DNA from: Nitrososphaerota archaeon
GTDB lineage: Archaea; Thermoproteota; Nitrososphaeria; Nitrososphaerales; Nitrosopumilaceae
Length of the DNA: 64,000 nucleotides
Direction: 5' to 3'
Assembly: GCA_016872055.1 (NCBI GenBank)
Contig: VHBH01000003.1
Coordinates: forward strand, 62,001 to 126,000
Below are positions 1 to 64,000 of the stretch, piece by piece (position 1 is the first letter of the stretch; every line of letters starts with the position of its first letter). The notes beneath the pieces are model-generated. The model worked only from the letters and a program-made list of their open reading frames with translations. It was not told the origin of the DNA and searched no databases. The translations under genes were made by a program, and so were the position numbers.

Positions 1-1716
1 GATGGTCCAAACTTTGAGCTTCATAGACCATGGATCGACAGAATTGGAATAAAGTGCAAAAAATGTGGTGCCCAGATGGAGCGAGAGAAATTCGTCCTAG
101 ACACCTGGCATAATAGTGGCTCTGCCCCATATTCGTCGCTCTCAGATTCTGAATATTCCAAGGGAATTCCAGCACCGTTTCTAACAGAGGGAATTGATCA
201 GACAAGGGGTTGGGCATACACATTACTAGTTGAGAATGTCATTCTCAACAACAAGCCTACGCCGCCGTATTCTGCATTCTTGTTTCAGGGACACGTTCTA
301 GACAAAAACGGAAACAAGATGAGTAAAAGTCTCGGAAATGTAATGGATGGAAAAGAACTATTAACAAAGTATCCAGTTGATTTGATCCGATTCTATTTCA
401 TCTGGAAGTCAAGCCCGATTGAGCCAATTAATTTCAGCACTGATGAGATGATGTCGCGGCCATACCAGATCCTAAACACTCTATACCACATTCATCTGTA
501 TTACAAGCAAAATAGCGAATACGACAAGTTCGACTATAACATCCACACAATATCGCAGGCAAGGCAAAGGAACCTACTTGGTTCACCAGACATTTGGATT
601 TTATCAAAGCTTCAAAGACTCGTCAAATTAGTACAACAAAACAACGATTCCTGCAAGTTTCATGAATCTGCTCGGGCATTGGAAGACTTCATCATAAATT
701 CGCTAAGCCAAGTCTATATTCCAATTACTAAAGCAGAATTATGGGATGAAGATAATTCCAAAACAGACAGACGTTTTGCAATTTATGCCATTTTACATAA
801 GATTCTCAAAACACTTGATGTTCTGATTCACCCACTTTGCCCCTATACCAGTGAATACCTGCATCTTGCAGTGTTTGGCAAAGATAGCATTTTGTTGGAG
901 AGCTGGCCTGTCCCAGAAACAGATCTAATCAACGACACAATAGAAGAGTCATTTGATTTGATGAAAGAGTCAGTGTCAGTATCATCAGCAGCTCGAATGA
1001 AGGCAAAGCTCAAGCGACGCTGGCCGCTAACTGATGCAGTAGTTTGTGTCACTCCAGGACAAAAGCAAAAACTGGAATCATTATCAGAATTATTATTATC
1101 ACAGATGAATGTGGAATCATTCAAGGCAGTAGAGCTGCTAAACAGTGCAGGCCTAGAACTGATTAATGAGATGCAGTCCTTGAAGCTTCCAGTCAAACCA
1201 CTAGTGGAAATGGACCGAAAGAAAATAGGCCCCAAGGCAAAGCAGCACATGGGCGCGTTACTCTCGGCATTTGCAGGAACAAAGCCAGAGGAAATCATAT
1301 CAAATCTACTCAAATCAAAATCCCACACATTTGATATTGAGGCTGAAAAAATAACACTAGACCTAGAAGACTTCGTGATATCATTTGACGCCCAGGACGG
1401 CTATGCGTATTCGCAGCGTGACTCACTGATTGTATTCATATCTACTGCCAGAAACCGCGAAATGATGGCTCGCGGACTAGTAAAGGATCTGGCAAGAAGA
1501 CTGCAGACATTGCGCAAAGAGCAAGGCTATAATCCAACAGATGTTTTGAGCTGCGCACATATCTTGGATCTGGATTCAGAATCTCTGGAAATGGCTAAAG
1601 AAAAATCAAAGGACTTGGCTTTTTTGGTTCGAGTAAAATCAGTGGATTTTGAATCAGCTCCGCAAACAAAAGACGATGACATTGATGGTCAAAAAATCCG
1701 AATCTGGATAGAGTAG
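1..1716 (+). CDS. ileS: Isoleucyl-tRNA synthetase, C-terminal part (5' truncated by window edge)
   Basis: The frame is open from base 1, so the gene starts outside the window. About 571 residues are visible. A CxxC pair (CKKCGAQ) is followed by the class I synthetase segment with KMSKSLGNV, the KMSKS loop that binds ATP in amino acid activation. An anticodon-binding helical domain and a C-terminal tail follow. Family knowledge: the enzyme charges tRNA-Ile in the cytoplasm and is about 1000 residues long, so roughly the first 40 percent is missing. IleS rather than ValS or LeuS is inferred from overall resemblance of the C-terminal half. Confidence 0.9.
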   Translation, partial: DGPNFELHRPWIDRIGIKCKKCGAQMEREKFVLDTWHNSGSAPYSSLSDSEYSKGIPAPFLTEGIDQTRGWAYTLLVENVILNNKPTPPYSAFLFQGHVLDKNGNKMSKSLGNVMDGKELLTKYPVDLIRFYFIWKSSPIEPINFSTDEMMSRPYQILNTLYHIHLYYKQNSEYDKFDYNIHTISQARQRNLLGSPDIWILSKLQRLVKLVQQNNDSCKFHESARALEDFIINSLSQVYIPITKAELWDEDNSKTDRRFAIYAILHKILKTLDVLIHPLCPYTSEYLHLAVFGKDSILLESWPVPETDLINDTIEESFDLMKESVSVSSAARMKAKLKRRWPLTDAVVCVTPGQKQKLESLSELLLSQMNVESFKAVELLNSAGLELINEMQSLKLPVKPLVEMDRKKIGPKAKQHMGALLSAFAGTKPEEIISNLLKSKSHTFDIEAEKITLDLEDFVISFDAQDGYAYSQRDSLIVFISTARNREMMARGLVKDLARRLQTLRKEQGYNPTDVLSCAHILDLDSESLEMAKEKSKDLAFLVRVKSVDFESAPQTKDDDIDGQKIRIWIE

Positions 1717-1773
1717 TAAGCTAGCTTTTGGTAAATGTTTGGTCTTAAATAGCAAAATTACCAATATAGTGTA

Positions 1774-2103
1774 ATGGTAAAGCAGATCAGTCTTGATGCG
1801 TGGCAGATACAGCACCTACAGGCACTGCTAAAAAAGGGAGCAACCATCGTCACAAAAACCGGCACGCCGATTATTTTGTACAGACAAACACTAGAAGAAG
1901 AGGAAGAGTCCTATGAGGAGATTGTTTGTTCGCTAACAGACAAGCACGTAGTAGAGCAAGTAGTGATTTCTGGTGGAGGAATTCCCCCGACATTTAGACA
2001 ACAAATGATTTACGATCTGGACGAGTTTCCGCAAAGGCTGATTAGAAAAAGCAAGGACCTATTTTTGCAGACAATAGAACTCTTGGAAGAACAAATGAAC
2101 TAA
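1774..2103 (+). CDS. Conserved hypothetical protein, 109 aa
   Basis: I do not recognise a named family. The protein is acidic in the middle (an EEEEES stretch), has no signal peptide or membrane segment, and ends in a predicted amphipathic helix (LFLQTIELLEEQMN). A TATA-like TTAAAT lies at about 1745-1750, 24-30 nt before the ATG, which supports this start as a leaderless transcript. It stands between ileS and sucC on the same strand, with its own promoter signal. Confidence 0.7.
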   Translation: MVKQISLDAWQIQHLQALLKKGATIVTKTGTPIILYRQTLEEEEESYEEIVCSLTDKHVVEQVVISGGGIPPTFRQQMIYDLDEFPQRLIRKSKDLFLQTIELLEEQMN

Positions 2104-2105
2104 CC

Positions 2106-2115
2106 GATTATAAAG
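2106..2115 (+). promoter_or_regulatory. TATA-like element of sucCD
   Basis: GATTATAAAG lies 21-30 nt before the sucC ATG at 2136. This spacing places transcription initiation at or next to the start codon, as expected for archaeal leaderless mRNAs. Called by pattern only. Confidence 0.45.
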
Positions 2116-2135
2116 AGCCCAAAAAAAATCCATCC

Positions 2136-3248
2136 ATGCGACTCCTCGAATTCCAGGCAAAGGAGCTTTTTGGTCAATATGGAATTAAGACCCCAAAGGG
2201 AAGATATTCCAAAAACATTGACGAGGCAAGGGCGCATGCTACCGAGCTGGGTTATCCATTTGTCATAAAGTTCCAAGCCCCAGTAGGTGGTCGTGGAAAG
2301 GCAGGTGGAATCCAAGTAGTCAAAAATCAGGACGAGTTTGAGCTGAAATACCCACAAGTGGCAGGCATGACTATCAAAGGAGAGAAGGCACGTGCGATAT
2401 TATTAGAAAAAATGGCAGAATATCAAAATGAGCTATACCTATCACTGTTTTTGAATCGCTCTAAGAGATGCTATACCATCATTGCGTCAGGCGAAGGTGG
2501 AGTTGAAATCGAATCAGTCAAAAACCAGACCATAAGAGAGGTCGGTCTAGGAGATGTCACACCACAGATAGCAGAAGAGGTGGCAAAGTCAATCGGGCTT
2601 TCAGGCAATTCCATTGCAGACTTTGTTGACATGCTACAGAGATTATCAAAATTAACAATAGAAAAAGAAGCAGAGCTTGCAGAGATAAATCCAGTTGCTC
2701 TGCTCAAGGATGGATCATTACTGGCACTAGACGGTAAGGTAATCACCGATGATAATTCTAATTTCCGCCACCCAGACATGGACAAGTACCAAGAAAAAAC
2801 CGAACTAGAAGAGCGGGCTGAAAAATCTGGATTCACTCTGGTAGAGCTAGAGGGAAATATTGCAGTGGTTGGAAACGGTGCAGGACTTGTCATGTCAACA
2901 CTTGACATGCTAATTGACAACGGCGGAAAAGCCGCTTGCTTTTTGGATGTAGGGGGCGGGGCAACAACAGAATCCGTATACGAAGCACTGACGCTCATTT
3001 CAAAGATGAAAAAGGTAAAAGCAATCTTAGTGAACCTTTATGGCGGAATTGTAAAGACAACAACTGTCGCGTCCGCATTCATCAAGGCATATGACGATAA
3101 GCTAATTGATCTTCCAGTTTATGCAAGACTGATGGGAGCAGAGTCTGAAAAATCTAAAGAAATGCTCAAGAATACTAAAACAAAAATGTTTGATTCAGTA
3201 GAAGAGGCAATCTCTGGCGTAGTTTTAGGAGTCTCAAAACATGGCTAA
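2136..3248 (+). CDS. sucC: Succinyl-CoA synthetase, beta subunit
   Basis: 370 residues, close to the usual length for the family. The N-terminal ATP-grasp domain starts with the typical MRLLEFQAKELFGQYGI and has a glycine-rich nucleotide loop (VGGRGKAGG near residue 50). The C-terminal half is the CoA-ligase domain. With SucD it interconverts succinyl-CoA and succinate with NTP formation in the citric acid cycle. In autotrophic thaumarchaea it links the cycle to the succinyl-CoA intermediate of the 3-hydroxypropionate/4-hydroxybutyrate pathway. Its end overlaps sucD by 8 nt, so the two are translationally coupled. Confidence 0.95.
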   Translation: MRLLEFQAKELFGQYGIKTPKGRYSKNIDEARAHATELGYPFVIKFQAPVGGRGKAGGIQVVKNQDEFELKYPQVAGMTIKGEKARAILLEKMAEYQNELYLSLFLNRSKRCYTIIASGEGGVEIESVKNQTIREVGLGDVTPQIAEEVAKSIGLSGNSIADFVDMLQRLSKLTIEKEAELAEINPVALLKDGSLLALDGKVITDDNSNFRHPDMDKYQEKTELEERAEKSGFTLVELEGNIAVVGNGAGLVMSTLDMLIDNGGKAACFLDVGGGATTESVYEALTLISKMKKVKAILVNLYGGIVKTTTVASAFIKAYDDKLIDLPVYARLMGAESEKSKEMLKNTKTKMFDSVEEAISGVVLGVSKHG

Positions 3249-4161
3249 CATTTATGAGATTTTGCGCGGAGCCAAGGACTCTTCTGAGAATTATCAGAGA
3301 ATGCCAGTAATTGTACAAGGAATTACAGGCACGTTTGGCTCGCTGCACGCAAAAATGATGATGGAATATGGCACAAACATTGCGGCTGGCGTCACACCAG
3401 GTAAAGGTGGACAAAAATTCGAGGGTAAGGTACCAATTTACAACTCAGTCAAAGAGGCAGCGGATGCAACCGGCTCAAAAATATCAATCGTGTTTGTCCC
3501 AGCAAAATTCTTCCTTGGTGCGGCAAAAGAGGCTCTGGATGCTGGAATCAAGTTGCTTGTGGCAATACCAGAACACGTACCAATTAGGGATACAATGCAG
3601 GTCTTAGAGATGGCAAAGCAAAAAGATGCTATTGTAATCGGGCCAAACACGCCAGGAATCATGATCCCAGGATTAATCAAAATTGGCATAATGCCTGCAA
3701 GTCCGTTTAAGGAAGGAAACATCGCAGTATTATCAAAGAGTGGTACATTATTATACGAAATTTCAAATGCGTTGTCCCGTGCAGGTTATGGACAATCCAT
3801 TACAATAGGAATTGGTGGAGACCCAGTAAATGGAACAAGACTAATTGACGCATTTGAGATGGTAAAGGACGACCCAGACCTGAACGGAATAGTAGTAGTA
3901 GGGGAGATAGGCGGAGATTCCGAAGAAATCCTGGCCCAGCACATCATCGATACTAATTTCAAAAAGCCAATTGTCGCATACATCGCAGGACGAAATGCCC
4001 CAAAGGAAAAAAGAATGGGTCACGCAGGGGCCATTGTGATGGGGACGTACGGATCTGCAGAGTCAAAGGTTTCAATGTTTAACAAGGCAAACATTCCAGT
4101 AGGGAAAAGGCCGAATGAGGTTGCCATGCTGTTGTCAGGTAAGTTAGGATCCAAAGACTAA
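3241..4161 (+). CDS. sucD: Succinyl-CoA synthetase, alpha subunit
   Basis: 306 residues, full length. An N-terminal CoA-binding Rossmann domain (GITGTFGSLHAKMMMEYGT) precedes the ligase domain. The SKSGTLLYEI motif and the GHAGAI segment, which holds the histidine phosphorylated during catalysis, are both present. It overlaps sucC by 8 nt and forms the heteromeric enzyme with it. Confidence 0.95.
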   Translation: MANIYEILRGAKDSSENYQRMPVIVQGITGTFGSLHAKMMMEYGTNIAAGVTPGKGGQKFEGKVPIYNSVKEAADATGSKISIVFVPAKFFLGAAKEALDAGIKLLVAIPEHVPIRDTMQVLEMAKQKDAIVIGPNTPGIMIPGLIKIGIMPASPFKEGNIAVLSKSGTLLYEISNALSRAGYGQSITIGIGGDPVNGTRLIDAFEMVKDDPDLNGIVVVGEIGGDSEEILAQHIIDTNFKKPIVAYIAGRNAPKEKRMGHAGAIVMGTYGSAESKVSMFNKANIPVGKRPNEVAMLLSGKLGSKD

Positions 4162-4188
4162 AAAGGACACGCAGGGGACTTTTATCAA

Positions 4189-4356
4189 ATGCCAATCACA
4201 GACCCAGAGAAGAAAAGAATCGCACAGGCTGCAAGACTACACATGAAAATATGCCTGAATTGTGGCGTCAGAAATTCCATGGCGGCATCCAGATGCAGAA
4301 AATGCCGTGGTCAGTTCCTAAGACTAAAGAATAGAACTCTGGGCGCAAAGAAATAG
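4189..4356 (+). CDS. rpl40e: Ribosomal protein L40e
   Basis: A 55-residue, strongly basic protein 27 nt after sucD. It carries a zinc ribbon with two Cys pairs (CLNCGVRN and CRKCRGQF) and a basic C-terminus (LKNRTLGAKK), as in archaeal L40e of the large ribosomal subunit. In eukaryotes the homologue is fused to ubiquitin; here it is free-standing. The ATG follows a TATA-poor gap, so co-transcription with sucCD is likely. Confidence 0.92.
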   Translation: MPITDPEKKRIAQAARLHMKICLNCGVRNSMAASRCRKCRGQFLRLKNRTLGAKK

Positions 4357-4440
4357 CTATTACTTTACTACTCGCGATATTTTGTCAAGAGTTTTTTGTC
4401 AAGTTCACTTGGAAGTGTTATTCTAGTATTACCAAGAAAG

Positions 4441-5382
4441 TTATTTCGTATGCTTTTTTGCACGAATAAACGAAAATAGTAATGCCAGACCCAGTATTCC
4501 CATGACTATACTGAGCGACACAAATGTAGGAATCTTTACAAATTCCGATACCAGCATTTTAATTCCAATGAACATCAAAATAGCAATAAGGCCTGGCTTG
4601 AGATAGTAGAATTTCTCCATCACACCTGCCAGCAAAAAGTATAAGCTACGCAGACCTAGTATTGCAAAGATGTTTGATGTGATTACAATGAACGGATCAG
4701 TCGTGATTGCAAGTATCGCTGGAATCGAGTCCAGTGCAAAAAGTAGGTCAGTGAATTCTATTATTACAAGTGCGACTAGGAGTGGTGTTGCATACTTTAT
4801 TCCGTTTTTAATCAAAAAGAACTTGGGTTCTTGCATGTTTAGCTCAACTGGCATCATTTTACGCAGAGCCCGCACCGCGATGTTCTTTTCAATTTCGATT
4901 TTCTTTTCCTTTCTTTGAAGAAGCATTCTGATTGCGGTAATTATCAAAAATCCACCAAAGAGGTAGATCATCCAGTGAAATTCCTCCAAAAGATGCGCCC
5001 CTACCAAAATGAGTGGAACCCTCATCGCTATTGCACCAAGAATGCCCATTGAGAGAACTCTGTGCTGGAACTTGTGGGGAATGTTAAGAGAGGTAAATAT
5101 CAACAAGAAAATAAACATGTTATCAACTGAAAGTGATTTTTCAAGCGCATAGCCAGTGATGAACTCGGCAAATTTTTGATCGCCCATATCAAAGTAAATT
5201 ATGCCAGAAAATATTCCTGCAAGTGAAATCCAGACTATGGTCCAGCGCAGTGCACTTTTGAATGGCGGTACTTCCTTGTGGGTATCTTTTTTGCGGAGCT
5301 TGGAAAATACTCCTAGATCAATTGCAAGTGATATGCCAACGAAGATAGTAAATACTGTCCAGAGAATGTAAATATCACTCAT
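4441..5382 (-). CDS. TerC-family integral membrane protein
   Basis: 313 residues with about eight or nine hydrophobic segments. The two TerC signatures are visible: SVDNMFIFLLIF in the first half and DLLFALDSIPAILAI in the second, each with membrane-embedded acidic residues. TerC and Alx proteins are linked to metal homeostasis (Mn efflux in bacteria) and tellurite resistance; the substrate here is unknown. It is a single-gene unit, convergent with L40e. Confidence 0.88.
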   Translation of the reverse strand: MSDIYILWTVFTIFVGISLAIDLGVFSKLRKKDTHKEVPPFKSALRWTIVWISLAGIFSGIIYFDMGDQKFAEFITGYALEKSLSVDNMFIFLLIFTSLNIPHKFQHRVLSMGILGAIAMRVPLILVGAHLLEEFHWMIYLFGGFLIITAIRMLLQRKEKKIEIEKNIAVRALRKMMPVELNMQEPKFFLIKNGIKYATPLLVALVIIEFTDLLFALDSIPAILAITTDPFIVITSNIFAILGLRSLYFLLAGVMEKFYYLKPGLIAILMFIGIKMLVSEFVKIPTFVSLSIVMGILGLALLFSFIRAKKHTK

Positions 5383-5602
5383 GATATAATTCTGCCAATT
5401 TCATACTCGTAATATACGTTGGTGAATTTTATCGTGTTGATTTTCCTGATTAGATCGGTCAAAAAGATTGGTTTGTGCAAAACAATGTAATTCTAACTCT
5501 GTTTTTTTTCGTATTTTCAGGGATCTCAAACAACGATAATTATTTTTAAGTCGTATTAACAACTATGTGTGAGATTCATCAGAAGAGTTTATGGTTTTTT
5601 AT

Positions 5603-5734
5603 TTAAAGCGCCTTCATTGATTTTTGGAAAAGCATAGATGTCTTAAAGTGAGTTTCTAGCTCGTCTTCTTTTTTGTCCATTACCATCTGCTTTCGTCCGC
5701 GTCTAAAGGAATCATCTTTGTCTCGCACGCACAT
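5603..5734 (-). CDS. Putative small charged protein, 43 aa
   Basis: An ATG-initiated ORF in an otherwise gene-poor gap between terC and the oxidoreductase gene. The product is highly charged (RRGRKQMVMDKKEDELE), has no membrane segment and no Cys pairs. The frame stays open about 17 codons upstream of the ATG, so the N-terminus is uncertain. I recognise no family. Codon use looks like the neighbours, but without homologues it could be chance. Confidence 0.4.
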   Translation of the reverse strand: MCVRDKDDSFRRGRKQMVMDKKEDELETHFKTSMLFQKSMKAL

Positions 5735-5959
5735 GATATCAAAACATCCAATCAGTATAAGAATTTTAGAACCTAGGCGACGTCATTACAAAGGTAGTGG
5801 GTTTTTTTGTAAGTATGATTCCGATGTGTCGCCCTATGATGTTTTTGCAGTTGAGCAATAACGTCCTGTTCCACGTTGTTTAATGGTAGAAATGACTCAA
5901 AAATAGGACTTGAACCGTTTGCTGGAATGCTTAGTCCGAGTCAAGGATTGCAGTTTCCA

Positions 5960-7027
5960 TCATGGCTTCATTATTATTTTGCCAAAGAGATTTCCCTTTA
6001 GCATTTTTGTGTGTGCCTCAGCTGCATTGTCTATTGTGTAAACAGAATCAATTACCGGCTTTATCTTCCCCTTTGATACCCAATATAGCGCATCTTCCAG
6101 CTCGGCCTTTGTAGCCAAAGTAGAGCCCAGAATGTTTGTGCCCTTGAAGAAAATATGCCTCAGATCAGTTAACACATCATAGCCGGTAGTGGCACCTGTT
6201 GTAACAAGTGTTGCACCATATTTTAGCAGTGTCAGCTCCTTGTTCCAATGCGAGCCACCAATGTGCTCAAAGATCACATCAATTCCAGGAATGCCATCCT
6301 TTGTTTTTGCAAATTCCTTGGATATTGTAAATACCTGTTTGTACCAGTCTTCTTTTCTGTGATCTACCGCATAGTCCGCACCCAATTGTAAGCATTTTTC
6401 CAACTTGTCACCAGACGCTGTTGCAATTACTGTACATCCATAGAGTTTTGCTATTTGAATTCCAAAGATTCCCATGCCCGAGCCACCTCCCATAACCAAG
6501 ACTAGTTGTCCTGGTTTGATTTGTGCGCGCCCCACAAGCATGTGCCATGCAGTCATAAGTGTCATTGAGCAGGCAGCCGCGTCTTCATATGATACACCAT
6601 CTGGTATTTTTACTGCGTTTACTTCGGGCAGGTATGTGACCTCACAGTATCCACCCCATAGCGGCCCTGTCTCAAATCCCCAGACCTTGCGTTTTTTACA
6701 GTCAAACTCTCTTCCTGAAGTGCAGTTTTTGCACAGTCGACAAGACATGTTTCCATGTGATACAATTCTGTCGCCAATCTTGATGCCAGTTACGTCATCA
6801 CCTATTGCAATGACATCGCCTGCCGCATCAGATCCAGAGATGTGCGGTAGTGGAACTTTGAGTGGCGAACCCCTCATTCCCCAGATGTCATCATAGTTCA
6901 GAGCAGCTGCTCGCACTCGAAATACAACTTCGTTTGGTTTCGGGGTTGGCTCTGGAATGTCTTTGATCTGCAAAACAGAAGTAAAGTCATCATTTACACA
7001 ATAATTGTCATAGACTAGTGCTCTCAA
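5960..7027 (-). CDS. Zinc-containing MDR-family oxidoreductase
   Basis: 355 residues. The N-terminal GroES-like domain has the structural zinc set of four Cys near residues 97-111 (CRLCKNCTSGREFDC). A Rossmann domain follows with the dinucleotide loop GGGSGMGIFGIQIAKL. The position that normally holds the catalytic-zinc Cys reads ALNYDDIWG, as in quinone-oxidoreductase and enoyl-CoA-reductase-like members, so simple alcohol dehydrogenase chemistry is doubtful. It could be an NADPH-dependent enoyl or acryloyl reductase; this is inference. Confidence 0.8.
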   Translation of the reverse strand: MRALVYDNYCVNDDFTSVLQIKDIPEPTPKPNEVVFRVRAAALNYDDIWGMRGSPLKVPLPHISGSDAAGDVIAIGDDVTGIKIGDRIVSHGNMSCRLCKNCTSGREFDCKKRKVWGFETGPLWGGYCEVTYLPEVNAVKIPDGVSYEDAAACSMTLMTAWHMLVGRAQIKPGQLVLVMGGGSGMGIFGIQIAKLYGCTVIATASGDKLEKCLQLGADYAVDHRKEDWYKQVFTISKEFAKTKDGIPGIDVIFEHIGGSHWNKELTLLKYGATLVTTGATTGYDVLTDLRHIFFKGTNILGSTLATKAELEDALYWVSKGKIKPVIDSVYTIDNAAEAHTKMLKGNLFGKIIMKP

Positions 7028-7082
7028 TGAGATTTTGTTGTCTTGTTGTGTTTTTATGTATTGGTATATTTTCCAACAATTC

Positions 7083-7308
7083 CTAGATGAGAATTTTTTC
7101 TTTTAGCATGTTTACTATATCCTTGTCAATGTGCGGCTTTTCAAAAACATCCTCGACTCAGAGATTAACCAGTCTTTTTCTCACCAGATCAGTCAGAAAT
7201 GCCTTGATGACTATGACTCGCTTGTCTTCGCTTATCTTTTTGAATTCCTCTAGTGAATAAAATCTGTCATGTTGCGGTGTTATAAGGTCCAAAAACACCA
7301 CGCTGACG
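7083..7308 (-). pseudogene. Small ORF broken by an in-frame TGA
   Basis: Read on the minus strand, a frame runs from about 7308 to the TAG at 7083-7085. It is interrupted once by TGA at 7158-7160. The first part is protein-like (VVFLDLITPQHDRFYSLEEF) and so is the part after the stop (VEDVFEKPHIDKDIVNMLK). Both parts share the same frame, so one substitution would restore a protein of about 74 residues. No ATG is present; GTG near 7300 could have been the start. No family recognised. Confidence 0.45.
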
Positions 7309-7367
7309 TGAGTTTTTTTATAATTCTAGGTTATCCTTCCTTACATCACGTAATAATACAAAAAGAG

Positions 7368-7463
7368 TGGACCGGATGGGATTTGAACCCACGACCTTTG
7401 CGGGATTGCAACAATCCTTACGCAGTGTGAGTGCGTCATCCTAACCAACTAGACTACCGGTCC
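7368..7463 (-). tRNA. tRNA-Val (CAC) with a 22-nt intron in the variable region
   Basis: The minus strand folds as a cloverleaf: acceptor GGACCGG/CCGGTCC, D stem GTCT/GGAT with loop AGTTGGTTA, anticodon stem ACGCA/TGCGT with loop CTCACAC (anticodon CAC), and T arm GTGGG-TTCAAAT-CCCAT, discriminator A. Between the anticodon stem and T stem there are 27 nt instead of 5. Removing 22 nt (about 7398-7419) leaves a normal AGGTC variable loop and a 74-nt tRNA. CCA is not encoded. Confidence 0.9.
7398..7419 (-). other. Non-canonical tRNA intron at the variable loop
   Basis: The 22-nt insert contains GGATTG-TTG-CAATCC, a 6-bp hairpin, flanked by GCG and CGC that can pair around a TAA bulge. This resembles a relaxed bulge-helix-bulge substrate of the archaeal splicing endonuclease. 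The exact borders can slide by one or two nt because AAGG and AAAGG occur at both ends. Confidence 0.7.
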
Positions 7464-7535
7464 AACTAGGGACAAATTTCTGCGCTATTTAGTCGTTAGA
7501 ATAGTCATATAGAGGAAAAAATGTAGACCAATCTA

Positions 7536-9299
7536 ATGTACAAACAGGGAACGTGGAAATTATCTGAATTAGCGCCAGACCACAAAAGCCCGGAATTTGC
7601 TAAACAGGTAACAAGGCTGGAATCCAAAGTCAAAAACTTTGGGAAGATAAAGCCAAAGCTTAGGCCTTCCATTTCATCAAAAGAGTTTTTCGGAATCATA
7701 CACAATATAGAAGATCTGGCAGAGGACGCAAGCAGGTTGGGTGGCTATGCTTCATTGTTGTATTCATCGGACACCCAGTCAGATGAGGCGACCACACTGC
7801 TAACAAGAATGTCCAAGTTGGGTTCAAAAATCGAAAACGAAACACTGTTTTTTGACTTGTGGTGGAAGCGCAAAATTGATGAAAAAAACGCCAACAGGCT
7901 AATCAAGGATGCGGGAAACTTATCGCAATTCCTTAGACATAAGCGACTCTTGGCAAAATACGCCCTCTCAGAGCCAGAAGAAAAAATAATCAACACCCTT
8001 GATGTTACGGGCTCGACAGCACTTGTAAAATTATACGATAAGATAACAAACGCATTTGAGTATGTCATAACAATTAACGGTAAAAAGAAAAAACTTACCC
8101 GGGAGTTGCTAAGTGTTCTTGTACGTAGTAGCAATCCGAATTTGAGAAAAACCGCATACCAGACACTCTTAGGAAAATTTAATTCAAACAAGGGAGTGCT
8201 AGGCGAAATCTATCAGAACCTGGTCCTAAACTGGAAAGATGAGGGAATTGAAATTAGAAAATACACCTCCCCGATATCGATTAGAAACACTGGGAATGAT
8301 GTTGATGACAAAACCGTCCAAGTGTTGCTTGAGGTCTGTAAGAAAAACTCTAGTGTATTTTACAAGTTTTTTGAATTCAAGGCGAAGTCATTAGGCCTCA
8401 AAAAGCTTAGAAGATACGATCTGTATGCTCCTAGTGCAAAAAAATTCAAAGAAAAAGACTATACCTACGACAAGGCAACAAGACTTGTCCTAGAGTCTCT
8501 GAATAAGTTCAGCCCCACATTATCACAGTATGCAAACAGAGTATTTGATCAAAACCACATTGATTCTCAGATCAGGCCGGGCAAGCGAGACGGTGCATTT
8601 TGTAGCACAGTATCGCCAAAGCTCACCCCATATGTTTTGGTAAACTATGCAGGAAAGTCAAAGGACGTATTCACACTGGCACACGAGCTTGGCCATGCAG
8701 TGCATAGTCAGGCAGCATCTAAGCAATCCATCCTAGTCTCAGAGGCCCCACTCCCATTGGCAGAAACGGCTTCGACATTTTCTGAGTTGCTCCTATATGA
8801 TAACATTTCAGACCAAATGGCAGACACCGAAAAAGCCGCCATTTTATCAGAAAAAATAGATGACATTTATGCCACCGTGATGCGCCAGGCGTTCTTTACA
8901 ATATTTGAGATCGAAGCACATAAGCAAATTGCCAACGGCACCACCATAGAAGAGCTATCCAAGGCATACCTAGGGAACCTGAAGGTTCAGTTTGCAAATT
9001 CTATAGAGATATCTGAGGATTTTGCGCTTGAGTGGTCCTGCATTCCGCACTTTTTCCACACACCTTTTTACTGCTATGCATATTCATTTGGAAATCTGCT
9101 GTCGCTGTCGCTGTTCCAAATGTATCAAAGGGAGGGAAGATCGTTTGAGAAGACATACCTTGAGATTCTATCTGCCGGAGGCTCAAAAAAGCCAGAAACT
9201 CTACTCAACGAATACGGAATCGATATTTCATCTGCCAAGTTCTGGCAGGATGGCTTTGATTACATCAATTCGCAGGTAAAAGAACTGGTTTTATTATAA
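7536..9299 (+). CDS. pepF: Oligoendopeptidase F (M3B metallopeptidase)
   Basis: 587 residues, the usual length. The zinc site HELGHAVHS near residue 386 gives the HExxH motif, followed by the conserved glutamate region (LAETASTFSE). The C-terminal part contains FHTPFYCYAYSFGNLLS, typical of M3B enzymes. No signal peptide is present, so it should hydrolyse short peptides in the cytoplasm. The gene starts with ATG 73 nt beyond the divergent tRNA-Val and ends in a hairpin followed by T residues. Confidence 0.93.
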   Translation: MYKQGTWKLSELAPDHKSPEFAKQVTRLESKVKNFGKIKPKLRPSISSKEFFGIIHNIEDLAEDASRLGGYASLLYSSDTQSDEATTLLTRMSKLGSKIENETLFFDLWWKRKIDEKNANRLIKDAGNLSQFLRHKRLLAKYALSEPEEKIINTLDVTGSTALVKLYDKITNAFEYVITINGKKKKLTRELLSVLVRSSNPNLRKTAYQTLLGKFNSNKGVLGEIYQNLVLNWKDEGIEIRKYTSPISIRNTGNDVDDKTVQVLLEVCKKNSSVFYKFFEFKAKSLGLKKLRRYDLYAPSAKKFKEKDYTYDKATRLVLESLNKFSPTLSQYANRVFDQNHIDSQIRPGKRDGAFCSTVSPKLTPYVLVNYAGKSKDVFTLAHELGHAVHSQAASKQSILVSEAPLPLAETASTFSELLLYDNISDQMADTEKAAILSEKIDDIYATVMRQAFFTIFEIEAHKQIANGTTIEELSKAYLGNLKVQFANSIEISEDFALEWSCIPHFFHTPFYCYAYSFGNLLSLSLFQMYQREGRSFEKTYLEILSAGGSKKPETLLNEYGIDISSAKFWQDGFDYINSQVKELVLL

Positions 9300-9327
9300 G
9301 TGAAAATGGGGCTGACAGCCTTTACGC

Positions 9328-9354
9328 ACTGGCTGCCAGTCCACGGAATTTTTT
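9328..9354 (+). terminator. Possible terminator after pepF
   Basis: A 5-bp stem ACTGG/CCAGT with a CTG loop (9328-9340) is followed by a run of six T at 9349-9354. Archaeal termination mainly needs the T run; the hairpin may be incidental. Confidence 0.35.
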
Positions 9355-9475
9355 GTTCCCCGAACGGTTTGAATCGATGTCAAGATATGTTCTGAGCCAT
9401 TTGGATTTAAACCTTTGATTCATTCATGTTGATTCTTACGCAAAGTTAATACTAAAAATTGATTCTGCCAACTTT

Positions 9476-10621
9476 GTGTACAGCATTTTTGCAATACTTA
9501 GCCTAGTTCTTATTCTAGGATTTACTACGAGTGTGTTTGCAGAAGAGCCAAGGCTTTCCACGTATCACGAAACTGCAACAATCCTTGTCGATCAGAAAAT
9601 TTCAAACAACGTCACTGCCTCAGTGTCGCTACAGACTACATCCCTGCATGAATTTCAGATCCCGCCAGCACTAGACGAGAAGATACGAAATAACACAGAC
9701 ATCACCGCAGTGGTAATCACAAATGAGAAACAGTGCGTCCTTGGGGTTCAGGAAGACATTTGTGTAATGATAAACGTCAAGCGCCAAGAGGGTCAGGGAG
9801 GCATCCAGGCAGCACAGCAAAAGGCAAGGCAGGCAGGCGACGCAATAATAGGCGATATTAACGAATTTTTCGGCCTAAACACAGAATTCCACTCTGCATT
9901 CATTCATTTTGACGATAAAGCGAACCAAGCGCTAGAGACGCAAGGCCAAGTCTCTGGAACTGGAGTAGTATCTGCAGTTTATACAGCATCATTTCAGAAC
10001 ACAGACTTTATGTTCAATCGATTCTCCGGCGCATTGATTCCAAATCAGATTAGAAGTATGGGCGGATTTTATGAAATAGCACAGACACTAACCAAAGATG
10101 ACTCTTCTAGGATGACATTTTCCATACTGCCAAGGGGGCCTATCTCTATTATGCAGCTCAAAGTCTCAGAGAGCTATCCGGGACTAGCTAAGAGTCTTAC
10201 AACTGTTGAGCCACTAAAGTTCCTCAAGGTGAACGAAATCAATAAGTCAGACTATTACAAAGTTGGATTCTTTCCGTTAAACTCAATCGTGTATGTTGTA
10301 ATACTCCCACAAGACGAATCTGCATATGCAGTTGTAGGAAGTATGATTGGTGCCACAGTCAAGAACAATCAGACTATTCCAGCAGATCTAGAGACGAGCG
10401 GGTGGTTCTTCAATTCCAATTCAGGCAAAAAAATAGAGGCAATGTACCTTTTTGGCAAGGAGTTTTCTGCAGATAGTACCGATTTGAAAATCACTTTCGG
10501 CAAAGAATCATCACCAATAACAGCAAATGTAGGACTACAGGAAATCGTAATCCTAGTTGGAATTGGTGCAGCAGCTGCAGGCGCAGTTGTGTATTATCTA
10601 AAAGGAATTAGGCCTAAATAA
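9476..10621 (+). CDS. Secreted, C-terminally anchored protein, 381 aa
   Basis: A signal peptide (MYSIFAILSLVLILGF, cleavage probable near VFAEE) and a C-terminal membrane helix (IVILVGIGAAAAGAVVYYL) with a basic tail put the body outside the cell. The start is GTG; TTAATACTA lies about 22-30 nt upstream, consistent with a leaderless GTG start. No enzymatic motif is visible. It ends convergently with the arginine decarboxylase gene, overlapping by 8 nt. Function unknown; such singly anchored surface proteins are common in thaumarchaea. Confidence 0.75.
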   Translation: MYSIFAILSLVLILGFTTSVFAEEPRLSTYHETATILVDQKISNNVTASVSLQTTSLHEFQIPPALDEKIRNNTDITAVVITNEKQCVLGVQEDICVMINVKRQEGQGGIQAAQQKARQAGDAIIGDINEFFGLNTEFHSAFIHFDDKANQALETQGQVSGTGVVSAVYTASFQNTDFMFNRFSGALIPNQIRSMGGFYEIAQTLTKDDSSRMTFSILPRGPISIMQLKVSESYPGLAKSLTTVEPLKFLKVNEINKSDYYKVGFFPLNSIVYVVILPQDESAYAVVGSMIGATVKNNQTIPADLETSGWFFNSNSGKKIEAMYLFGKEFSADSTDLKITFGKESSPITANVGLQEIVILVGIGAAAAGAVVYYLKGIRPK

Positions 10622-11165
10622 CCAGAACAGCTGCAGAAAACACAGTAGTCCAGCGTCCTTTGGTGTCACCGACTGCAGTCTGCGTTATGTTCATTGATTT
10701 GTAAATTTCTCCAGAAATCTTCCACTGTTTTCTTTTCTCGTCCCATGACTTGTCCAATTCAAACTTGATTCCAAGAGACGAAGCAAGCATTTGAGCGGCA
10801 ATGTCTTCTGCATAGTCTCCTGCCTGCTTTTCGTTTTGTCCATATGCCTCATATTCCGATAGATAGCCGTACCTGTTTGGGTCTTTTGGTTGAGCGATGC
10901 CGACGGATGCCGAGATTAATCGGTGTGGCTCGTTTGTTTGGTTTCTTGAATAAATGCAAAATAGAACTTGACCCGGATTGATAAGCTTGAGGCCTTCTGC
11001 ACGCGAGACCATCTTTGCGCGAGGTGGGAAAATACTGGAAATCAGAACTATGTTTGTACCTGCGATTCCTGCGTCTCTCAGGGCAAATTCGAAGCTTGTC
11101 AGTCTATCTTCATGAACACCTCTGCCTTTTGTGAGGAATAATTTTTTTGCAACTAGATCAAGCAT
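10614..11165 (-). CDS. pdaD: Pyruvoyl-dependent arginine decarboxylase
   Basis: 183 residues from the chosen start. The self-cleavage site is visible as VLISSIFPPRA, where Ser-Ser cleavage forms the pyruvoyl cofactor. The C-terminal half has the family block (ISASVGIAQPKD, GYLSEYEAYG). It decarboxylates arginine to agmatine, the first step of archaeal polyamine synthesis. The frame is open to an ATG at 11186, but a TATA-like element at 11191-11201 fits a transcript starting at the ATG at 11165, which gives MLDLVAKKLFLTKG. Confidence 0.9.
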   Translation of the reverse strand: MLDLVAKKLFLTKGRGVHEDRLTSFEFALRDAGIAGTNIVLISSIFPPRAKMVSRAEGLKLINPGQVLFCIYSRNQTNEPHRLISASVGIAQPKDPNRYGYLSEYEAYGQNEKQAGDYAEDIAAQMLASSLGIKFELDKSWDEKRKQWKISGEIYKSMNITQTAVGDTKGRWTTVFSAAVLVI

Positions 11166-11190
11166 TTTGTTTTTGTAACAATACATGGAA

Positions 11191-11201
11191 TTATTATACT
11201 T
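11191..11201 (-). promoter_or_regulatory. TATA-like element of pdaD
   Basis: On the minus strand this reads AAGTATAATAA. It lies 26-36 nt before the ATG at 11165 but only 5-15 nt before the ATG at 11186, so it decides in favour of the shorter protein. Confidence 0.4.
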
Positions 11202-11309
11202 ATTTCAGCTTGAGGTATGATTTTGTCTAGAATAATCTGTACAAAATGTGCGCCTTTTGCCAAATGCAGATACGCACATGTTATTATTCAGTTGAGTCCA
11301 CATTGAATC

Positions 11310-11876
11310 GTGGATATCTTCGGCTTTTCTTTGGATTCTGTGCTGCAATCAGACGGGTTTGTAATTGGATATTATGTCTTTACAGTTGCAACATCGCTAG
11401 TACTAATCAAGGAGACAAAAAAGCGGTTGCGGGACCTAAAGGATGGAATTCGCTCTATTGTTTACGCTCCAATAGCATTTGGCATACTAATCGCATACTT
11501 GGTGACGCTATTCCCAATTGTAGAGAATATTCCCATTTTGAACTGGAGCTGGCTGGGTTATAATATCGCGTTTGGTCCTTTTGCCGACCAAGGAGTCTGG
11601 GGAATTGTACCGTTTATTCCTCTGCTTTTGTACATGTTCATCCACATAAACTACGTAGAAGAATTTTACTTTAGAAAATCAAAAAAAATGGTTCTGGTTT
11701 GGGCAGTAGCGCATGTTGCAATGGGGATCAAGCTTCACATGGCAATATTGCTAATCCCAATTGGGTTTTTGTTCAAGTATATCTATGACAAAAAAGGCCT
11801 CAATCACTCTTATGCAATGCACTTTACTACAAACATCCTAGTTGTAGTGGCGCTATTTCTTACGCTTATTCGATGA
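11310..11876 (+). CDS. CPBP-family intramembrane protease-like protein
   Basis: 188 residues, about five or six hydrophobic helices. Three motifs match the CPBP (Rce1/Abi) pattern in the right order: EEFYFR (EExxxR), VWAVAHVAMG (aromatic-xxx-His), and HFTTN (HxxxN). Members cleave CAAX-type or membrane substrates or act in bacteriocin immunity. Archaeal substrates are unknown. Upstream Met codons exist in another frame only. The 3' end overlaps the convergent small membrane gene by 24 nt. The family assignment is from motif spacing. Confidence 0.65.
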   Translation: MDIFGFSLDSVLQSDGFVIGYYVFTVATSLVLIKETKKRLRDLKDGIRSIVYAPIAFGILIAYLVTLFPIVENIPILNWSWLGYNIAFGPFADQGVWGIVPFIPLLLYMFIHINYVEEFYFRKSKKMVLVWAVAHVAMGIKLHMAILLIPIGFLFKYIYDKKGLNHSYAMHFTTNILVVVALFLTLIR

Positions 11877-12071
11877 CCTTTCCGGCTTTGGTCCCTGCAT
11901 GAAATAACGATATCCGATAAATCCACCGATGCAGAGATTGATTACTCCAAACAACACCAAAATTAGAGGGATTGGTTTTATGAGAACCATTCCCGCGATG
12001 ATTCCCCATGTTCCGGTTCCCAGAAACAAAATTGTCAGAACCTTGAGCTTCTTTAGCGGAATCCATTTCAT
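11853..12071 (-). CDS. Small membrane protein with two predicted helices, 72 aa
   Basis: Two hydrophobic helices (VLTILFLGTGTWGIIAGMVL and PLILVLFGVINLCIGGFIGY) are followed by a basic, Ser/Lys-rich tail (ERSSNKRKK). No known family. It overlaps the end of the CPBP-like gene in antiparallel orientation by 24 nt, an unusually long convergent overlap. Confidence 0.6.
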   Translation of the reverse strand: MKWIPLKKLKVLTILFLGTGTWGIIAGMVLIKPIPLILVLFGVINLCIGGFIGYRYFMQGPKPERSSNKRKK

Positions 12072-12155
12072 TTGTTGAGTTTTTGATGTGACTCTATTAA
12101 AGAGTGACGGGCTGCACTAACATTTTAAAACGCTAGTTTTTGTTAGAAAATCGTT

Positions 12156-12229
12156 GCCAATATAGCTCAGCCTGGCAGAGCATCGGTTTTGTAAACCGAG
12201 GGTCGAGGGTCCAAATCCCTCTATTGGCT
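12156..12229 (+). tRNA. tRNA-Thr (TGT)
   Basis: A 74-nt cloverleaf without intron: acceptor GCCAATA/TATTGGC, D stem GCTC/GAGC, anticodon stem TCGGT/ACCGA with loop TTTGTAA (anticodon TGT), T arm GAGGG-TCCAAAT-CCCTC, discriminator T. CCA is not encoded. A run of six T begins at the last base and is a likely terminator. Confidence 0.95.
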
Positions 12230-12293
12230 TTTTTCAACTTTATGTTCCAAGGATTTATTAGAGGACCAGAGATTCGGCAAACATTAGGCTATA

Positions 12294-12334
12294 ATGACGG
12301 AAAATGAGCAATGAGCTTCTTTGTCTGTCATTGC
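12294..12334 (+). promoter_or_regulatory. Hairpin-forming 5' leader of the DEAD-box helicase gene
   Basis: GCAATGA at 12308-12314 pairs perfectly with TCATTGC at 12328-12334. ATGAC at 12294-12298 can instead pair with GTCAT at 12327-12331, so the two stems are mutually exclusive. AGGA at 12337-12340 follows directly, a possible ribosome binding site 7 nt before the TTG start. The arrangement would allow folding to control access to that site. This is inference from sequence only. Confidence 0.35.
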
Positions 12335-12347
12335 TTAGGAAAATAAA

Positions 12348-13913
12348 TTGACAAAATTTGAAGAATTAGGGATAAAACAATCCATCTTAGATGGATTAAA
12401 GGACATTGGATTTGATGAGGCGTTTCCGATCCAAGAGGCAACTATACCTGTTTTACTATCTGGTAGAGACGTCATAGGCCAAGCGCACACAGGAACTGGC
12501 AAGACTGCAGCATTTGGAATATCAATGCTAAGTGGAATTGATGCAAACAAGACAATCCAGGGCTTGGTATTAGCACCAACGAGAGAGCTAGCACTGCAAA
12601 TAACAGATGAGATTAAAAAATTCGCAAAACACACAGGTATTCGTGTAGTTTCAATATACGGCGGGCAGGGAATGGGAGTACAGCTCCAGGCACTCAAACA
12701 TGGAGTCGAGGTAATTGTTGCCACACCAGGCAGACTAATTGACCACCTAAAACAAGGCTCTATTGAGCTCAACGACCTCAAGTATGCTGTCCTAGACGAA
12801 GCAGACACTATGCTAGATATGGGCTTTATCGACGACATTCGATTTATCTTGGAAATGACCCCAGTCAACAAGGTAATGTCATTATTCTCCGCCACAATGC
12901 CTCCAGAGATCCTAAGACTGGCAGACGAATACCTAAACAACCCAAAACAGTTTCTCTTATCAGCAGACGACCTTTCAGGAGAGGGAATAGACCAATCATT
13001 TCTAGTTATCAAGGACAGAGAGAAAATGGATTATCTCGTACAATTTATCAAAGAAAACAAGCGCGGCCAATCAGTGGTATTTTGCTCAACTAAAAACAGA
13101 ACTAGGGATGTTGCTCGCGCATTGCGCCAAGCAGGGTATAACGCAGTAGCAATTGAAGGTGACATGTCACAGCATAGACGTGAAATATCCATGTCACAGT
13201 TCAGACGAGGCCAGGCGGACATTTTGGTTGCAACCGACGTAGCCGCAAGAGGAATTGATGTTCCAGAGGTAGCTCTGGTAGTAAACTATGATGTGCCAAA
13301 CCAAGAAATGGTCTATTTCCACCGAATCGGAAGAACCGCAAGAGCAGGTGCAAAAGGCAGAGCAATCACACTTGTATCGTATTCTTCAGTTGGCGATTTT
13401 AATCTAATAAAGCAACAAGTCAAGGCGCCAATGACTGATCTTAACGAAAAGATGGGAATAATTGTAGACATTCCAGACCCACTAAAAAGACAAGTCGGCC
13501 CGCGCAGAACATTTGGACGCGGAGGAGGAGGATTTGGTAGAGGTGGAGGAAGAAGATTTGGTGGAGGAAGAAGCTTTGGTGGAGGAAGAAGCTTTGGCCG
13601 AGGTGGAGGTTCTAGAGGAGGATTTGGTGGACGACGCGACCAAGATAGACGCGATTCTGGTAGAGAAGAGCGAAGAGATTCTGGTAGAGAAGAGCGAAGA
13701 GATTCCGGCTATAGAAGAGATGATGATAGACGCGATTCTGGATTTAGGGGTGGATTTAACAGGGGAAGACGAGATTATGATAGACGCGATTCTGGTAGAG
13801 AAGAGCGAAGAGATTCCGGCTATAGAAGAGAGGAAAAACGCGAATCTAGAATAGAGGGTGGTTTTAGAGGGCAACATGCTTCAAAGAGACCGGCTCATAG
13901 AAGACGCTGGTAA
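12348..13913 (+). CDS. DEAD-box RNA helicase with Arg/Gly-rich repetitive tail
   Basis: 521 residues. The core has motif I AHTGTGKT, Ia PTRELALQ, Ib TPGRL, II DEAD, III SAT and VI HRIGRTAR. From about residue 385 the tail is low complexity: first RGG/GGGRSFGG-like, then repeated DRRDSGREERRDSG units. Such tails bind RNA non-specifically. Similar proteins unwind RNA in cold response, ribosome assembly or decay. The start is TTG because an in-frame TAG lies four codons upstream. It is preceded by the hairpin leader. Confidence 0.93.
   Translation: MTKFEELGIKQSILDGLKDIGFDEAFPIQEATIPVLLSGRDVIGQAHTGTGKTAAFGISMLSGIDANKTIQGLVLAPTRELALQITDEIKKFAKHTGIRVVSIYGGQGMGVQLQALKHGVEVIVATPGRLIDHLKQGSIELNDLKYAVLDEADTMLDMGFIDDIRFILEMTPVNKVMSLFSATMPPEILRLADEYLNNPKQFLLSADDLSGEGIDQSFLVIKDREKMDYLVQFIKENKRGQSVVFCSTKNRTRDVARALRQAGYNAVAIEGDMSQHRREISMSQFRRGQADILVATDVAARGIDVPEVALVVNYDVPNQEMVYFHRIGRTARAGAKGRAITLVSYSSVGDFNLIKQQVKAPMTDLNEKMGIIVDIPDPLKRQVGPRRTFGRGGGGFGRGGGRRFGGGRSFGGGRSFGRGGGSRGGFGGRRDQDRRDSGREERRDSGREERRDSGYRRDDDRRDSGFRGGFNRGRRDYDRRDSGREERRDSGYRREEKRESRIEGGFRGQHASKRPAHRRRW
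13644..13834 (+). repeat. Intragenic direct repeats in the helicase tail
   Basis: A block of about 43 nt beginning ATTCTGGTAGAGAAGAGCGA occurs at about 13677 and again at about 13789. A shorter copy lies at about 13653. The copies are almost identical at the DNA level, including synonymous positions, so the expansion is recent or kept homogeneous. Confidence 0.7.
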
Positions 13914-13945
13914 TCTTTTTTAAACTCGAGTTATAGTGATATGCG

Positions 13946-14188
13946 ATGGAAGTAGGTTTTGTTTTACTCAATTGCGACCTTGGTGCAGAAGAATACCTGC
14001 TAGACGAAATAAAGCAGATTCCAGAAGTAACGCAAGCATACCTGACATTTGGTGCATATGACATCATTATTGAGATCCATGCTAAATCACCAGAAGATTT
14101 TGACAAGACAGTATCCAACAAAATCCGAAGACTGTCGCGAGTCATGAGCACAATGACATTGAAGGTTCTTGCAAGTCAGACCAAATAA
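13946..14188 (+). CDS. Stand-alone RAM (Lrp/AsnC effector) domain protein
   Basis: 80 residues that match only the ligand-binding half of Lrp/AsnC regulators (VGFVLLNCDLGAEEYLL, then FGAYDIIIEIHA and IRRLSRVMSTMTL). There is no DNA-binding helix-turn-helix. Such proteins form ring-shaped oligomers and bind amino acids at subunit interfaces; they may modify full-length Lrp proteins. It lies 32 nt after the helicase gene and may be co-transcribed. Two relatives lie elsewhere in this window. Confidence 0.88.
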   Translation: MEVGFVLLNCDLGAEEYLLDEIKQIPEVTQAYLTFGAYDIIIEIHAKSPEDFDKTVSNKIRRLSRVMSTMTLKVLASQTK

Positions 14189-14203
14189 TTCAGGTAATAC
14201 AAA

Positions 14204-14491
14204 TTGGAAAAAATTCAATATTCTGGAACAGTGTGGGCAATAAACCACAACAACCCAGAACCTTTAGTCACCCATTGCCTAAAAAAACTTCAGGAATATG
14301 GCATTAAAAAAGAAGACATCAGACTCACAGATGCCCCTGAAAACGTCCAAGTTGGCGAAATAGTAGTGGAAATGTGGCCGTACCACATAGATGTTGCGCG
14401 CGTGAGAACAATCCGAAACGAGTCATTCATTTCAGGATCCGTCATGCAGATTGAGCTAAGAGCTGACGAGCAGGGAAATTACATAGATTAA
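14204..14491 (+). CDS. Conserved hypothetical protein, 95 aa
   Basis: Soluble, mixed alpha/beta-looking protein with a TTG start (15 nt after the RAM gene). Residues such as VWAINHNNPEPLVTHCLKKL and VVEMWPYHIDVARVRTI look like a compact domain, but I recognise no family. Likely in one transcript with the helicase and RAM genes. It ends 15 nt before the convergent blue copper gene. Confidence 0.6.
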   Translation: MEKIQYSGTVWAINHNNPEPLVTHCLKKLQEYGIKKEDIRLTDAPENVQVGEIVVEMWPYHIDVARVRTIRNESFISGSVMQIELRADEQGNYID

Positions 14492-14506
14492 AAATAAAAA
14501 AAAGAC

Positions 14507-15058
14507 TTAGCTGACTACAACTTTCCCCTTCATCCAAGGACGAATAATATCAAAGTATTCGTATGTTCCAGCTTTGTCAAATTTTTGTGAGAATTTGCCA
14601 TTGGCTTCAATTATGCCTGAGTCAAAATTGCCATCAGGCCCACTCATGATGTTACCGCTGGTTATGGTATGTTTGCCAGAGTCCTTGTTTATCCAGGTAA
14701 CTGTGCCTCCCTTTTTGACCGTGGTCTCAAATGATGAATAGCATTTGTTTCCTTTTGCACAACTTTCACTATCACTAGATCCTTTTTTGATTTCTACTGT
14801 AGCTGTCGAAGTTGGCTTTCCTGTAGACTTTTTAGTTTCTTTTGTGGTCTCTTTCTTGTCGGCTTTCTTGTCGGCTTTCTTGTCGGCTTTCTTGTCGGCT
14901 TTCTTGTCGGCTTTCTTGTCGGCTTTCTTGTCGGCTTTCTTGTCGGCTTTCTTGTCGGCTTTGCTTTCTTGGGCATCTGCGTGTTGCATCATTGGCACGG
15001 TTAGGACGGCACCAAGTAATGCAAAGATCGCCACACATGCAAAAATTATCTTTTTCAT
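14507..15058 (-). CDS. Secreted plastocyanin-fold protein with KKAD repeats and lost copper ligands
   Basis: 183 residues: signal peptide (residues 1-30), nine KADK repeats as a charged linker, a Ser/Thr/Lys stretch, then a cupredoxin domain. The first ligand His is kept (GKHTITS). Where blue copper proteins have C-x2-H-x2-M, here the sequence is YFDIIRPWMKG, so Cys is Asp and His is Arg. A type 1 copper site cannot form in the usual way. The neighbouring paralogue at 15145 has all ligands. It may be structural, bind another metal, or regulate. Confidence 0.88.
   Translation of the reverse strand: MKKIIFACVAIFALLGAVLTVPMMQHADAQESKADKKADKKADKKADKKADKKADKKADKKADKKADKKETTKETKKSTGKPTSTATVEIKKGSSDSESCAKGNKCYSSFETTVKKGGTVTWINKDSGKHTITSGNIMSGPDGNFDSGIIEANGKFSQKFDKAGTYEYFDIIRPWMKGKVVVS
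14858..14963 (-). repeat. 12-nt tandem repeat array encoding KKAD (GCC type)
   Basis: Eight exact copies plus one partial copy of a 12-nt unit (AAGAAAGCCGAC on the coding strand). All copies use GCC for Ala. It forms the linker of the copper-ligand-lacking paralogue. Confidence 0.92.
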
Positions 15059-15144
15059 TATTTTGGGAACAATGCTATAACTAAATAAATTTGTTTAAGA
15101 TTTCATCATGATAATAAAATAAGAAAAATCAGAATTTCTTCTGA

Positions 15145-15714
15145 TTATTTGACGATGATTGTGCCTTTCATCCATGGATGGAGACTGCATATGTATGGGT
15201 ATGAACCAGCAGTGTTGAATGCGGTAGAAGTAGATTCTCCGCCGTTCATTAAAGCAGTCATAAAAGAGCCATCAGATGCAGCTTGCATGTGGGGCATAAC
15301 GTCTAAGTTTTTCCACAAGACTTTACCTCCGACTGCCACGGTTACAGTGTTTGGAATGAAACATTTTTCACCACATTTGGTATCTGCGCCTACTCCTTTT
15401 GGCATTTCTATTGTAACTTCTTTTACTGCTTGACCGGATGGTGCTGTTTTCATTGTAGCATCTTTCTTTGGCTTCATTTCGGCTTTCTTGTCTGCTTTCT
15501 TGTCTGCTTTCTTGTCTGCTTTCTTGTCTGCTTTCTTGTCTGCTTTCTTGTCTGCTTTCTTGTCTGCTTTCTTGTCTGCTTTCTTGTCGTCTTTCTTTAC
15601 CTTCATTTCGGACTCTTTGTGACCTGACGCAAACGCAGAGTCAGTCATCGATATACTAACAACTGCTGCCAGTAACACAAATATCGCAAAACTTGCAAGT
15701 AACTTTGTATTCAT
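15145..15714 (-). CDS. Secreted blue copper protein with KKAD-repeat linker
   Basis: 189 residues: signal peptide (MNTKLLASFAIFVLLAAVV, cut probable near AFAS), an 8-unit DKKA linker, and a C-terminal plastocyanin domain. The copper ligands are intact: His in VMPHMQAAS and Cys, His, Met in YICSLHPWMKG. It is probably a mobile periplasm-side electron carrier, replacing cytochrome c as in other ammonia-oxidising archaea. It is a tandem paralogue of the gene at 14507, separated by 86 nt, same strand. Confidence 0.92.
   Translation of the reverse strand: MNTKLLASFAIFVLLAAVVSISMTDSAFASGHKESEMKVKKDDKKADKKADKKADKKADKKADKKADKKADKKADKKAEMKPKKDATMKTAPSGQAVKEVTIEMPKGVGADTKCGEKCFIPNTVTVAVGGKVLWKNLDVMPHMQAASDGSFMTALMNGGESTSTAFNTAGSYPYICSLHPWMKGTIIVK
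15490..15585 (-). repeat. 12-nt tandem repeat array encoding KKAD (GCA type)
   Basis: Eight exact copies of AAGAAAGCAGAC on the coding strand, with degenerate units on both sides (15478 and 15586). All eight use GCA for Ala, unlike the GCC array in the adjacent paralogue. Confidence 0.92.
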
Positions 15715-15998
15715 TGTTGATTACGGTTCTCGACATTTGATATATTAAGATTATTCAGGATTTCAGCAAATATCTAATGTTCAAAACTTGTGTAAAGCTA
15801 AATTACTACAAACGTAATTCTTGCTGGATGTTTTGATAGTCATTGCCGAATGCAGTCACACTTAGGTTCTTGGTCCTGCTGAAGTCTGACAAAACCAGAG
15901 AGAAAGTCATTGTCTGATGTGCTGCCAGTCAACTCGGACAGATTAGTTTGACCAATAATTAATATCGTGCCTCAAAAACAATACTAAATAATTTGAAG

Positions 15999-16484
15999 AT
16001 GAAGGCCATTCACATTGCTGGAATCACAGGAACAATAATTATCGCATTGGCAATATTGTTCGTATATTCAGCAGATCAGGCAAAAAATCGTGGCAAAGTA
16101 TTTGGCGATAACCTTCAGACAATACAGGATGAGTTGAAAAAAACCCAAACGGAATTTTATTCAATGAAGGCAATGCTTGATGAAGGATCCGTAGAAAAGA
16201 AAGAATTTTTAGAATTTGGAGAAATCCATACTAGGAAAATGCAAGAAATACTCAAATCTTACGAGTTGATTACTCCGCCTGAATCATTTGTTAAATCAGT
16301 AAAACTCTTCAAAACATCGACTGAAAAACAGCTTGAAAGTGATCAATATCTCATAGAATGGATTGCAACCAACAACACTTCACATAAGATACGCTCAGAC
16401 ATATTGCTTCAGGAATCATTTGAAAATGAGATGGCAGGCCTTGTTTTGTTTAATGAGGTAAAAAATAAGGTAGGCCAAAACTAG
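15999..16484 (+). CDS. Membrane-anchored protein with coiled-coil-like body, 161 aa
   Basis: One N-terminal membrane helix (IHIAGITGTIIIALAILFVY) is followed by a charged, helix-rich body (DELKKTQTEFYSMKAMLDEG) likely facing outward. The frame is open to a TTG at 15993, but the ATG at 15999 gives a more normal start. No family recognised. It ends in a 4-nt shared-stop overlap with the convergent gene at 16481. Confidence 0.7.
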   Translation: MKAIHIAGITGTIIIALAILFVYSADQAKNRGKVFGDNLQTIQDELKKTQTEFYSMKAMLDEGSVEKKEFLEFGEIHTRKMQEILKSYELITPPESFVKSVKLFKTSTEKQLESDQYLIEWIATNNTSHKIRSDILLQESFENEMAGLVLFNEVKNKVGQN

Positions 16485-16933
16485 AGTAAGCATTTTTGAG
16501 ATAACAAATCTAATGTTGAAGATAACGCATCAAGTAGATTTTCTTTCTCAAGTGGCACGCCCTGTGAGAACTTTACTGGAAAACTCAAACTAAGCATATC
16601 GTTGTCTGTATGAGACATTTGAATAGAGTGCTGCATTTGTTTTTCGAGCAAAAATTCCTTCCACACGTCCAATCTTGCTTGGATGTCATCTATTTTGCTT
16701 GATAATTGCATTACATCCATTTCCTGGTTGTTATCAAAAATTCCAAACTTTACCATCGGCACAGTAACAAATCCGCCATGAATGGTGTCATGGTTTTTGT
16801 GCATTTTTTCTACAATTTCGTCGTACTTGTTTTCAGGCAGAATCTGCCCATAGTCAGGCCAAAAGTAGCCGGCAATTTTACGGTCCTTGTCCAAAATTCT
16901 AAAAAAATCTGAATCCAGATCTAACTTCCACAT
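16481..16933 (-). CDS. Conserved hypothetical protein, 150 aa
   Basis: Soluble protein without signal or membrane segments, acidic, with a predicted helical C-terminal half (SSKIDDIQARLDVWKEFLLE). No family recognised. Its ATG lies 24-32 nt from an AT-rich element (about 16955-16966) that also fits the divergent gene. It ends in the shared CTAG stop with the gene at 15999. Confidence 0.6.
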   Translation of the reverse strand: MWKLDLDSDFFRILDKDRKIAGYFWPDYGQILPENKYDEIVEKMHKNHDTIHGGFVTVPMVKFGIFDNNQEMDVMQLSSKIDDIQARLDVWKEFLLEKQMQHSIQMSHTDNDMLSLSFPVKFSQGVPLEKENLLDALSSTLDLLSQKCLL

Positions 16934-16954
16934 GTTATGCTGAGTTTGCTCTCA

Positions 16955-16966
16955 ATGTTAATAAAT
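16955..16966. promoter_or_regulatory. Possible bidirectional TATA-like element
   Basis: AATGTTAATAAA is AT-rich on both strands. On the plus strand it lies 22-32 nt before the GTG at 16988. On the minus strand TTTATTAAC lies 24-32 nt before the ATG at 16933. One element may therefore serve two divergent leaderless genes. Confidence 0.4.
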
Positions 16967-16987
16967 CATCAAACCGGAAATTACAGA

Positions 16988-17263
16988 GTGGCGCTAACAA
17001 AATACACCCGTGATTTTCTTGATAGTCAGATTGATTATTACATAAGCGAAGCCGAGTCGTTTAGGCAAATTGTGCAAAATTATTCCCCAGAGTTAACATC
17101 AGTAGAGGATGCGACATTTGGAATGATTGTTGGATGTGTATATTCTGCATTTTTGAGGGCATATGAAAACGAAAAAAGAACAGTCGACCTAGACGATATG
17201 CAGGAATTCAACAAAATAATCAAAAACAAGGCAGCACTCATCAAAAAGGCAATACTGGGATAA
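16988..17263 (+). CDS. Conserved hypothetical helical protein, 91 aa
   Basis: The frame opens with ATG at 16937, only 3 nt from the start of the divergent gene, which leaves no room for a promoter. The GTG at 16988 (VALTKYTRDFLDSQIDYY) is preferred because a TATA-like element lies 22-30 nt upstream. The product is mostly helical and contains DLDDMQEFNKIIKNKAALIK. No family recognised; a histone-fold-like or helical bundle architecture is possible but unproven. Confidence 0.6.
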   Translation: MALTKYTRDFLDSQIDYYISEAESFRQIVQNYSPELTSVEDATFGMIVGCVYSAFLRAYENEKRTVDLDDMQEFNKIIKNKAALIKKAILG

Positions 17264-17303
17264 CCCAGAATGGATTAAATCCCGTTACAAAAACTTACCA
17301 GCA

Positions 17304-17621
17304 TTGGCAGACATTACAAAATACCGCATCCACCAAATAGTCGATAATGGAGCAATAGTGCAGATTTCTCTTGCAGAAGACGTGCAAACCGAGCCAATCT
17401 CACAAAAACAGATGATCCTGGATTCCGTTGCAAAAAAGCTAGACCCGGAACTAAAAGAGCAAGTTCAACCATTACTAGAGGCTATTTTGGGTGCACAGCC
17501 GACAGTTAAGATAAAGACGTATGATCAGACCACCATATCCATTACGATGCCAAAGGTTCGCTATGAAAGACTTGGACGACCCCAAGTAGGCGAAGTACTT
17601 GAAATAACTCTAAGAAAGTAA
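17304..17621 (+). CDS. Conserved hypothetical protein, 105 aa
   Basis: Soluble protein with TTG start, 40 nt after the previous gene and probably in the same transcript. Segments such as [20 protein letters not shown] and [20 protein letters not shown] suggest a small alpha/beta domain. No family recognised. Its end overlaps the convergent yyaL gene by 12 nt. Confidence 0.6.
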
Positions 17622-19640
17622 CTTTTCTATTTCAGATGTGGTTTTTAGTGGTAATGAGCAGCTAAAGTTTTTACAAACAAATACTGTCGTGTCATTTTCA
17701 AATTGTTTACCAGCAAAGTATTGATATTTTTCTAGGGCTTGCATCTGGACTTGGCTTTGTATTGTGACTAGAATTGATTCCGGTAGGAATCGTTTTGTTA
17801 GATCATCATAGATGGTTTTGTTTTGTGGGTTTAACAGTGTTATTTCAGTTGGGTTTTGCAGGTGTAGATGAATTGCATTTAGTAAATACCCAAACCCAAA
17901 CGGGTTTTCTGCGGCCATTATTGCAAATGCCTCCATTGTTTTAGAAGATATCTCATGGAATTTTTTGTTCTGCGTCAGGTGGTATAGTTTCAGCAATGCA
18001 TTTGCTGCAACAGAGTTGCCAGACGGCATCGACAAATCATAGTTGTTCTTTGGTCGTATGATAAGTGATTCGTGATTGTCGGCGGTAAAGTAAAAGCTAG
18101 AATTGGCCTCATCCCAGAAATGCTCAACTAGATATTTTGCAAGTTTTTCTGCCAGTGCCAAATATTTTTCATCAGGTTTTACCTCAAAGAGATCAACTAG
18201 TGCATTGACAAGATATGCATAATCCTCAAGATATGCAGATAGTTTTGCCTTGCCGTTTTTGTATGTTCTAAGAACTGAGTCGCCTGCTAGAAGGTTTTTC
18301 TCGATGAATGTAATACAGTTTTCTGCCGCCTTCAGGTATGTTGGATTGTCAGTTACTCTGTAGCCCTTGGCAAATGCAGATATCATCAATGCGTTCCAGG
18401 ACGTTATTATTTTGTCATCAAGACTTGGTCGGATGCGCTTTGAGCGTGCTTCTAGGAGTTTTCTTGAGGACTCGGCCAGTATTGTCCTTACTGTATCCTC
18501 GGTGATTCCAGTATGGAATGCGACTGCAGATGCGGCAATTGAATTATTCAATATAGTGTGGCCCTCAAAGTTGCCCCCATCTGTAACATCATAATACAGA
18601 CAAAACACGTCGGCGTCTTTTCCCAAGATTTGGTTGATCTCTTTTTTGCTCCAGACATAGAATTTGCCTTCTTCACCCTCAGAGTCGGCATCCAATGCGG
18701 AGTAGAACCCACCTTCTGGCGAGGTCATCTCGCGCAAGACAAATCCCAGAGTTTTGTCAATTATGTCCAAATAGAATGAATTCTTGCTTAGCTGGTATGC
18801 CTCGGCATACACAATTGGCAATAATGCGTTATCATATAGCATCTTTTCAAAGTGTGGAACAAGCCAGCGTGCATCAGTTGAGTAGCGGTGAAACCCCCCA
18901 CCAATCTGATCAAAGATTCCGCCCTTAGCCATCTTGTTCAGTGTCTTGAATACAAATTCCGAGAACTTTGATATATTGGAGATTTTTGCATATCGCAGTA
19001 AAAACGAAAGATTTGCGGCGTTCGGAAATTTTGGCGCCTGACCAAACCCACCATATGCGTTATCAGCAATCTGAAAAAGATTCATTGCTGCCTCATCAAG
19101 AATTGCTTTTTCTAGTGTTGCAGGAGTTGTTACCATTTCTGCTCCCCGAAGGTTTTGCATAAAATTCTCTGATGCCTTTTTTACGTCATTTGGTTTTTCC
19201 TTCCAGGCTTGTGCCAGTTGAAGCAATAAGCTTCCAAAGCCAGGCCTACCATAATTATCTAAAATTGGAAAGTATGTCCCAACATAGAAGGGTTTTTGGT
19301 CAGGTGTCAAAAACACGCTTAGCGGCCAGCCTCCTTGTCCTGTTGCCATCTGGCAGACCTTTTGGTAAATGTCGTCCAGATCAGGCCGCTCCTCCCTATC
19401 TACTTTGATGGATATAAAATTCTCATTCATTGTTTTGGCAATCTCTTCGTTTTCAAATGACTCGTGCTCCATTACGTGACACCAGTGGCACGAGCTATAT
19501 CCAACTGAGAGAAAAATCGGCTTGTTTTCATTTACTGCCTTTTCTAGTGCCTCTTTGCCCCACGGGTACCAGTTTACCGGATTGTGTGCATGCTGTAAAA
19601 GATATGGGCTGGTCTCATGTGCTAATTTATTTTCTACCAA
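17610..19640 (-). CDS. yyaL: Thioredoxin-domain protein YyaL (DUF255 / SPATA20 family)
   Basis: 676 residues, full length. The N-terminal thioredoxin-like domain contains [14 protein letters not shown] with the CxxC pair near residues 50-53. The long C-terminal part resembles an (alpha/alpha)6 barrel as in glycosidases or epimerases ([20 protein letters not shown]). The family is widespread; the biochemical role is not settled. No signal peptide, so cytoplasmic. Single gene. Confidence 0.93.
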
Positions 19641-19675
19641 TAAATTTGCCTGATTCGTTTTAGTATTTGTATTTT

Positions 19676-19900
19676 TTATTTAAACCAGGTCTTTTCTTCA
19701 ATGTCATATACGCGAGCATTGATTTGCGCCAACAACTTCATCTTGGATTTTTGTGCCTTATTGTTTTGAGAATAATCCTTTTTCTCCACCAAGATGATCA
19801 ATTCCTTCAGGTCCTCCAAAGATAGTGTCTTAAGTCCCCTCTTTGAGACAACTTCCAATAGTTCTATTCGCCTTTTGTCATCTGGCATAAATTCAGCCAC
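19676..19900 (-). CDS. Conserved hypothetical helical protein, 74 aa
   Basis: A small charged protein with predicted helices ([20 protein letters not shown]) and no Cys or membrane segment. A second Met at residue 5 (MPDDKRR) is an alternative start. It lies 35 nt upstream of yyaL on the same strand. No family recognised. Confidence 0.55.
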
Positions 19901-19974
19901 ATACTACTATCCAATTACCAGAGTTTAATTTTTTGTCTAAAGTAAGAAATAGCTCGGCATTATCGTAATTAATA

Positions 19975-20997
19975 ATGCGCGCAATGATACTAGAAAGGCT
20001 TGGGCCGATTGAGGGTAAGCCATTACAACTGCGGGACATTGAAACTCATAAGATAAAAAAGAACAACGAGATACTAGTCAAAATAGAGGCTTGCGGAGTT
20101 TGTAGATCACAGCTCCACGGAATAGAGGGAGACTGGCAAAAGTATGGGATTCCTCCTACATTACCAACCATTCCCGGGCATGAAATTGTTGGAACTATAA
20201 CCCAGATAGGACCCAGTGTAAAAACCCTCAAAGCTGGACAAAGAATAGGAATATCACCACTTCACGGCTCCTGCATGCATTGTGATTACTGCAAAACTGG
20301 AAAAGAGCACCTCTGTGAACATGCAGAGATCACGGGCGAGACAATGCTTGGCGGGTATGCTGAGTACATCACAGTAACAGAAGACTTTGCAACGCCGATT
20401 CCAGATTCTATGAAATCCGAATATGCTGCGCCTCTTTTTTGCGCCGGAATTACCGCATACAAGGCAGTCAAGGCATCCGAGCCTGCAAGACAAAAAACAG
20501 TCGGTATTTTTGGTGTCGGCGGTGTCGGCCATCTAACAGTAGAGTTTGCAAAATTGGAAGGAATGCGCGTGATAGGAGTTGCTCGAAACAAGACTCATCT
20601 AGATTTGGCAAAAAAAGTCGGAGCCGATAACGTAATCCAGTTTACAGAGCAAAGTGAGTTTCTCTCTACACTAAAAAAAGAGGAAGGACTACTCGATTCG
20701 GCAATTGTCTTTGCGCCATCAGAAAAAGTAGTGGACTTGGCAATCAATTCTGTCAAAAAGGGTGGAACCATAGTCCTTGGAGTACTGGCAAATATTCCAA
20801 ACTTTGATGTATTTACAGAAAAAACTCTGCGTGGAACTATGATTGGCTCTAGATCAGACATGGCAGATGTGGTAAGGTTGGCAAAACAAAACGACCTGAG
20901 AGTAATCTTCAAGTCATTTCCGCTGGAGCAGGCAAATTGCGTACTAGAGGATCTCAAATATTCCAGAATAGAGGCTCGTGCAGTTCTTACGCCTTAA
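19975..20997 (+). CDS. Zinc-dependent alcohol dehydrogenase
   Basis: 340 residues of the MDR superfamily. Catalytic zinc ligands are in place (EACGVCRSQLHG and PGHEIVG). The structural zinc site is CMHCDYCKTGKEHLCEH. The NAD(P)-binding loop reads GIFGVGGVGHLTVEFAK. Unlike the MDR enzyme at 5960 it has both zinc sites and is a plausible alcohol/aldehyde oxidoreductase. The substrate is not predictable. It is divergent from the small gene at 19676. Confidence 0.88.
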   Translation: MRAMILERLGPIEGKPLQLRDIETHKIKKNNEILVKIEACGVCRSQLHGIEGDWQKYGIPPTLPTIPGHEIVGTITQIGPSVKTLKAGQRIGISPLHGSCMHCDYCKTGKEHLCEHAEITGETMLGGYAEYITVTEDFATPIPDSMKSEYAAPLFCAGITAYKAVKASEPARQKTVGIFGVGGVGHLTVEFAKLEGMRVIGVARNKTHLDLAKKVGADNVIQFTEQSEFLSTLKKEEGLLDSAIVFAPSEKVVDLAINSVKKGGTIVLGVLANIPNFDVFTEKTLRGTMIGSRSDMADVVRLAKQNDLRVIFKSFPLEQANCVLEDLKYSRIEARAVLTP

Positions 20998-21022
20998 ATA
21001 AACCAAAACCAAAATTGTTTTC

Positions 21023-21172
21023 GTGAACTGTAAGCGTTGCCACCACGTCAGGCAGGCCCATGAAGAATCAAAAAACGATTCATTCCTAAAGCTCGGCAAG
21101 TGTGCCATACCGGGATGTCCTTGCAGACAATTTGTAGAATCCATTGAAAAGCTAGATGAAGAGCTCATGTGA
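21023..21172 (+). CDS. Cys-rich small protein, probable zinc binder, 49 aa
   Basis: A GTG-started ORF 25 nt after the alcohol dehydrogenase gene. It has an N-terminal CKRCHH and a central CAIPGCPC motif, together four to six metal-ligand residues, then an amphipathic helix (FVESIEKLDEELM). Its stop TGA overlaps a GTG of the next frame, so the cluster is tightly packed. No named family recognised. Confidence 0.6.
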   Translation: MNCKRCHHVRQAHEESKNDSFLKLGKCAIPGCPCRQFVESIEKLDEELM

Positions 21173-21201
21173 TTCATATTGAAATTATCAGAGTGAATAC
21201 T

Positions 21202-21438
21202 ATGGGAAACCACCAGTCACCAAATGATATTAAAAAAGAGCTGGATGTCATGCTATCAAAGCTAAATGCATTGGAGATTGTCGCTCATGACGAATTCCAA
21301 AAGGGCACAGTCAAGGTTTTGCGCAGACTGGTTGAAGGTCAGATTCATTCGATTAACGAGTTTGATCACCTAAAAAAAGCACTAGACCTACTGACATTAC
21401 AGATATTTGAAATCAAAAAGAAAACAGACTTACTTTAA
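21202..21438 (+). CDS. Conserved hypothetical helical protein, 78 aa
   Basis: The frame is open to a GTG at 21169, overlapping the previous stop, but the ATG at 21202 (MGNHQSPNDIKKELDVML) looks like the natural start. The protein is almost entirely helical (LDVMLSKLNALEIVAHDEF, HLKKALDLLTLQIFEIKKK). No family recognised. Its end overlaps the convergent zinc-ribbon microprotein by 9 nt. Confidence 0.6.
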   Translation: MGNHQSPNDIKKELDVMLSKLNALEIVAHDEFQKGTVKVLRRLVEGQIHSINEFDHLKKALDLLTLQIFEIKKKTDLL

Positions 21439-21537
21439 TATAGTATCAGACAAGCCACATTCCTTGCATTTCATCAAAATACTAGACCCGAGATCTTGGG
21501 TTTTTTCCATTATTCCGCCACAGCAAGGACAGTTCAT
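21430..21537 (-). CDS. Zinc-ribbon microprotein, 35 aa
   Basis: Minus-strand ATG ORF with two Cys knuckles: MNCPCCGGIM and CKECGLSD, spaced as in a zinc ribbon. 35 residues is just enough for one ribbon fold. It overlaps the end of the gene at 21202 by 9 nt and lies 15 nt after the gene at 21553. Role unknown; a nucleic-acid or protein-binding adaptor is plausible. Confidence 0.6.
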   Translation of the reverse strand: MNCPCCGGIMEKTQDLGSSILMKCKECGLSDTILK

Positions 21538-21552
21538 AGTATAATGATATTA

Positions 21553-21888
21553 TTATTCGATATTAGTATCATTTGAATTGCACGGTGGAATATATTTTTC
21601 TGCGATTTTATGTACAATTCTTTGTCTTTGGTTTTGCTCAGAGCCCCACATCGGGTAAATGCACAGATGCAGGTTTTGTTCCGATGCATGTGAGAGCCAA
21701 CACTTGAACTTGTCATGTTTGGTGAAGAATCCCGCATCGTCTGTTTTGCCAGACTCTCCCACATGGATAATCTGAAATGCTTCTTTGCTTTTTGACAAAA
21801 TGATATACAAGACTTCTTCCATTGGCGGTCCCCACTCTGATAGTCGAATTGGTCCCAAAAACTCGTAGTTTAGGATCTGAATTGCCAT
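21553..21888 (-). CDS. Conserved hypothetical protein, 111 aa
   Basis: The frame is open up to 22062, but the N-terminal part looks non-coding and the ATG at 21888 (MAIQILNYEFLGPIRLSEWG) gives a compact protein. VLYIILSKSKEAFQIIHVGE loosely recalls the GIY-YIG core (Y-I then H-V-G-E), and the family occurs in bacteria with a conserved KCWL/YPM segment. No nuclease arginine can be assigned with confidence. Probably paired with the zinc-ribbon microprotein at 21430. Confidence 0.55.
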   Translation of the reverse strand: MAIQILNYEFLGPIRLSEWGPPMEEVLYIILSKSKEAFQIIHVGESGKTDDAGFFTKHDKFKCWLSHASEQNLHLCIYPMWGSEQNQRQRIVHKIAEKYIPPCNSNDTNIE

Positions 21889-22117
21889 TGTTTTGGATTG
21901 AACTAGGCCTGTTTTGTGCCTTTTGTGAAAAAGCTGAAGGATGATTCTGGACAAGCACCCACGAAGAGGTGCCGCAAGAACTTCAGGAATTATAGTATAA
22001 TGATACCAATCCATAAGGATCTGTGTGTTCAATCCGATGCACAACTGATCAGGTAGGATCAAAAATGTGCAAAAAAACTAAAAAGGGATAAATCATCCTC
22101 AGAATTAAGGCAGTACG

Positions 22118-22387
22118 ATGGAAAGCAAAGAAAAAAATCCACACAATTATCGAACGGTAGGCTATTCCATGATTTTGGTTGCCGCATCCCTAGTAGTTAT
22201 TGCCTTGCTGTATCTAGCAATTGGAGACGATGTGTTATACGCTGACAGAATAAGCAAGGAAAGACAATACCAATACAAGCAATTCCTTGAGGAAATGAAT
22301 CTAAAGAATGAAGAGGAAAAAGCCTTAGAGGAAGTTAATCTCTCGCCTAGTCTTGACGAGTCAATGGACGTATCAAATAATCCCTAG
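22118..22387 (+). CDS. Single-pass membrane protein, 89 aa
   Basis: A short cytoplasmic N-terminus, one helix (YSMILVAASLVVIALLYLAI), and a charged outer tail rich in Glu (EEMNLKNEEEKALEEVN). Its stop TAG directly abuts the stop of the convergent gene at 22388, with no nucleotide between. No family recognised. Confidence 0.6.
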   Translation: MESKEKNPHNYRTVGYSMILVAASLVVIALLYLAIGDDVLYADRISKERQYQYKQFLEEMNLKNEEEKALEEVNLSPSLDESMDVSNNP

Positions 22388-23077
22388 TTACCTATACCCA
22401 TTAGCAAAGTCTTCCCACATGTTCATTTTTGATGTGAGCTTGTTCATTTTGTATAGAGCCCCACCAATTATTCCCGCATGGTAAAAAGTGTACAGGTATA
22501 CTTGGGATGACGAAGGCTCTGTATGCGATAGGCTCAATGCAACCATAGAGAAAAATATGAATGTGCCAAAAAACGTCGATATGCTGTTAACTATTCCTTG
22601 TAGTCCTATGATTCTCTTTGTGGCAACTGCCATCAGCGAAATGCTGGTGACAATGAGAAATGTAAGGCCACCATTGTGCGAGCTAAATTGGGTAACCCAA
22701 TCTGCTAGGCCCATCTCAAGTATCGGCTTTTCAGGCAGGTGAATTCCGCCGTTTAATGCGAAGCTTACCGAGCTGAAGAGTCCTCCTATAATAAAGAAGA
22801 AAAGTAGGATCTTGATTATTCCTCGCTTGATTGGGCTGCGCGTTTCCGCAGGACTAATTGCTCGTTCGGTCAGCTTTAGTCCAAACAAAAACCCGACAAA
22901 GATTGTTGGAAAATATGCTAGTTCTATTAGGTACGGAGTGCTTTGTGTGAGCTCTCGAATCTGCGGCGCAAAGACCAAGAATAGCAAAATTGCAATAGAT
23001 GCAGCCGAGGCAAAGATAATGATATTAACAAATGAAAAGCGTCGCTCACCTTCTGCATCTGCGCTCCAATTGAACAT
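22388..23077 (-). CDS. Multi-pass membrane protein, 229 aa
   Basis: Six or seven hydrophobic helices. The chosen ATG at 23077 gives MFNWSADAEGERRFSF; the frame is open to 23140. Features include ALNGGIHLPEKPILEMGLAD and a second-half segment SSHNGGLTFLIVTSISLMAV. No transporter or enzyme motif was recognised. It may be a thaumarchaeal lineage-specific membrane protein. Confidence 0.65.
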   Translation of the reverse strand: MFNWSADAEGERRFSFVNIIIFASAASIAILLFLVFAPQIRELTQSTPYLIELAYFPTIFVGFLFGLKLTERAISPAETRSPIKRGIIKILLFFFIIGGLFSSVSFALNGGIHLPEKPILEMGLADWVTQFSSHNGGLTFLIVTSISLMAVATKRIIGLQGIVNSISTFFGTFIFFSMVALSLSHTEPSSSQVYLYTFYHAGIIGGALYKMNKLTSKMNMWEDFANGYR

Positions 23078-23196
23078 TTTTGAACCTTGATGAAACCAGA
23101 TTAAAGAAAATGACGGAAAATCATTTGGTCTTGTTATCAACTTTAGTGTATTAAAAAAGAGGGCTAGGCGTATTTTGCAGGTTTTTGTCTTTTTGT

Positions 23197-23495
23197 TTAT
23201 TTGTTCAATCGTGCTGCTTGCGGATTTTGTTCATTCTTTAAGTAGTGAATAAGATCGTCTTGCTCAGGCTTGTTTTTCTCAGGGTCGACATACTTTTTCA
23301 GTGAAGGGTCGGATGTGTAGTAACATGTGCCGAAACTTGGATTTGTGGTCTTTTTCCAAACTATTGGTTTTTTCTTCCACTGGATTTCGCTGCATCTGGA
23401 TAAAGGTTAGCTTCAAAAAAAAGTAAGCCTGTTGTAAATACAACTGCAATAATTACTACATACTTGATGCTTTTTGTGAGATACTGAATACAAAT
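23197..23495 (-). pseudogene. Frameshifted small membrane protein
   Basis: Reading the minus strand, one frame gives a membrane helix (KYVVIIAVVFTTGLLFFEAN) and ends soon after. A second frame, entered by a one-base shift near 23405, gives a coherent soluble part (QWKKKPIVWKKTTNPSFG, DDLIHYLKNEQNPQAARLNK) ending at TAA 23197-23199. No usable start codon precedes the helix. The two parts together would form a single-pass protein of about 100 residues. A sequencing error is possible, but the missing start argues for true decay. Confidence 0.5.
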
Positions 23496-23558
23496 AAAAC
23501 TATTTTATGATTATCAGGCTTGCAAGCATTTAACAGAGACAACATCCGCCAATACTTG

Positions 23559-23771
23559 ATGAAAAAGATCGCCATGATAATTGGTGCGATAATGATTTGC
23601 TTTGGTGTGTTGTTCCAATACCAAGGCAGAGGAGTCGTTGGGCCGGAATCCTCGTTTATGTACTATAACAAGGACTGGATCTACTACGGAAGCGCAATTG
23701 TGTTATCTGGAGTTGCGGTCTGTGGAGTTGGTGTGTTCTTGTATGTGCGAGCTAGATTACGGGCAAGGTAA
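23559..23771 (+). CDS. Small membrane protein with two predicted helices, 70 aa
   Basis: Two hydrophobic segments (KKIAMIIGAIMICFGVLF and AIVLSGVAVCGVGVFLYV) separated by an aromatic loop (MYYNKDWIYYG), then a basic tail (RARLRAR). The frame is open to 23520, but the ATG at 23559 starts directly with a signal-like helix. It sits inside a region of decayed genes and may itself be dispensable. Confidence 0.55.
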   Translation: MKKIAMIIGAIMICFGVLFQYQGRGVVGPESSFMYYNKDWIYYGSAIVLSGVAVCGVGVFLYVRARLRAR

Positions 23772-23820
23772 TAGTGCTTAATTTTTTTGGATTTGTTTAT
23801 TTTTGAGGAAATTATTTCTG

Positions 23821-23981
23821 TTATTTCTTAGATATACTTGTGTCTAGATTTGCGACAATGTTGTATTCGCCATATGTTATCATTGTTGTTTTTACCTGAG
23901 CAAATGTGATGATTTTCTCCAGAATGGAATGCTCTTGTCCCATAATGCAGCTAACTATTACACATATGCAGTCTGGGTCAT
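23821..23981 (-). pseudogene. Frameshifted and truncated RAM-domain gene
   Basis: The ATG at 23981 starts MTQTAYV, typical of RAM-only proteins, then meets TAA. In the next frame the sequence continues IVSCIMGQEHSILEKIITFA and MITYGEYNIVANLD, which match the RAM fold (compare the intact gene at 13946). It stops early at 23821, lacking the last strand and helix. Total length is 161 nt, not a multiple of three. The ATG overlaps the stop of the upstream NHL pseudogene (ATGA), so they were once coupled. Confidence 0.7.
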
Positions 23982-24475
23982 TTTATCTCCAGTATAGATA
24001 ATGTGTTTGTCTGAAGATCAAAGACGCGGTTCAGATGGTTGTTCGTTTCTGTGATGTAGAGTTTTCCAACGTATAATTCCACATCACTAGGCTCGTACAG
24101 TCCCAAAATATTGCATGGTGGATTATCTGGAAGGCAGACGATGTCTTTTTGTGTCTTGCCAATAAGCGTGTAAACTTGACTTGTTTTCAGATCAATTACT
24201 AGAATTACGGAATTGTACGTGTCTGCAATAAATATTGCCTCAGATGTTGCGCACAGTCTCAGAGGATGCTGAAATAGCGCATAGTCAGCAGTACCATCTT
24301 CGTGGCCAAACTCGAATAATCCATAGCCAACCAAAGATTGCACGGCGTTTGTAGCAAGGTCGATTTTTCTTTATGCGGATGTTTCGCTGTCTGCAAAATT
24401 CAGTGCGTTTCCAGAAATGAACAGACCACTTGGTTGTGCCAGTTGCGCAATCTTTGCCGAGTTGTCTATGATGTT
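23978..24475 (-). pseudogene. Fragment of an NHL-repeat beta-propeller gene
   Basis: An open stretch from 24343 to 23978 encodes NHL-type repeats (FQHPLRLCATSEAIFIADTY, LYEPSDVELYVGKLYITETN). In the same frame upstream, past a TAA at 24371-24373, the reading continues with LAQPSGLFISGN and NFADSETSA before the TAA, again typical NHL. Upstream of 24475 more stops appear and no further repeat is legible. The N-terminal part of the propeller is gone. A shortened functional protein from Met 24343 cannot be excluded. Confidence 0.65.
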
Positions 24476-24548
24476 TTACTACCCTGTACCTTTGATACGG
24501 AAAAGCCAGACATTATTTGTAAAAATATAAATCAAAAATTAAAATCAT

Positions 24549-24815
24549 CTAGTGTCCGCCGCCACCGGTGCATTGTGGTGGTGGGTTCGGGCAGCCGCAG
24601 ATTTTGGAGTTGCCAAGCTTCCAGTTATTAAAAGACCAGTATTGTCCCGATTCGTGCTTTTTACTAAGTTCATCGCATGACATTTTTTCCACTATTTCGT
24701 GTTCTTCTATTTCCAGTGGTTTGATGACGATCTCTTTGTGAATTACGACATAGCCTCCAAAGGCTCCGCCTAGTACCAGAAATACTATAGCTACAATGAA
24801 GATTGGATCCATCAT
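24549..24815 (-). CDS. Membrane-anchored small protein with Cys/His C-terminus, 88 aa
   Basis: One N-terminal helix (PIFIVAIVFLVLGGAFGGYV) and an extracytoplasmic part ending in KICGCPNPPPQCTGGGGH. Four Cys in total and the terminal His suggest metal binding or disulfide formation. No family recognised. It lies between the decayed NHL gene and the glycosyltransferase gene. Confidence 0.65.
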   Translation of the reverse strand: MMDPIFIVAIVFLVLGGAFGGYVVIHKEIVIKPLEIEEHEIVEKMSCDELSKKHESGQYWSFNNWKLGNSKICGCPNPPPQCTGGGGH

Positions 24816-24857
24816 CGATTTGGCGTTAACTAGTATAGGTATTTTATCTTTCTGAAA

Positions 24858-26024
24858 TTAAGACCAGATTTTTTCTTTGAATGTCAGTTTTTTGTTCAAT
24901 ACAAAATTAGATAGTGCGCTTGTTGCAACCGCCAGAACAAGTGCTATTGGATAGTCCATTTTGTTGTGATCAACTAGCAAATACACGATTGCAAGCTGTG
25001 CTAGTGCACCAAGCGAGCTTAGGCCTATGAATTTAGCATATTGGATAGATGTCTGCCTTAGCTCGAAGTTGCTGTCCCCAAAGGTCCATATTTTGTTGAG
25101 AATAAAGTTACTAGACATTGACACTGCAATACCAATTATCGTTGCGTGCAAATACCACAGATCCGAAACCACGTCAGTAAAGAGCGACGAGACAACATAG
25201 TTTATGGCAAGGCCGATTGCGCCGATAGAGTAGAATCTACCTGCCTTTGAGAAAAACATGACAGAATTGCGTCTTTCTTCCTTGTTTGCCTCCTTGCCGT
25301 ATCGATATAGCTTCCAGACTGCCTTAAAATAATCAAATATTGTTTTAGAGTCAAGCTTGCTTTTTCCTAATTCCCGGTTTGTAAATGTGTAGGGGATTTC
25401 CAAGACGTTTGCGTTTTTTGCCTTTACTAGGATTTCAAGCAGCATCTTGTAGCCTATTGCGTCAAAGCTTAAGCCCTGAATCACTGGTTTTTTGAATGCG
25501 AAAAAGCCAGACATTGGATCTTTGGTGTTTACTCCAAGGCCGCGTTTTGCGATAAATGTCGCAAGTTTGGATAGTAATTTTCTTTTTCTGGTCCAACCGA
25601 CAATGGCGCCGCCATTTACGTAACGCGATGCGACGACAATATCATATTTTGGGTGTTTTAGTGCATCAATCATTTTTGGCAAGAGGTTTGCAGGGTGCGA
25701 CAAATCGCTGTCCATGACAACTATGGTATTACCAGTAGCAAGTTGCACGCCTTTGAGTATTGCAGATGCTAGTCCGTCCTTTGTCTTTCTATGTATTACC
25801 TCGATGGTGTTATTTGCAAACTTTTTGACGCTTTGCATGTATTCCTCGACCAGCTTACCTGTCCCATCCGGGGAATTGTCGTCAACTACTATTGTTTGTG
25901 TCCGAGTGTTCTTTGGCAAATTATCCTGAATTGATTTTAGAATTTTGAGAATGTTTTGTGATTCATTATATGTTGGGATGATAATAGATACCTGAGTACC
26001 ACTAGGGATCTCGTTGTATTTCAT
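24858..26024 (-). CDS. GT2 glycosyltransferase fused to a GtrA membrane domain
   Basis: 388 residues. Residues 1-245 are a GT-A-fold transferase of the dolichyl-phosphate mannose synthase type (VDDNSPDGTGK for nucleotide binding and VMDSDLSHP for the metal site). Residues 255-388 form four helices of the GtrA family. Such fusions make polyprenyl-phosphate-linked mannose or glucose and help flip it across the membrane for glycosylation of surface proteins. The sugar is inferred. Confidence 0.9.
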   Translation of the reverse strand: MKYNEIPSGTQVSIIIPTYNESQNILKILKSIQDNLPKNTRTQTIVVDDNSPDGTGKLVEEYMQSVKKFANNTIEVIHRKTKDGLASAILKGVQLATGNTIVVMDSDLSHPANLLPKMIDALKHPKYDIVVASRYVNGGAIVGWTRKRKLLSKLATFIAKRGLGVNTKDPMSGFFAFKKPVIQGLSFDAIGYKMLLEILVKAKNANVLEIPYTFTNRELGKSKLDSKTIFDYFKAVWKLYRYGKEANKEERRNSVMFFSKAGRFYSIGAIGLAINYVVSSLFTDVVSDLWYLHATIIGIAVSMSSNFILNKIWTFGDSNFELRQTSIQYAKFIGLSSLGALAQLAIVYLLVDHNKMDYPIALVLAVATSALSNFVLNKKLTFKEKIWS

Positions 26025-26094
26025 GATTGATTCTTGCCCAAGTTTTAGAGTATTAAATGATTATTAAAATCAGTTAACGGATGAGCTAAATTCT

Positions 26095-27288
26095 TTAAAA
26101 ACCAGCATCAAGTGGGCACTGCGGCTTGATTATTTCGCGCATTATCATTGTGGCAAACGATCCGCGCTGAAGTGTAAAGCTTACCGTATCAGACTTTATT
26201 GTAAATTCATCACATTGTATGGCGGCGCTTCTAAATCCGCCCTCGTTGGATGATTCCTGCATTTCCTTTAGATAGAAATCAGACGGCTTGACTTGTTCTT
26301 GCTCCAGTATTTTGGAAATGTGATAGTCGAATCTGGTCTTTTTGAAATAGGAAAAGCCAACCATCGGAATTGCTAGTTTTTGTGAGTCGTCCATTTGGTA
26401 TTTGCCAAGCTTGGCGTTTTTGTCAAAGCAGACATCACCTTGTTGCGGCACAAAGAGTTCCTCGCCATAATTGTACGCACTAGTTAGTGTGAGATTGAAC
26501 AGGTATGACTGGTAAGCCTCAACATACAGCCTACGAATCCCAATTGGTAATTCGTGGAGTGCCTTTTGAGGGTCGCCATGCTCTACCATTTGCAGTAGGA
26601 CAATTTTTTCCAAATCCATTTGTGGAGGAATTACATCCAGTACTTTGGAATAGTTATCCGGATCTGTCATTTCCTGCCGTAGCTCGGTATTTTCCTGCGA
26701 ATCATATTGTGAAGTAAAAGACAATAACAGGCTTACTGCATCTGAAAATCTTTTTTGGATTATTGCCTTGCCAATCAGGTGTGTTACTGGCCGCTTGGAG
26801 CCAAATCTTTGGTATCCGTAGAAATTCAGAATTTTGTTAGATTCTGCAAAACTAGATAGTAATTGGTCTGCACCATCTATACGTATGACAAAGTTATTCC
26901 CAGTCATGTCTTTTGCAGAGAGTGGTTTTTTTGCAAATCCAATTCTTTCCAGTATGATCTTGCCGTCGGAATAATTTGCAATCGCTTTTCCCATTGCCAT
27001 AGAGCATACATATTGCATAGTTACGGCATGAGCATCTTTGAGCCCCAGTGCCTTAAGCCTTGCACCGGTTTTTTTGAAAACCAGATCAAGTGCATGATTC
27101 GTGTCGATACCAGATTTTTTCAGTCGGTATACGGCATAACCTTCATCACAAAGTGATGCAAGAGTCTTTTTGCCTAGAACCTCCGATACTAAAAAATCTT
27201 CAAGCCGGGTGCGGATCTTTCCACCACAGCCTACAAATTTTGTGGTGTACAGTCCTATTCCAATATCAGAGTCTATTTTTGGAATCAC
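26095..27288 (-). CDS. truD: tRNA pseudouridine synthase TruD/Pus7
   Basis: 397 residues. The catalytic aspartate motif is GLKDAHAVTMQY (G-x-KD-x2-A-x-T-x-Q). FYGYQRFGSKRPVTHLIG is the second family signature. TruD modifies U13 in the tRNA D arm. Its ATG overlaps the stop of the upstream propeller gene (27285-27288, ATGA), so the two are translationally coupled. Confidence 0.93.
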   Translation of the reverse strand: MIPKIDSDIGIGLYTTKFVGCGGKIRTRLEDFLVSEVLGKKTLASLCDEGYAVYRLKKSGIDTNHALDLVFKKTGARLKALGLKDAHAVTMQYVCSMAMGKAIANYSDGKIILERIGFAKKPLSAKDMTGNNFVIRIDGADQLLSSFAESNKILNFYGYQRFGSKRPVTHLIGKAIIQKRFSDAVSLLLSFTSQYDSQENTELRQEMTDPDNYSKVLDVIPPQMDLEKIVLLQMVEHGDPQKALHELPIGIRRLYVEAYQSYLFNLTLTSAYNYGEELFVPQQGDVCFDKNAKLGKYQMDDSQKLAIPMVGFSYFKKTRFDYHISKILEQEQVKPSDFYLKEMQESSNEGGFRSAAIQCDEFTIKSDTVSFTLQRGSFATMIMREIIKPQCPLDAGF

Positions 27289-28841
27289 TGCGTTATTGTT
27301 ACTGTGATAAATTCAGACACGGTTACATCCGCAGTTCTTGCAGAGACTAGGACCTTGTAGGTGCCAGGAAGAGCAGACGGGCTAGTCACAATGGATACTG
27401 GGACTGACTGCGATTCAGAGATTGTTGAAATTGGGATTTTTACTCTAATGTCGGAGAACTCGGATGTTGCCTTTGATAGGATTTCCGTGTTTTGGTTTGT
27501 AGATATCATCACGTCAGCTAATGCAGTCTGTCCCCTTTGAATCGTTACTTGCTTGCTTGATGCAGAAACGGTTGCCGATAGTGGTTCTGCAAGGTCTACT
27601 TTGCCAATTTTGTTTTCAACCCACTGGGTAAACCAAATTTGGTCTCCAGCAACGTCAAATCCAAAGACCTGCGCAATTCCACAGTCAGATTTATCACCAC
27701 AGTCGGCCCAGTTCGGGTTTCTTGATGGGACGTGATATTCCACCAGATATTCTTGCTCAATGTCAAATACAGCCAGTGCGTTTGATGCCTGCTCATTAAA
27801 GTATAATTTGTCGCCTTCAATTTGCGCCCAATATGGTTGGCTGACAGGAGTCTTGATCACGCCTGTTGCATTGCCATATGTTGCAAGCGGTGCAATTGGA
27901 GTAGTGTATCTAGTATAGGATTCAGCCGATTCTGTAAACTTGTAAAAGTTGCTGCTGGCAGTATCTGCAAGCCAGACATTTCCGTGCTTGTCCACTGCAA
28001 GTCCGTTTGGAGCACCAATTGATTGAGGTAGGTTGAATGTCTCTGAAAAGTCCAGCACTGTTACATTTTTACCAGTGCCTGATGCGACATGGTCTGCAAA
28101 TGAGTTATAGTTGAATTTTATGAGTGCGCCGCCTTGTCTGAGCATCCAGTTTGTGTACCAGAGGTTTCCATCAGAATCCATATCGAATCCGCCAACAAAA
28201 GAGCCAGGAATCGGAGTTGGGATGTTTGTGTATTTTTTGTCTTTTGATGTTTGTGTGCTATCATAGAGGCTGATTTTACCTTCATAAAAGTCGTTTACAA
28301 TAACTTGGTTACCAAGTACCTTGAGGTGTTGCGGTAGCGAGTCTTCCTGTGTTGGAAAGCCCACACGAGCATATTTTTCTTCAGTTGTTGAAAATTTCCA
28401 GATAGAGTCAAACGAGTCATCAGTATACCAAACATCGCCAAACGAATAATCAATTCCCCACATCATAGAGCGCGCACCCTCTGGCCAGTCCGGGTTTGGA
28501 TACTCCACAAAGTATTCAGTGTTTGGATCAAATTTTGCTATTTTGCCGGTATTTGTTTGAGCAAAGTACACATTTCCAGAATCATCCGTTGTGATTGCTA
28601 GCGGTTGGGTGCAGTCAGTCGGAATTTTATATTCAGTCACATATTGATTTGACTTTGCATTACTGGTGCCACAAAACTTTGGTCTATCTAAATCCGGAAA
28701 GTTGTCTGCCGGCGTTCCTGTGATGGTGGTCTTTGTAAGTGGGTTTTGCTGGTTTGGGCTGGAATTTAGTGCAAGTGCAAGTGTTGATGTTAGTAGGATT
28801 ACTCCAAAGAATATTGCTACTGCTAATCCCTTTTTCTTCAC
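27285..28841 (-). CDS. Secreted virginiamycin B lyase-like beta-propeller protein
   Basis: 518 residues, GTG start. A signal peptide (AVAIFFGVILLTSTLALAL) is followed by repeated blades such as IPTDCTQPLAITTDDSGNVY and IGAPNGLAVDKHGNVWLADT, as in Vgb/NHL propellers. The last 100 residues look like an Ig-like beta-domain (TIQRGQTALADVMISTNQNT). Secreted proteins of this type are common in thaumarchaea; lyase activity is not implied. It is upstream of and coupled to truD. Confidence 0.85.
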   Translation of the reverse strand: MKKKGLAVAIFFGVILLTSTLALALNSSPNQQNPLTKTTITGTPADNFPDLDRPKFCGTSNAKSNQYVTEYKIPTDCTQPLAITTDDSGNVYFAQTNTGKIAKFDPNTEYFVEYPNPDWPEGARSMMWGIDYSFGDVWYTDDSFDSIWKFSTTEEKYARVGFPTQEDSLPQHLKVLGNQVIVNDFYEGKISLYDSTQTSKDKKYTNIPTPIPGSFVGGFDMDSDGNLWYTNWMLRQGGALIKFNYNSFADHVASGTGKNVTVLDFSETFNLPQSIGAPNGLAVDKHGNVWLADTASSNFYKFTESAESYTRYTTPIAPLATYGNATGVIKTPVSQPYWAQIEGDKLYFNEQASNALAVFDIEQEYLVEYHVPSRNPNWADCGDKSDCGIAQVFGFDVAGDQIWFTQWVENKIGKVDLAEPLSATVSASSKQVTIQRGQTALADVMISTNQNTEILSKATSEFSDIRVKIPISTISESQSVPVSIVTSPSALPGTYKVLVSARTADVTVSEFITVTITQ

Positions 28842-28882
28842 AAGTCACGTTTTTGTTTACCGCATTATATCTATTCTGGGCA

Positions 28883-29236
28883 TCAGAGTAACTTGAGCTC
28901 TTTTGTTATCTTGTCAATATGATCTTCTGGGGCAGGACCTATTGAAAGGCATGTAAATGTTCCAGGTGCGATTTGTGTGTGTCCAGCATCAGTGACTTCA
29001 GACCATGGAAGACCCATCTCTATTGCATCTCGTTTTATTGATTCAAGTTCGGACTCGGAATTTACCTTGAGTACTATTTTTGCCTGGCCTTGCCACCACT
29101 TGGAAAACCAATCAGGGTGAGACTTGCGAACATTTTCCGCTCCAAGTACACATGCATGTCCCACTTGAGCTGCAATCTTGCCTTTTCCCATTCCAAGGTC
29201 TGTCCGCACTATTATGACTTGTTTTAGACTCAACAA
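28883..29236 (-). CDS. pth2: Peptidyl-tRNA hydrolase, archaeal type
   Basis: 117 residues, the full Pth2 length. Family signatures are GMGKGKIAAQVGHACVLG near the N-terminus and TDAGHTQIAPGTFTCLSIGP near the C-terminus. It recycles peptidyl-tRNAs by cleaving the ester bond. The start is 9 nt from the divergent geranylgeranyl reductase start, so promoters must overlap the opposing coding regions. Confidence 0.95.
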   Translation of the reverse strand: MLSLKQVIIVRTDLGMGKGKIAAQVGHACVLGAENVRKSHPDWFSKWWQGQAKIVLKVNSESELESIKRDAIEMGLPWSEVTDAGHTQIAPGTFTCLSIGPAPEDHIDKITKELKLL

Positions 29237-29245
29237 CTACTTTTC

Positions 29246-30454
29246 ATGCATCACATTGAAAAACTTTGCAAATATTGCCGAAATGAATTAAAGGAAATCA
29301 TTCCAAAAGACAGCAAATTGTCATATGATGTTGTAATTGCAGGTGCAAGCGTTGCAGGGCTTTTTTGTGCACGAGAGATAGCAAAGGCAGGACATTCTGT
29401 ACTAGTACTAGAAGAAGACTTTGAGGTCGGCTCGCCTGAGCATTGCGGTGGACTGGTGTCGGCATCGGGTTTGCAGGATCTAGGAATAATACCGTCCACC
29501 AAAACTCTGGACTATCCAATTCAAAAGGCTCGACTGACATCTCCTGGAGGAAAAACGCTAGACATTGATGCGAAAAAGCAGAATGTCATTGTGATCAACA
29601 GACGTGAGCTTGACAAGCAGATTGCCCATCAAGCGCAAAAAAATGGAGCAGAGATCGAAGTAAAGACATCACTCAAGGAATTCAGGCAAGGCCAGGCAGT
29701 AACGAGTGCTGGAACATTTGATTGTAAAATTTTGGTGGATGCAAGAGGAATCACATCCATAATTCAGAGGGACCGAACAGGTACCCTGCAATCTGCGCAA
29801 TACGAAATATACGCAGATTGGATTCAAAAAGGCCTAGTCGAAGTGAATTTCGACTCGCTGAAATATCCCGGATTCTTTTCTTGGGTAATACCTGCAGCGG
29901 ACGGAATGGGAAAGGTTGGAGTCGCAGGAAAAGGCATCAATGCCATTTCTGCAATAGAAAAATTCCTAGAGCAAAAGGGAAAACATTCTACTATCCGAAA
30001 GGTCTTTGCGCCTATTTGGATTAACGGTCCACTTGGTGATTTTCTAGAGTCAAACAAAGTTATTGTCGGAGATGCTGCAGGTCAGGCAAAGCCGACTACT
30101 GCGGGTGGGATTTATTCTTGTGGAGTAGGCGGAATCTTGGCAGGTAGAGCAATCTCAAACTATTTGATATCGAATAACAAAGACGATCTCAAGTCATACC
30201 AAAAACTCTGGACTGAAAAATTCGGAAAGGAATTTGAAAAACAACTCTTTGCAAGAAAAATGCTAGAGCGACTGGACAATTCCACTATAGATAAGATATT
30301 TTCCACAATAACTCCAGAAATGATATCAGATATCTCAAGCAATGACGATTTTGATTTTCATACGTCGGCAATAATCAAAATGCTAGGACTTCGAGGATCG
30401 CTCAAAATTGCGCAGACTATTTTTGGCGGCGAAATACGCAAGCTGCTCAACTAG
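29246..30454 (+). CDS. Geranylgeranyl reductase family FAD-dependent enzyme
   Basis: 402 residues. The FAD-binding loop is VVIAGASVAGLFCAREIAKA near residues 30-50, and the second FAD signature is GDAAGQAKPTTAGGIYS near 275. The family saturates double bonds of isoprenoid chains, for example in archaeal lipids or quinones. About 28 residues precede the usual family start and include CKYC, so a later start is possible. The gene starts 9 nt from pth2 on the other strand. Confidence 0.88.
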   Translation: MHHIEKLCKYCRNELKEIIPKDSKLSYDVVIAGASVAGLFCAREIAKAGHSVLVLEEDFEVGSPEHCGGLVSASGLQDLGIIPSTKTLDYPIQKARLTSPGGKTLDIDAKKQNVIVINRRELDKQIAHQAQKNGAEIEVKTSLKEFRQGQAVTSAGTFDCKILVDARGITSIIQRDRTGTLQSAQYEIYADWIQKGLVEVNFDSLKYPGFFSWVIPAADGMGKVGVAGKGINAISAIEKFLEQKGKHSTIRKVFAPIWINGPLGDFLESNKVIVGDAAGQAKPTTAGGIYSCGVGGILAGRAISNYLISNNKDDLKSYQKLWTEKFGKEFEKQLFARKMLERLDNSTIDKIFSTITPEMISDISSNDDFDFHTSAIIKMLGLRGSLKIAQTIFGGEIRKLLN

Positions 30455-30504
30455 ACAAAAAAACACTTGGGAAGCTATAAATGGAATATTAAAAAAGACA
30501 GCAC

Positions 30505-30684
30505 ATGTCAACATCACTGACTCTTCCAGTCTGCAGCTGTTGCAACAAACACATCATGCCAAACGACAACTGTGTAAAATTTATGTGCCCAGAATGTGGC
30601 TCAGTCTTGGTATGGAGATGTCAGAGTTGCAGAGAGGCAGCAAGAACATACACATGCCCTACTTGTAAGTTTTCAGGACCATAA
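30505..30684 (+). CDS. Zinc-ribbon protein (predicted RNA-binding), 59 aa
   Basis: Cys pairs CSCC, CPEC, CQSC and CPTC give two zinc ribbons, as in the small archaeal Zn-ribbon RNA-binding proteins (COG2888-like). The ATG lies 50 nt after the reductase gene. The stop is 3 nt before EF-1beta, so it begins an informational operon with EF-1beta, Cdc48 and a winged-helix protein. Confidence 0.85.
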   Translation: MSTSLTLPVCSCCNKHIMPNDNCVKFMCPECGSVLVWRCQSCREAARTYTCPTCKFSGP

Positions 30685-30687
30685 GAA

Positions 30688-30969
30688 ATGGCACGAATAC
30701 TTTTGATAACCAAGATCCTCCCAGAAGGCACTGAAGTCAATCTGGACGATCTGGCAAGAAATATCTCGGCAAAACTCGAGGGTGGTATCACTATGGGAAA
30801 ATACACTAAAGAGCCTCTTGCTTTTGGCCTATTCTTTCTAAAGGCAGAGTTTGATTTAGATGATAAGGAAGGACAGATGGACATGTTAGAGAACACCATC
30901 AGATCGGTCGCAGGAGTAAGCGAATTTGAGGTACTCAACATGAGTCGTAAATCAGTAGATGTGAAGTGA
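30688..30969 (+). CDS. ef1b: Elongation factor 1-beta
   Basis: 93 residues. It matches the archaeal single-domain guanine exchange factor for EF-1alpha ([20 protein letters not shown] at the start, [15 protein letters not shown] in the core). It recharges EF-1alpha with GTP in translation. Spacing is 3 nt upstream and 4 nt downstream to cdc48. Confidence 0.93.
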
Positions 30970-30973
30970 TCCA

Positions 30974-33145
30974 GTGGCCAAAAAAGATGAACCTCTGCAA
31001 ATGCGAGTAGGTGAGGCAAAGCAGAGAGATGTTGGGAAGAAAAGAGCTCGAATTGGTCCAGATGCGTTTGACTTTCTTAAAGTAAATCCAGGAGATATCA
31101 TAGAGATTACCGGTAAAAAGGCAAGCTGTGCAGTTGCATGGCCAACGGATGAAGACGACAAGTTCCCAGATGTTGTTCGCGTCGACGGTCAGACAAGAAA
31201 GAACATTAGCAGTGCACTAAACGATATAGTAAAAATCAAAAAGGCATCAGCAAAAATAGCAAAGTCAATTGTACTAACACCTGTATCAGACGTTGTAACA
31301 GTGGATAAGGAGTTTACCGACTTTGTAAAGAACAGGCTCAAGGGACTACCGTTCTGTCAAGGGGACGAAATCTCTGTCATGATTTTGGGCAACCCGATGG
31401 ATTTCAAGATAAGCAAGATTTCCCCAAGGGGAATTGTAACAATAGACAAGAGTACCGACTTTGTAATATCTGCAGACAAGGCAATCGACAAAAAAGTCCG
31501 AGTCACATACGACGAAGTAGGCGGACTAAAAAATGAAATCAAAATAATGCGAGAGATTGCAGAGCTGCCTCTACGACATCCTGAAATCTTTGACAGACTA
31601 GGAATAGAGCCGCACAGTGGCATACTCTTGTACGGTCCACCCGGATGTGGTAAGACACTCATTGCCAAAGTTTTGGCATCAGAGTCAGAGGCAAACATGT
31701 TTTCAATTAATGGGCCAGAAATAATGAACAAGTATTATGGTGAAACGGAAGCAAAGCTTCGTGACATTTTCAAGGAAGCAAAGGACAACTCTCCAAGCAT
31801 AATATTCATTGATGAAATCGACGCCATTGCCCCAAAAAGAGAAGAGGCATACGGAGACGTCGAAAAAAGAGTAGTGGCACAACTTCTTGCACTAATGGAC
31901 GGCCTCACAGATAGGGGAAACGTCATTGTTCTTGGCGCAACAAACAGACCAGACAGTGTGGATCCGGCACTGCGAAGGCCTGGAAGATTTGACAGGGAAA
32001 TAGAGGTCTCGGTTCCAAACGTGGATGGAAGACTAGAGATTTTGCAAATCCACACACGAGGAATGCCGATTGCCGAAGACGTTGAGTTAAGAAGACTAGC
32101 AGCTGAATTGCACGGCTACACCGGAGCAGACATCAAGTCGTTGTGTAGAGAGGCGGCGCTCAAGGCAATTAGGAGATTTTTACCAGAAATCGATCTAGAG
32201 ACGGAAAAAGTATCTGCGGAGATATTGCAATCAATGGAAATAACACTAGCTGACTTTTACGACGCAATACATGAAGTTGTTCCCACCGCGATGAGAGAAT
32301 TCTATGTAGAGCGACCAAAGGTATTTTGGAAAAACGTCGGAGGCCTAGACGAAGTCAAAAAGTCGCTCCAGGAAAACATCATAGTTGCACTAAAAGAGCC
32401 GCAAAAATTCTACAGCATGGGAATCAAGCCTCCACGAGGAATTTTACTGTACGGTCCACCCGGATGTGGTAAGACACTTCTTGCGCGCGCAGTTGCAACA
32501 GAGAGTGGAAGCAACATGATCCTAGTCAGGGGGCCAGAAATTCTATCAAAGTGGATTGGTGAATCGGAAAAAGCAATAAGAGAGATTTTCAGAAAGGCAA
32601 AGACATCCGCGCCATGCACTATAATATTTGATGAAATGGACTCGCTTGCAAGAATAAAGTCAGGCGAAGAGGCAGGAATAGGCCAAACAATACTGAGTCA
32701 GCTCCTCACAGAAATGGAGGAAAGTGGGCCATCGCGCGTAATAGTGATTGGAATTACCAATCGACCTGATTTACTAGACAGTTCACTGCTCAGACCGGGA
32801 AGATTAGAGCCAGTACTATATGTCCAGCAGTCAGACGAAAAGGGAAGGCTTGAGATAATCAAAATTCTAACAGAAAAGATGCCACTGTCTGAGAACGTAA
32901 ACCTAGAAGAGATCTCAGTTTCTACCCAAAATTATACTGGTGCTGATTTGTCGGCTTTGTGCAGAGAGGCCGGGGTTCACGCAATGCAGAACAATTCCGC
33001 CAAAATAGACAGTACAGACTTTGCTGCCGCCCTCAAGAAGATTCGACCATCAATCACAAAGGAAGTCGACCAGTGGTATTTAGCAATAAGGGAAACTATT
33101 TCTAATGTCGTACCAAAGTCAAGAGATAGAGCATTTTACGGATAA
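30974..33145 (+). CDS. cdc48: Cdc48/p97-type AAA ATPase
   Basis: 723 residues, GTG start. An N domain (about 1-170) precedes two AAA modules. D1 has GPPGCGKTLIAK and IIFIDEIDAI; D2 has GPPGCGKTLLAR and TIIFDEMDSL. The protein ends in AFYG, a hydrophobic-Tyr-X tail like that used by ATPases docking on the 20S proteasome. It likely unfolds proteins for the proteasome or remodels complexes. It lies in an operon behind EF-1beta. Confidence 0.95.
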   Translation: MAKKDEPLQMRVGEAKQRDVGKKRARIGPDAFDFLKVNPGDIIEITGKKASCAVAWPTDEDDKFPDVVRVDGQTRKNISSALNDIVKIKKASAKIAKSIVLTPVSDVVTVDKEFTDFVKNRLKGLPFCQGDEISVMILGNPMDFKISKISPRGIVTIDKSTDFVISADKAIDKKVRVTYDEVGGLKNEIKIMREIAELPLRHPEIFDRLGIEPHSGILLYGPPGCGKTLIAKVLASESEANMFSINGPEIMNKYYGETEAKLRDIFKEAKDNSPSIIFIDEIDAIAPKREEAYGDVEKRVVAQLLALMDGLTDRGNVIVLGATNRPDSVDPALRRPGRFDREIEVSVPNVDGRLEILQIHTRGMPIAEDVELRRLAAELHGYTGADIKSLCREAALKAIRRFLPEIDLETEKVSAEILQSMEITLADFYDAIHEVVPTAMREFYVERPKVFWKNVGGLDEVKKSLQENIIVALKEPQKFYSMGIKPPRGILLYGPPGCGKTLLARAVATESGSNMILVRGPEILSKWIGESEKAIREIFRKAKTSAPCTIIFDEMDSLARIKSGEEAGIGQTILSQLLTEMEESGPSRVIVIGITNRPDLLDSSLLRPGRLEPVLYVQQSDEKGRLEIIKILTEKMPLSENVNLEEISVSTQNYTGADLSALCREAGVHAMQNNSAKIDSTDFAAALKKIRPSITKEVDQWYLAIRETISNVVPKSRDRAFYG

Positions 33146-33148
33146 ACC

Positions 33149-33451
33149 ATGGCAGATTTTCCAATAAAAAATATCGTGTTTGAAAAGATCAAGGATGTCA
33201 CGTCAATAACAGATACAGATTTGGTAAAAACACTGACTAAGGCAGGCCACACACTGGCAGAAGACAAGTTAAACAAAATTTTGTTAGACTTGGAGATAAT
33301 GGGCCTAATCCGTGTGTCATGGCTCACAAAGGACACACGACGAGTTGAGGTCGTAGTACAAGAAGTCGAAGAAGATGAATACGAAGAGCAAAACAAGGAA
33401 ATGATGGAAAAAGACTATGAAGCATCTTTTCCCGGTGTTGAGGATTCCTAG
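33149..33451 (+). CDS. Small winged-helix-like protein with acidic tail, 100 aa
   Basis: The first 70 residues look like a winged helix (TDLVKTLTKAGHTLAEDKLN as recognition region, then IMGLIRVSWLTKDTRRVEVV as wing). The tail is strongly acidic (EEDEYEEQNKEMME). It is 3 nt after cdc48, so it may regulate or partner with it. No named family. It shares a CTAG stop with the convergent ctaB gene. Confidence 0.65.
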   Translation: MADFPIKNIVFEKIKDVTSITDTDLVKTLTKAGHTLAEDKLNKILLDLEIMGLIRVSWLTKDTRRVEVVVQEVEEDEYEEQNKEMMEKDYEASFPGVEDS

Positions 33452-34362
33452 ATCCTAAAGTGAAACGCAGCATCCAGAGCCACTGCTACAAATATTATTG
33501 TCAGATATGGTGCCGTGACTTTGTACGCCTTCCATGCAAAATCCGATGTTGGATTTTTTGTGAGCTTGTAGTGGTACACGAGCATCAGACTACCACTCGC
33601 TGCGGCAATTGCCACATAGACTAGCCCTAGGCCAAATGCATACAATGCCAGTGAGTATGGCAGTAGTATTGCAGTATTTGCCAGAATATACTTTGATGTT
33701 TTTTGCATTCCAATTAGAACAGGTAGCATTGGTACCCGCGCCTCTGCATAATCATCTCGTATTTTCATGGCAAGGCACCAAAAGTGAGATGGCGTCCACA
33801 CAAAGACCAAAAAGCCTACCAAGAATCCAAGCAGGTCAATTCCCATAGGCGGGACAAATCCGGTTGCCGCAGTCCAGCCAGCCATAGAAGCAGCACTTCC
33901 TGCAAAGCCACCAATTACGATGTTGGACGAGTTTTTTCTCTTAAGCCAGGCTGTGTAGATTATCACATAAAAAAATATGCCAAGACCTATGAAAAATGTC
34001 GAGACCCAGTTTAGTGTAAAATATGCATAAACAACAGACGCTACGCTGACTGCGAGTCCATATGCTAAAACAGTTGGCGCCTTTATTTTTCCAGCCGGGA
34101 TTGGCCTAGAGTTGGTTCGCTTCATAAGGGGATCGATGTCACGATCGTAGTAATGATTCAGTGCGCTAGAACCTGCAGATGCCAGACCACCTGCAATTAT
34201 GATGTGGAGTAAACCCATTGGATCAAGTTCTGGGCCGATTAGTTTTGATGCGGCATACATTGACGTTACCGCCGTGATAACTAGTAAGACCACAATTCTT
34301 GGCTTTGATACTTCGAGTAGTTCTTTTGCTACCAAACTACTCAAAAACGCCCAACTAGGCAT
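33448..34362 (-). CDS. ctaB: Protoheme IX farnesyltransferase (heme O synthase)
   Basis: 304 residues, about nine membrane helices of the UbiA fold. The prenyl-diphosphate site reads NHYYDRDIDPLMKRTNSRPI, the N-x3-D-x3-D signature of this family. It makes heme O for heme-copper terminal oxidases. It is divergent from the triple-plastocyanin membrane protein, consistent with a respiratory neighbourhood. Confidence 0.92.
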   Translation of the reverse strand: MPSWAFLSSLVAKELLEVSKPRIVVLLVITAVTSMYAASKLIGPELDPMGLLHIIIAGGLASAGSSALNHYYDRDIDPLMKRTNSRPIPAGKIKAPTVLAYGLAVSVASVVYAYFTLNWVSTFFIGLGIFFYVIIYTAWLKRKNSSNIVIGGFAGSAASMAGWTAATGFVPPMGIDLLGFLVGFLVFVWTPSHFWCLAMKIRDDYAEARVPMLPVLIGMQKTSKYILANTAILLPYSLALYAFGLGLVYVAIAAASGSLMLVYHYKLTKNPTSDFAWKAYKVTAPYLTIIFVAVALDAAFHFRI

Positions 34363-34427
34363 TTAATTTCTTCGACGAGTTTCCGCTACAAAAGGAATAA
34401 GTACCTCACTTTAGGCATCAAGCTCAA

Positions 34428-35996
34428 ATGAGTAATTGGGACCTCATGATGCCAGGAATGGGTCTGACTGCCATAGGCATAGCCGGAGTTACCCTTTCTT
34501 ATGCTGGAATAGCGCACACATTCATTGATGGAATGCATGCTCTAACTGGCCTTACCATGTTTATAGGATTGATATTTTTGGCTGCCGGAATTTTGGACGG
34601 CGGTATTTCAACTAGCAATAGAGCCAAGGCAACGACTTTGGTTATTTTGGCAATTTCGCTTTCGTTTGGTGCTACCGCACTAATTTTTAACTCCATAACA
34701 AGCATCCCAACATTCATCGGAGTCATGCTAATTGTCACAGTTCCGGCAATAGTGATGGCATATGTATCAATGAAGATGCCGCAATACGCAAAGCCTGTAG
34801 GGCTCATATTCGTTATTGCCACAGGAGCTGCAATTTCAGCCTATGTTGGATTTGGATTATACGGACCGTCGCAATATTTGGTTGCACCCATAGAGGAAGT
34901 AGAAGAGGAAAAAATGGCTGCACCTACTGTACCAATAACTTCAATTTCAATACTCAAGGGCTCTGCAGTCCAGGGAGCACCGGACTATGATCCAGATATG
35001 GCCATAGTGCCTGCTGGAAATAATATCGAGTGGACAAACTACGACGAACTACCACACGCAGTCACTAGCTCAGCTGATGCTGGCGCTACGTTTGACTCTG
35101 GAATTATTAATGCAGGGGCAAAATATCTACTTGACACATCCAAGTTGCAGCCAGGAACATACGAGTACCTTTGTATCATACACCCGTGGATGGTAGCATC
35201 ATTTGTTTACGGAGAAGCAACTCCGGTAGTACCTACAGTAGAAATTTCAATTCTCAAGGACTCGTCCATACAAGGAAACCCAGACTATGATCCAGATACA
35301 ATACAAGTAACCAAGGGAGACACAATAGTTTGGACAAACTATGACTCTATGATGCACGGAGTCTTACATGTTGGAGACGCTCCTAAATTTGATTCATCGA
35401 TATTCAATGCAGGTGAGACATTCAAGCTAGACACATCAACTCTTGAGCTTGGCAATTATGACTATTTCTGCATAATTCATCCTTGGATGAAGGCATCATT
35501 CGACTTGGTAGAATCGTCAGGAGGGCGACTAGCAGAAGGTGCAATTGCAACCGTTCCAAACTCCGCGCCGCTAGAAACGCCAGTAGAAGATGCATCTGTT
35601 GAGATTCCTGTCGAAGTTCCCTCAGAACCAGCGACCGAAACCCCAACGGAACCAGAGATCCCAGTAGAAGAGTCATCTGTTGAGGAAACACTTTCAGAAA
35701 TATTAAGTGTACCAGCTGAGCTGGTACTAGTAGATATGGCAGTAGGCACTGCATCAAACACTGAATGTGATGATGAGTGTTTTGTTCCAAGTACAGCATA
35801 TGTTACAGTTGGAGGAATGGTAACTTGGAAAAACGCTGACACTGTAGTACACACTGCAACAGAAGTGGAGTCCAAGTTTGACTCTAGCTTAGTCATGTCA
35901 GGCGCAGAATATTCCTACACATTTGAAGAGGCAGGTACATTTGACTATTATTGCATAGTCCACCCATGGATGAAGGGTATAGTAGTCGTAGGTTAG
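34428..35996 (+). CDS. Membrane protein with three plastocyanin domains
   Basis: 522 residues. Residues 1-145 hold about five membrane helices. Three cupredoxin domains follow, at about 165-263, 268-362 and 430-522, each with an intact type 1 copper set: His in ELPHAVTSS with YLCIIHPWM; His in MMHGVLHVG with YFCIIHPWM; His in VVHTATEVE with YYCIVHPWM. A Pro/Glu/Thr/Ser-rich linker separates domains 2 and 3. It may relay electrons from soluble blue copper proteins towards the terminal oxidase. It is divergent from ctaB, 65 nt apart. Confidence 0.9.
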   Translation: MSNWDLMMPGMGLTAIGIAGVTLSYAGIAHTFIDGMHALTGLTMFIGLIFLAAGILDGGISTSNRAKATTLVILAISLSFGATALIFNSITSIPTFIGVMLIVTVPAIVMAYVSMKMPQYAKPVGLIFVIATGAAISAYVGFGLYGPSQYLVAPIEEVEEEKMAAPTVPITSISILKGSAVQGAPDYDPDMAIVPAGNNIEWTNYDELPHAVTSSADAGATFDSGIINAGAKYLLDTSKLQPGTYEYLCIIHPWMVASFVYGEATPVVPTVEISILKDSSIQGNPDYDPDTIQVTKGDTIVWTNYDSMMHGVLHVGDAPKFDSSIFNAGETFKLDTSTLELGNYDYFCIIHPWMKASFDLVESSGGRLAEGAIATVPNSAPLETPVEDASVEIPVEVPSEPATETPTEPEIPVEESSVEETLSEILSVPAELVLVDMAVGTASNTECDDECFVPSTAYVTVGGMVTWKNADTVVHTATEVESKFDSSLVMSGAEYSYTFEEAGTFDYYCIVHPWMKGIVVVG

Positions 35997-35997
35997 C

Positions 35998-36408
35998 TTG
36001 CAAAAAACAATAATCCTAAACCAATTCCAAAAACAAATTCTAATAGATCACGCAAAAAAAGGCGCACCTGCCGAATCGTGTGCACTCCTTTTTGGCAAAG
36101 AAGAATCCAACATATCCACAGTAAGAGAGATTTTTCTAACAAAAAATACAGATAATTCGTCCATAAATTTCACCATATCAAATGAGGAACTGTTGCGCGG
36201 ATATCAGGAGGCGGAAACAAAAGGACTAGATGTTATAGGAATCTTTCACTCACACCCGCACTCAGAAGCAAAACCATCCTCTACTGACAAAAAATTCATG
36301 ATGCTAAACCCAGTCGTGTGGGTAATATTCTCAAACGCGCATAACCAGCTAAATGCGTTTGTGCTAGAATCGGAAATAAGTCAAGTTTTGATAAAAATTC
36401 AAGCATGA
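35998..36408 (+). CDS. JAMM/MPN+ metalloprotease-like protein
   Basis: 136 residues, TTG start one nt after the previous stop. The JAMM site is complete: Glu in PAESCALLFG and HSHPHSEAKPSSTD (H-x-H-P-x6-S-x2-D). Archaeal JAMM proteins remove ubiquitin-like SAMP proteins or process sulfur carriers; others act in cysteine synthesis. The substrate is unknown. It is tightly linked to the triple-plastocyanin gene and overlaps the convergent gene at 36399 by 10 nt. Confidence 0.88.
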   Translation: MQKTIILNQFQKQILIDHAKKGAPAESCALLFGKEESNISTVREIFLTKNTDNSSINFTISNEELLRGYQEAETKGLDVIGIFHSHPHSEAKPSSTDKKFMMLNPVVWVIFSNAHNQLNAFVLESEISQVLIKIQA

Positions 36409-36785
36409 AAGACTAACTTTTTGTCAGATGTCTTTTTGATCACAGATACGTTTGGGTGGAGTATTTTGCCAATCACGTTAACTGAAGAGTACGGCTTGAT
36501 CACAGAATCACTAAGTGGCGTGTTGCCATAGAAAAGACAAATTGCATTCCCCGGAGGCCAAAATGCCACATCAAACAAATCCACCACATCGTGGGCATTT
36601 TCTGGTCCAACAGAAAACGGTGCAGGATCCGTGTAGAGCTCTTTGCCCCAGACATTTGCCTTTATGGTAAGTGGGAGGCTTTTCAGAAATGCAGCTACAG
36701 TTTTGGGAGTCAAAGCATCATCTAATTCTAGTGTAATATTCTCAGAGTCTGGAATCCCAACTATTACCGTATGCTTCAATGACAT
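36399..36785 (-). CDS. Cyclophilin-like fold protein (TM1367-type)
   Basis: 128 residues. Features such as KTVAAFLKSLPLTIKANVWG and PPGNAICLFYGNTPLSD match the small archaeal and bacterial family with a cyclophilin-like beta-barrel. Members lack clear peptidyl-prolyl isomerase residues, and the role is unknown. Overlaps the JAMM gene tail-to-tail. Confidence 0.75.
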   Translation of the reverse strand: MSLKHTVIVGIPDSENITLELDDALTPKTVAAFLKSLPLTIKANVWGKELYTDPAPFSVGPENAHDVVDLFDVAFWPPGNAICLFYGNTPLSDSVIKPYSSVNVIGKILHPNVSVIKKTSDKKLVFHA

Positions 36786-36830
36786 CTTACCATCTTTGAA
36801 TTAAATATCCCTTTTTTACATAAACAAAAC

Positions 36831-37091
36831 ATGATGGAAATACACGTCTACGACACATACGTAGAAGCAAAGGACGGCCACACCATGCACTTTGATGTCA
36901 TAACATCGGAAAAAGATCATGGAAAGGCAATCCAATATGCAAAACAATGGCTCAAAACCATCGGTGAAGTCGAGGCCAAAGTGACAACAGAAGAATGTCA
37001 GTTTTGCCACTCACAGGGTGCGCCAAAGCCAGTAGAAGACGAAATCAAGGCGAAAGGATTCTTCATCCAAAAGATGGAAGGCTGTCCATAG
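36831..37091 (+). CDS. DUF2024 family protein
   Basis: 86 residues. It begins MMEIHVYDTYVEAKDGHTMH, typical of DUF2024, and has a CQFCHSQ pair in its second half. A second Met two residues in is an equal candidate for the start. The family is widespread; structures show a small alpha/beta fold. Function unknown. Confidence 0.78.
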   Translation: MMEIHVYDTYVEAKDGHTMHFDVITSEKDHGKAIQYAKQWLKTIGEVEAKVTTEECQFCHSQGAPKPVEDEIKAKGFFIQKMEGCP

Positions 37092-37144
37092 CCCTTTTTT
37101 TAATTTTTAATTACATTTTAATTCCAAATTCAAGTCCCTATAAC

Positions 37145-37327
37145 ATGTCTAAAGAAGCAAAATATCACAAATTGACAGTTGAAGGCGACAGGAAAACACA
37201 GTGGATTTGTGGCTGCTTTGAGACGGTAGATAGTTTTTTTTGGTTCTGCCCTAAGCACAAAAACACTCTAAGCAAGGCAATCGAGGCTCAAATTGACGAG
37301 CTTGACATGACCGGAGTGGTAGAATGA
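37145..37327 (+). CDS. Cys-containing small protein, 60 aa
   Basis: The ATG at 37145 starts MSKEAKYHKLTVEGDRKTQW, then ICGCFETVDS and FWFCPKHKN provide C-x-C and C-x2-H ligands for a possible zinc site. The longer frame from 36995 overlaps the DUF2024 gene and is not supported. A TATA-like ATTTTAATT lies upstream. No family recognised. Confidence 0.6.
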   Translation: MSKEAKYHKLTVEGDRKTQWICGCFETVDSFFWFCPKHKNTLSKAIEAQIDELDMTGVVE

Positions 37328-37409
37328 TTGACTTTTGTACTATCTTTTTTGCCGACAGTATCTTTAGTTATTCTTCTATTATTACAGGCAAGAAAGAAGA
37401 ATTGTTACA

Positions 37410-37735
37410 ACCAGTCTGGTATCAACTATGCTAGTCCATATCTTGCCAGAATCTCAAAGTTTTGCGCAAAGAAATCTATTTTTCAGGTATTATTGGAGAT
37501 AAAAAACCACAAAAAAATCCGCTACTCACAGATATTAGAGTCGTAAAGGAAATCTCTCCGTCAATACTGCATGAGGTACTAAATCACTCCAAAGAGAAGG
37601 ACTAGTAAAACGTGCAAAGTGCAGGAAGGTTCCGCCATATACGATAGAACACAGTATTACAAAAAGCGAATAGAACTAATCGTTGCAATCTATGCCCTGG
37701 TAAAGTGGGTGATGAAAAACAGAGAATATTTCTAG
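37410..37735 (+). pseudogene. Decayed HxlR-family winged-helix regulator
   Basis: Across two frameshifts and several stops the winged helix of HxlR regulators can be read in order: KIRYSQILES, then KEISPSILHEVLNHS, then (new frame) QREGLVKRAKCRKVPPYTIE, then HSITKSE with a stop, then (new frame) IELIVAIYALVKWVMKNREY and TAG at 37733-37735. The KR-x-VPP-x2-E-S-x-T-K-S segment is diagnostic of the wing. The last stop shares CTAG with the convergent hppA gene, as in intact pairs of this genome. Confidence 0.75.
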
Positions 37736-39771
37736 AGAACCAAGATTGCCACAAATGCACCAACAAAGACGATTGCAACCGTATTTAGCAATTTTATCAC
37801 CGTGTTTAGTGCAGGTCCTGCTGTGTCTTTGTATGGGTCACCGATGATATCTCCAACCACTGCAACTTTGTGATCTTCGCTTCCTTTGCGCCCCTGCATT
37901 TCGACAAGCTTTTTGGCATTGTCCCATGCTCCACCAGTGTTTGCTAGGTGATACGCCAAAAAGATTCCAGTCACTACTGCGCCCATCAACAGTCCTGCGA
38001 CTGCAGGTGGACCTAGGATAATTCCAAGAACAATCGGTGCGGCAATTGCAATTGAAGCTGACTTCCATAGTTCTCGTAGCGAGGCAACAGTGGCAATGTC
38101 CACACATTTTGCATAGTCGGGCTTGGACTTGCCTGTAAGAATCTCTGGGTCTGCCTTGAACTGGCGCCTAACCTCGTCGACCATTTTGGATGCTGCACGA
38201 GACACTCCACCAATCAGCTGACCTGTTATGATAAACGGAATCAGTCCCCCTACCAGCAAGCCGATTACGACCCCTGGATTTGATAGACCATAATCAAATG
38301 CATGTTCAAATACCTTTTCTGCTTCATATTGGAATGCCTGAATCATTGCAAGCGCTGCAAGACCTGCGCTGGCAATTGCAAATCCTTTGGTCACTGCCTT
38401 TGTTGTATTTCCAACTGCATCAATTTGATCTGTTACCTTGCGGTTTTCTTCACCCATCCCAGTCATCTCCACAATGCCGCCAGCATTGTCTGCAATTGGG
38501 CCAAATGCATCAATTGACAACACAATTCCTGCAAGGCTTAGCATTGCCATTGCAGTAAGCGATGTGCCAAAGATCCCATACAACATCGCCTGCGATGGAT
38601 CTGGTGCGGCAGATGCTGCAACTGAAAATGAAATTACTATAGCCACTACCAGCGCAATCATGAACGGTCCAGTGGACTGCATTCCTTTGATTATGCCCAT
38701 CAGTGTCAACGATGCATAGCCCCACTTGGCGGCATCTGTAATGTCCCTGACTGGCTTGTACTTGTAGTTGGTATAATGGTCGGTGATTCTCTGTATTACT
38801 GGAACCAGAATTACACCCACCACTGTGCATCCAAACAGTGCGTATGAGAGATTGTCATTTCCTAGGAACATTGTGGTAAAGACAAAGTTTAGGCCTATTG
38901 CGATTGCGGCTGAGACGTAAAACGAGACGTTTAGCGGCTTCATCACGTCTGTTTTTGTTTTTGAGCCAATTGTTACAGTGCCTATTATAGATGCAATAAT
39001 TCCTGCGGCCCCAACCATGATTGGATAGGTCATAATTTTTGGAAGACCGATTAGTGCTCCAATTAGGATTGAAGCTAAAATTGTTACAATGTATGATTCG
39101 TAAACGTCAGAGCCCATTCCGGCAGCATCACCTACGTTATCGCCTACGTTGTCTGCAATTGTTGCCGGATTTCTTGGGTCGTCTTCTGGGATGTTTGCCT
39201 CTACTTTTCCTACCAGATCGGCACCCATGTCGGCTGCCTTGGTAAAGATTCCGCCGCCAATTCTAATAAACAACGCAATAAGACTAGCGCCGATACCAAC
39301 ACCAGCAATTGTGATTGGGTCTGGAAATACCATAAAGAGAATCGCTAGTGCCAATAATGCCATTGCCGGAACTGCAAGACCTACTGTTGCGCCACCCCTG
39401 AATGCCAAGGCAAATGTTTTGCCAAGTCCACTTCCTGTTGCGTTTGCCGCCCTGACTGCGGCCTTGACTGTAATTTTAAGCGAGATTATTCCTGCAACTG
39501 CAGAAAGTGCTGCACCTACTGCAAATGCGATTCCGTTTGAATAACCAATGAAATAGCCAATTACAATAGAAAGACCGATTGCTATTGGCAAGATGATTTT
39601 GAGCTCTCGTCTCAGAAAGGCGGCTGCTCCTACTTTGACTGCATCGGATATGTCAGTCATTTCTTTTGTGCCAGGATTTTGTCTAGTTACCCAGACAGCA
39701 AAGCCGGCGGCTACTGTAAAAGATGCAATTGACGCAATAATAGGAATTAAAAATTCTAGCGACAGTTCCAT
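37732..39771 (-). CDS. hppA: Membrane proton-translocating pyrophosphatase (K+-independent type)
   Basis: 679 residues, about 16 membrane helices. The pyrophosphate site is visible (KAADMGADLVGKVEANIPED and ATIADNVGDNVGD). The position that separates the two classes reads GNTTKAVTKG with Lys, as in K+-independent proton pumps, where K+-dependent ones have Ala. It pumps protons using PPi released by biosynthesis. A soluble pyrophosphatase lies 0.5 kb upstream on the same strand. Confidence 0.95.
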   Translation of the reverse strand: MELSLEFLIPIIASIASFTVAAGFAVWVTRQNPGTKEMTDISDAVKVGAAAFLRRELKIILPIAIGLSIVIGYFIGYSNGIAFAVGAALSAVAGIISLKITVKAAVRAANATGSGLGKTFALAFRGGATVGLAVPAMALLALAILFMVFPDPITIAGVGIGASLIALFIRIGGGIFTKAADMGADLVGKVEANIPEDDPRNPATIADNVGDNVGDAAGMGSDVYESYIVTILASILIGALIGLPKIMTYPIMVGAAGIIASIIGTVTIGSKTKTDVMKPLNVSFYVSAAIAIGLNFVFTTMFLGNDNLSYALFGCTVVGVILVPVIQRITDHYTNYKYKPVRDITDAAKWGYASLTLMGIIKGMQSTGPFMIALVVAIVISFSVAASAAPDPSQAMLYGIFGTSLTAMAMLSLAGIVLSIDAFGPIADNAGGIVEMTGMGEENRKVTDQIDAVGNTTKAVTKGFAIASAGLAALAMIQAFQYEAEKVFEHAFDYGLSNPGVVIGLLVGGLIPFIITGQLIGGVSRAASKMVDEVRRQFKADPEILTGKSKPDYAKCVDIATVASLRELWKSASIAIAAPIVLGIILGPPAVAGLLMGAVVTGIFLAYHLANTGGAWDNAKKLVEMQGRKGSEDHKVAVVGDIIGDPYKDTAGPALNTVIKLLNTVAIVFVGAFVAILVL

Positions 39772-39814
39772 GATATAACTGCCTGCCTAAAAATACGGCA
39801 TATAAACCATAAAA

Positions 39815-40180
39815 CTAGAACTTTCTCTTTTTGTATGGCGGAAAGGTTTTGCCCTTGAGGACTTGGCGAACAAGCTTGTTGAATCTTTTTCCATGTGCCA
39901 GATATGGAAATCTCTGATGCACAAGCTCGTGGGCTATGGTATCGTCTAGTGTTTTTTCATCTGGGATCTTTTTGACGTTGATGAAAATGAGATTGTGTTG
40001 CATGTAGGATACTCCATAATACTTGTATGCAGTAGTTCGCCTCCCCATCGTCATTTCCTTTGGCATTTCTAGGACTTCTTTAGACGTCATTAGCACCTTG
40101 GGTTCTTGAATTGATAGTCTGTTAGAAAAAACCCCAGTCTTTTCCAAAATACCAAGCCGTAGATCGTCGTCTAGATACAT
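39815..40180 (-). CDS. SprT-like zinc metallopeptidase domain protein
   Basis: 121 residues with DDTIAHELVHQRFPYLAHGK: HExxH plus a downstream His, as in SprT/Wss1-like domains. The C-terminus is basic (GKTFPPYKKRKF). Eukaryotic SPRTN cleaves DNA-protein crosslinks; archaeal homologues are uncharacterised. It lies between the two pyrophosphatase genes. Confidence 0.75.
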   Translation of the reverse strand: MYLDDDLRLGILEKTGVFSNRLSIQEPKVLMTSKEVLEMPKEMTMGRRTTAYKYYGVSYMQHNLIFINVKKIPDEKTLDDTIAHELVHQRFPYLAHGKRFNKLVRQVLKGKTFPPYKKRKF

Positions 40181-40249
40181 CCATTCTTTGTTTTAGAATC
40201 AAACTAAATCATACATTGTCAATTCTTGTGCAAAAATTGGTTCAAGATC

Positions 40250-40789
40250 TTAATACTTGGACAGGATTTTTTTGTAGTTTTTTACCGCCTCGATTATTAC
40301 TGTCTTGGCAGTGTTTGCAGAATCCCAGCCCAGTACCTCGACTTTTTTTCCTTCCAAGTCCTTGTACACTTGGAAAAAGTGAGCCATTTCTTTTAGGTGA
40401 TGTTCCTCTATATGGATGACATCCTTCGTGTTCAGATATCTTGGGTCTGTAGTTGACACACAAATTATCTTGTCATCGGATTGGCCTTGATCCTTTAGTT
40501 TGAGCAGTCCGATTGGCCTGCACTCGATTAGTATTCCGGGAAATGTTGGATTTGTCACAAGCACCAATGCATCTAGCGGGTCGCCATCATCAGATAATGT
40601 CTGCGGGATTATACCATAATCGCCCGGATAATGAAACGGCGAGAACAGAACTCGGTCTAGCTTTATCATATTATGTTTTTTGTCATATTCGTACTTGTTT
40701 TGCGAGCCCTTTGGAATTTCTACTACCACGTTAATTATCTCTGGAATGTCGATTCCGGTCTCAATGTCGTGCCAGAAATTCTTTGTCAT
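40250..40789 (-). CDS. ppa: Inorganic pyrophosphatase, family I
   Basis: 179 residues, the usual length. The metal and PPi site has DGDPLDALVL, preceded by HYPGDYGIIPQTL. It hydrolyses PPi in the cytoplasm. It competes with the membrane pyrophosphatase hppA for the same substrate. Confidence 0.95.
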   Translation of the reverse strand: MTKNFWHDIETGIDIPEIINVVVEIPKGSQNKYEYDKKHNMIKLDRVLFSPFHYPGDYGIIPQTLSDDGDPLDALVLVTNPTFPGILIECRPIGLLKLKDQGQSDDKIICVSTTDPRYLNTKDVIHIEEHHLKEMAHFFQVYKDLEGKKVEVLGWDSANTAKTVIIEAVKNYKKILSKY

Positions 40790-40889
40790 TAATCATCATC
40801 AGAACAGGAATAATCTATACTTTGAGATTAAAGGGTCAGAGTTTGTAGTGTGTAATCATTGATCATACAGCCACCGTCTCATCATACCC

Positions 40890-41375
40890 CTAGATCATAC
40901 GATCCAGTAGATTTTTTGTTTTATTTCTAATTTCTTGTGTTATTTGCACTATTACTAGGCCTTCGTTTGGCTGGCCGTACATTACGACCGAGTTTTGCGG
41001 GGCATAAATGCAAACTGGAATTACAAGTAGGTCTTCTTCGCCATTTACCAGAATTTGGATTGGTGGTTTTGAGGAAAACGCTTGCCTAATAAGATCAATG
41101 CTTTGCTGCGTTATCTGAGCTGCCGGATTGTCACAGTATAGTTTTGTGGAGTTGCTTTGCGGAGGAATTCTCTTTCCCCTTTTTTCATATCCGTCTACTA
41201 TCTGTAATGATGTCGTAAATCCATGTGCCAGAATTTTTTCAGTTGTCGCATCACCTACAGTTATGATATAGGAACTTTTTGGAATATGTTTTGCAATGTT
41301 TTCTTTAGTGGTGTCCTTGAGCAAAATTCCAAGTGGTTCCTTTAGTTCGTCGCGAAGAAAATCAGGTAATCTCAA
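40890..41375 (-). CDS. GTP-dependent dephospho-CoA kinase (DUF359)
   Basis: 161 residues. It matches DUF359, shown in archaea to be the GTP-dependent kinase for the last step of CoA synthesis. The motif YIITVGDATTEKILAHG is the family core, and LVNGEEDLLVIP is the second conserved block with acidic residues. It lies 5 nt after mrp, same strand, so it is likely co-transcribed. Confidence 0.85.
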   Translation of the reverse strand: MRLPDFLRDELKEPLGILLKDTTKENIAKHIPKSSYIITVGDATTEKILAHGFTTSLQIVDGYEKRGKRIPPQSNSTKLYCDNPAAQITQQSIDLIRQAFSSKPPIQILVNGEEDLLVIPVCIYAPQNSVVMYGQPNEGLVIVQITQEIRNKTKNLLDRMI

Positions 41376-41380
41376 TGATA

Positions 41381-42460
41381 TTATGCGGTTGCGCCTTGCA
41401 TTTCTTCTTTTAGCTTTGCTGCCAAAATACTACACTGGGCTGCGACATTTTTTGCAGATGTACGAATTGCTTCAGCAGAGGGAGACGTCGGATGTGATAG
41501 AATTACCGGCTTGCCCTTATCTGAACCTTCCATTATTCCGGAGTTGAGCGGAATTTCTCCAATGAATGGAATGTTGAATTTTTCGCTGATTCGTCTTGCT
41601 CCTCCTTCACCAAAGATATAGTGTCTGTCGCTGCATTTTTGACAAATAAAATAACTCATATTTTCAATTACGCCCAAGATTGGAACGTTTAGTTTGTTGA
41701 ACATGCCAATTGCTTTTGTTGCAACATTTGATGCAACGTCTTGTGGTGTGGTAACCACGAGTATGCCAGTTATTGGAATTGTCTGTGCAAGTGTAAGCGG
41801 TATGTCGCCAGTGCCAGGCGGCAAATCCACAATTAGATAATCAAGATTTGACCAGTTTGTGTCAACGAGAAACTGCTTTAGTATTCCAGATATAATTGGA
41901 CCACGATAAATTGCGGCCTGATGCTCTTGCTCTGCAAAGAATCCAAAAGATACAACCTTGATTCCATTCATCTCTGCAGGTTGAAGTTTGTTGTTGTCTA
42001 CTTCCATGAACGCCTTTTGCATTCCAAGCATCAGAGGAATGCTAGGACCATAGATATCTGCATCAAGCAATCCGACTTTGGCGCCAGACTGTGCAAGTGC
42101 CAATGCCAAGTTCAGCGATACTGTAGATTTTCCGACACCACCCTTGCCGCTAGCGACACCGATAATATTTTTGACAGAAGCCATTGCTTCGTCTGCATCT
42201 AAAGCACGTCCTTCCATGACTTTGGCAGTTACCTTGATGTCGGAGTTTTTGATTCCATCCAGTTCTCCCACTGCACGGCGAACGTCCTGCTCAATTTGGT
42301 CATTGAATGGACATGCCGGAGTAGTTAGTTCTAGTGTAAATTTGAGATTTCCCTCGTTAAGCTCCAAATCCTTTATCATTCCCATGGACACAATGTCTTT
42401 TTTGAGGTCAGGATCAATTACGGTAGCAAGTTTTGTGAGAACCTGGTCAATGCCAACCAT
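41381..42460 (-). CDS. mrp: Mrp/NBP35-type P-loop iron-sulfur carrier
   Basis: 359 residues. An N-terminal MIP18/DUF59 domain (about 1-90) is followed by the P-loop domain with GKGGVGKSTVSLNLA, the deviant Walker A with the extra Lys. A CQKC pair near residue 265 holds the bridging iron-sulfur cluster. The frame opens with TTG at 42466, but the ATG at 42460 is the better start. It acts in cluster delivery. Confidence 0.93.
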   Translation of the reverse strand: MVGIDQVLTKLATVIDPDLKKDIVSMGMIKDLELNEGNLKFTLELTTPACPFNDQIEQDVRRAVGELDGIKNSDIKVTAKVMEGRALDADEAMASVKNIIGVASGKGGVGKSTVSLNLALALAQSGAKVGLLDADIYGPSIPLMLGMQKAFMEVDNNKLQPAEMNGIKVVSFGFFAEQEHQAAIYRGPIISGILKQFLVDTNWSNLDYLIVDLPPGTGDIPLTLAQTIPITGILVVTTPQDVASNVATKAIGMFNKLNVPILGVIENMSYFICQKCSDRHYIFGEGGARRISEKFNIPFIGEIPLNSGIMEGSDKGKPVILSHPTSPSAEAIRTSAKNVAAQCSILAAKLKEEMQGATA

Positions 42461-42696
42461 GCACAAAAAATTTTAAATACATTATTTAAAGATAGGTCGA
42501 ATTTCAAAACAGCGAAATAATATAGAAGATAATTACAACTTCTTAGGGATTCCTAATTATAAATTATTTTTTGCCTAATCAAAAACCAATCAATACAAAA
42601 TTCATGCAAAATTTGACACCGGCACACCAAGATTCACAAAAATTATTGCAAAGTTACCCAAAGATTCATAAATTCTACGCATGGAGTTTCGCACAG

Positions 42697-43302
42697 TTGT
42701 TTTCTATATCGACCTTAGAGGATGTTGTTAGGATCCCGCCAAGCATGTTTGGTGCATCACTAAGAAAGGCAGCAGTTGCTATTCTCAAGGAAAAATATGA
42801 GTCCATGATCAACGCAGAGCTTGGATATATCATCATGATTTTAGAGGCTAAAGTAGACGAAATGGGGAAAATGATTGCAGGTGACGGCGGAACATACCAT
42901 CGAGTCGAATTTGAGGCATTGACATTTACTCCAAAACTACAGGAAATTGTTCTGGGAGAGATCGTAGACATTACAGACTTTGGCGCATTTGTCAGAATTG
43001 GTCCAACAGATGCACTCTTACACCTATCACAAGTGATGGATGATTATTTACAATCGGATGTTAAGTCAGGCATGATTATTGCAAAGCAAAGCAACCGCAC
43101 ACTAAAGGTTGGTTCATTACTTCGCGCAAGAATCACTGCAGTATCATTAGGCAAAGCAGCAACGATGGGTAAAATTGGAATTACATGTAGACAACCGTTC
43201 TTGGGAGCAGAAGATTGGATTGCAGAAGAGATAAAGAAATCTGGTAAAGATGGCGCAGCAACAGAAAAGAAAGAAAAGAAGCCAGTAGAAGTGAAAAAGT
43301 AA
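42697..43302 (+). CDS. rpo7: RNA polymerase subunit Rpo7 (E')
   Basis: 201 residues from a TTG start that gives FSISTLEDVVRIPPSMFG, the normal beginning of Rpo7. The frame is open to 42571, which would add 42 unrelated residues. The first 80 residues form the RNP-like tip domain; an S1 domain follows (VDITDFGAFVRIGPTDALLH). The tail is Lys/Glu-rich. With Rpo4 it forms the stalk that binds nascent RNA. Overlaps spt4 by one nt. Confidence 0.92.
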   Translation: MFSISTLEDVVRIPPSMFGASLRKAAVAILKEKYESMINAELGYIIMILEAKVDEMGKMIAGDGGTYHRVEFEALTFTPKLQEIVLGEIVDITDFGAFVRIGPTDALLHLSQVMDDYLQSDVKSGMIIAKQSNRTLKVGSLLRARITAVSLGKAATMGKIGITCRQPFLGAEDWIAEEIKKSGKDGAATEKKEKKPVEVKK

Positions 43303-43490
43303 TGGTCAAAGAGATGGCTTGCAGAAAATGCAAGTGTGTTTTTGTTGGAAAAGTTTGCCCAGTTTGCAAATCATCTGATCTGACACCAGACTGGACAGGC
43401 GTAGTACTAGTTGGCGACCCGGAAAACTCATACATTGCCAAGACTTTGGGAATCACCCAGAAAGGTAAGTACGCAATAAAAATCGCCTAA
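43302..43490 (+). CDS. spt4: Transcription elongation factor Spt4 (RpoE'')
   Basis: 62 residues with a zinc site of CRKCKCVF and CPVCKSSDL. It pairs with Spt5/NusG to keep RNA polymerase processive. It follows rpo7 with a one-nt stop-start overlap (TAATG), the usual archaeal gene order. Confidence 0.94.
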   Translation: MVKEMACRKCKCVFVGKVCPVCKSSDLTPDWTGVVLVGDPENSYIAKTLGITQKGKYAIKIA

Positions 43491-43539
43491 GAAATATTTT
43501 GTTTGATTAAAACATGCACATACTCTTAGTGAAACAGTA

Positions 43540-43696
43540 AAAATGGCAAATTGTGTTATCTTATAGTCACTTTTTTTATGAAGAAATTCTCAAATCAGAA
43601 GACACACATGATCTGGTAGAAAAAATCTGAATGGATTGTATGAGCAAGCACGAAGAAGCAATTCTAACTAATCGACATAGAAAAAGCTCTATTTAG
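43540..43696 (+). pseudogene. Possible remnant of a small gene between spt4 and nadC
   Basis: One frame reads FYEEILKSEDTHDLVEKI, TGA, MDCMSKHEEAILTNRHRKSS, TAG. A candidate start (MANCVIL) lies one frame away. The peptide segments look protein-like, but no family was recognised. It may equally be chance. Confidence 0.25.
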
Positions 43697-43717
43697 GCGC
43701 AAAACCACACGATGTGA

Positions 43718-44533
43718 TTGAACACCAAAGAGCTTGCCAGATTTTTGGCAGAAGACATCAACCGTGGCGATGTTACTAGTATAATTTTATCAAACAAAAA
43801 AATCACTGCCACAATAATTGCGAGACAAGATGGAATAATCGCTGGCGCAAAGTACGCCAAGGAAATCTTCGCGATGAAAAAATGTAGGGTACAGATAATG
43901 CGAAATGACGGTCAGACAATAAAGGCAGACCAAGTTGTGCTCCAAATTACTGGTCCTGCAAGATCAATTCTTAGCTGCGAGCGAACCGCACTGAATCTAT
44001 TATCCAGAATGAGTGGTATTGCGACTGCCACAAACCAGCTTGTAAGGCAAGTAAAAAAGATCAGCAAAAAAACAGACATCTATTCCACAAGAAAGACTGC
44101 GCCTGGGTTGCGCTTTTTTGACAAAGAAGCAGTAGAAATCGGAGGTGGGAAAAAGCACCGAGTAACCCTGTCAGACATGATAATGATCAAAGACAATCAC
44201 ATTGCAGTAGAAGGCTCTATTGTAGAGCTAATCAGGCTAGCAAAGAAAAGAGCGAAGATCTTTGAAGTCGAGGTGGACACATTTTCTGATGCAATACTTG
44301 CTGCAACACTTGGTGTTCCAATAATAATGCTAGATAATTTCTCCCCAGATTTAGTAAAAAAGACAATAAAGCAACTAGAGAGAATGCAACTACGAAAGAA
44401 CATTCGTCTTGAGGCTTCAGGCGGAATCAATATACAAAACATCAGGGAATTTGCAAAGACTGGAATAGACATGATTTCAGTTGGCAGTATTACAAATTCT
44501 GCCAAAGCAATCGATTTTAGTCTAGAAGTTTAG
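43718..44533 (+). CDS. nadC: Nicotinate-nucleotide pyrophosphorylase
   Basis: 271 residues, TTG start. Type II phosphoribosyltransferase with STRKTAPGLRFFDKEAVEIG and MIMIKDNHIAVEG, the quinolinate and PRPP binding segments. It converts quinolinate to nicotinate mononucleotide. It is convergent with nadA, sharing the TTAG stop overlap. The three NAD genes thus form a back-to-back cluster. Confidence 0.93.
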   Translation: MNTKELARFLAEDINRGDVTSIILSNKKITATIIARQDGIIAGAKYAKEIFAMKKCRVQIMRNDGQTIKADQVVLQITGPARSILSCERTALNLLSRMSGIATATNQLVRQVKKISKKTDIYSTRKTAPGLRFFDKEAVEIGGGKKHRVTLSDMIMIKDNHIAVEGSIVELIRLAKKRAKIFEVEVDTFSDAILAATLGVPIIMLDNFSPDLVKKTIKQLERMQLRKNIRLEASGGINIQNIREFAKTGIDMISVGSITNSAKAIDFSLEV

Positions 44534-45465
44534 CTAATAGCAAGCATTCGTTCAATAGCCAATCTTGCCTTGTCTGCAGTAGATTTTGGAACTCGTACTT
44601 CGTATTTTTCTTCAAGTAATGCAGAATACACCTTGTCCAGTGTGATCATTTTCATGTACTGGCATACTGCTCCCCTTGATGCAGGAATGAAATTCTTGCC
44701 CGGATTTTGTTGCTGCATTCTGTATAGGATGCCGGTTTCTGTTGCAACTACAAAGTTCTGCCCAGCAGATTGTTTTGCATAGTTCATCATGCCTTCAGTT
44801 GACATTATCTGGACTTGACGGGCTTTGTAGTCACCTACTGCAACATCATACATTATTTGAGATGTGCAACTGCATTCTGGATGAACCAACAATTCCGAGT
44901 TTGCATGTGAATCTAGAAGTTTGTGTATGTCGTCTGAGCGTATTCCTGCATGGACGTGGCATTCGCCTGCCCAGATGTACATATTTTTTCTTCCAGTCAT
45001 CTTTGCCACATACGAGCCCAAGAACATGTCTGGCAAAAACAAAACATCCTGGTTTTCAGGAATTGCTTTGACTACATTTACTGCATTTGATGATGTACAA
45101 CAATAATCCAGCTCGGACTTTACTTCGGCAGAAGTGTTGACATATCCCACTGTAATTGCTCCTGGGTGTTGCTTTTTCCAGTCCCTTAGCTGGTCAACGG
45201 TTATCGAGTCTGCCAGTGAGCAGCCCGCAGCCAAATCCGGAATTAGTACCTTTTTGTCAGGGCAAATAATTGCAGCAGTCTCTGCCATAAAGTGAACACC
45301 GCAAAATAGAATGGTCTTATGCGGAGTCTTTGCCGCCTGTCTTGATAATCCTAGTGAATCACCTACAAAGTCTGCCACATCTTGAACTTCAGGTAACTGA
45401 TAATTGTGAGCAAGTATGACTACATCTTTTTCTGTTTTGAGTTGAGCTATTTTGTCTTGTAGCAT
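44530..45465 (-). CDS. nadA: Quinolinate synthase A
   Basis: 311 residues. Three-fold repeated domain with Cys residues for the 4Fe-4S cluster (DYCCTSSNAVN, VHPECSCTSQ, AVCQYMKM). It condenses iminoaspartate with dihydroxyacetone phosphate. It is 93 nt after nadX on the same strand. Confidence 0.94.
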   Translation of the reverse strand: MLQDKIAQLKTEKDVVILAHNYQLPEVQDVADFVGDSLGLSRQAAKTPHKTILFCGVHFMAETAAIICPDKKVLIPDLAAGCSLADSITVDQLRDWKKQHPGAITVGYVNTSAEVKSELDYCCTSSNAVNVVKAIPENQDVLFLPDMFLGSYVAKMTGRKNMYIWAGECHVHAGIRSDDIHKLLDSHANSELLVHPECSCTSQIMYDVAVGDYKARQVQIMSTEGMMNYAKQSAGQNFVVATETGILYRMQQQNPGKNFIPASRGAVCQYMKMITLDKVYSALLEEKYEVRVPKSTADKARLAIERMLAIS

Positions 45466-45558
45466 CCGATCATAGCAATATCGGAATTATTGATTTAAAG
45501 ACTGGGATAATAGTGCGATTTTACAGATTTGGCCAAGATTACGGTAATTTTTGCCAGA

Positions 45559-46392
45559 TTATGTTCCTATTTTGATATCATCGGTGCATATAGTACGTAG
45601 GCATTCAATGGCGGACAAAATTGCAAGCCTACTAGTCTTGGGGTTTGTCGGATCTGGGATATTTTCAACGTGGATGGTAATTTTGCCGAATTTGCCACGC
45701 GCCTCTATTTGATGTGTGTTTTTGTCAGTCTCAGGATCTGCTATTATTTTGACTGAGGTCTTTGTGCTTCCTAGACTTGCAAGACTAAGCAAAGCCGCAA
45801 CGTTGATGTTTGCAGGAAATAGGGTCACTGCCTCCTTTGCAGGACCTTCAAAGATCATAGTCTTTTGTTTTATAGAACATACATCCATTTTTTTTGCCTC
45901 AAAGAATTTGGCGCCGGTTAGTGCCTTTGGGTTTTTTGTTGTCACTAGTGTGAGGGAGTCTAGCTCGTCTTTGACGGATTTTATTGCGTCAAGACCAGCA
46001 ATTGCGCCAGATGGAAGATAGATTTTTTTCTTAAATTCCTTGCACGCATCAAATAAGATATCAAATACAGACTCGTCAAGCAGTGCTCCTACGCTCATTA
46101 TCATCAAGTCCTTTCTGTTTTGCAAGATACTAAGTGCGTGATTTTTTACAGCGTCTTGTGACGCTGCTTCAACTACCATATCCACATTATTTGATGATAA
46201 TAGGTGTGGATTTACAACAATGATTGGTTTTTTTGCTAGCTTAGCAGCAAGCGCCTCCGCTTTGGCATTATCAAAATCATAAATGTGAGTTAGTTCCGCA
46301 GGGATTTTGCCAGTATCTATTGCGAGTGCCATTTGTGTGCCAATAGCACCGCACCCCAAAAGCCCTATTTTCTTCAACACAGAACCGATCAT
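45559..46392 (-). CDS. nadX: Aspartate dehydrogenase
   Basis: 277 residues from the ATG at 46392, which gives MIGSVLKKIGLLGCGAIGTQ, with the NAD-binding loop near the N-terminus. The C-terminal catalytic domain includes HQIEARGKFGKITIHVEN and the terminal PKTSRLAILSAIECLR block. It oxidises aspartate to iminoaspartate with NAD(P), replacing NadB. Upstream frame to 46434 is open but not needed. Confidence 0.9.
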   Translation of the reverse strand: MIGSVLKKIGLLGCGAIGTQMALAIDTGKIPAELTHIYDFDNAKAEALAAKLAKKPIIVVNPHLLSSNNVDMVVEAASQDAVKNHALSILQNRKDLMIMSVGALLDESVFDILFDACKEFKKKIYLPSGAIAGLDAIKSVKDELDSLTLVTTKNPKALTGAKFFEAKKMDVCSIKQKTMIFEGPAKEAVTLFPANINVAALLSLASLGSTKTSVKIIADPETDKNTHQIEARGKFGKITIHVENIPDPTNPKTSRLAILSAIECLRTICTDDIKIGT

Positions 46393-46474
46393 GAAGCTAG
46401 TAAATGAATTAATGCATATTACCAAACAAATCAAAGTAGGAAGAATTAACTAGCCATGATATAGAAGCACATCC

Positions 46475-46549
46475 ATGGCAAAAAGAAAAACCGGCAAGCA
46501 CCAAAGATATGCAGATCAGAAAGCTGCTCGACGATGGCGTAAAAAGTAA
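46475..46549 (+). CDS. Putative 24-residue basic protein
   Basis: An ATG ORF with 12 Lys/Arg among 24 residues, starting MAKRKTGKHQRYADQ and ending RRWRKK. Size and charge recall ribosomal microproteins such as L41e, but the sequence is not L41e. It lies free in the 230-nt gap between divergent nadX and nurA. ATGATATAG upstream gives a weak AT-rich promoter. Translation is unproven. Confidence 0.5.
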   Translation: MAKRKTGKHQRYADQKAARRWRKK

Positions 46550-46623
46550 ATCAGCTTTGAGCTAGTCGCGTGTTAACGGTTCATTCATCCCAAGGGTTTT
46601 ATTTTCTGCAATGAATGTAACCT

Positions 46624-47463
46624 ATGCTTAACACGGTTTACAAAGAGGCAATTAAAAACCGCGAAAAGATACTCTCCGTTCTAAAGGGGCCCAAATTTGA
46701 TCAAATAGTAGAGCGTGCAAGGCAAAACTGGGTAGAATACAAGCCAAAAAAGCAGGATGCCGTGTTATGTGGAATTGATTCTAGCTTTAACAGTACAAAA
46801 TTTCAGGGAATGGAATTGTGGGTTGTGACCGCAGTTGCCATACAATCTGACGGTACAGTAGTAGACGATCTACACAGGCAGGGCTTGGGCAGGGTTGGCC
46901 TTGATATTTCAAGAATGGCAACCGAGATGGAAGTAGACATTTGCAAAAAGGCAGTCGAAGTATCAGATATTGTGATGATGGACGGCTCCCTATACTCGCA
47001 ATTCATGACAAGGCAGGCAGGCCTGACTCCAGAAATTGTTCGAGTCATGACACACAAAGACAATGTCATTTTTATTGCAAAAACATCAAACACAAACGTC
47101 CAGTTCAAGGAACTGGGATCACTGGCAGGGGACATTTTCTATTATAATCATGCAACCAAAACGCCAGGATTTAGCAAGATTTTTGTTGACTCTGAATTTG
47201 GACGCGATAAGCAAATCTCTTCAATTTATGCAAGACTGTCAGACTCTACACCGCTAATCAAAATTGAATTTTTTGGCGGCAACCACTCTGAAGATGAGAT
47301 AAAATCAATCCTAGACAGACTTTACAAGACAAGTGTCGGTGGATACCCCTACGCACTAAAGCTCGCACACAATAACTGCAAAATTAGCAGCGCAGATTTG
47401 GCAAAGCTTGTCAGTTTGTATGGGATATCAAATGAGATAGGGTCACGCGAAGTTTTAGAATGA
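46624..47463 (+). CDS. nurA: NurA 5'-3' nuclease
   Basis: 279 residues. The metal-binding residues appear in CGIDSSFNSTKFQGMELW and VMMDGSLYSQF. NurA works with the HerA helicase and Mre11-Rad50 to resect DNA ends in archaea. herA, mre11 and rad50 lie 2.8 kb downstream on the same strand. It overlaps the convergent RAM gene by 9 nt. Confidence 0.9.
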   Translation: MLNTVYKEAIKNREKILSVLKGPKFDQIVERARQNWVEYKPKKQDAVLCGIDSSFNSTKFQGMELWVVTAVAIQSDGTVVDDLHRQGLGRVGLDISRMATEMEVDICKKAVEVSDIVMMDGSLYSQFMTRQAGLTPEIVRVMTHKDNVIFIAKTSNTNVQFKELGSLAGDIFYYNHATKTPGFSKIFVDSEFGRDKQISSIYARLSDSTPLIKIEFFGGNHSEDEIKSILDRLYKTSVGGYPYALKLAHNNCKISSADLAKLVSLYGISNEIGSREVLE

Positions 47464-47979
47464 TCTCGGTTTGTGATTAATCACATTTAGTGTAGTTGTT
47501 CCTTTAATTCCAGCTAGCTTGCGAATCTTTTTTGTCACAATATCTGAGATTTCATTGTATGTCGGAGCCACAACATTGCAAATAATCTGCGATGAAAAGA
47601 GGACGTCGCCATCGATCACCTCTGTAATTTTGCTCAGGTTTTGCAAGGTGTCGACTTCTTTTCCCTTTTCGCAGTCAAGTAAAATGTATGCATAAGACAT
47701 ATAGGTATCCAAAACATCCTTGCCATCAATTTTTTTGACAATGGTGTTTTTGCCGTCTGCCATCAGAGTGTATGTTGCCCTAATTCTTGGAAGCTTGCGA
47801 ATCTTTTTTGTTATAATATCTTTTAACAAATCTTCGGAGCTTACCTCCAGTTTGGTCAGAATGTCGTAGGTGCCAAACACTCCGGTTGCCATCTTGACAG
47901 AGTCAATTGATCTCAGGGAAGATAGAACATAGTCTTCAGAACCACTTTCGCATGTTATTAGGACGTATGCTTTTGCCAA
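47455..47979 (-). CDS. Protein with two tandem RAM domains
   Basis: 174 residues consisting of two Lrp/AsnC-type effector domains (KAYVLITCESGSEDYVLSSL at 3-80 and YAYILLDCEKGKEVDTLQNL at 95-165), each ending in a KKIRKL segment. No DNA-binding domain. The fused duplicate may form a pre-assembled effector dimer. Confidence 0.85.
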   Translation of the reverse strand: MAKAYVLITCESGSEDYVLSSLRSIDSVKMATGVFGTYDILTKLEVSSEDLLKDIITKKIRKLPRIRATYTLMADGKNTIVKKIDGKDVLDTYMSYAYILLDCEKGKEVDTLQNLSKITEVIDGDVLFSSQIICNVVAPTYNEISDIVTKKIRKLAGIKGTTTLNVINHKPRSF

Positions 47980-48236
47980 CCTAATCTATTAGGCCAAACT
48001 AGACAAAAAGTATTTTGTAAGTCACCTTTTTCAGTTTTTTACGTCAAATGTATAATTCAACAAAATGCAACTAGAAGTTTACTATTTGGCATATGTCGAT
48101 TTACTTATATGGTAAATTTTACAATAAAATCCTATAATTATTCAAATATCATGAAATATAGATAAAATAATTATAATCTCTAATGTTTTTTTTACATTTT
48201 AATAAAAAACATTAATGAGTAAATCGCTTTTCGTGC

Positions 48237-49274
48237 ATGGTTATACAGTCACTACAAGTCTATGCTAGCGTAAAATCATATGCCCTAAAGGGCAATCTTT
48301 TAACAAAAAAAGATCTACAAACATTATCAGAATCTAGGAACCTGGACGAGTTGGTAACCCGACTAAAGAATACGACATATAATGATTCCATATCAAAGGT
48401 AACAAAGCCATTTTCTGCGCAAAAAATAGAGCTTGCTCTACGAGACAGGCAAGCGGAGCTGCACCAAATTATGATGCAGGTATGTGGTGGATCTAATGTA
48501 ATGTTTGCATATTACCTGAAATTTATTTTGCGAAATCTGAAAATTATTTTAAAAGGAAAAATTCTTGGCCGACCGCAAAACGAAATAGAGGCATCTCTGA
48601 GTCTGTATCCAGAAGGACTCATAAAAGAGCGTGACATTGTTCTCAAGGCTCTGGTTGCAAAAGACATCGAGGAGGCAGTTAGTGTTCTAAAGGCAATTGG
48701 GATTGGCGAAGAGGTAGAAAAGGCATATTCGCTGTATATTGAGAAAAAGCAAATACAGGTACTGGACTTGTATTTTGACAAGTCATTTTATGAGAACCTC
48801 AGTAAGACCGTCATGAGTTCAGGCGAATTCACATTACATTCTGTTTGTGGAATTGAGATTGACTTTTACAACATGATGAGTATTTTGCGGGGTAAATTCT
48901 GGAATCTGGATCAAAATCAACTACAGGATATAATTGTCTCAAACGTATCAAGTGAGGTAAAGGAATTACTTGCGCGGATGATTAGTGCAGATTCCATCAA
49001 AAATGCTTTAAATGAGCTTCTTAGGACTCGCTACAAGGATCTAGTTCCGCCAGATGAGGATGATGTGATTGTAAAGTTTGAGCGCTCATTTGAGCGCAGA
49101 ATCTACGACACCATGAATGCCCAATTTGTCCGTATTTTTGGCTTTTCTACAGTAGTTGCAATAGTGAGACTCTTAGACTATGAAATAAGAAACCTCTCAT
49201 CAATTACATTCGGTGTAGAACAAAATATTCCAAGTCAAACTGTGATGGACAGATTAATTGTAAAGGAAACTTAG
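48237..49274 (+). CDS. atpC: A-type ATP synthase subunit C
   Basis: 345 residues, entirely helical with three similar segments. The N-terminus (ASVKSYALKGNLLTKKDLQT) and the C-terminal VRLLDYEIRNLSSITFGVEQ are typical of V/A-ATPase subunit C (d). It joins the rotor ring to the central stalk. No other ATPase subunit is nearby, so the operon is split. A 257-nt AT-rich stretch precedes it. Confidence 0.88.
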   Translation: MVIQSLQVYASVKSYALKGNLLTKKDLQTLSESRNLDELVTRLKNTTYNDSISKVTKPFSAQKIELALRDRQAELHQIMMQVCGGSNVMFAYYLKFILRNLKIILKGKILGRPQNEIEASLSLYPEGLIKERDIVLKALVAKDIEEAVSVLKAIGIGEEVEKAYSLYIEKKQIQVLDLYFDKSFYENLSKTVMSSGEFTLHSVCGIEIDFYNMMSILRGKFWNLDQNQLQDIIVSNVSSEVKELLARMISADSIKNALNELLRTRYKDLVPPDEDDVIVKFERSFERRIYDTMNAQFVRIFGFSTVVAIVRLLDYEIRNLSSITFGVEQNIPSQTVMDRLIVKET

Positions 49275-50068
49275 CTTTGTCTTGCTATGTGATACTTGAG
49301 TTTCTCTACGGTAGACTTGATGTTGGCGCTCAATCTTTGATATGCCTCCAACGTTTGTCGATCTAGCAATATGTCTTTTTGTACCTTCCACTCTGAAGTA
49401 ATCATTATCTTTGCATGTGATTCCTTTTTCGGCTTGTACTTGTACCAGTATGAGTCGTCCTTTACAATTTGCGAGATTTCATAGTTGACCTTGGCCTTTG
49501 GTTTGTATACAGATACTGTTATGGTGTGATCTTTGAGTAATGCATGCATCATGAGCTCACGCAGTTTTTTGTCTTCGTTAAGTACCGCAATTACATCGTC
49601 AGCAATCAAACCCGGAGGAAGTGTTGTGAGCTTGCCATATCCACTCCAAATAAAGTCCTCTACCTTGGAGTGAAATCTTCCTTTGAGTATTTTGGTCAGA
49701 GTTCCAAAGTTCAGCGGTCCAAGATCATACTCGGATGGAAAGGATAGAAAAAGTCGTAGCTTCCACATAGTTCCTTCTGCAATTCCCATTCCATAGAATC
49801 CTCCAGGGGCAAACCCACTTTTTGACACAGTTTTTCTCTTGAGTACGTCAATGTAATCGAAATCTCCGGTTACCTTGATTACTCCTCTGCTTGCTACTCC
49901 AGGATTTGGGCCGTCAAGGGATGAACGTGGATAATCATACTCAAAATCCATCATCCCATCTGGGATAAGCTGGCAATCTAGACCAAGTGAGTCTAGGTGC
50001 TTGTATAGTTTTTTTGCTAACTTTTCTTCGACAGTTGTTGCAACGATGGTGTCTGGATAGTGTAGCAC
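49271..50068 (-). CDS. Conserved hypothetical protein, 265 aa
   Basis: Soluble, with an N-terminal part (EKLAKKLYKHLDSLGLDCQL) and several aromatic and Gly-rich segments (GFAPGGFYGMGIAEGTMWKL). It shares a TTAG stop with atpC and lies upstream and divergent of herA. No named family recognised. Its location suggests but does not prove a role in repair. Confidence 0.65.
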   Translation of the reverse strand: MLHYPDTIVATTVEEKLAKKLYKHLDSLGLDCQLIPDGMMDFEYDYPRSSLDGPNPGVASRGVIKVTGDFDYIDVLKRKTVSKSGFAPGGFYGMGIAEGTMWKLRLFLSFPSEYDLGPLNFGTLTKILKGRFHSKVEDFIWSGYGKLTTLPPGLIADDVIAVLNEDKKLRELMMHALLKDHTITVSVYKPKAKVNYEISQIVKDDSYWYKYKPKKESHAKIMITSEWKVQKDILLDRQTLEAYQRLSANIKSTVEKLKYHIARQS

Positions 50069-50301
50069 TGGTAGTGTATGTATTCAATATTTTTAAGATT
50101 ATCTATTTAAAATGAAAAGAATCTTAAAAATTACATGATCGATTATCGAAATTCAGACTAAATTAGGTATAAATGTGTAATTTTTACATCATGTTTAATT
50201 GCGCACATATGCTAAACAAAGGTCAGCTTAGAATCAATCTTGGAATTTATTTATCACGCCGGGTTAGTTTTTTGCATGAGATTTTTTGATGGGGTTGCAC
50301 C

Positions 50302-51828
50302 ATGACGTTAGGAGTAGTAATTGGTGAATCAAAACCAACAGCAGTCACTGCGCAGACATCGCGTCCATTGTCAGTTGGAGAATATGTAATAATTGATTCG
50401 CAAGATGGTAAACTGCTTGGCCTAGTTGAAAGATCATTTGTGACTAGCGCGGCACTGACTGATATTCATAATTTTGATGAGGCAATAGAAAGTAAGGAAA
50501 TCGCAGATATTAATTCACGTGATAAGAGTTTCACTGCAAAGATTGGAATCTTGGGATACTTGGCACAATTGCAAAAAAGTGTCGTAGTGTTACCCGCAAT
50601 TCCGCCAATTCCCGGAACTGGAATTTTATCTGCAACCAAGGATGATCTAGGGAATATTTTTGCACCGCAGAAAGACGAGTGGGTCAGAGTCGGTACGCTA
50701 CTTAGAAATTCACAAATTGAAGCTAAAATAAACTTGAACAAAATTGTGTCTCGTCACTTAGGAATTTTGGCAATGACTGGAATGGGAAAAAGTAACTTGG
50801 TCTCATTGCTAGCAAAGCAAATTTCCACAGTAAACGGGACTCTGATAATTTTTGACTATCACAATGACTATGCAGACCTACACATACCTGGAATCAATGT
50901 AATTGACGCAAAAATAAATCCAAGACTATTGGATGCAATCACATTATCGGATGTTTTAGAAATTAGAGAAAATGCAGACATTCAACAAAGAATTTTGAGG
51001 TTAGCATTTAGTCCAGATGTCAAAGAATCTAAGAATTTTTGGGACGCATTAGACCACAATGTGGAGATGATTGGTGCAAATCCAGAACGAAAGGATGACA
51101 GGCACTCTGCAGATAGGGTACGAGACAAAATAGACGATGCCAGACATAGGTTCTCTGACGTTTTGGATCCAGACATCATGGATCCTCTCGGCCTCATAAA
51201 AGAAGGTAAGATAAACGTGCTAAACATCTCGGAGCTATCAGAAAAGCAGGCAAATGTTGCACTAGCGTACTATTTCCAAGAATTACTCACGGATAGAAAA
51301 TCAGCATTGTTGGCAAAAAGCGCAAAGGCTAAGTCATCGCACAGGTACCGATTCGAGTCGCCAGTCTTTGTAATAATTGAGGAAGCGCATGTTTTCATTC
51401 CAAAGGGGGAGGAAACCCATACAAAATACTGGGCTGCCAAGATTGCCCGAGAGGGACGCAAGTTCGGCCTCGGACTATGCATAGTGTCACAAAGGCCAAG
51501 AAACATTGATCCAAATGTGCTATCACAGATGGGCTCACTTGCAGTAATGAAAATAGTCCAAGAAGACGACCAGCGCCAGATAACAGCTGCAGCTGAATCC
51601 ATTTCTCATGATTTGATTAATCAGTTAACATCGCTAAATGTAGGTGATGCAGTGTTTGTAGGTCAATGGGTGAACCTTCCTGCCATAGTGCACATTGAGG
51701 AGGTAAAAAACAAGCCAGTAGGGTCTGATAAAAATGCCATTTCGGAATGGAAGTCTACGAAAAAATTCGAGAAGATTGCAAACGAATCCACGCAAAAATT
51801 AATACAAAAAGATCTATTGCTTGACTAG
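50302..51828 (+). CDS. herA: HerA bipolar DNA helicase/translocase
   Basis: 508 residues. An N-terminal HAS-barrel (VVIGESKPTAVTAQTSRPLS) precedes the RecA-like core with Walker A MTGMGKSNLVS and Walker B FVIIEEAHVF. It forms a hexamer that translocates DNA into NurA during end resection. It overlaps mre11 by 8 nt. Confidence 0.93.
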   Translation: MTLGVVIGESKPTAVTAQTSRPLSVGEYVIIDSQDGKLLGLVERSFVTSAALTDIHNFDEAIESKEIADINSRDKSFTAKIGILGYLAQLQKSVVVLPAIPPIPGTGILSATKDDLGNIFAPQKDEWVRVGTLLRNSQIEAKINLNKIVSRHLGILAMTGMGKSNLVSLLAKQISTVNGTLIIFDYHNDYADLHIPGINVIDAKINPRLLDAITLSDVLEIRENADIQQRILRLAFSPDVKESKNFWDALDHNVEMIGANPERKDDRHSADRVRDKIDDARHRFSDVLDPDIMDPLGLIKEGKINVLNISELSEKQANVALAYYFQELLTDRKSALLAKSAKAKSSHRYRFESPVFVIIEEAHVFIPKGEETHTKYWAAKIAREGRKFGLGLCIVSQRPRNIDPNVLSQMGSLAVMKIVQEDDQRQITAAAESISHDLINQLTSLNVGDAVFVGQWVNLPAIVHIEEVKNKPVGSDKNAISEWKSTKKFEKIANESTQKLIQKDLLLD

Positions 51829-52960
51829 TATGATCTTTTCCCATATTTCAGATACGCATTTGGGTCTAACTCAGTACGGATTACAAGAGCGAGAGGATGA
51901 TGTCTATTCTGCGTTTAACGAGTCAGTTGATGTCTCCATTAAGGACCATGTGGATTTTGTGATATTTGCAGGAGACATTTTCCATGTACCAAACCCGACC
52001 GGCACTGCAATACTGCAGATGGCAAACGCGCTCAGGCGCCTCAAGCAAAACAACATTGATTCGTTTTTTGTGCTAGGTGAGCACGACATTTCTCGGATTC
52101 GCTCTGCGCCAATTCCGTACGTGTACCATAATTTGGAATTCTCAAAATATGTAGGCAATGGCAAGCCATTTGTATACAAGGACGTTCTGATTGCGGGTTT
52201 TGATAAGATCAGACGAGGGGAAATGCCCCAGTTTTTGGATCGATTTTCGGAGATTGATAGAATTGCATCGCAGCATACAGGCCATAAAATTCTGATAATG
52301 CACCAGGGAATTGCTGAGGTAAACCAGTTTGCAGGCGAGCTTACATCAACAGATCTGCCAAAAAATTTCACATATTATGCTATGGGTCATCTACATGATA
52401 AGTTCCTAAAGCAATTCCCACATCTTTTAGGACCAATCGCATACCCAGGTTCAATAGAAATGACAACAAGCGAGGGAATCAAGGAAACGCAGAAAGGATT
52501 CTATATTGTCGACATTTCCACAAGCGAGGCAAAACCAAACTGGATAAAACTCGATACGCGTCCACAGTTATCAGAAAAAGTTGAATTTGAAAAACTATCA
52601 CAGTCAGTAAGCAGTATTTTAGACAAAATTTCAACTCTTTCAAAAAAACCCATCGTGGAACTAAAAATCCACGGAAAAGAAATCGAGTCAGAGATAATCC
52701 AGACTCAGATTGCAAGACTAGCACCACATACCTTACACTATACCTGGAAAATACTACAGGCGGAGGGCTCCAATGGTACAATACTATTAGAGAGACCATC
52801 AAGTATTGACGATGAATTATTCAGACTGGCATCAAACTACTTGGGATCAAATGAAAAGGCGATATTCGCTATACAGGAACTGCTACCATTACTATCATCA
52901 AACAAGGTAAAGGAAGCAGAGCAGGCAATCCTAGAGGACTATGAGAGGTTCAAGAAATGA
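51821..52960 (+). CDS. mre11: Mre11 nuclease
   Basis: 379 residues. Phosphoesterase motifs are in order: FSHISDTHLGL, VIFAGDIFH, VLGEHDISR (Glu instead of the usual Asn after Gly), MHQGIAE and YYAMGHLHDK. It is the nuclease of the end-processing complex. ATGA overlap with rad50. Confidence 0.93.
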   Translation: MTSMIFSHISDTHLGLTQYGLQEREDDVYSAFNESVDVSIKDHVDFVIFAGDIFHVPNPTGTAILQMANALRRLKQNNIDSFFVLGEHDISRIRSAPIPYVYHNLEFSKYVGNGKPFVYKDVLIAGFDKIRRGEMPQFLDRFSEIDRIASQHTGHKILIMHQGIAEVNQFAGELTSTDLPKNFTYYAMGHLHDKFLKQFPHLLGPIAYPGSIEMTTSEGIKETQKGFYIVDISTSEAKPNWIKLDTRPQLSEKVEFEKLSQSVSSILDKISTLSKKPIVELKIHGKEIESEIIQTQIARLAPHTLHYTWKILQAEGSNGTILLERPSSIDDELFRLASNYLGSNEKAIFAIQELLPLLSSNKVKEAEQAILEDYERFKK

Positions 52961-55035
52961 TAAAAACCATAGAACTAGGCAATTTTATCTCGCATTCGGA
53001 GACAAAGCTGGACTTTGATGACGGCGTGACTGTTTTTGTAGGGGACAATGGTGCTGGAAAATCAAGCATAATTGACGCCATAACATTCGCATTGTTTGGA
53101 GAGCACACACGCAAGTCAAACAAGAGCCTAATCAGGCGTGGAAATACGCAGGCATATGCCAAAGTCAGATTTAGCTCAAAGAGTAGGACATTTGAGGCCA
53201 CACGCAAAATAGACTCGAAGGGCACACTTGCCGCCCAGTTTGTCGAAATCCAGGGAGACCAGGAGATATTGCGCTCTGCTGGTGAGCGCAGGCAGTTTGG
53301 CGAATCCACTACACATGAAATAGAATCCACATTAGGACTAGATTTTCAAAAACTAAAGGTCGCATCAATTGTCCAGCAGGGCGAACTGAGCTCCATAATC
53401 AAGGCAAAGCCAAAGGAGTTCAAGGAATTGCTCAATGCAATAATTGGGATCGACAAGCTTGACTTGGCATCAGAGAACCTCAAAATGGTGCAAAAATCAT
53501 TTCGCCAGACAATTTACAGAAAATTTGGCTACGACGACACCCACATTCCGCTATTAGAAAAAGAAATTGAGGAAAAAAACCTAGAGATAAAAAATTGCGA
53601 GCCTCAAATGTTTGAATTACAGCAAAAAAAGGAAGCCAAGGCCAAAGAACTTGAAATGCTGCAAAGCAAAATTAGTCTTGATTCTGCCAAAGAATTGACA
53701 CTTAAGCAAATCGAGGAGCGAAAATCAGAATTTACAAAATACGTCAAAGATGCCATAATATCAATCCAAAAAATCATCATAGAAAAGGAGAGAAAGATTC
53801 GCGACTGCCAAGGCTGCTTTGAGATATCCGGTGAAAAAGACGAACTGGAGGTAAGACTCGAGTCAATAAAGTCCCAGATCGAGGATTCAAGAAGAAAGAG
53901 CACCGAACTAGAAACGAAAAAAGCAGTCCTAATAGAATATGCAGAACTTGCAAAAAAGCTTCAGCTCCAAGATGGAAAATGTCCAGTCTGCGACTCTCAT
54001 GTGAACAGACTCAAGCCAATCTTTCAAGTAGAACATATCAAAGAAGAACAAGAAAGCATCAAATTACAAATCCAGTTACTAGAATCAAAAAAATCAAGCC
54101 TAGCTCAGGAAGAAAGGGAAACAATAGAGCACAGTAAAAAGGCAACAGCGGCAAAAGCAACACTTGACGCTCATTCTATACAGAGTTCAGAGCAGATCAA
54201 CATTCTGGTCCAGGAAGTAGAGGCACAAAAGGCGCAAATCCAGAAAATTCCACTCGTCATGACCACATCTGGCTTGCTGGAAGCATCAGAGATTGATTCT
54301 CACGCAAAAATATTATATGAAAAAATCGTAAAGATGCAACAAGAAATAGAAGGATTTGATCAGGCCGAATTTACCAAGCTAAAATCAAAAACAGAATCGG
54401 CCAAAAAAGAACTCAGCGGACTAGACCAGGAATACGGCGCAGTAACACAAAAAATAACACACGCAGCAGCACGAATAGGTCAAATCAAGTCAGTTATGTT
54501 AGAGCTGACACATGTGAAAAAATATATCGCGCAGCTGGATGAAATCCATGATAACATCTACAACCGGGACGGCCCAATTGCCATAAGCCTTCGATCATGG
54601 GCACTATCAACAATATCCGCAAAGGCATCAGAATACCTAGAGATGCTAAACACAAAGATCCACAGAATGACACTTGTGGAAAAAATTAGGGACATTTCCA
54701 TTACGTGTTATTCCAAAAATACCATAATTGACATTGATTCGCTTTCTGGCGGAGAGCAGGTAAGTGTTGCACTGTCTCTTCGACTTGGTATGGCGCACTT
54801 GCTAGGATCATCTAATCTGAACTTTGTCATATTGGATGAGCCGACAACACATCTTGATAGTGAGCGACGTAGGTCCTTGGTGAGGGTTTTGTCCCAGCTG
54901 ACTGACGTTGCAAACACAAACCCAATCCAGTTTATTATAATAACACACGATGCCGAAATCTTTGAAGACTCTTCAGTTGAGAAAATTTATCGATTCGAGT
55001 CCAGTGAGAACGGCACACAGGTAGCCTTGCTCTAG
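52957..55035 (+). CDS. rad50: Rad50 ATPase, short form
   Basis: 692 residues, clearly shorter than the 850-900 typical of archaeal Rad50. Walker A is GDNGAGKSSI; the zinc hook CPVCDSHV lies near residue 345; the ABC signature is SLSGGEQVSVALSLRL and Walker B LNFVILDEPTTHLD. The coiled coils on either side of the hook are therefore about 150-180 residues each. It tethers DNA ends with Mre11. Confidence 0.94.
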   Translation: MIKTIELGNFISHSETKLDFDDGVTVFVGDNGAGKSSIIDAITFALFGEHTRKSNKSLIRRGNTQAYAKVRFSSKSRTFEATRKIDSKGTLAAQFVEIQGDQEILRSAGERRQFGESTTHEIESTLGLDFQKLKVASIVQQGELSSIIKAKPKEFKELLNAIIGIDKLDLASENLKMVQKSFRQTIYRKFGYDDTHIPLLEKEIEEKNLEIKNCEPQMFELQQKKEAKAKELEMLQSKISLDSAKELTLKQIEERKSEFTKYVKDAIISIQKIIIEKERKIRDCQGCFEISGEKDELEVRLESIKSQIEDSRRKSTELETKKAVLIEYAELAKKLQLQDGKCPVCDSHVNRLKPIFQVEHIKEEQESIKLQIQLLESKKSSLAQEERETIEHSKKATAAKATLDAHSIQSSEQINILVQEVEAQKAQIQKIPLVMTTSGLLEASEIDSHAKILYEKIVKMQQEIEGFDQAEFTKLKSKTESAKKELSGLDQEYGAVTQKITHAAARIGQIKSVMLELTHVKKYIAQLDEIHDNIYNRDGPIAISLRSWALSTISAKASEYLEMLNTKIHRMTLVEKIRDISITCYSKNTIIDIDSLSGGEQVSVALSLRLGMAHLLGSSNLNFVILDEPTTHLDSERRRSLVRVLSQLTDVANTNPIQFIIITHDAEIFEDSSVEKIYRFESSENGTQVALL

Positions 55036-55520
55036 CCGCCGGTCAGTTTTGCAAACTTTTCGTTCTTGGAAAGCTTTTCCATAAATTGTAGGTTAGATAG
55101 TGCGACTATTGCAGATTCAACAACAGGCGGGCTTGGATCAGATAATGCCCTGGTCAATGTTGGAATTGCGTCTTTAGCGCCCACAACTCCGAGTGCAATT
55201 GCTGCCTCGTGTCTGACAAACATGCTTGGGTCATTTGACGTGGCATCCTCAAGATGAGGAATTGAGCTTCTATAACCCATTTGCCCAAGAGAAAATGCGG
55301 CCTCGTGTCTGACCAGCTCGTTTTCATCGTTTTTTAGAACCTTGGCAATGTATGGGATCTTGTCCTCGCCGCCAAAGTCAACTAGGATGCATGTAGCCCT
55401 AGTCCTGATCACATAATCGTCATTGTCCAGCAGTTTTACAAAATAGTCGACGTCCTTTTTTTCATATCTGTCTTCCATTTCTGCAAAGAGTGCCAGTCGT
55501 TTTTCTGGGATTATGTCCAT
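55032..55520 (-). CDS. HEAT-repeat protein
   Basis: 162 residues. About four HEAT/PBS-lyase-like repeats can be seen: VIRTRATCILVDFGGEDKIP, LVRHEAAFSLGQMGYRSSIP, FVRHEAAIALGVVGAKDAIP and PVVESAIVALSNLQFMEKL. Such repeats mediate protein-protein contact. It shares a CTAG stop with rad50; no functional link is implied by that. Confidence 0.88.
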   Translation of the reverse strand: MDIIPEKRLALFAEMEDRYEKKDVDYFVKLLDNDDYVIRTRATCILVDFGGEDKIPYIAKVLKNDENELVRHEAAFSLGQMGYRSSIPHLEDATSNDPSMFVRHEAAIALGVVGAKDAIPTLTRALSDPSPPVVESAIVALSNLQFMEKLSKNEKFAKLTGG

Positions 55521-55573
55521 GTAATTTGCGGATTTGCTGGCTGTTATATTATTGTTGTATGATACAGTTAGAT

Positions 55574-55585
55574 TTTATAATAAAA
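55574..55585 (+). promoter_or_regulatory. TATA-like element of the TlpA-like gene
   Basis: TTTATAATAAAA sits 18-29 nt before the ATG at 55603 and inside the open frame from 55534, which makes the longer reading unlikely. Confidence 0.4.
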
Positions 55586-55602
55586 CCAAGAATCAAAAAC
55601 AG

Positions 55603-56265
55603 ATGTCAGCCCAAATAGGCCAAAAGGCGCCAAACTTTGAGGTCTCAAAGTGGATTCAAGGAATGCCGACAAACTTTGATCAGGAAAAAGACCATATTGT
55701 CCTAGTTGAGGTATTTCAGGTAAACTGTCCTGGATGCTTTTTGTATGGAATTCCAGAGGCTATCAACATTTACAACAAGTACAAGGACCAAGGCGTGCGG
55801 ATCTTGGGAATTGCGACTGCGTTTGAGGATTTTGATAAAAATACTGTAGAAAATTTGGAGTTATTAGCAAAGACGGGTGAAACAGTGGGTGAGACGAAAA
55901 AAGCACTCGCAATGTACGGTAAAAGCTCTGACGGTAAAATCCCCTACAAGATTCCGTTTCCGCTTGCAATGGACAACCTAGTCAAGACAACAGGCAAGCC
56001 CTCACCGCAAATAGTAATGGAGTTTATCAAGTCACAGCTGCCCGACTTTGATGCGCAACCAGAAGAATATAGAAAGCAGATAATTGCGCGAGCAGAACAA
56101 TACATGATGTCAAAGGAATACTCCGCAGGAACATTTGACAAGTTTCAGCTGCGTGGCACGCCGTCTACCATCCTAGTTGACAGAAAGGGAATACTGCGCG
56201 ATGTTTCGTTTGGCCAATCAGGACACATAGAGTCCATGATTGACCAATTATTACACGAAGGTTAG
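55603..56265 (+). CDS. TlpA/peroxiredoxin-like thioredoxin-fold protein
   Basis: 220 residues. It begins MSAQIGQKAPNFEVSKWIQG and has CPGC as active-site pair near residue 43. The C-terminal part has the RGTPSTILVDRKG cis-Pro loop. The ATG at 55603 is preferred over the TTG at 55534, because TTTATAATAAAA lies 18-29 nt upstream. Cytoplasmic reductase of unknown target. Confidence 0.82.
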   Translation: MSAQIGQKAPNFEVSKWIQGMPTNFDQEKDHIVLVEVFQVNCPGCFLYGIPEAINIYNKYKDQGVRILGIATAFEDFDKNTVENLELLAKTGETVGETKKALAMYGKSSDGKIPYKIPFPLAMDNLVKTTGKPSPQIVMEFIKSQLPDFDAQPEEYRKQIIARAEQYMMSKEYSAGTFDKFQLRGTPSTILVDRKGILRDVSFGQSGHIESMIDQLLHEG

Positions 56266-56786
56266 GCCTTCTTTCTCTTGAGGTAAACTGCCGCAGTTGT
56301 TGCGGCACCACCTGCAATCACAATTCCCACTGCTGCTAGGATTATCATGGTATTGTCAGGTTTTTCCTCCAAGATTTCAATTGTTTCTATAACTTCTTCT
56401 TGTTGTTCGACAAAGTCGCTTTGTATCTCTAGTATGTGTGCACCTTTTCCCACAAACTCTAGTGTTACAAATGAAATCCTTTCATTTTGCAAGACTTTTG
56501 GTATAATTTGGGCATCATCTAAGATGAATTTCAGCTCGCCCTTTGTTATCTCGTTTGGAATTTGCAGTTCGACGAGATTATTCTCAAGGCTACTGTTGAT
56601 TGTAAATATGAGCGTGTCATCCTCAAATGAAACATTTCTTACATCAAAGTTTGCGACGGTCTCTATGGCATACGGTTTGGAGTTTACCATAACAGAAAAT
56701 GTTGTCTTGAGGCCTGTCTTGTCAGAGATTGCGGCAAATGCCGGCAACACTACAACTAGTAACAATAATGCAAAGAGAATTTTCAA
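56262..56786 (-). CDS. Secreted, C-terminally anchored protein, 174 aa
   Basis: The TTG at 56786 gives MKILFALLLLVVVLPAFAAI, a clean signal peptide, one nt after the L15e stop. The frame also contains an ATG at 56831 inside L15e. The body is beta-rich; the C-terminus is a membrane helix (IILAAVGIVIAGGAATTAAV) with YLKRKKA as anchor. No family recognised. Shares a TTAG stop with the gene at 55603. Confidence 0.68.
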   Translation of the reverse strand: MKILFALLLLVVVLPAFAAISDKTGLKTTFSVMVNSKPYAIETVANFDVRNVSFEDDTLIFTINSSLENNLVELQIPNEITKGELKFILDDAQIIPKVLQNERISFVTLEFVGKGAHILEIQSDFVEQQEEVIETIEILEEKPDNTMIILAAVGIVIAGGAATTAAVYLKRKKA

Positions 56787-56787
56787 T

Positions 56788-57240
56788 TTATGCAGGAATG
56801 ACTCTTTTTCGTAGTTCTTTGTCCTTGACAATTCTTGGATGTGCCTTGTCTGCTAGGATAATTTCAAACCAATAATGGAATCCATCCTTGTACAAAAAGT
56901 ATGAACCAAGCAATTTTAGGTTCTTGTATTTTTCTGTGGTTCTCTGCTCCGCCACACCCTGCATGTTAATGTCTGCCTTGATTCTAGTGACGCCAAGGTG
57001 CTTTTGTCTTCTTCCTGCTACTGGTCTTTGTCGCCTCATACCACCGGTACCGACGCGAGTGCGAATAACTACGATTCCTTGCTTTGCCTTGTAGCCGAGT
57101 CGCCTTGCTTTTGCAATTCTGCTTGGCTTGTCAATTCTGAGGAATGCTGGCTGTTTTCTCCACTCTATAGCTGTCTTTCTTATCTCTGGTGAGTTTTCTT
57201 GCCAGTGTTTTAACCAGACGCGATCTTGTGCGGTAAGCAT
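56788..57240 (-). CDS. rpl15e: Ribosomal protein L15e
   Basis: 150 residues from the ATG at 57240 (MLTAQDRVWLKHWQENSPEI). The signature is LGYKAKQGIVVIRTRVGTGG followed by RRQRPVAGRRQKHLGV. The frame extends to 57291 but family alignment favours this start. Large-subunit protein of archaea and eukaryotes. Confidence 0.93.
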   Translation of the reverse strand: MLTAQDRVWLKHWQENSPEIRKTAIEWRKQPAFLRIDKPSRIAKARRLGYKAKQGIVVIRTRVGTGGMRRQRPVAGRRQKHLGVTRIKADINMQGVAEQRTTEKYKNLKLLGSYFLYKDGFHYWFEIILADKAHPRIVKDKELRKRVIPA

Positions 57241-57444
57241 TAACGCGATTATTTTTTCCCCCTTAATATGCGTAAGCTGGAAAATGAGCACAAAATGTCT
57301 GCGAGTGTCAGAATTTGCCTAGGCTAGTTTCACCCGCAGGAACTAATAGTTCAGTACTATTCCAAATCACATCGTCATAAGTATGTCGTAGTTTGGACTT
57401 TTCAAAGACCAGTATGACATATGGCATAGTTTCTAACGTACTGC

Positions 57445-57805
57445 ATGCCAGAAAACACATCAAAAGACTACCAAGGAGGAAGAGGATTCAAAGAACCACT
57501 ATAACCAAACTTTAGTGTAAAGGACGATTGGGTTCACATCACAGAGATTGGTTCCAAGCTGGAAATAGTGGAACCCCCTGCTGGAACATCAAGGTAGATC
57601 AGATTTGGCAAAGACCTAATTTTTCTACAAAAGGGGAATTTTTCAGGACAAATCAGAGTGATTAAGTGAATTCTTTTGCACAGACAATATCATTGTCAAA
57701 TATGTAGTAGATATCGTAGTGTATGAGCTAAAAACTCAAATCGACCTGATGCAAAAAGAATTGGAAAGTATACTTTCGGATACTAGATCATTTCAAGTTT
57801 TTTAA
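57445..57805 (+). pseudogene. Decayed gene of unknown family
   Basis: From the ATG at 57445: MPENTSKDYQGGRGFKEPL, TAA, then PNFSVKDDWVHITEIGSKLE and IVEPPAGTSR, TAG, IRFGKDLIFLQKGNFSGQIR, VIK, TGA. After a frameshift: KYVVDIVVYELKTQIDLMQK, then ELESILSDTRSFQVF and TAA near 57805. The segments read as one protein of about 115 residues with at least three stops. It overlaps the 3' end of the convergent photolyase gene. Confidence 0.6.
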
Positions 57806-59314
57806 AAATTTCGCTGAATCCTTTTTTATTGATATTATTTTGGAATCATCCATTTTGCCAATTGTATTATACATGACAAAGTTTCGGGGATTTTTTTGTA
57901 GCTTTTCCTTGTTGGATATTAGAAAATTCCAATACAGATAGTTAAACGGGCAGGCATTTTTGCCTGATTTTTCTTTAATATCATATTTGCAATTATCGCA
58001 GTAATTTGACATTTTCTGGATGTAATTGCCCGATGAAACGTATGGTTTTGAGGCAATGAGTCCGCCGTCTGCATATATTGCCAGGCCATACACGTTTGGT
58101 AGCTCAACCCATTCAAAGGCATCAGAATATACTGAGAGAAACCACTCTGCTACCTGCTTTGGCTCTAGTCCTGCTAGTAGAGAGAAATTACCGATTATCA
58201 TTAATCTCTGGATGTGATGAGCATATGATTCCTGCAGGGTTTGCTGAATACAGTTTTTCATACAATTCAGATCCGTATTGCCAGTCCAGAAAAATTCTGG
58301 CAGGTCTTTCTTATTGTTAAAAAAATTTCTAGTTGCATACTCAGGCATAAAAGTCCAGTAAATTCCGCGCACAAATTCGCGCCAGCCCAGAATCTGCCTG
58401 ATAAATCCCTCTGCAGAATTTAGCGGCACTAATCCCTGCCTGTATTTTTTTTGTACGGTATTGATGATTTTTTTGGGATCTAAAAATCCGACATTCAGAT
58501 ACAGCGAAATGACACTATGAAATAAAAATCCGTTGTCCGTTATCATTGCATCTTCATAGTCACCAAATTTAGCAAGCTTGAATTTGAGAAAATCATCAAA
58601 AGCCTGCTCTGCCTGCTTTTGCGTTACTGCAAACCAGAATGGTTCTATTTTTCCAGGATTTTTGGAAAATTTTTCTCTGACCAGATCAATTACCTGATTT
58701 GTAATTTCATCAGGTGTAAATTTTGGAGGAAGATTAATCTCTGGATTTTTTTTAATGGGTTTACGGTTTTCTGAATCATAGTTCCATTTTCCACCTTCTG
58801 GCTTGCCGTCAGAATCTAGCAGAATAGAGTGTTTTTTTCGCATCAACTGATAAAAATTCTCCATTCGATGGGTTTTGGAAGACTCGGACCATTTTTTGAA
58901 TTCAGCCAGAGTACAAAAAAACCTCGTATCCTCACGCAGTTCCAGTTCCAATCCTGATATTTTCGATAATGATTTTATCTCTTCTAGTAAGCGGTATTCC
59001 CCAGGTTTTGTGACAATTACTTTGTCAAATTTCGATTTCTTAAAAATCCGGATTATTTCGCCACTGATGCTTTGTTTGTTTTCTTTGTCGTCCAGTTTGG
59101 AGTAGTTGACATGATAGCCAGAATTTTGCAACTGGGCTGCAAAGTGCCTCATTGCACTGAAAATGAAAATGATTTTTTTTGGGTGATGTGGTACGTAAGA
59201 TGCTTCTGATACTGCCTCTATCATTATGATGGTGTCTGTCTTTTTATCAAAATTATCCAGTGACGAGATTGCCGTGCTTAGCTGGTCCCCTAGAATCAGA
59301 ACGAGATTTGCCAA
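57788..59314 (-). CDS. Photolyase/cryptochrome-related protein (FeS-BCP type)
   Basis: 508 residues, TTG start. The N-terminal half starts NLVLILGDQLSTAISSLDNF, typical of the (6-4) photolyase-like COG3046 family. FAD-domain segments include RQILGWREFVRGIYW and YADGGLIASKPYVSSGNYIQ. Cys residues in YCDNCKYDIKEKSGKNACPF near residue 435 would carry the 4Fe-4S cluster. It probably repairs UV lesions; photoreceptor function is possible. Confidence 0.9.
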   Translation of the reverse strand: MANLVLILGDQLSTAISSLDNFDKKTDTIIMIEAVSEASYVPHHPKKIIFIFSAMRHFAAQLQNSGYHVNYSKLDDKENKQSISGEIIRIFKKSKFDKVIVTKPGEYRLLEEIKSLSKISGLELELREDTRFFCTLAEFKKWSESSKTHRMENFYQLMRKKHSILLDSDGKPEGGKWNYDSENRKPIKKNPEINLPPKFTPDEITNQVIDLVREKFSKNPGKIEPFWFAVTQKQAEQAFDDFLKFKLAKFGDYEDAMITDNGFLFHSVISLYLNVGFLDPKKIINTVQKKYRQGLVPLNSAEGFIRQILGWREFVRGIYWTFMPEYATRNFFNNKKDLPEFFWTGNTDLNCMKNCIQQTLQESYAHHIQRLMIIGNFSLLAGLEPKQVAEWFLSVYSDAFEWVELPNVYGLAIYADGGLIASKPYVSSGNYIQKMSNYCDNCKYDIKEKSGKNACPFNYLYWNFLISNKEKLQKNPRNFVMYNTIGKMDDSKIISIKKDSAKFLKNLK

Positions 59315-59502
59315 TCAAATTTTCATTGATTTGATAATAATAAAAAGAATTGGTGAGGTCAGATAGAGATAATTCGTACAGAACTTGCAAGGTTTTGAAT
59401 CACGGACGACAGTGTAAAGATTCCTATTTCAGTAAATCGCTAGAAGAGTAAATCAAGAATAACTTCAGTAACATTTTTTTCTGGTCTGGCCTGAGCGGGT
59501 GC

Positions 59503-60099
59503 ATGAAGGTTAAGCTCGCAGTGTTGTTGTTGATTGTATTGTCGGTTCCGCTTGCATCTGCACAGTCCGTTTTTGTTCAGACAGGCAAGGCCATATACAA
59601 TTACGGGGATTACCTCTCTGTTACAATATCAGTGTCAAGTGTTACCGGCAAGAACGCCATTTTGCATATTATTGACTCTGAAGGAAAAAAGAGTAGCGAC
59701 ATCCCAGTACGAATAACAGATCAAAAAACCACAATTACAACTCCTGCCCCATTTAATTCAGAACTGTTTCGAGAAGGAAGATACAAAATTCAGGTAGAAT
59801 ATGACGGAATAACGACATCGGTTCCGTTTCAGCTAGTCGACATAGGAACCATCATGATGCCTTTAGGTAGCAACATCATAGTTCCCCAGTGGATAGATGG
59901 GTCAATTAGCGATTCGATGCTCATGAAGTTTTTGGTTGAAAAAGAGACAGTCAAACTTCCTGTGGGCCAAAAACTAGAGGAAAAAACAGACATTCCCGAC
60001 TGGTACAAGGCAAACGGTAAGTGGTGGTATGAGAGAAAGATAACAGATTCAGATTTTGTCAGAGGATTGCAGTACCTAGTAAATCAGAAGATAATCTAA
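59503..60099 (+). CDS. Secreted protein with thaumarchaeal WW-type C-terminal motif, 198 aa
   Basis: Signal peptide MKVKLAVLLLIVLSVPLASA. An Ig-like/macroglobulin-like domain follows (FVQTGKAIYNYGDYLSVTIS). The C-terminus has IPDWYKANGKWWYERKITDS then FVRGLQYLVNQKII, a motif I associate with many secreted thaumarchaeal proteins. No enzyme motif. Shares CTAA with the convergent gene. Confidence 0.78.
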   Translation: MKVKLAVLLLIVLSVPLASAQSVFVQTGKAIYNYGDYLSVTISVSSVTGKNAILHIIDSEGKKSSDIPVRITDQKTTITTPAPFNSELFREGRYKIQVEYDGITTSVPFQLVDIGTIMMPLGSNIIVPQWIDGSISDSMLMKFLVEKETVKLPVGQKLEEKTDIPDWYKANGKWWYERKITDSDFVRGLQYLVNQKII

Positions 60100-60953
60100 T
60101 TTTTGCGTCTGCCCGCTCTGCCTATTGCCCAAAGAATCATCATCACTACAAACGCAATGATAAATGCCGCAAATATTCCAACTATGAGATCTTTGCCCAT
60201 GTTTGTGGAGGATGATGTCGGCGTAGATGTATCCAAGACACATTGTCCATCTTTGAGTATTGTCCCAGGTCCGCATGTCTCATCTAGTACGCATTGGCCT
60301 TCCTTGAGCACGGTTCCTGGGCCACATTGCTGGGATTCTCGGACCTCTGATGTTTCTCGTGTCTCTTCTACTGGGGTAGTCTCTTGTGGCTCAGGTGTTG
60401 CTTCTAGAATACATGTGTTTGTCTGTTGATCAAGTACTGTTCCTGGTCCGCATAGAGTGATCGACTCTTCTGTCGGCTCTGGTGCGGTTGGGGTTTCTTC
60501 AGTGGTTTCTGGCATCTCTTGCGGCATTTCCTCCGGAGCTGCAGGTTCGCCTGTTCCAAAGTTGGTTGTTCCAATAGATATGATATCAACAGAATTGGTT
60601 CCAACGGGAACTGTAATTGTTAGTGTCCGGGAAGAGTCAGTTTTTTGCTCATCAAAAACTGCTTCATCTGTGTCGGTCAGTATCAAAAAATCATCGTCCG
60701 TGCCGTCTGTTCTGGAATCAAAAAATGCTCTATCCAATGTAATCACAAGAGTGCCATCGACTTCTGTTGTTGTGACCAAAACAGACAGAGTCGGAGTGTT
60801 AGTGTCTACCTCTAGTCCATCGACAGTCAATCCTGTTGCCTCATATGTAATTTCATGTGTGTTACCATTTACCTCAATTGAGGCAGTCGACGCAAATGCA
60901 CCGGGTAATACCATAATTATAGACAATAGTGCGAAGGCAAGAAGCAATTTCAT
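60096..60953 (-). CDS. Surface protein with CGPGT repeats and C-terminal anchor, 285 aa
   Basis: Signal peptide (LLLAFALLSIIMVLPGAFA), a beta-rich domain to residue 150, a Glu/Pro/Thr linker, then three Cys-repeat units (CGPGTVLDQQTNTC, CGPGTVLKEGQC, CGPGTILKDGQC). A membrane helix (VGIFAAFIIAFVVMMILWAI) with basic tail GRAGRRKN ends the protein. The two Cys per unit probably form a disulfide. Cell-surface role, unknown. Confidence 0.78.
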   Translation of the reverse strand: MKLLLAFALLSIIMVLPGAFASTASIEVNGNTHEITYEATGLTVDGLEVDTNTPTLSVLVTTTEVDGTLVITLDRAFFDSRTDGTDDDFLILTDTDEAVFDEQKTDSSRTLTITVPVGTNSVDIISIGTTNFGTGEPAAPEEMPQEMPETTEETPTAPEPTEESITLCGPGTVLDQQTNTCILEATPEPQETTPVEETRETSEVRESQQCGPGTVLKEGQCVLDETCGPGTILKDGQCVLDTSTPTSSSTNMGKDLIVGIFAAFIIAFVVMMILWAIGRAGRRKN

Positions 60954-61272
60954 TGGGTTTTTTCCCCCAAATTCTGTATTAATTGTTTATTTCCTAGTTT
61001 AGATGTATTCAGGCTCAAATCAATATTGAATTTGAAGAATTTTTGATAAATTATGGGATGATTTTATTGTGATTGTTTGGTCAAAAATAGCACTTTAGCT
61101 AGCCTCAAATCATGATTTTACGGCAATTCCTAGGTTGGCTATATCCCGACTCGGGCAGTGTTTGGCATATACGGGCTGATAATTTTTAGGAACAATTGCT
61201 GATTCACGTTTCAGATAGGAGGTATTGTTACTGCACAAATGTTTCAATTTTGGTATTTTTCTTGGTCCTAGT
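60954..61272. other. Gap without recognisable gene
   Basis: About 319 nt. No ORF with start and protein-like composition, no tRNA fold and no clear repeat was found on either strand. It must hold the promoter of the surface protein at 60096; the minus strand upstream of 60953 is AT-rich. The part 61120-61220 has somewhat higher GC and could hold an unannotated RNA or a remnant. Confidence 0.5.
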
Positions 61273-62205
61273 TTAGATTACGCCACGCAAAATCTGGATT
61301 ACCTTTTCCGCAATCACAGTCGCTGCCAGGGATTGTGCCTCTTTTGTCTGCGCTCCAATGTGTGGTGTTGCTATGAAATTAGGTAGGTTGATTAGCTTGT
61401 TGCCAATTGCTGGCTCTTTTTCAAACACATCGAGTGCTGCACCACCAAGATTACCAGCCTTTAGTGCTTCATATAGCGCTATTTCATCTACGGTACCTCC
61501 ACGGGAAGTATTGATTATCCTTGCAGTTTTTTTCATTGATGCCATTCGTTGTGCATTGATTAGATTTTTTGTACTATCTAGTAATGGTACGTGTAATGAG
61601 ACATAGTCTGCACTTTGGAGTAGTGTGTCCAAGTCCGCCTTCATCAATCCAACTTCTTTTGCAAACTCGGGATCAATAGGTACTACATCAAAACCAATAA
61701 TATTCATGTTAAGTGCTCTTGCCATCCTTGCCAGCCTTTTTCCAATATTTCCCAGACCTACAATACCAAGGTATTTTCCGGCTAGTTCCGTTCCCATGAG
61801 CTCTTTTTTTATCCAGTTATTATTGCGCATCTCCCTGTCTGCTCGTGGAATGTCGCGAGCCATTGCAAGCATTAGGCCAATTACCAATTCCGCTACTGCG
61901 TTCATTGCGCCTTCTACGGCATTTATGACTCGGATGTTTTTTGCCTTGGCTGCGTCGGTGTCTATGTTATCTAGTCCAACGCCGACTCGTGCGAGAATCT
62001 TGCATTTTGTTGCTTTTTCTACAAGATCTTTGGTGATGGTAGTTCTACTACGCACTATAACAATTTCATAGTCGCCGATTTTTTTTGCCAGCTCTTCTGG
62101 TGTTATTTGCGGCTCATATGTTACAGCTAGTCCATTTTTTTGCAAAGTGTTGTTTAGAACTGCATCGACCTGATCACATACCAAAACTTTTTCTGAAAAA
62201 CTCAT
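61273..62205 (-). CDS. serA: D-3-phosphoglycerate dehydrogenase, short form
   Basis: 310 residues. NAD-binding loop GIVGLGNIGKRLARMARAL; catalytic residues in INTSRGGTVDEIALYEAL and FIATPHIGAQTKEAQ. It lacks the C-terminal ACT domain, so serine feedback by that route is absent. First step of serine synthesis. It lies downstream of nirK on the same strand, 68 nt apart. Confidence 0.9.
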   Translation of the reverse strand: MSFSEKVLVCDQVDAVLNNTLQKNGLAVTYEPQITPEELAKKIGDYEIVIVRSRTTITKDLVEKATKCKILARVGVGLDNIDTDAAKAKNIRVINAVEGAMNAVAELVIGLMLAMARDIPRADREMRNNNWIKKELMGTELAGKYLGIVGLGNIGKRLARMARALNMNIIGFDVVPIDPEFAKEVGLMKADLDTLLQSADYVSLHVPLLDSTKNLINAQRMASMKKTARIINTSRGGTVDEIALYEALKAGNLGGAALDVFEKEPAIGNKLINLPNFIATPHIGAQTKEAQSLAATVIAEKVIQILRGVI

Positions 62206-62273
62206 GTAGTGTTGCCTCGAGATGCACGAAATATAATCATTTACAAGAAAAAATAAAAATAAGAAATAGGCTT

Positions 62274-63632
62274 TTACAGTCCTAATTCAGACTTGATTTC
62301 GTCAGCACGTTCATCTGTGTACAATCCGTGTAAGTTCTGCTTTGGATGTTCAATTGTGTGCTTTCCACTTGGTGGAATTGCATCGCTTGGATTACCAAGC
62401 AAGTATGCATAGGATGCTACTGGAGGATCTACTGCCAGTTTTTCATTCAAGCCAAATGGATCACCGACAACAAATATTGTTGCTGCACCTGTGAAAATTG
62501 CTGCATAATCGTGATTCACTGCAGCGTATACTCCTGGTTCGTCAAAGACGAGGTCCAAGATTGCGCCTTGTGAGCCACCGATCATCCAAGTTTCTGTGCC
62601 CCTTGCTTGCACAACATTGCCTTGTGTTACACGGTCGATTATTTCACCCACTACGTGCCAGTAAACTGGTTCATTGCCTTGATTCTCAATGAATATCCTT
62701 GTTTTTTGGCCTGCTTCAACGAACAATGCTTGTGATTGGTATTGTTTCAGGTCTGGAGAGTTCCATGGTTGAACCACGAAGATGTTTTTGTTTTTATCAT
62801 CCAAGATGAGTTCGTTGTGGCCTTCGTTTGGAACGTATCCAAATGACATACCGTTAACAACTGTGTAGGTTGTCTCGTGTTTGAACATTTTTCCTGAATC
62901 ATATCTACCTTCATCGTCCAGGTAAAGCTGATTGTATTGGAGTTGGAATTCAAGTGCATCTCCGGAATGTCTTTGTCTTTCAATTACGACGTTTCCGTCT
63001 TCATTGACCATAGTCTTTTCGACAATCAGTGGTTTGTAGCCCTTGATTGGATCGACGATTGTCATTCCGTACATGCCAGACAATACATGTTGATCCATTG
63101 CTGCAACGTCAACACCAGAACAGTGATACTTGAAGGTACCAGGTACTTGTGCTACAAAGCAGTATGATTTTGATTCACCTGGCAATATTTTGCCAAATGA
63201 GCCAGCTGTCATTTGTGATGCATGCATGTCGTTTCCGTGTGGAACTAGTTCATCTTCTGGTATAGTTAGCGTCATCATTACGACGTCGCCTTGAGTGACT
63301 CTAAGGGTTGGTCCTGGGACCTGTCCACTGAAAGTCATGGCTTGGTAAGTCTTTCCGCCCATAATTGGGAGTTCAACACTTTTTGCGTAAAGATCTAAGC
63401 TAACCACATTTCTACCCTCTTCGACGTTGTCGCAACTAACTGCGGCAAATGCCTGTGGCATAACAAGCTTCAAGCCACCCATGTCATGGATTTTTTGAGT
63501 CATGCTGTCGTTGGAGGAAGCTGCCAGTGTAGAACCAGCAATGTTTGATTGTGTGTATGTGCTTCCGAATAAGGTTGCTGCCAATACCGCTACTGCTGTA
63601 ACGGAAAATAGCATACTGTGACGCTTATTCAT
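62274..63632 (-). CDS. nirK: Copper-containing nitrite reductase-type multicopper oxidase
   Basis: 452 residues from the ATG at 63632 (MNKRHSMLFSVTAVAVLAAT). Two cupredoxin domains. Ligands visible: His in VPHGNDMHAS, the YHCSG and DQHVLSGMYG set for type 1 copper, and YWHVVGE for the type 2 site. AOA NirK is thought to act in NO metabolism during ammonia oxidation. The frame is open to 63689 but a TATA-like element at 63654-63663 places initiation at 63632. Confidence 0.92.
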   Translation of the reverse strand: MNKRHSMLFSVTAVAVLAATLFGSTYTQSNIAGSTLAASSNDSMTQKIHDMGGLKLVMPQAFAAVSCDNVEEGRNVVSLDLYAKSVELPIMGGKTYQAMTFSGQVPGPTLRVTQGDVVMMTLTIPEDELVPHGNDMHASQMTAGSFGKILPGESKSYCFVAQVPGTFKYHCSGVDVAAMDQHVLSGMYGMTIVDPIKGYKPLIVEKTMVNEDGNVVIERQRHSGDALEFQLQYNQLYLDDEGRYDSGKMFKHETTYTVVNGMSFGYVPNEGHNELILDDKNKNIFVVQPWNSPDLKQYQSQALFVEAGQKTRIFIENQGNEPVYWHVVGEIIDRVTQGNVVQARGTETWMIGGSQGAILDLVFDEPGVYAAVNHDYAAIFTGAATIFVVGDPFGLNEKLAVDPPVASYAYLLGNPSDAIPPSGKHTIEHPKQNLHGLYTDERADEIKSELGL

Positions 63633-63653
63633 GGGTTTGATAGTTGTACCACC

Positions 63654-63663
63654 ATATATAATA
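63654..63663 (-). promoter_or_regulatory. TATA-like element of nirK
   Basis: On the minus strand this is TATTATATAT, 22-31 nt before the ATG at 63632. The distance predicts a leaderless transcript. It lies within the longer open frame, arguing against the upstream start codons. Confidence 0.5.
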
Positions 63664-63740
63664 ATTTGTTGAATTTTCATTGATCCCAATAATAGTGCTA
63701 ATTAATGTAGGATTTGGCGATCCGAGCCTTTTTCGCTGGG

Positions 63741-63750
63741 AATTTATTTT
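63741..63750 (+). promoter_or_regulatory. TATA-like element of fumC
   Basis: AATTTATTTT is located 21-30 nt before the TTG start at 63771, consistent with leaderless initiation at TTG. Confidence 0.4.
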
Positions 63751-63770
63751 AGTTAATTTTGAGTGTATCG

Positions 63771-64000
63771 TTGGAGTATAGGACTGATAGAGATTCCATG
63801 GGTGAAGTAAAAATCCCAAAGGATGCATACTATGGCGCATTTACCGGCCGTGCTATTGCTCAGTATCATGTTACTGGTAAAAAGTCTCACCAACACTTGA
63901 TTTCGGCCTACACAATGATCAAGCGTTCTTGTGCAGTTGCCAACATAAAATGTGGTGTATTGGATAAAAAATCTGGTAATGCTATAATATCTGCATGCGA
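63771..64000 (+). CDS. fumC: Class II fumarase/aspartase family, N-terminal part (3' truncated by window edge)
   Basis: 76 residues visible. The TTG start gives MEYRTDRDSMGEVKIPKDAY then YGAFTGRA, the normal N-terminus of class II fumarases. An internal ATG at 63799 would lose the conserved RDSMG start. Fumarase is more likely than aspartase because of its role in this group's carbon cycle, but the distinguishing residues are outside the window. It is divergent from nirK. Confidence 0.85.
   Translation, partial: MEYRTDRDSMGEVKIPKDAYYGAFTGRAIAQYHVTGKKSHQHLISAYTMIKRSCAVANIKCGVLDKKSGNAIISAC

Follow-up and report, generated by a model that had tools for sequence, protein, structure and literature searches.

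A tandem archaeal cupredoxin with aspartate and arginine at copper-ligand positions, and recurrent cysteine-to-aspartate replacement in its family

Ammonia-oxidising archaea rely heavily on cupredoxins, the individual roles of which are mostly unknown. We analysed a 64,000-nucleotide stretch of a Nitrosopumilaceae genome (contig VHBH01000003.1; hereafter the window) from a species that is very probably an ammonia oxidiser, because its genome carries archaeal amoA. The minus strand of the window encodes two cupredoxin genes in tandem, A and B, which are 41% identical across 193 amino acids in pairwise comparison, and this tandem was found in seven species of the window genus. The original prediction had placed tandem blue copper paralogues with a common signal peptide, KKAD linker and cupredoxin fold at 14507-15714, and both open reading frames (ORFs) indeed lie there on the minus strand, each with a signal peptide and a KKAD array. 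The features of the locus are:

15145-15714, minus strand: gene A, putative secreted cupredoxin (ORF of 189 amino acids), the upstream copy by direction of transcription
15482-15597, minus strand: KKAD linker of A, a 12-bp tandem array of 9.7 copies (repeat analysis)
14507-15058, minus strand: gene B, putative secreted cupredoxin (ORF of 183 amino acids) with His/Asp/Arg/Met at the ligand positions
14972-15058, minus strand: predicted signal peptide of B, 29 amino acids (sequence), of the allele type found in the sister genomes G014 and G002
14851-14962, minus strand: KKAD linker of B, a 12-bp tandem array of 9.3 copies (repeat analysis)
14507-14809, minus strand: cupredoxin domain of B, with an apparent origin by import from a lineage like G001 (amino-acid identity)
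14669-14671, minus strand: His130 of B, first ligand, kept (sequence and alignment)
14549-14551, minus strand: Asp170 (GAT) of B, replacing the Cys ligand (sequence and alignment), also present in G001, G015 and G012
14540-14542, minus strand: Arg173 (CGT) of B, replacing the C-terminal His ligand (sequence), window genome only
14531-14533, minus strand: Met176 of B, axial ligand, kept (sequence and alignment)

Type 1 (blue) copper is held by His/Cys/His, usually with Met, and is recognised by an intense band near 600 nm and a small EPR hyperfine splitting, whereas an azurin C112D-like site, with two His and one Asp in equatorial positions, binds Cu(II) without the thiolate charge-transfer band. 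Gene A encodes the complete type 1 set (His142/Cys176/His179/Met182; loop C176-S-L-H179-P-W-M182), so that the C-x2-H-x2-M stretch predicted to be intact is joined by the first ligand, and its Pfam scores exceed the gathering cut-offs (PF00127, 37.2 bits against 21.2; PF13473, 30.7 against 27). A would be a secreted electron carrier of the ordinary type 1 copper kind, held by a Lys-rich linker. In B the loop reads D170-I-I-R173-P-W-M176; the Asp and Arg replacements foreseen for it are both there, but the loss of ligands is partial, as the Cys and the C-terminal His are gone (two of four) and His130 and Met176 are still present. With His130/Asp170/Arg173/Met176 at these positions B should be unable to assemble a standard type 1 copper centre, as had been proposed, beside a neighbour whose ligand set is intact. 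B also departs from the azurin C112D-like arrangement in having one His and one Asp, whereas its homologues in G001, G015 and G012 have two His and one Asp.

B scores slightly under the Pfam gathering cut-offs (PF00127, 20.1 against 21.2; PF13473, 20 against 27), but matches amicyanin by sequence with an E value of about 1e-8. Its predicted structure matches the purple cupredoxin of N. maritimus (5fc9) with a TM score of 0.71, in a model that was built on a five-row alignment, has a mean pLDDT of 67 and was used without its side-chain geometry; by this predicted fold B belongs to the cupredoxin superfamily. Neither the reading frame nor the signal peptide of B is disrupted, and its disulfide cysteines and fold residues are in place. 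Elsewhere in the window, an ORF at 34401-35993 encodes a protein with several probable membrane spans ahead of three cupredoxin domains, each of which has an intact Cys-x2-His-Pro-Trp-Met loop.

Both KKAD arrays are perfect or nearly so, and the linker of B carries a net positive charge (23 Lys/Arg against 12 Asp/Glu over 57 amino acids). The two arrays encode the same KKAD repeat with different third bases, each being nearly homogeneous, and the corresponding linkers of the sister species are without KKAD arrays; the arrays of A and B therefore seem to have expanded separately within the window genome.

Aspartate occupies the Cys position of tandem B in four of the seven species (the window genome, G001, G012 and G015, the last being Nitrosopumilales archaeon AM_0615, OMIR01000068.1). 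The ligand positions read H/C/H/M in G013, G014 and G002, H/D/H/M in G001 and G015, H/D/H/I in G012 and H/D/R/M in the window genome. Since Asp recurs among relatives, the Asp of B is no chance oddity. Across the family, 22 of 250 genomes encode a cupredoxin with the Asp-type motif (25 pattern matches, less the antisense match in G323 and two in G269 and G283 that are not cupredoxins), and 21 of these retain the C-terminal His, the exception being the window genome. A wider survey of 400 genomes from the order, with a pattern that may miss other loop sequences, detected the Asp-type motif in the window's family alone. A count over 120 genomes, by a motif search that detects solely domains with the rest of the ligand loop preserved, gave about 981 Cys motifs against 12 Asp, one Ser (G208, where the first His is gone too) and one Gly (G263) in the same form. 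Most pattern matches with neither Asp nor Cys came from reading the palindrome CATCCATGGATG in antisense, the Ser and Gly copies being those that do read as cupredoxins, and the Asp match in G323 was likewise antisense. A Cys codon is two base changes away from Asp and one away from Ser, Tyr, Phe, Arg, Gly or Trp; because Asp is the commoner replacement in spite of this distance, a carboxylate at the Cys position is likely to be favoured by selection.

Arginine at the position of the C-terminal His was found in the window genome only, among 250 family genomes that include one genome of its species. The original prediction had treated the Asp/Arg pair as one feature that might be conserved among homologues; this was not borne out, since Asp is shared and recurrent and Arg is restricted to a single genome; the histories of the two replacements differ.

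On a tree of 98 domains the presence of Asp requires six changes (bootstrap 6-7), and we conclude that Asp for Cys arose about six times independently, with both His nearly always retained. A single origin, modelled as one Asp clade, was rejected on a tree from which the three ligand columns had been masked (p-AU 4.7e-6). The four Asp-type copies of tandem B fail to form one clade on this masked tree, which makes the unity of the group unsure, and Asp may have originated or been transferred more than once even within tandem B. The other Asp groups on the tree are a clade in g28 (nine species, H/D/H/M invariant), G158 in g26, copies in g6 and g29, and G316 in g3; G409 and G411 (both g28) and G193 were found later and left out of the 98-domain tree. 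The Asp domains of g29 sit behind a longer N-terminal region, and the G316 protein is also a fusion. In g6 the Asp copy adjoins a Cys copy (L060, L061), forming a second, independent Cys/Asp tandem; these two proteins have anchor-like C-terminal sequences in common. The Asp-type cupredoxin of G193 (L124) reads Y/D/H/V, its first His and its Met having changed as well, to Tyr and Val. In L045, L062 and L063 long proteins end in an Asp-type domain; judged by eye, their N-terminal regions resemble intracellular proteins (nucleoside deoxyribosyltransferase-like, nuclease-like), an odd context for a copper domain. A search of IMG/VR for viral relatives found none, and a search of open-licence papers turned up no account of cupredoxins of the Asp type from these archaea.

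The close sisters of the window genome, G014 and G002, have B copies with intact ligands, while the more distant G001 is Asp-type. Most genes flanking the tandem share 87-99% protein identity with those of G014/G002, with dS to G014 mostly 0.2-0.5. For B, the DNA of the promoter and signal peptide likewise resembles G014/G002 (77-93% identity, against 62-84% to G001), but over the cupredoxin domain G001 is nearer, both in DNA (75-87% against 60-80% for G014/G002) and in protein (79% against 65-66%), and the dS of the domain is about 1.8 to G014 and 1.0 to G001. Judged by these identities, B is a mosaic of a sister-like 5' part and a G001-like cupredoxin domain. The simplest reading is that an Asp-type domain was imported from a G001-like lineage via a recombination event within the linker; the pattern could also have been produced by sorting of old paralogues.

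B is under purifying selection, because its dN/dS against the nearest homologue, in G001, is 0.114 (NG86), a rough value as such ratios come from counting over about 95 codons with several dS near or above 1; the expectation that B is still constrained was thereby upheld. B did not evolve significantly faster in the window genome than in G001 (9 against 6, 6 against 5 and 11 against 5 changes). Acceleration was found in A, with 27 changes in the window genome against 2 in G014 (outgroup G013, p 1.6e-6) and 22 against 7 with G015 as outgroup (p 0.008); the dS of A is ordinary and the flanking genes are without acceleration. At eighteen positions A has a residue that is absent from all six other tandem species. 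Several of these are Met residues close to the first His, gained in V-M-P-H-M ... F-M-T-A-L-M, and the four ligands of A are unchanged.

Both proteins share fold, signal peptide and a short His-Pro-Trp-Met type of loop with amicyanin/plastocyanin-type cupredoxins (nearest structures 5fc9, 9cck and amicyanin), A with the full ligand set and B with Asp and Arg in place of Cys and His. Plant early nodulin-like phytocyanins, comparable to B in being retained despite loss of copper ligands, have to our knowledge no recurrent Asp replacement. They are attached to the cell surface and belong to an unrelated lineage (family: PMC10048054). Like B, azurin C112D and C112D/M121L place Asp at the Cys ligand of a cupredoxin fold (the G012 homologue reads H/D/H/Ile), but they are laboratory mutants with both His retained, whereas B is natural and has lost one His as well; engineered azurin C112D proteins have crystal structures that contain copper (PMC8915257). 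Natural cupredoxin-like proteins without type 1 ligands also occur in bacterial iron uptake, as FtrB (Cup-II) and EfeO-type (Cup-I) proteins (PMC11966278). FtrB, encoded with the FtrABCD permease, has an Asp-x2-His copper pair, whose Asp is required for Cu2+ binding, together with Glu iron-binding residues (PMC11966278). Its Asp-x2-His is the motif of the B homologues that retain the His, in place of which window B has Asp-x2-Arg. The FtrB/EfeO-type proteins form a distant family with other ligands, an added sheet and a part in iron transport, unlike B, which is amicyanin-like and has a recent Cys-bearing ancestor. Because azurin C112D binds copper and FtrB needs its Asp for Cu2+, the H/D/H/M proteins are, by analogy, likely to have non-blue metal sites.

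In the reading that we favour, the ammonia-oxidising archaea of this family would have repeatedly derived Asp-for-Cys cupredoxins from blue copper proteins, B being one of them. The ancestral B probably bound Cu(II) or Zn(II) in a non-blue site with an oxygen ligand, resembling that of azurin C112D, because His/Asp/His/Met is complete in most Asp-type relatives. The cupredoxin domain of B would have been swapped in the window genome for an Asp-type domain by intragenic recombination (allelic replacement), and the exposed His ligand would then have changed to Arg. As only His, Asp and Met remain and a cation faces the Asp, the site would most likely be shut by an Asp-Arg salt bridge, a contact suggested by the ligand geometry of known cupredoxins, with weak metal binding or none. 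Tethered in the envelope, B would be retained for functions exercised through its own surface, such as pairing with A or spacing it, and would not carry electrons; we infer its metal content, the Asp170-Arg173 salt bridge and its partner role beside A. The roles suggested earlier for B, as scaffold, metal chaperone or decoy, would look alike at the level of sequence. That B descends from an Asp-ligated non-blue cupredoxin and is now a metal-free or weakly binding envelope protein beside A has, on the sequences at hand, about an even chance of being right. More tentatively, and with somewhat less than an even chance, these archaea would have repeatedly made an Asp-ligated non-blue class, kept partly in tandem and spread by recombination, of which window B is now a metal-free, salt-bridged member.

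B may instead still bind Cu(II) through His130, Asp170, Met176 and water, as a buffer or chaperone of the non-blue type 2 or type zero-like kind (the term 'type zero' reportedly comes from Lancaster et al. in 2009), with Arg173 adjusting its properties or preventing the exchange of electrons. This is a real possibility, if an unlikely one: it would fit the recurrence of Asp and its preference over Ser, Tyr, Arg and Gly, the retention of His130 and Met176 in B, and the behaviour of FtrB, in which H121A retained Cu2+ binding and D118A lost it (PMC11966278), but retention of the C-terminal His in all other Asp-type genomes suggests that it is needed there, and an imidazole, a carboxylate and a thioether beside a guanidinium would probably make a weak site. 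We think it rather improbable that B is decaying under relaxed selection, its Asp/Arg state functionless, in a lineage whose genome is smaller and encodes fewer cupredoxins. The window assembly is indeed 1.24 Mb (98.8% completeness) with four Cys-type motifs, by contrast with 1.6-1.7 Mb and nine or ten such motifs in G013/G014, its Arg is unique, the neighbouring A evolves fast, and further ligands have been lost in other Asp-type or Cys-less copies (G012, G193, G208); yet the undamaged frame and signal peptide of B, the retention of its disulfide cysteines and fold residues, its low dN/dS against G001 and its unexceptional rate speak against decay. A substitution unique to this genome and accompanied by relaxed selection had been named in advance as grounds for abandoning a new role for B, and of these the uniqueness holds for Arg, whereas relaxed or altered selection was found in A and not in B.

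No date for the His-to-Arg change follows from dN/dS; it could have arisen very recently, be limited to this strain or reflect an assembly error. The codon CGT differs from CAT by a single A-to-G difference, which would fit Arg being a variant or an error in a species, represented here by a single genome, that is normally H/D/H/M, but the frame is open, nothing else is amiss nearby and the remaining changes in B are ordinary, and we regard this explanation as very improbable.

Under the favoured reading of B as one of a recurrent Asp-type class, a Cys-to-Asp replacement made repeatedly by nature in a type 1 site would be the wild counterpart of laboratory azurin C112D. Matched intact, Asp-type and Asp/Arg-type versions of one gene in close species would make roles of cupredoxins beyond electron transfer testable, and the recurrent Cys-to-Asp class is the lead most worth pursuing.
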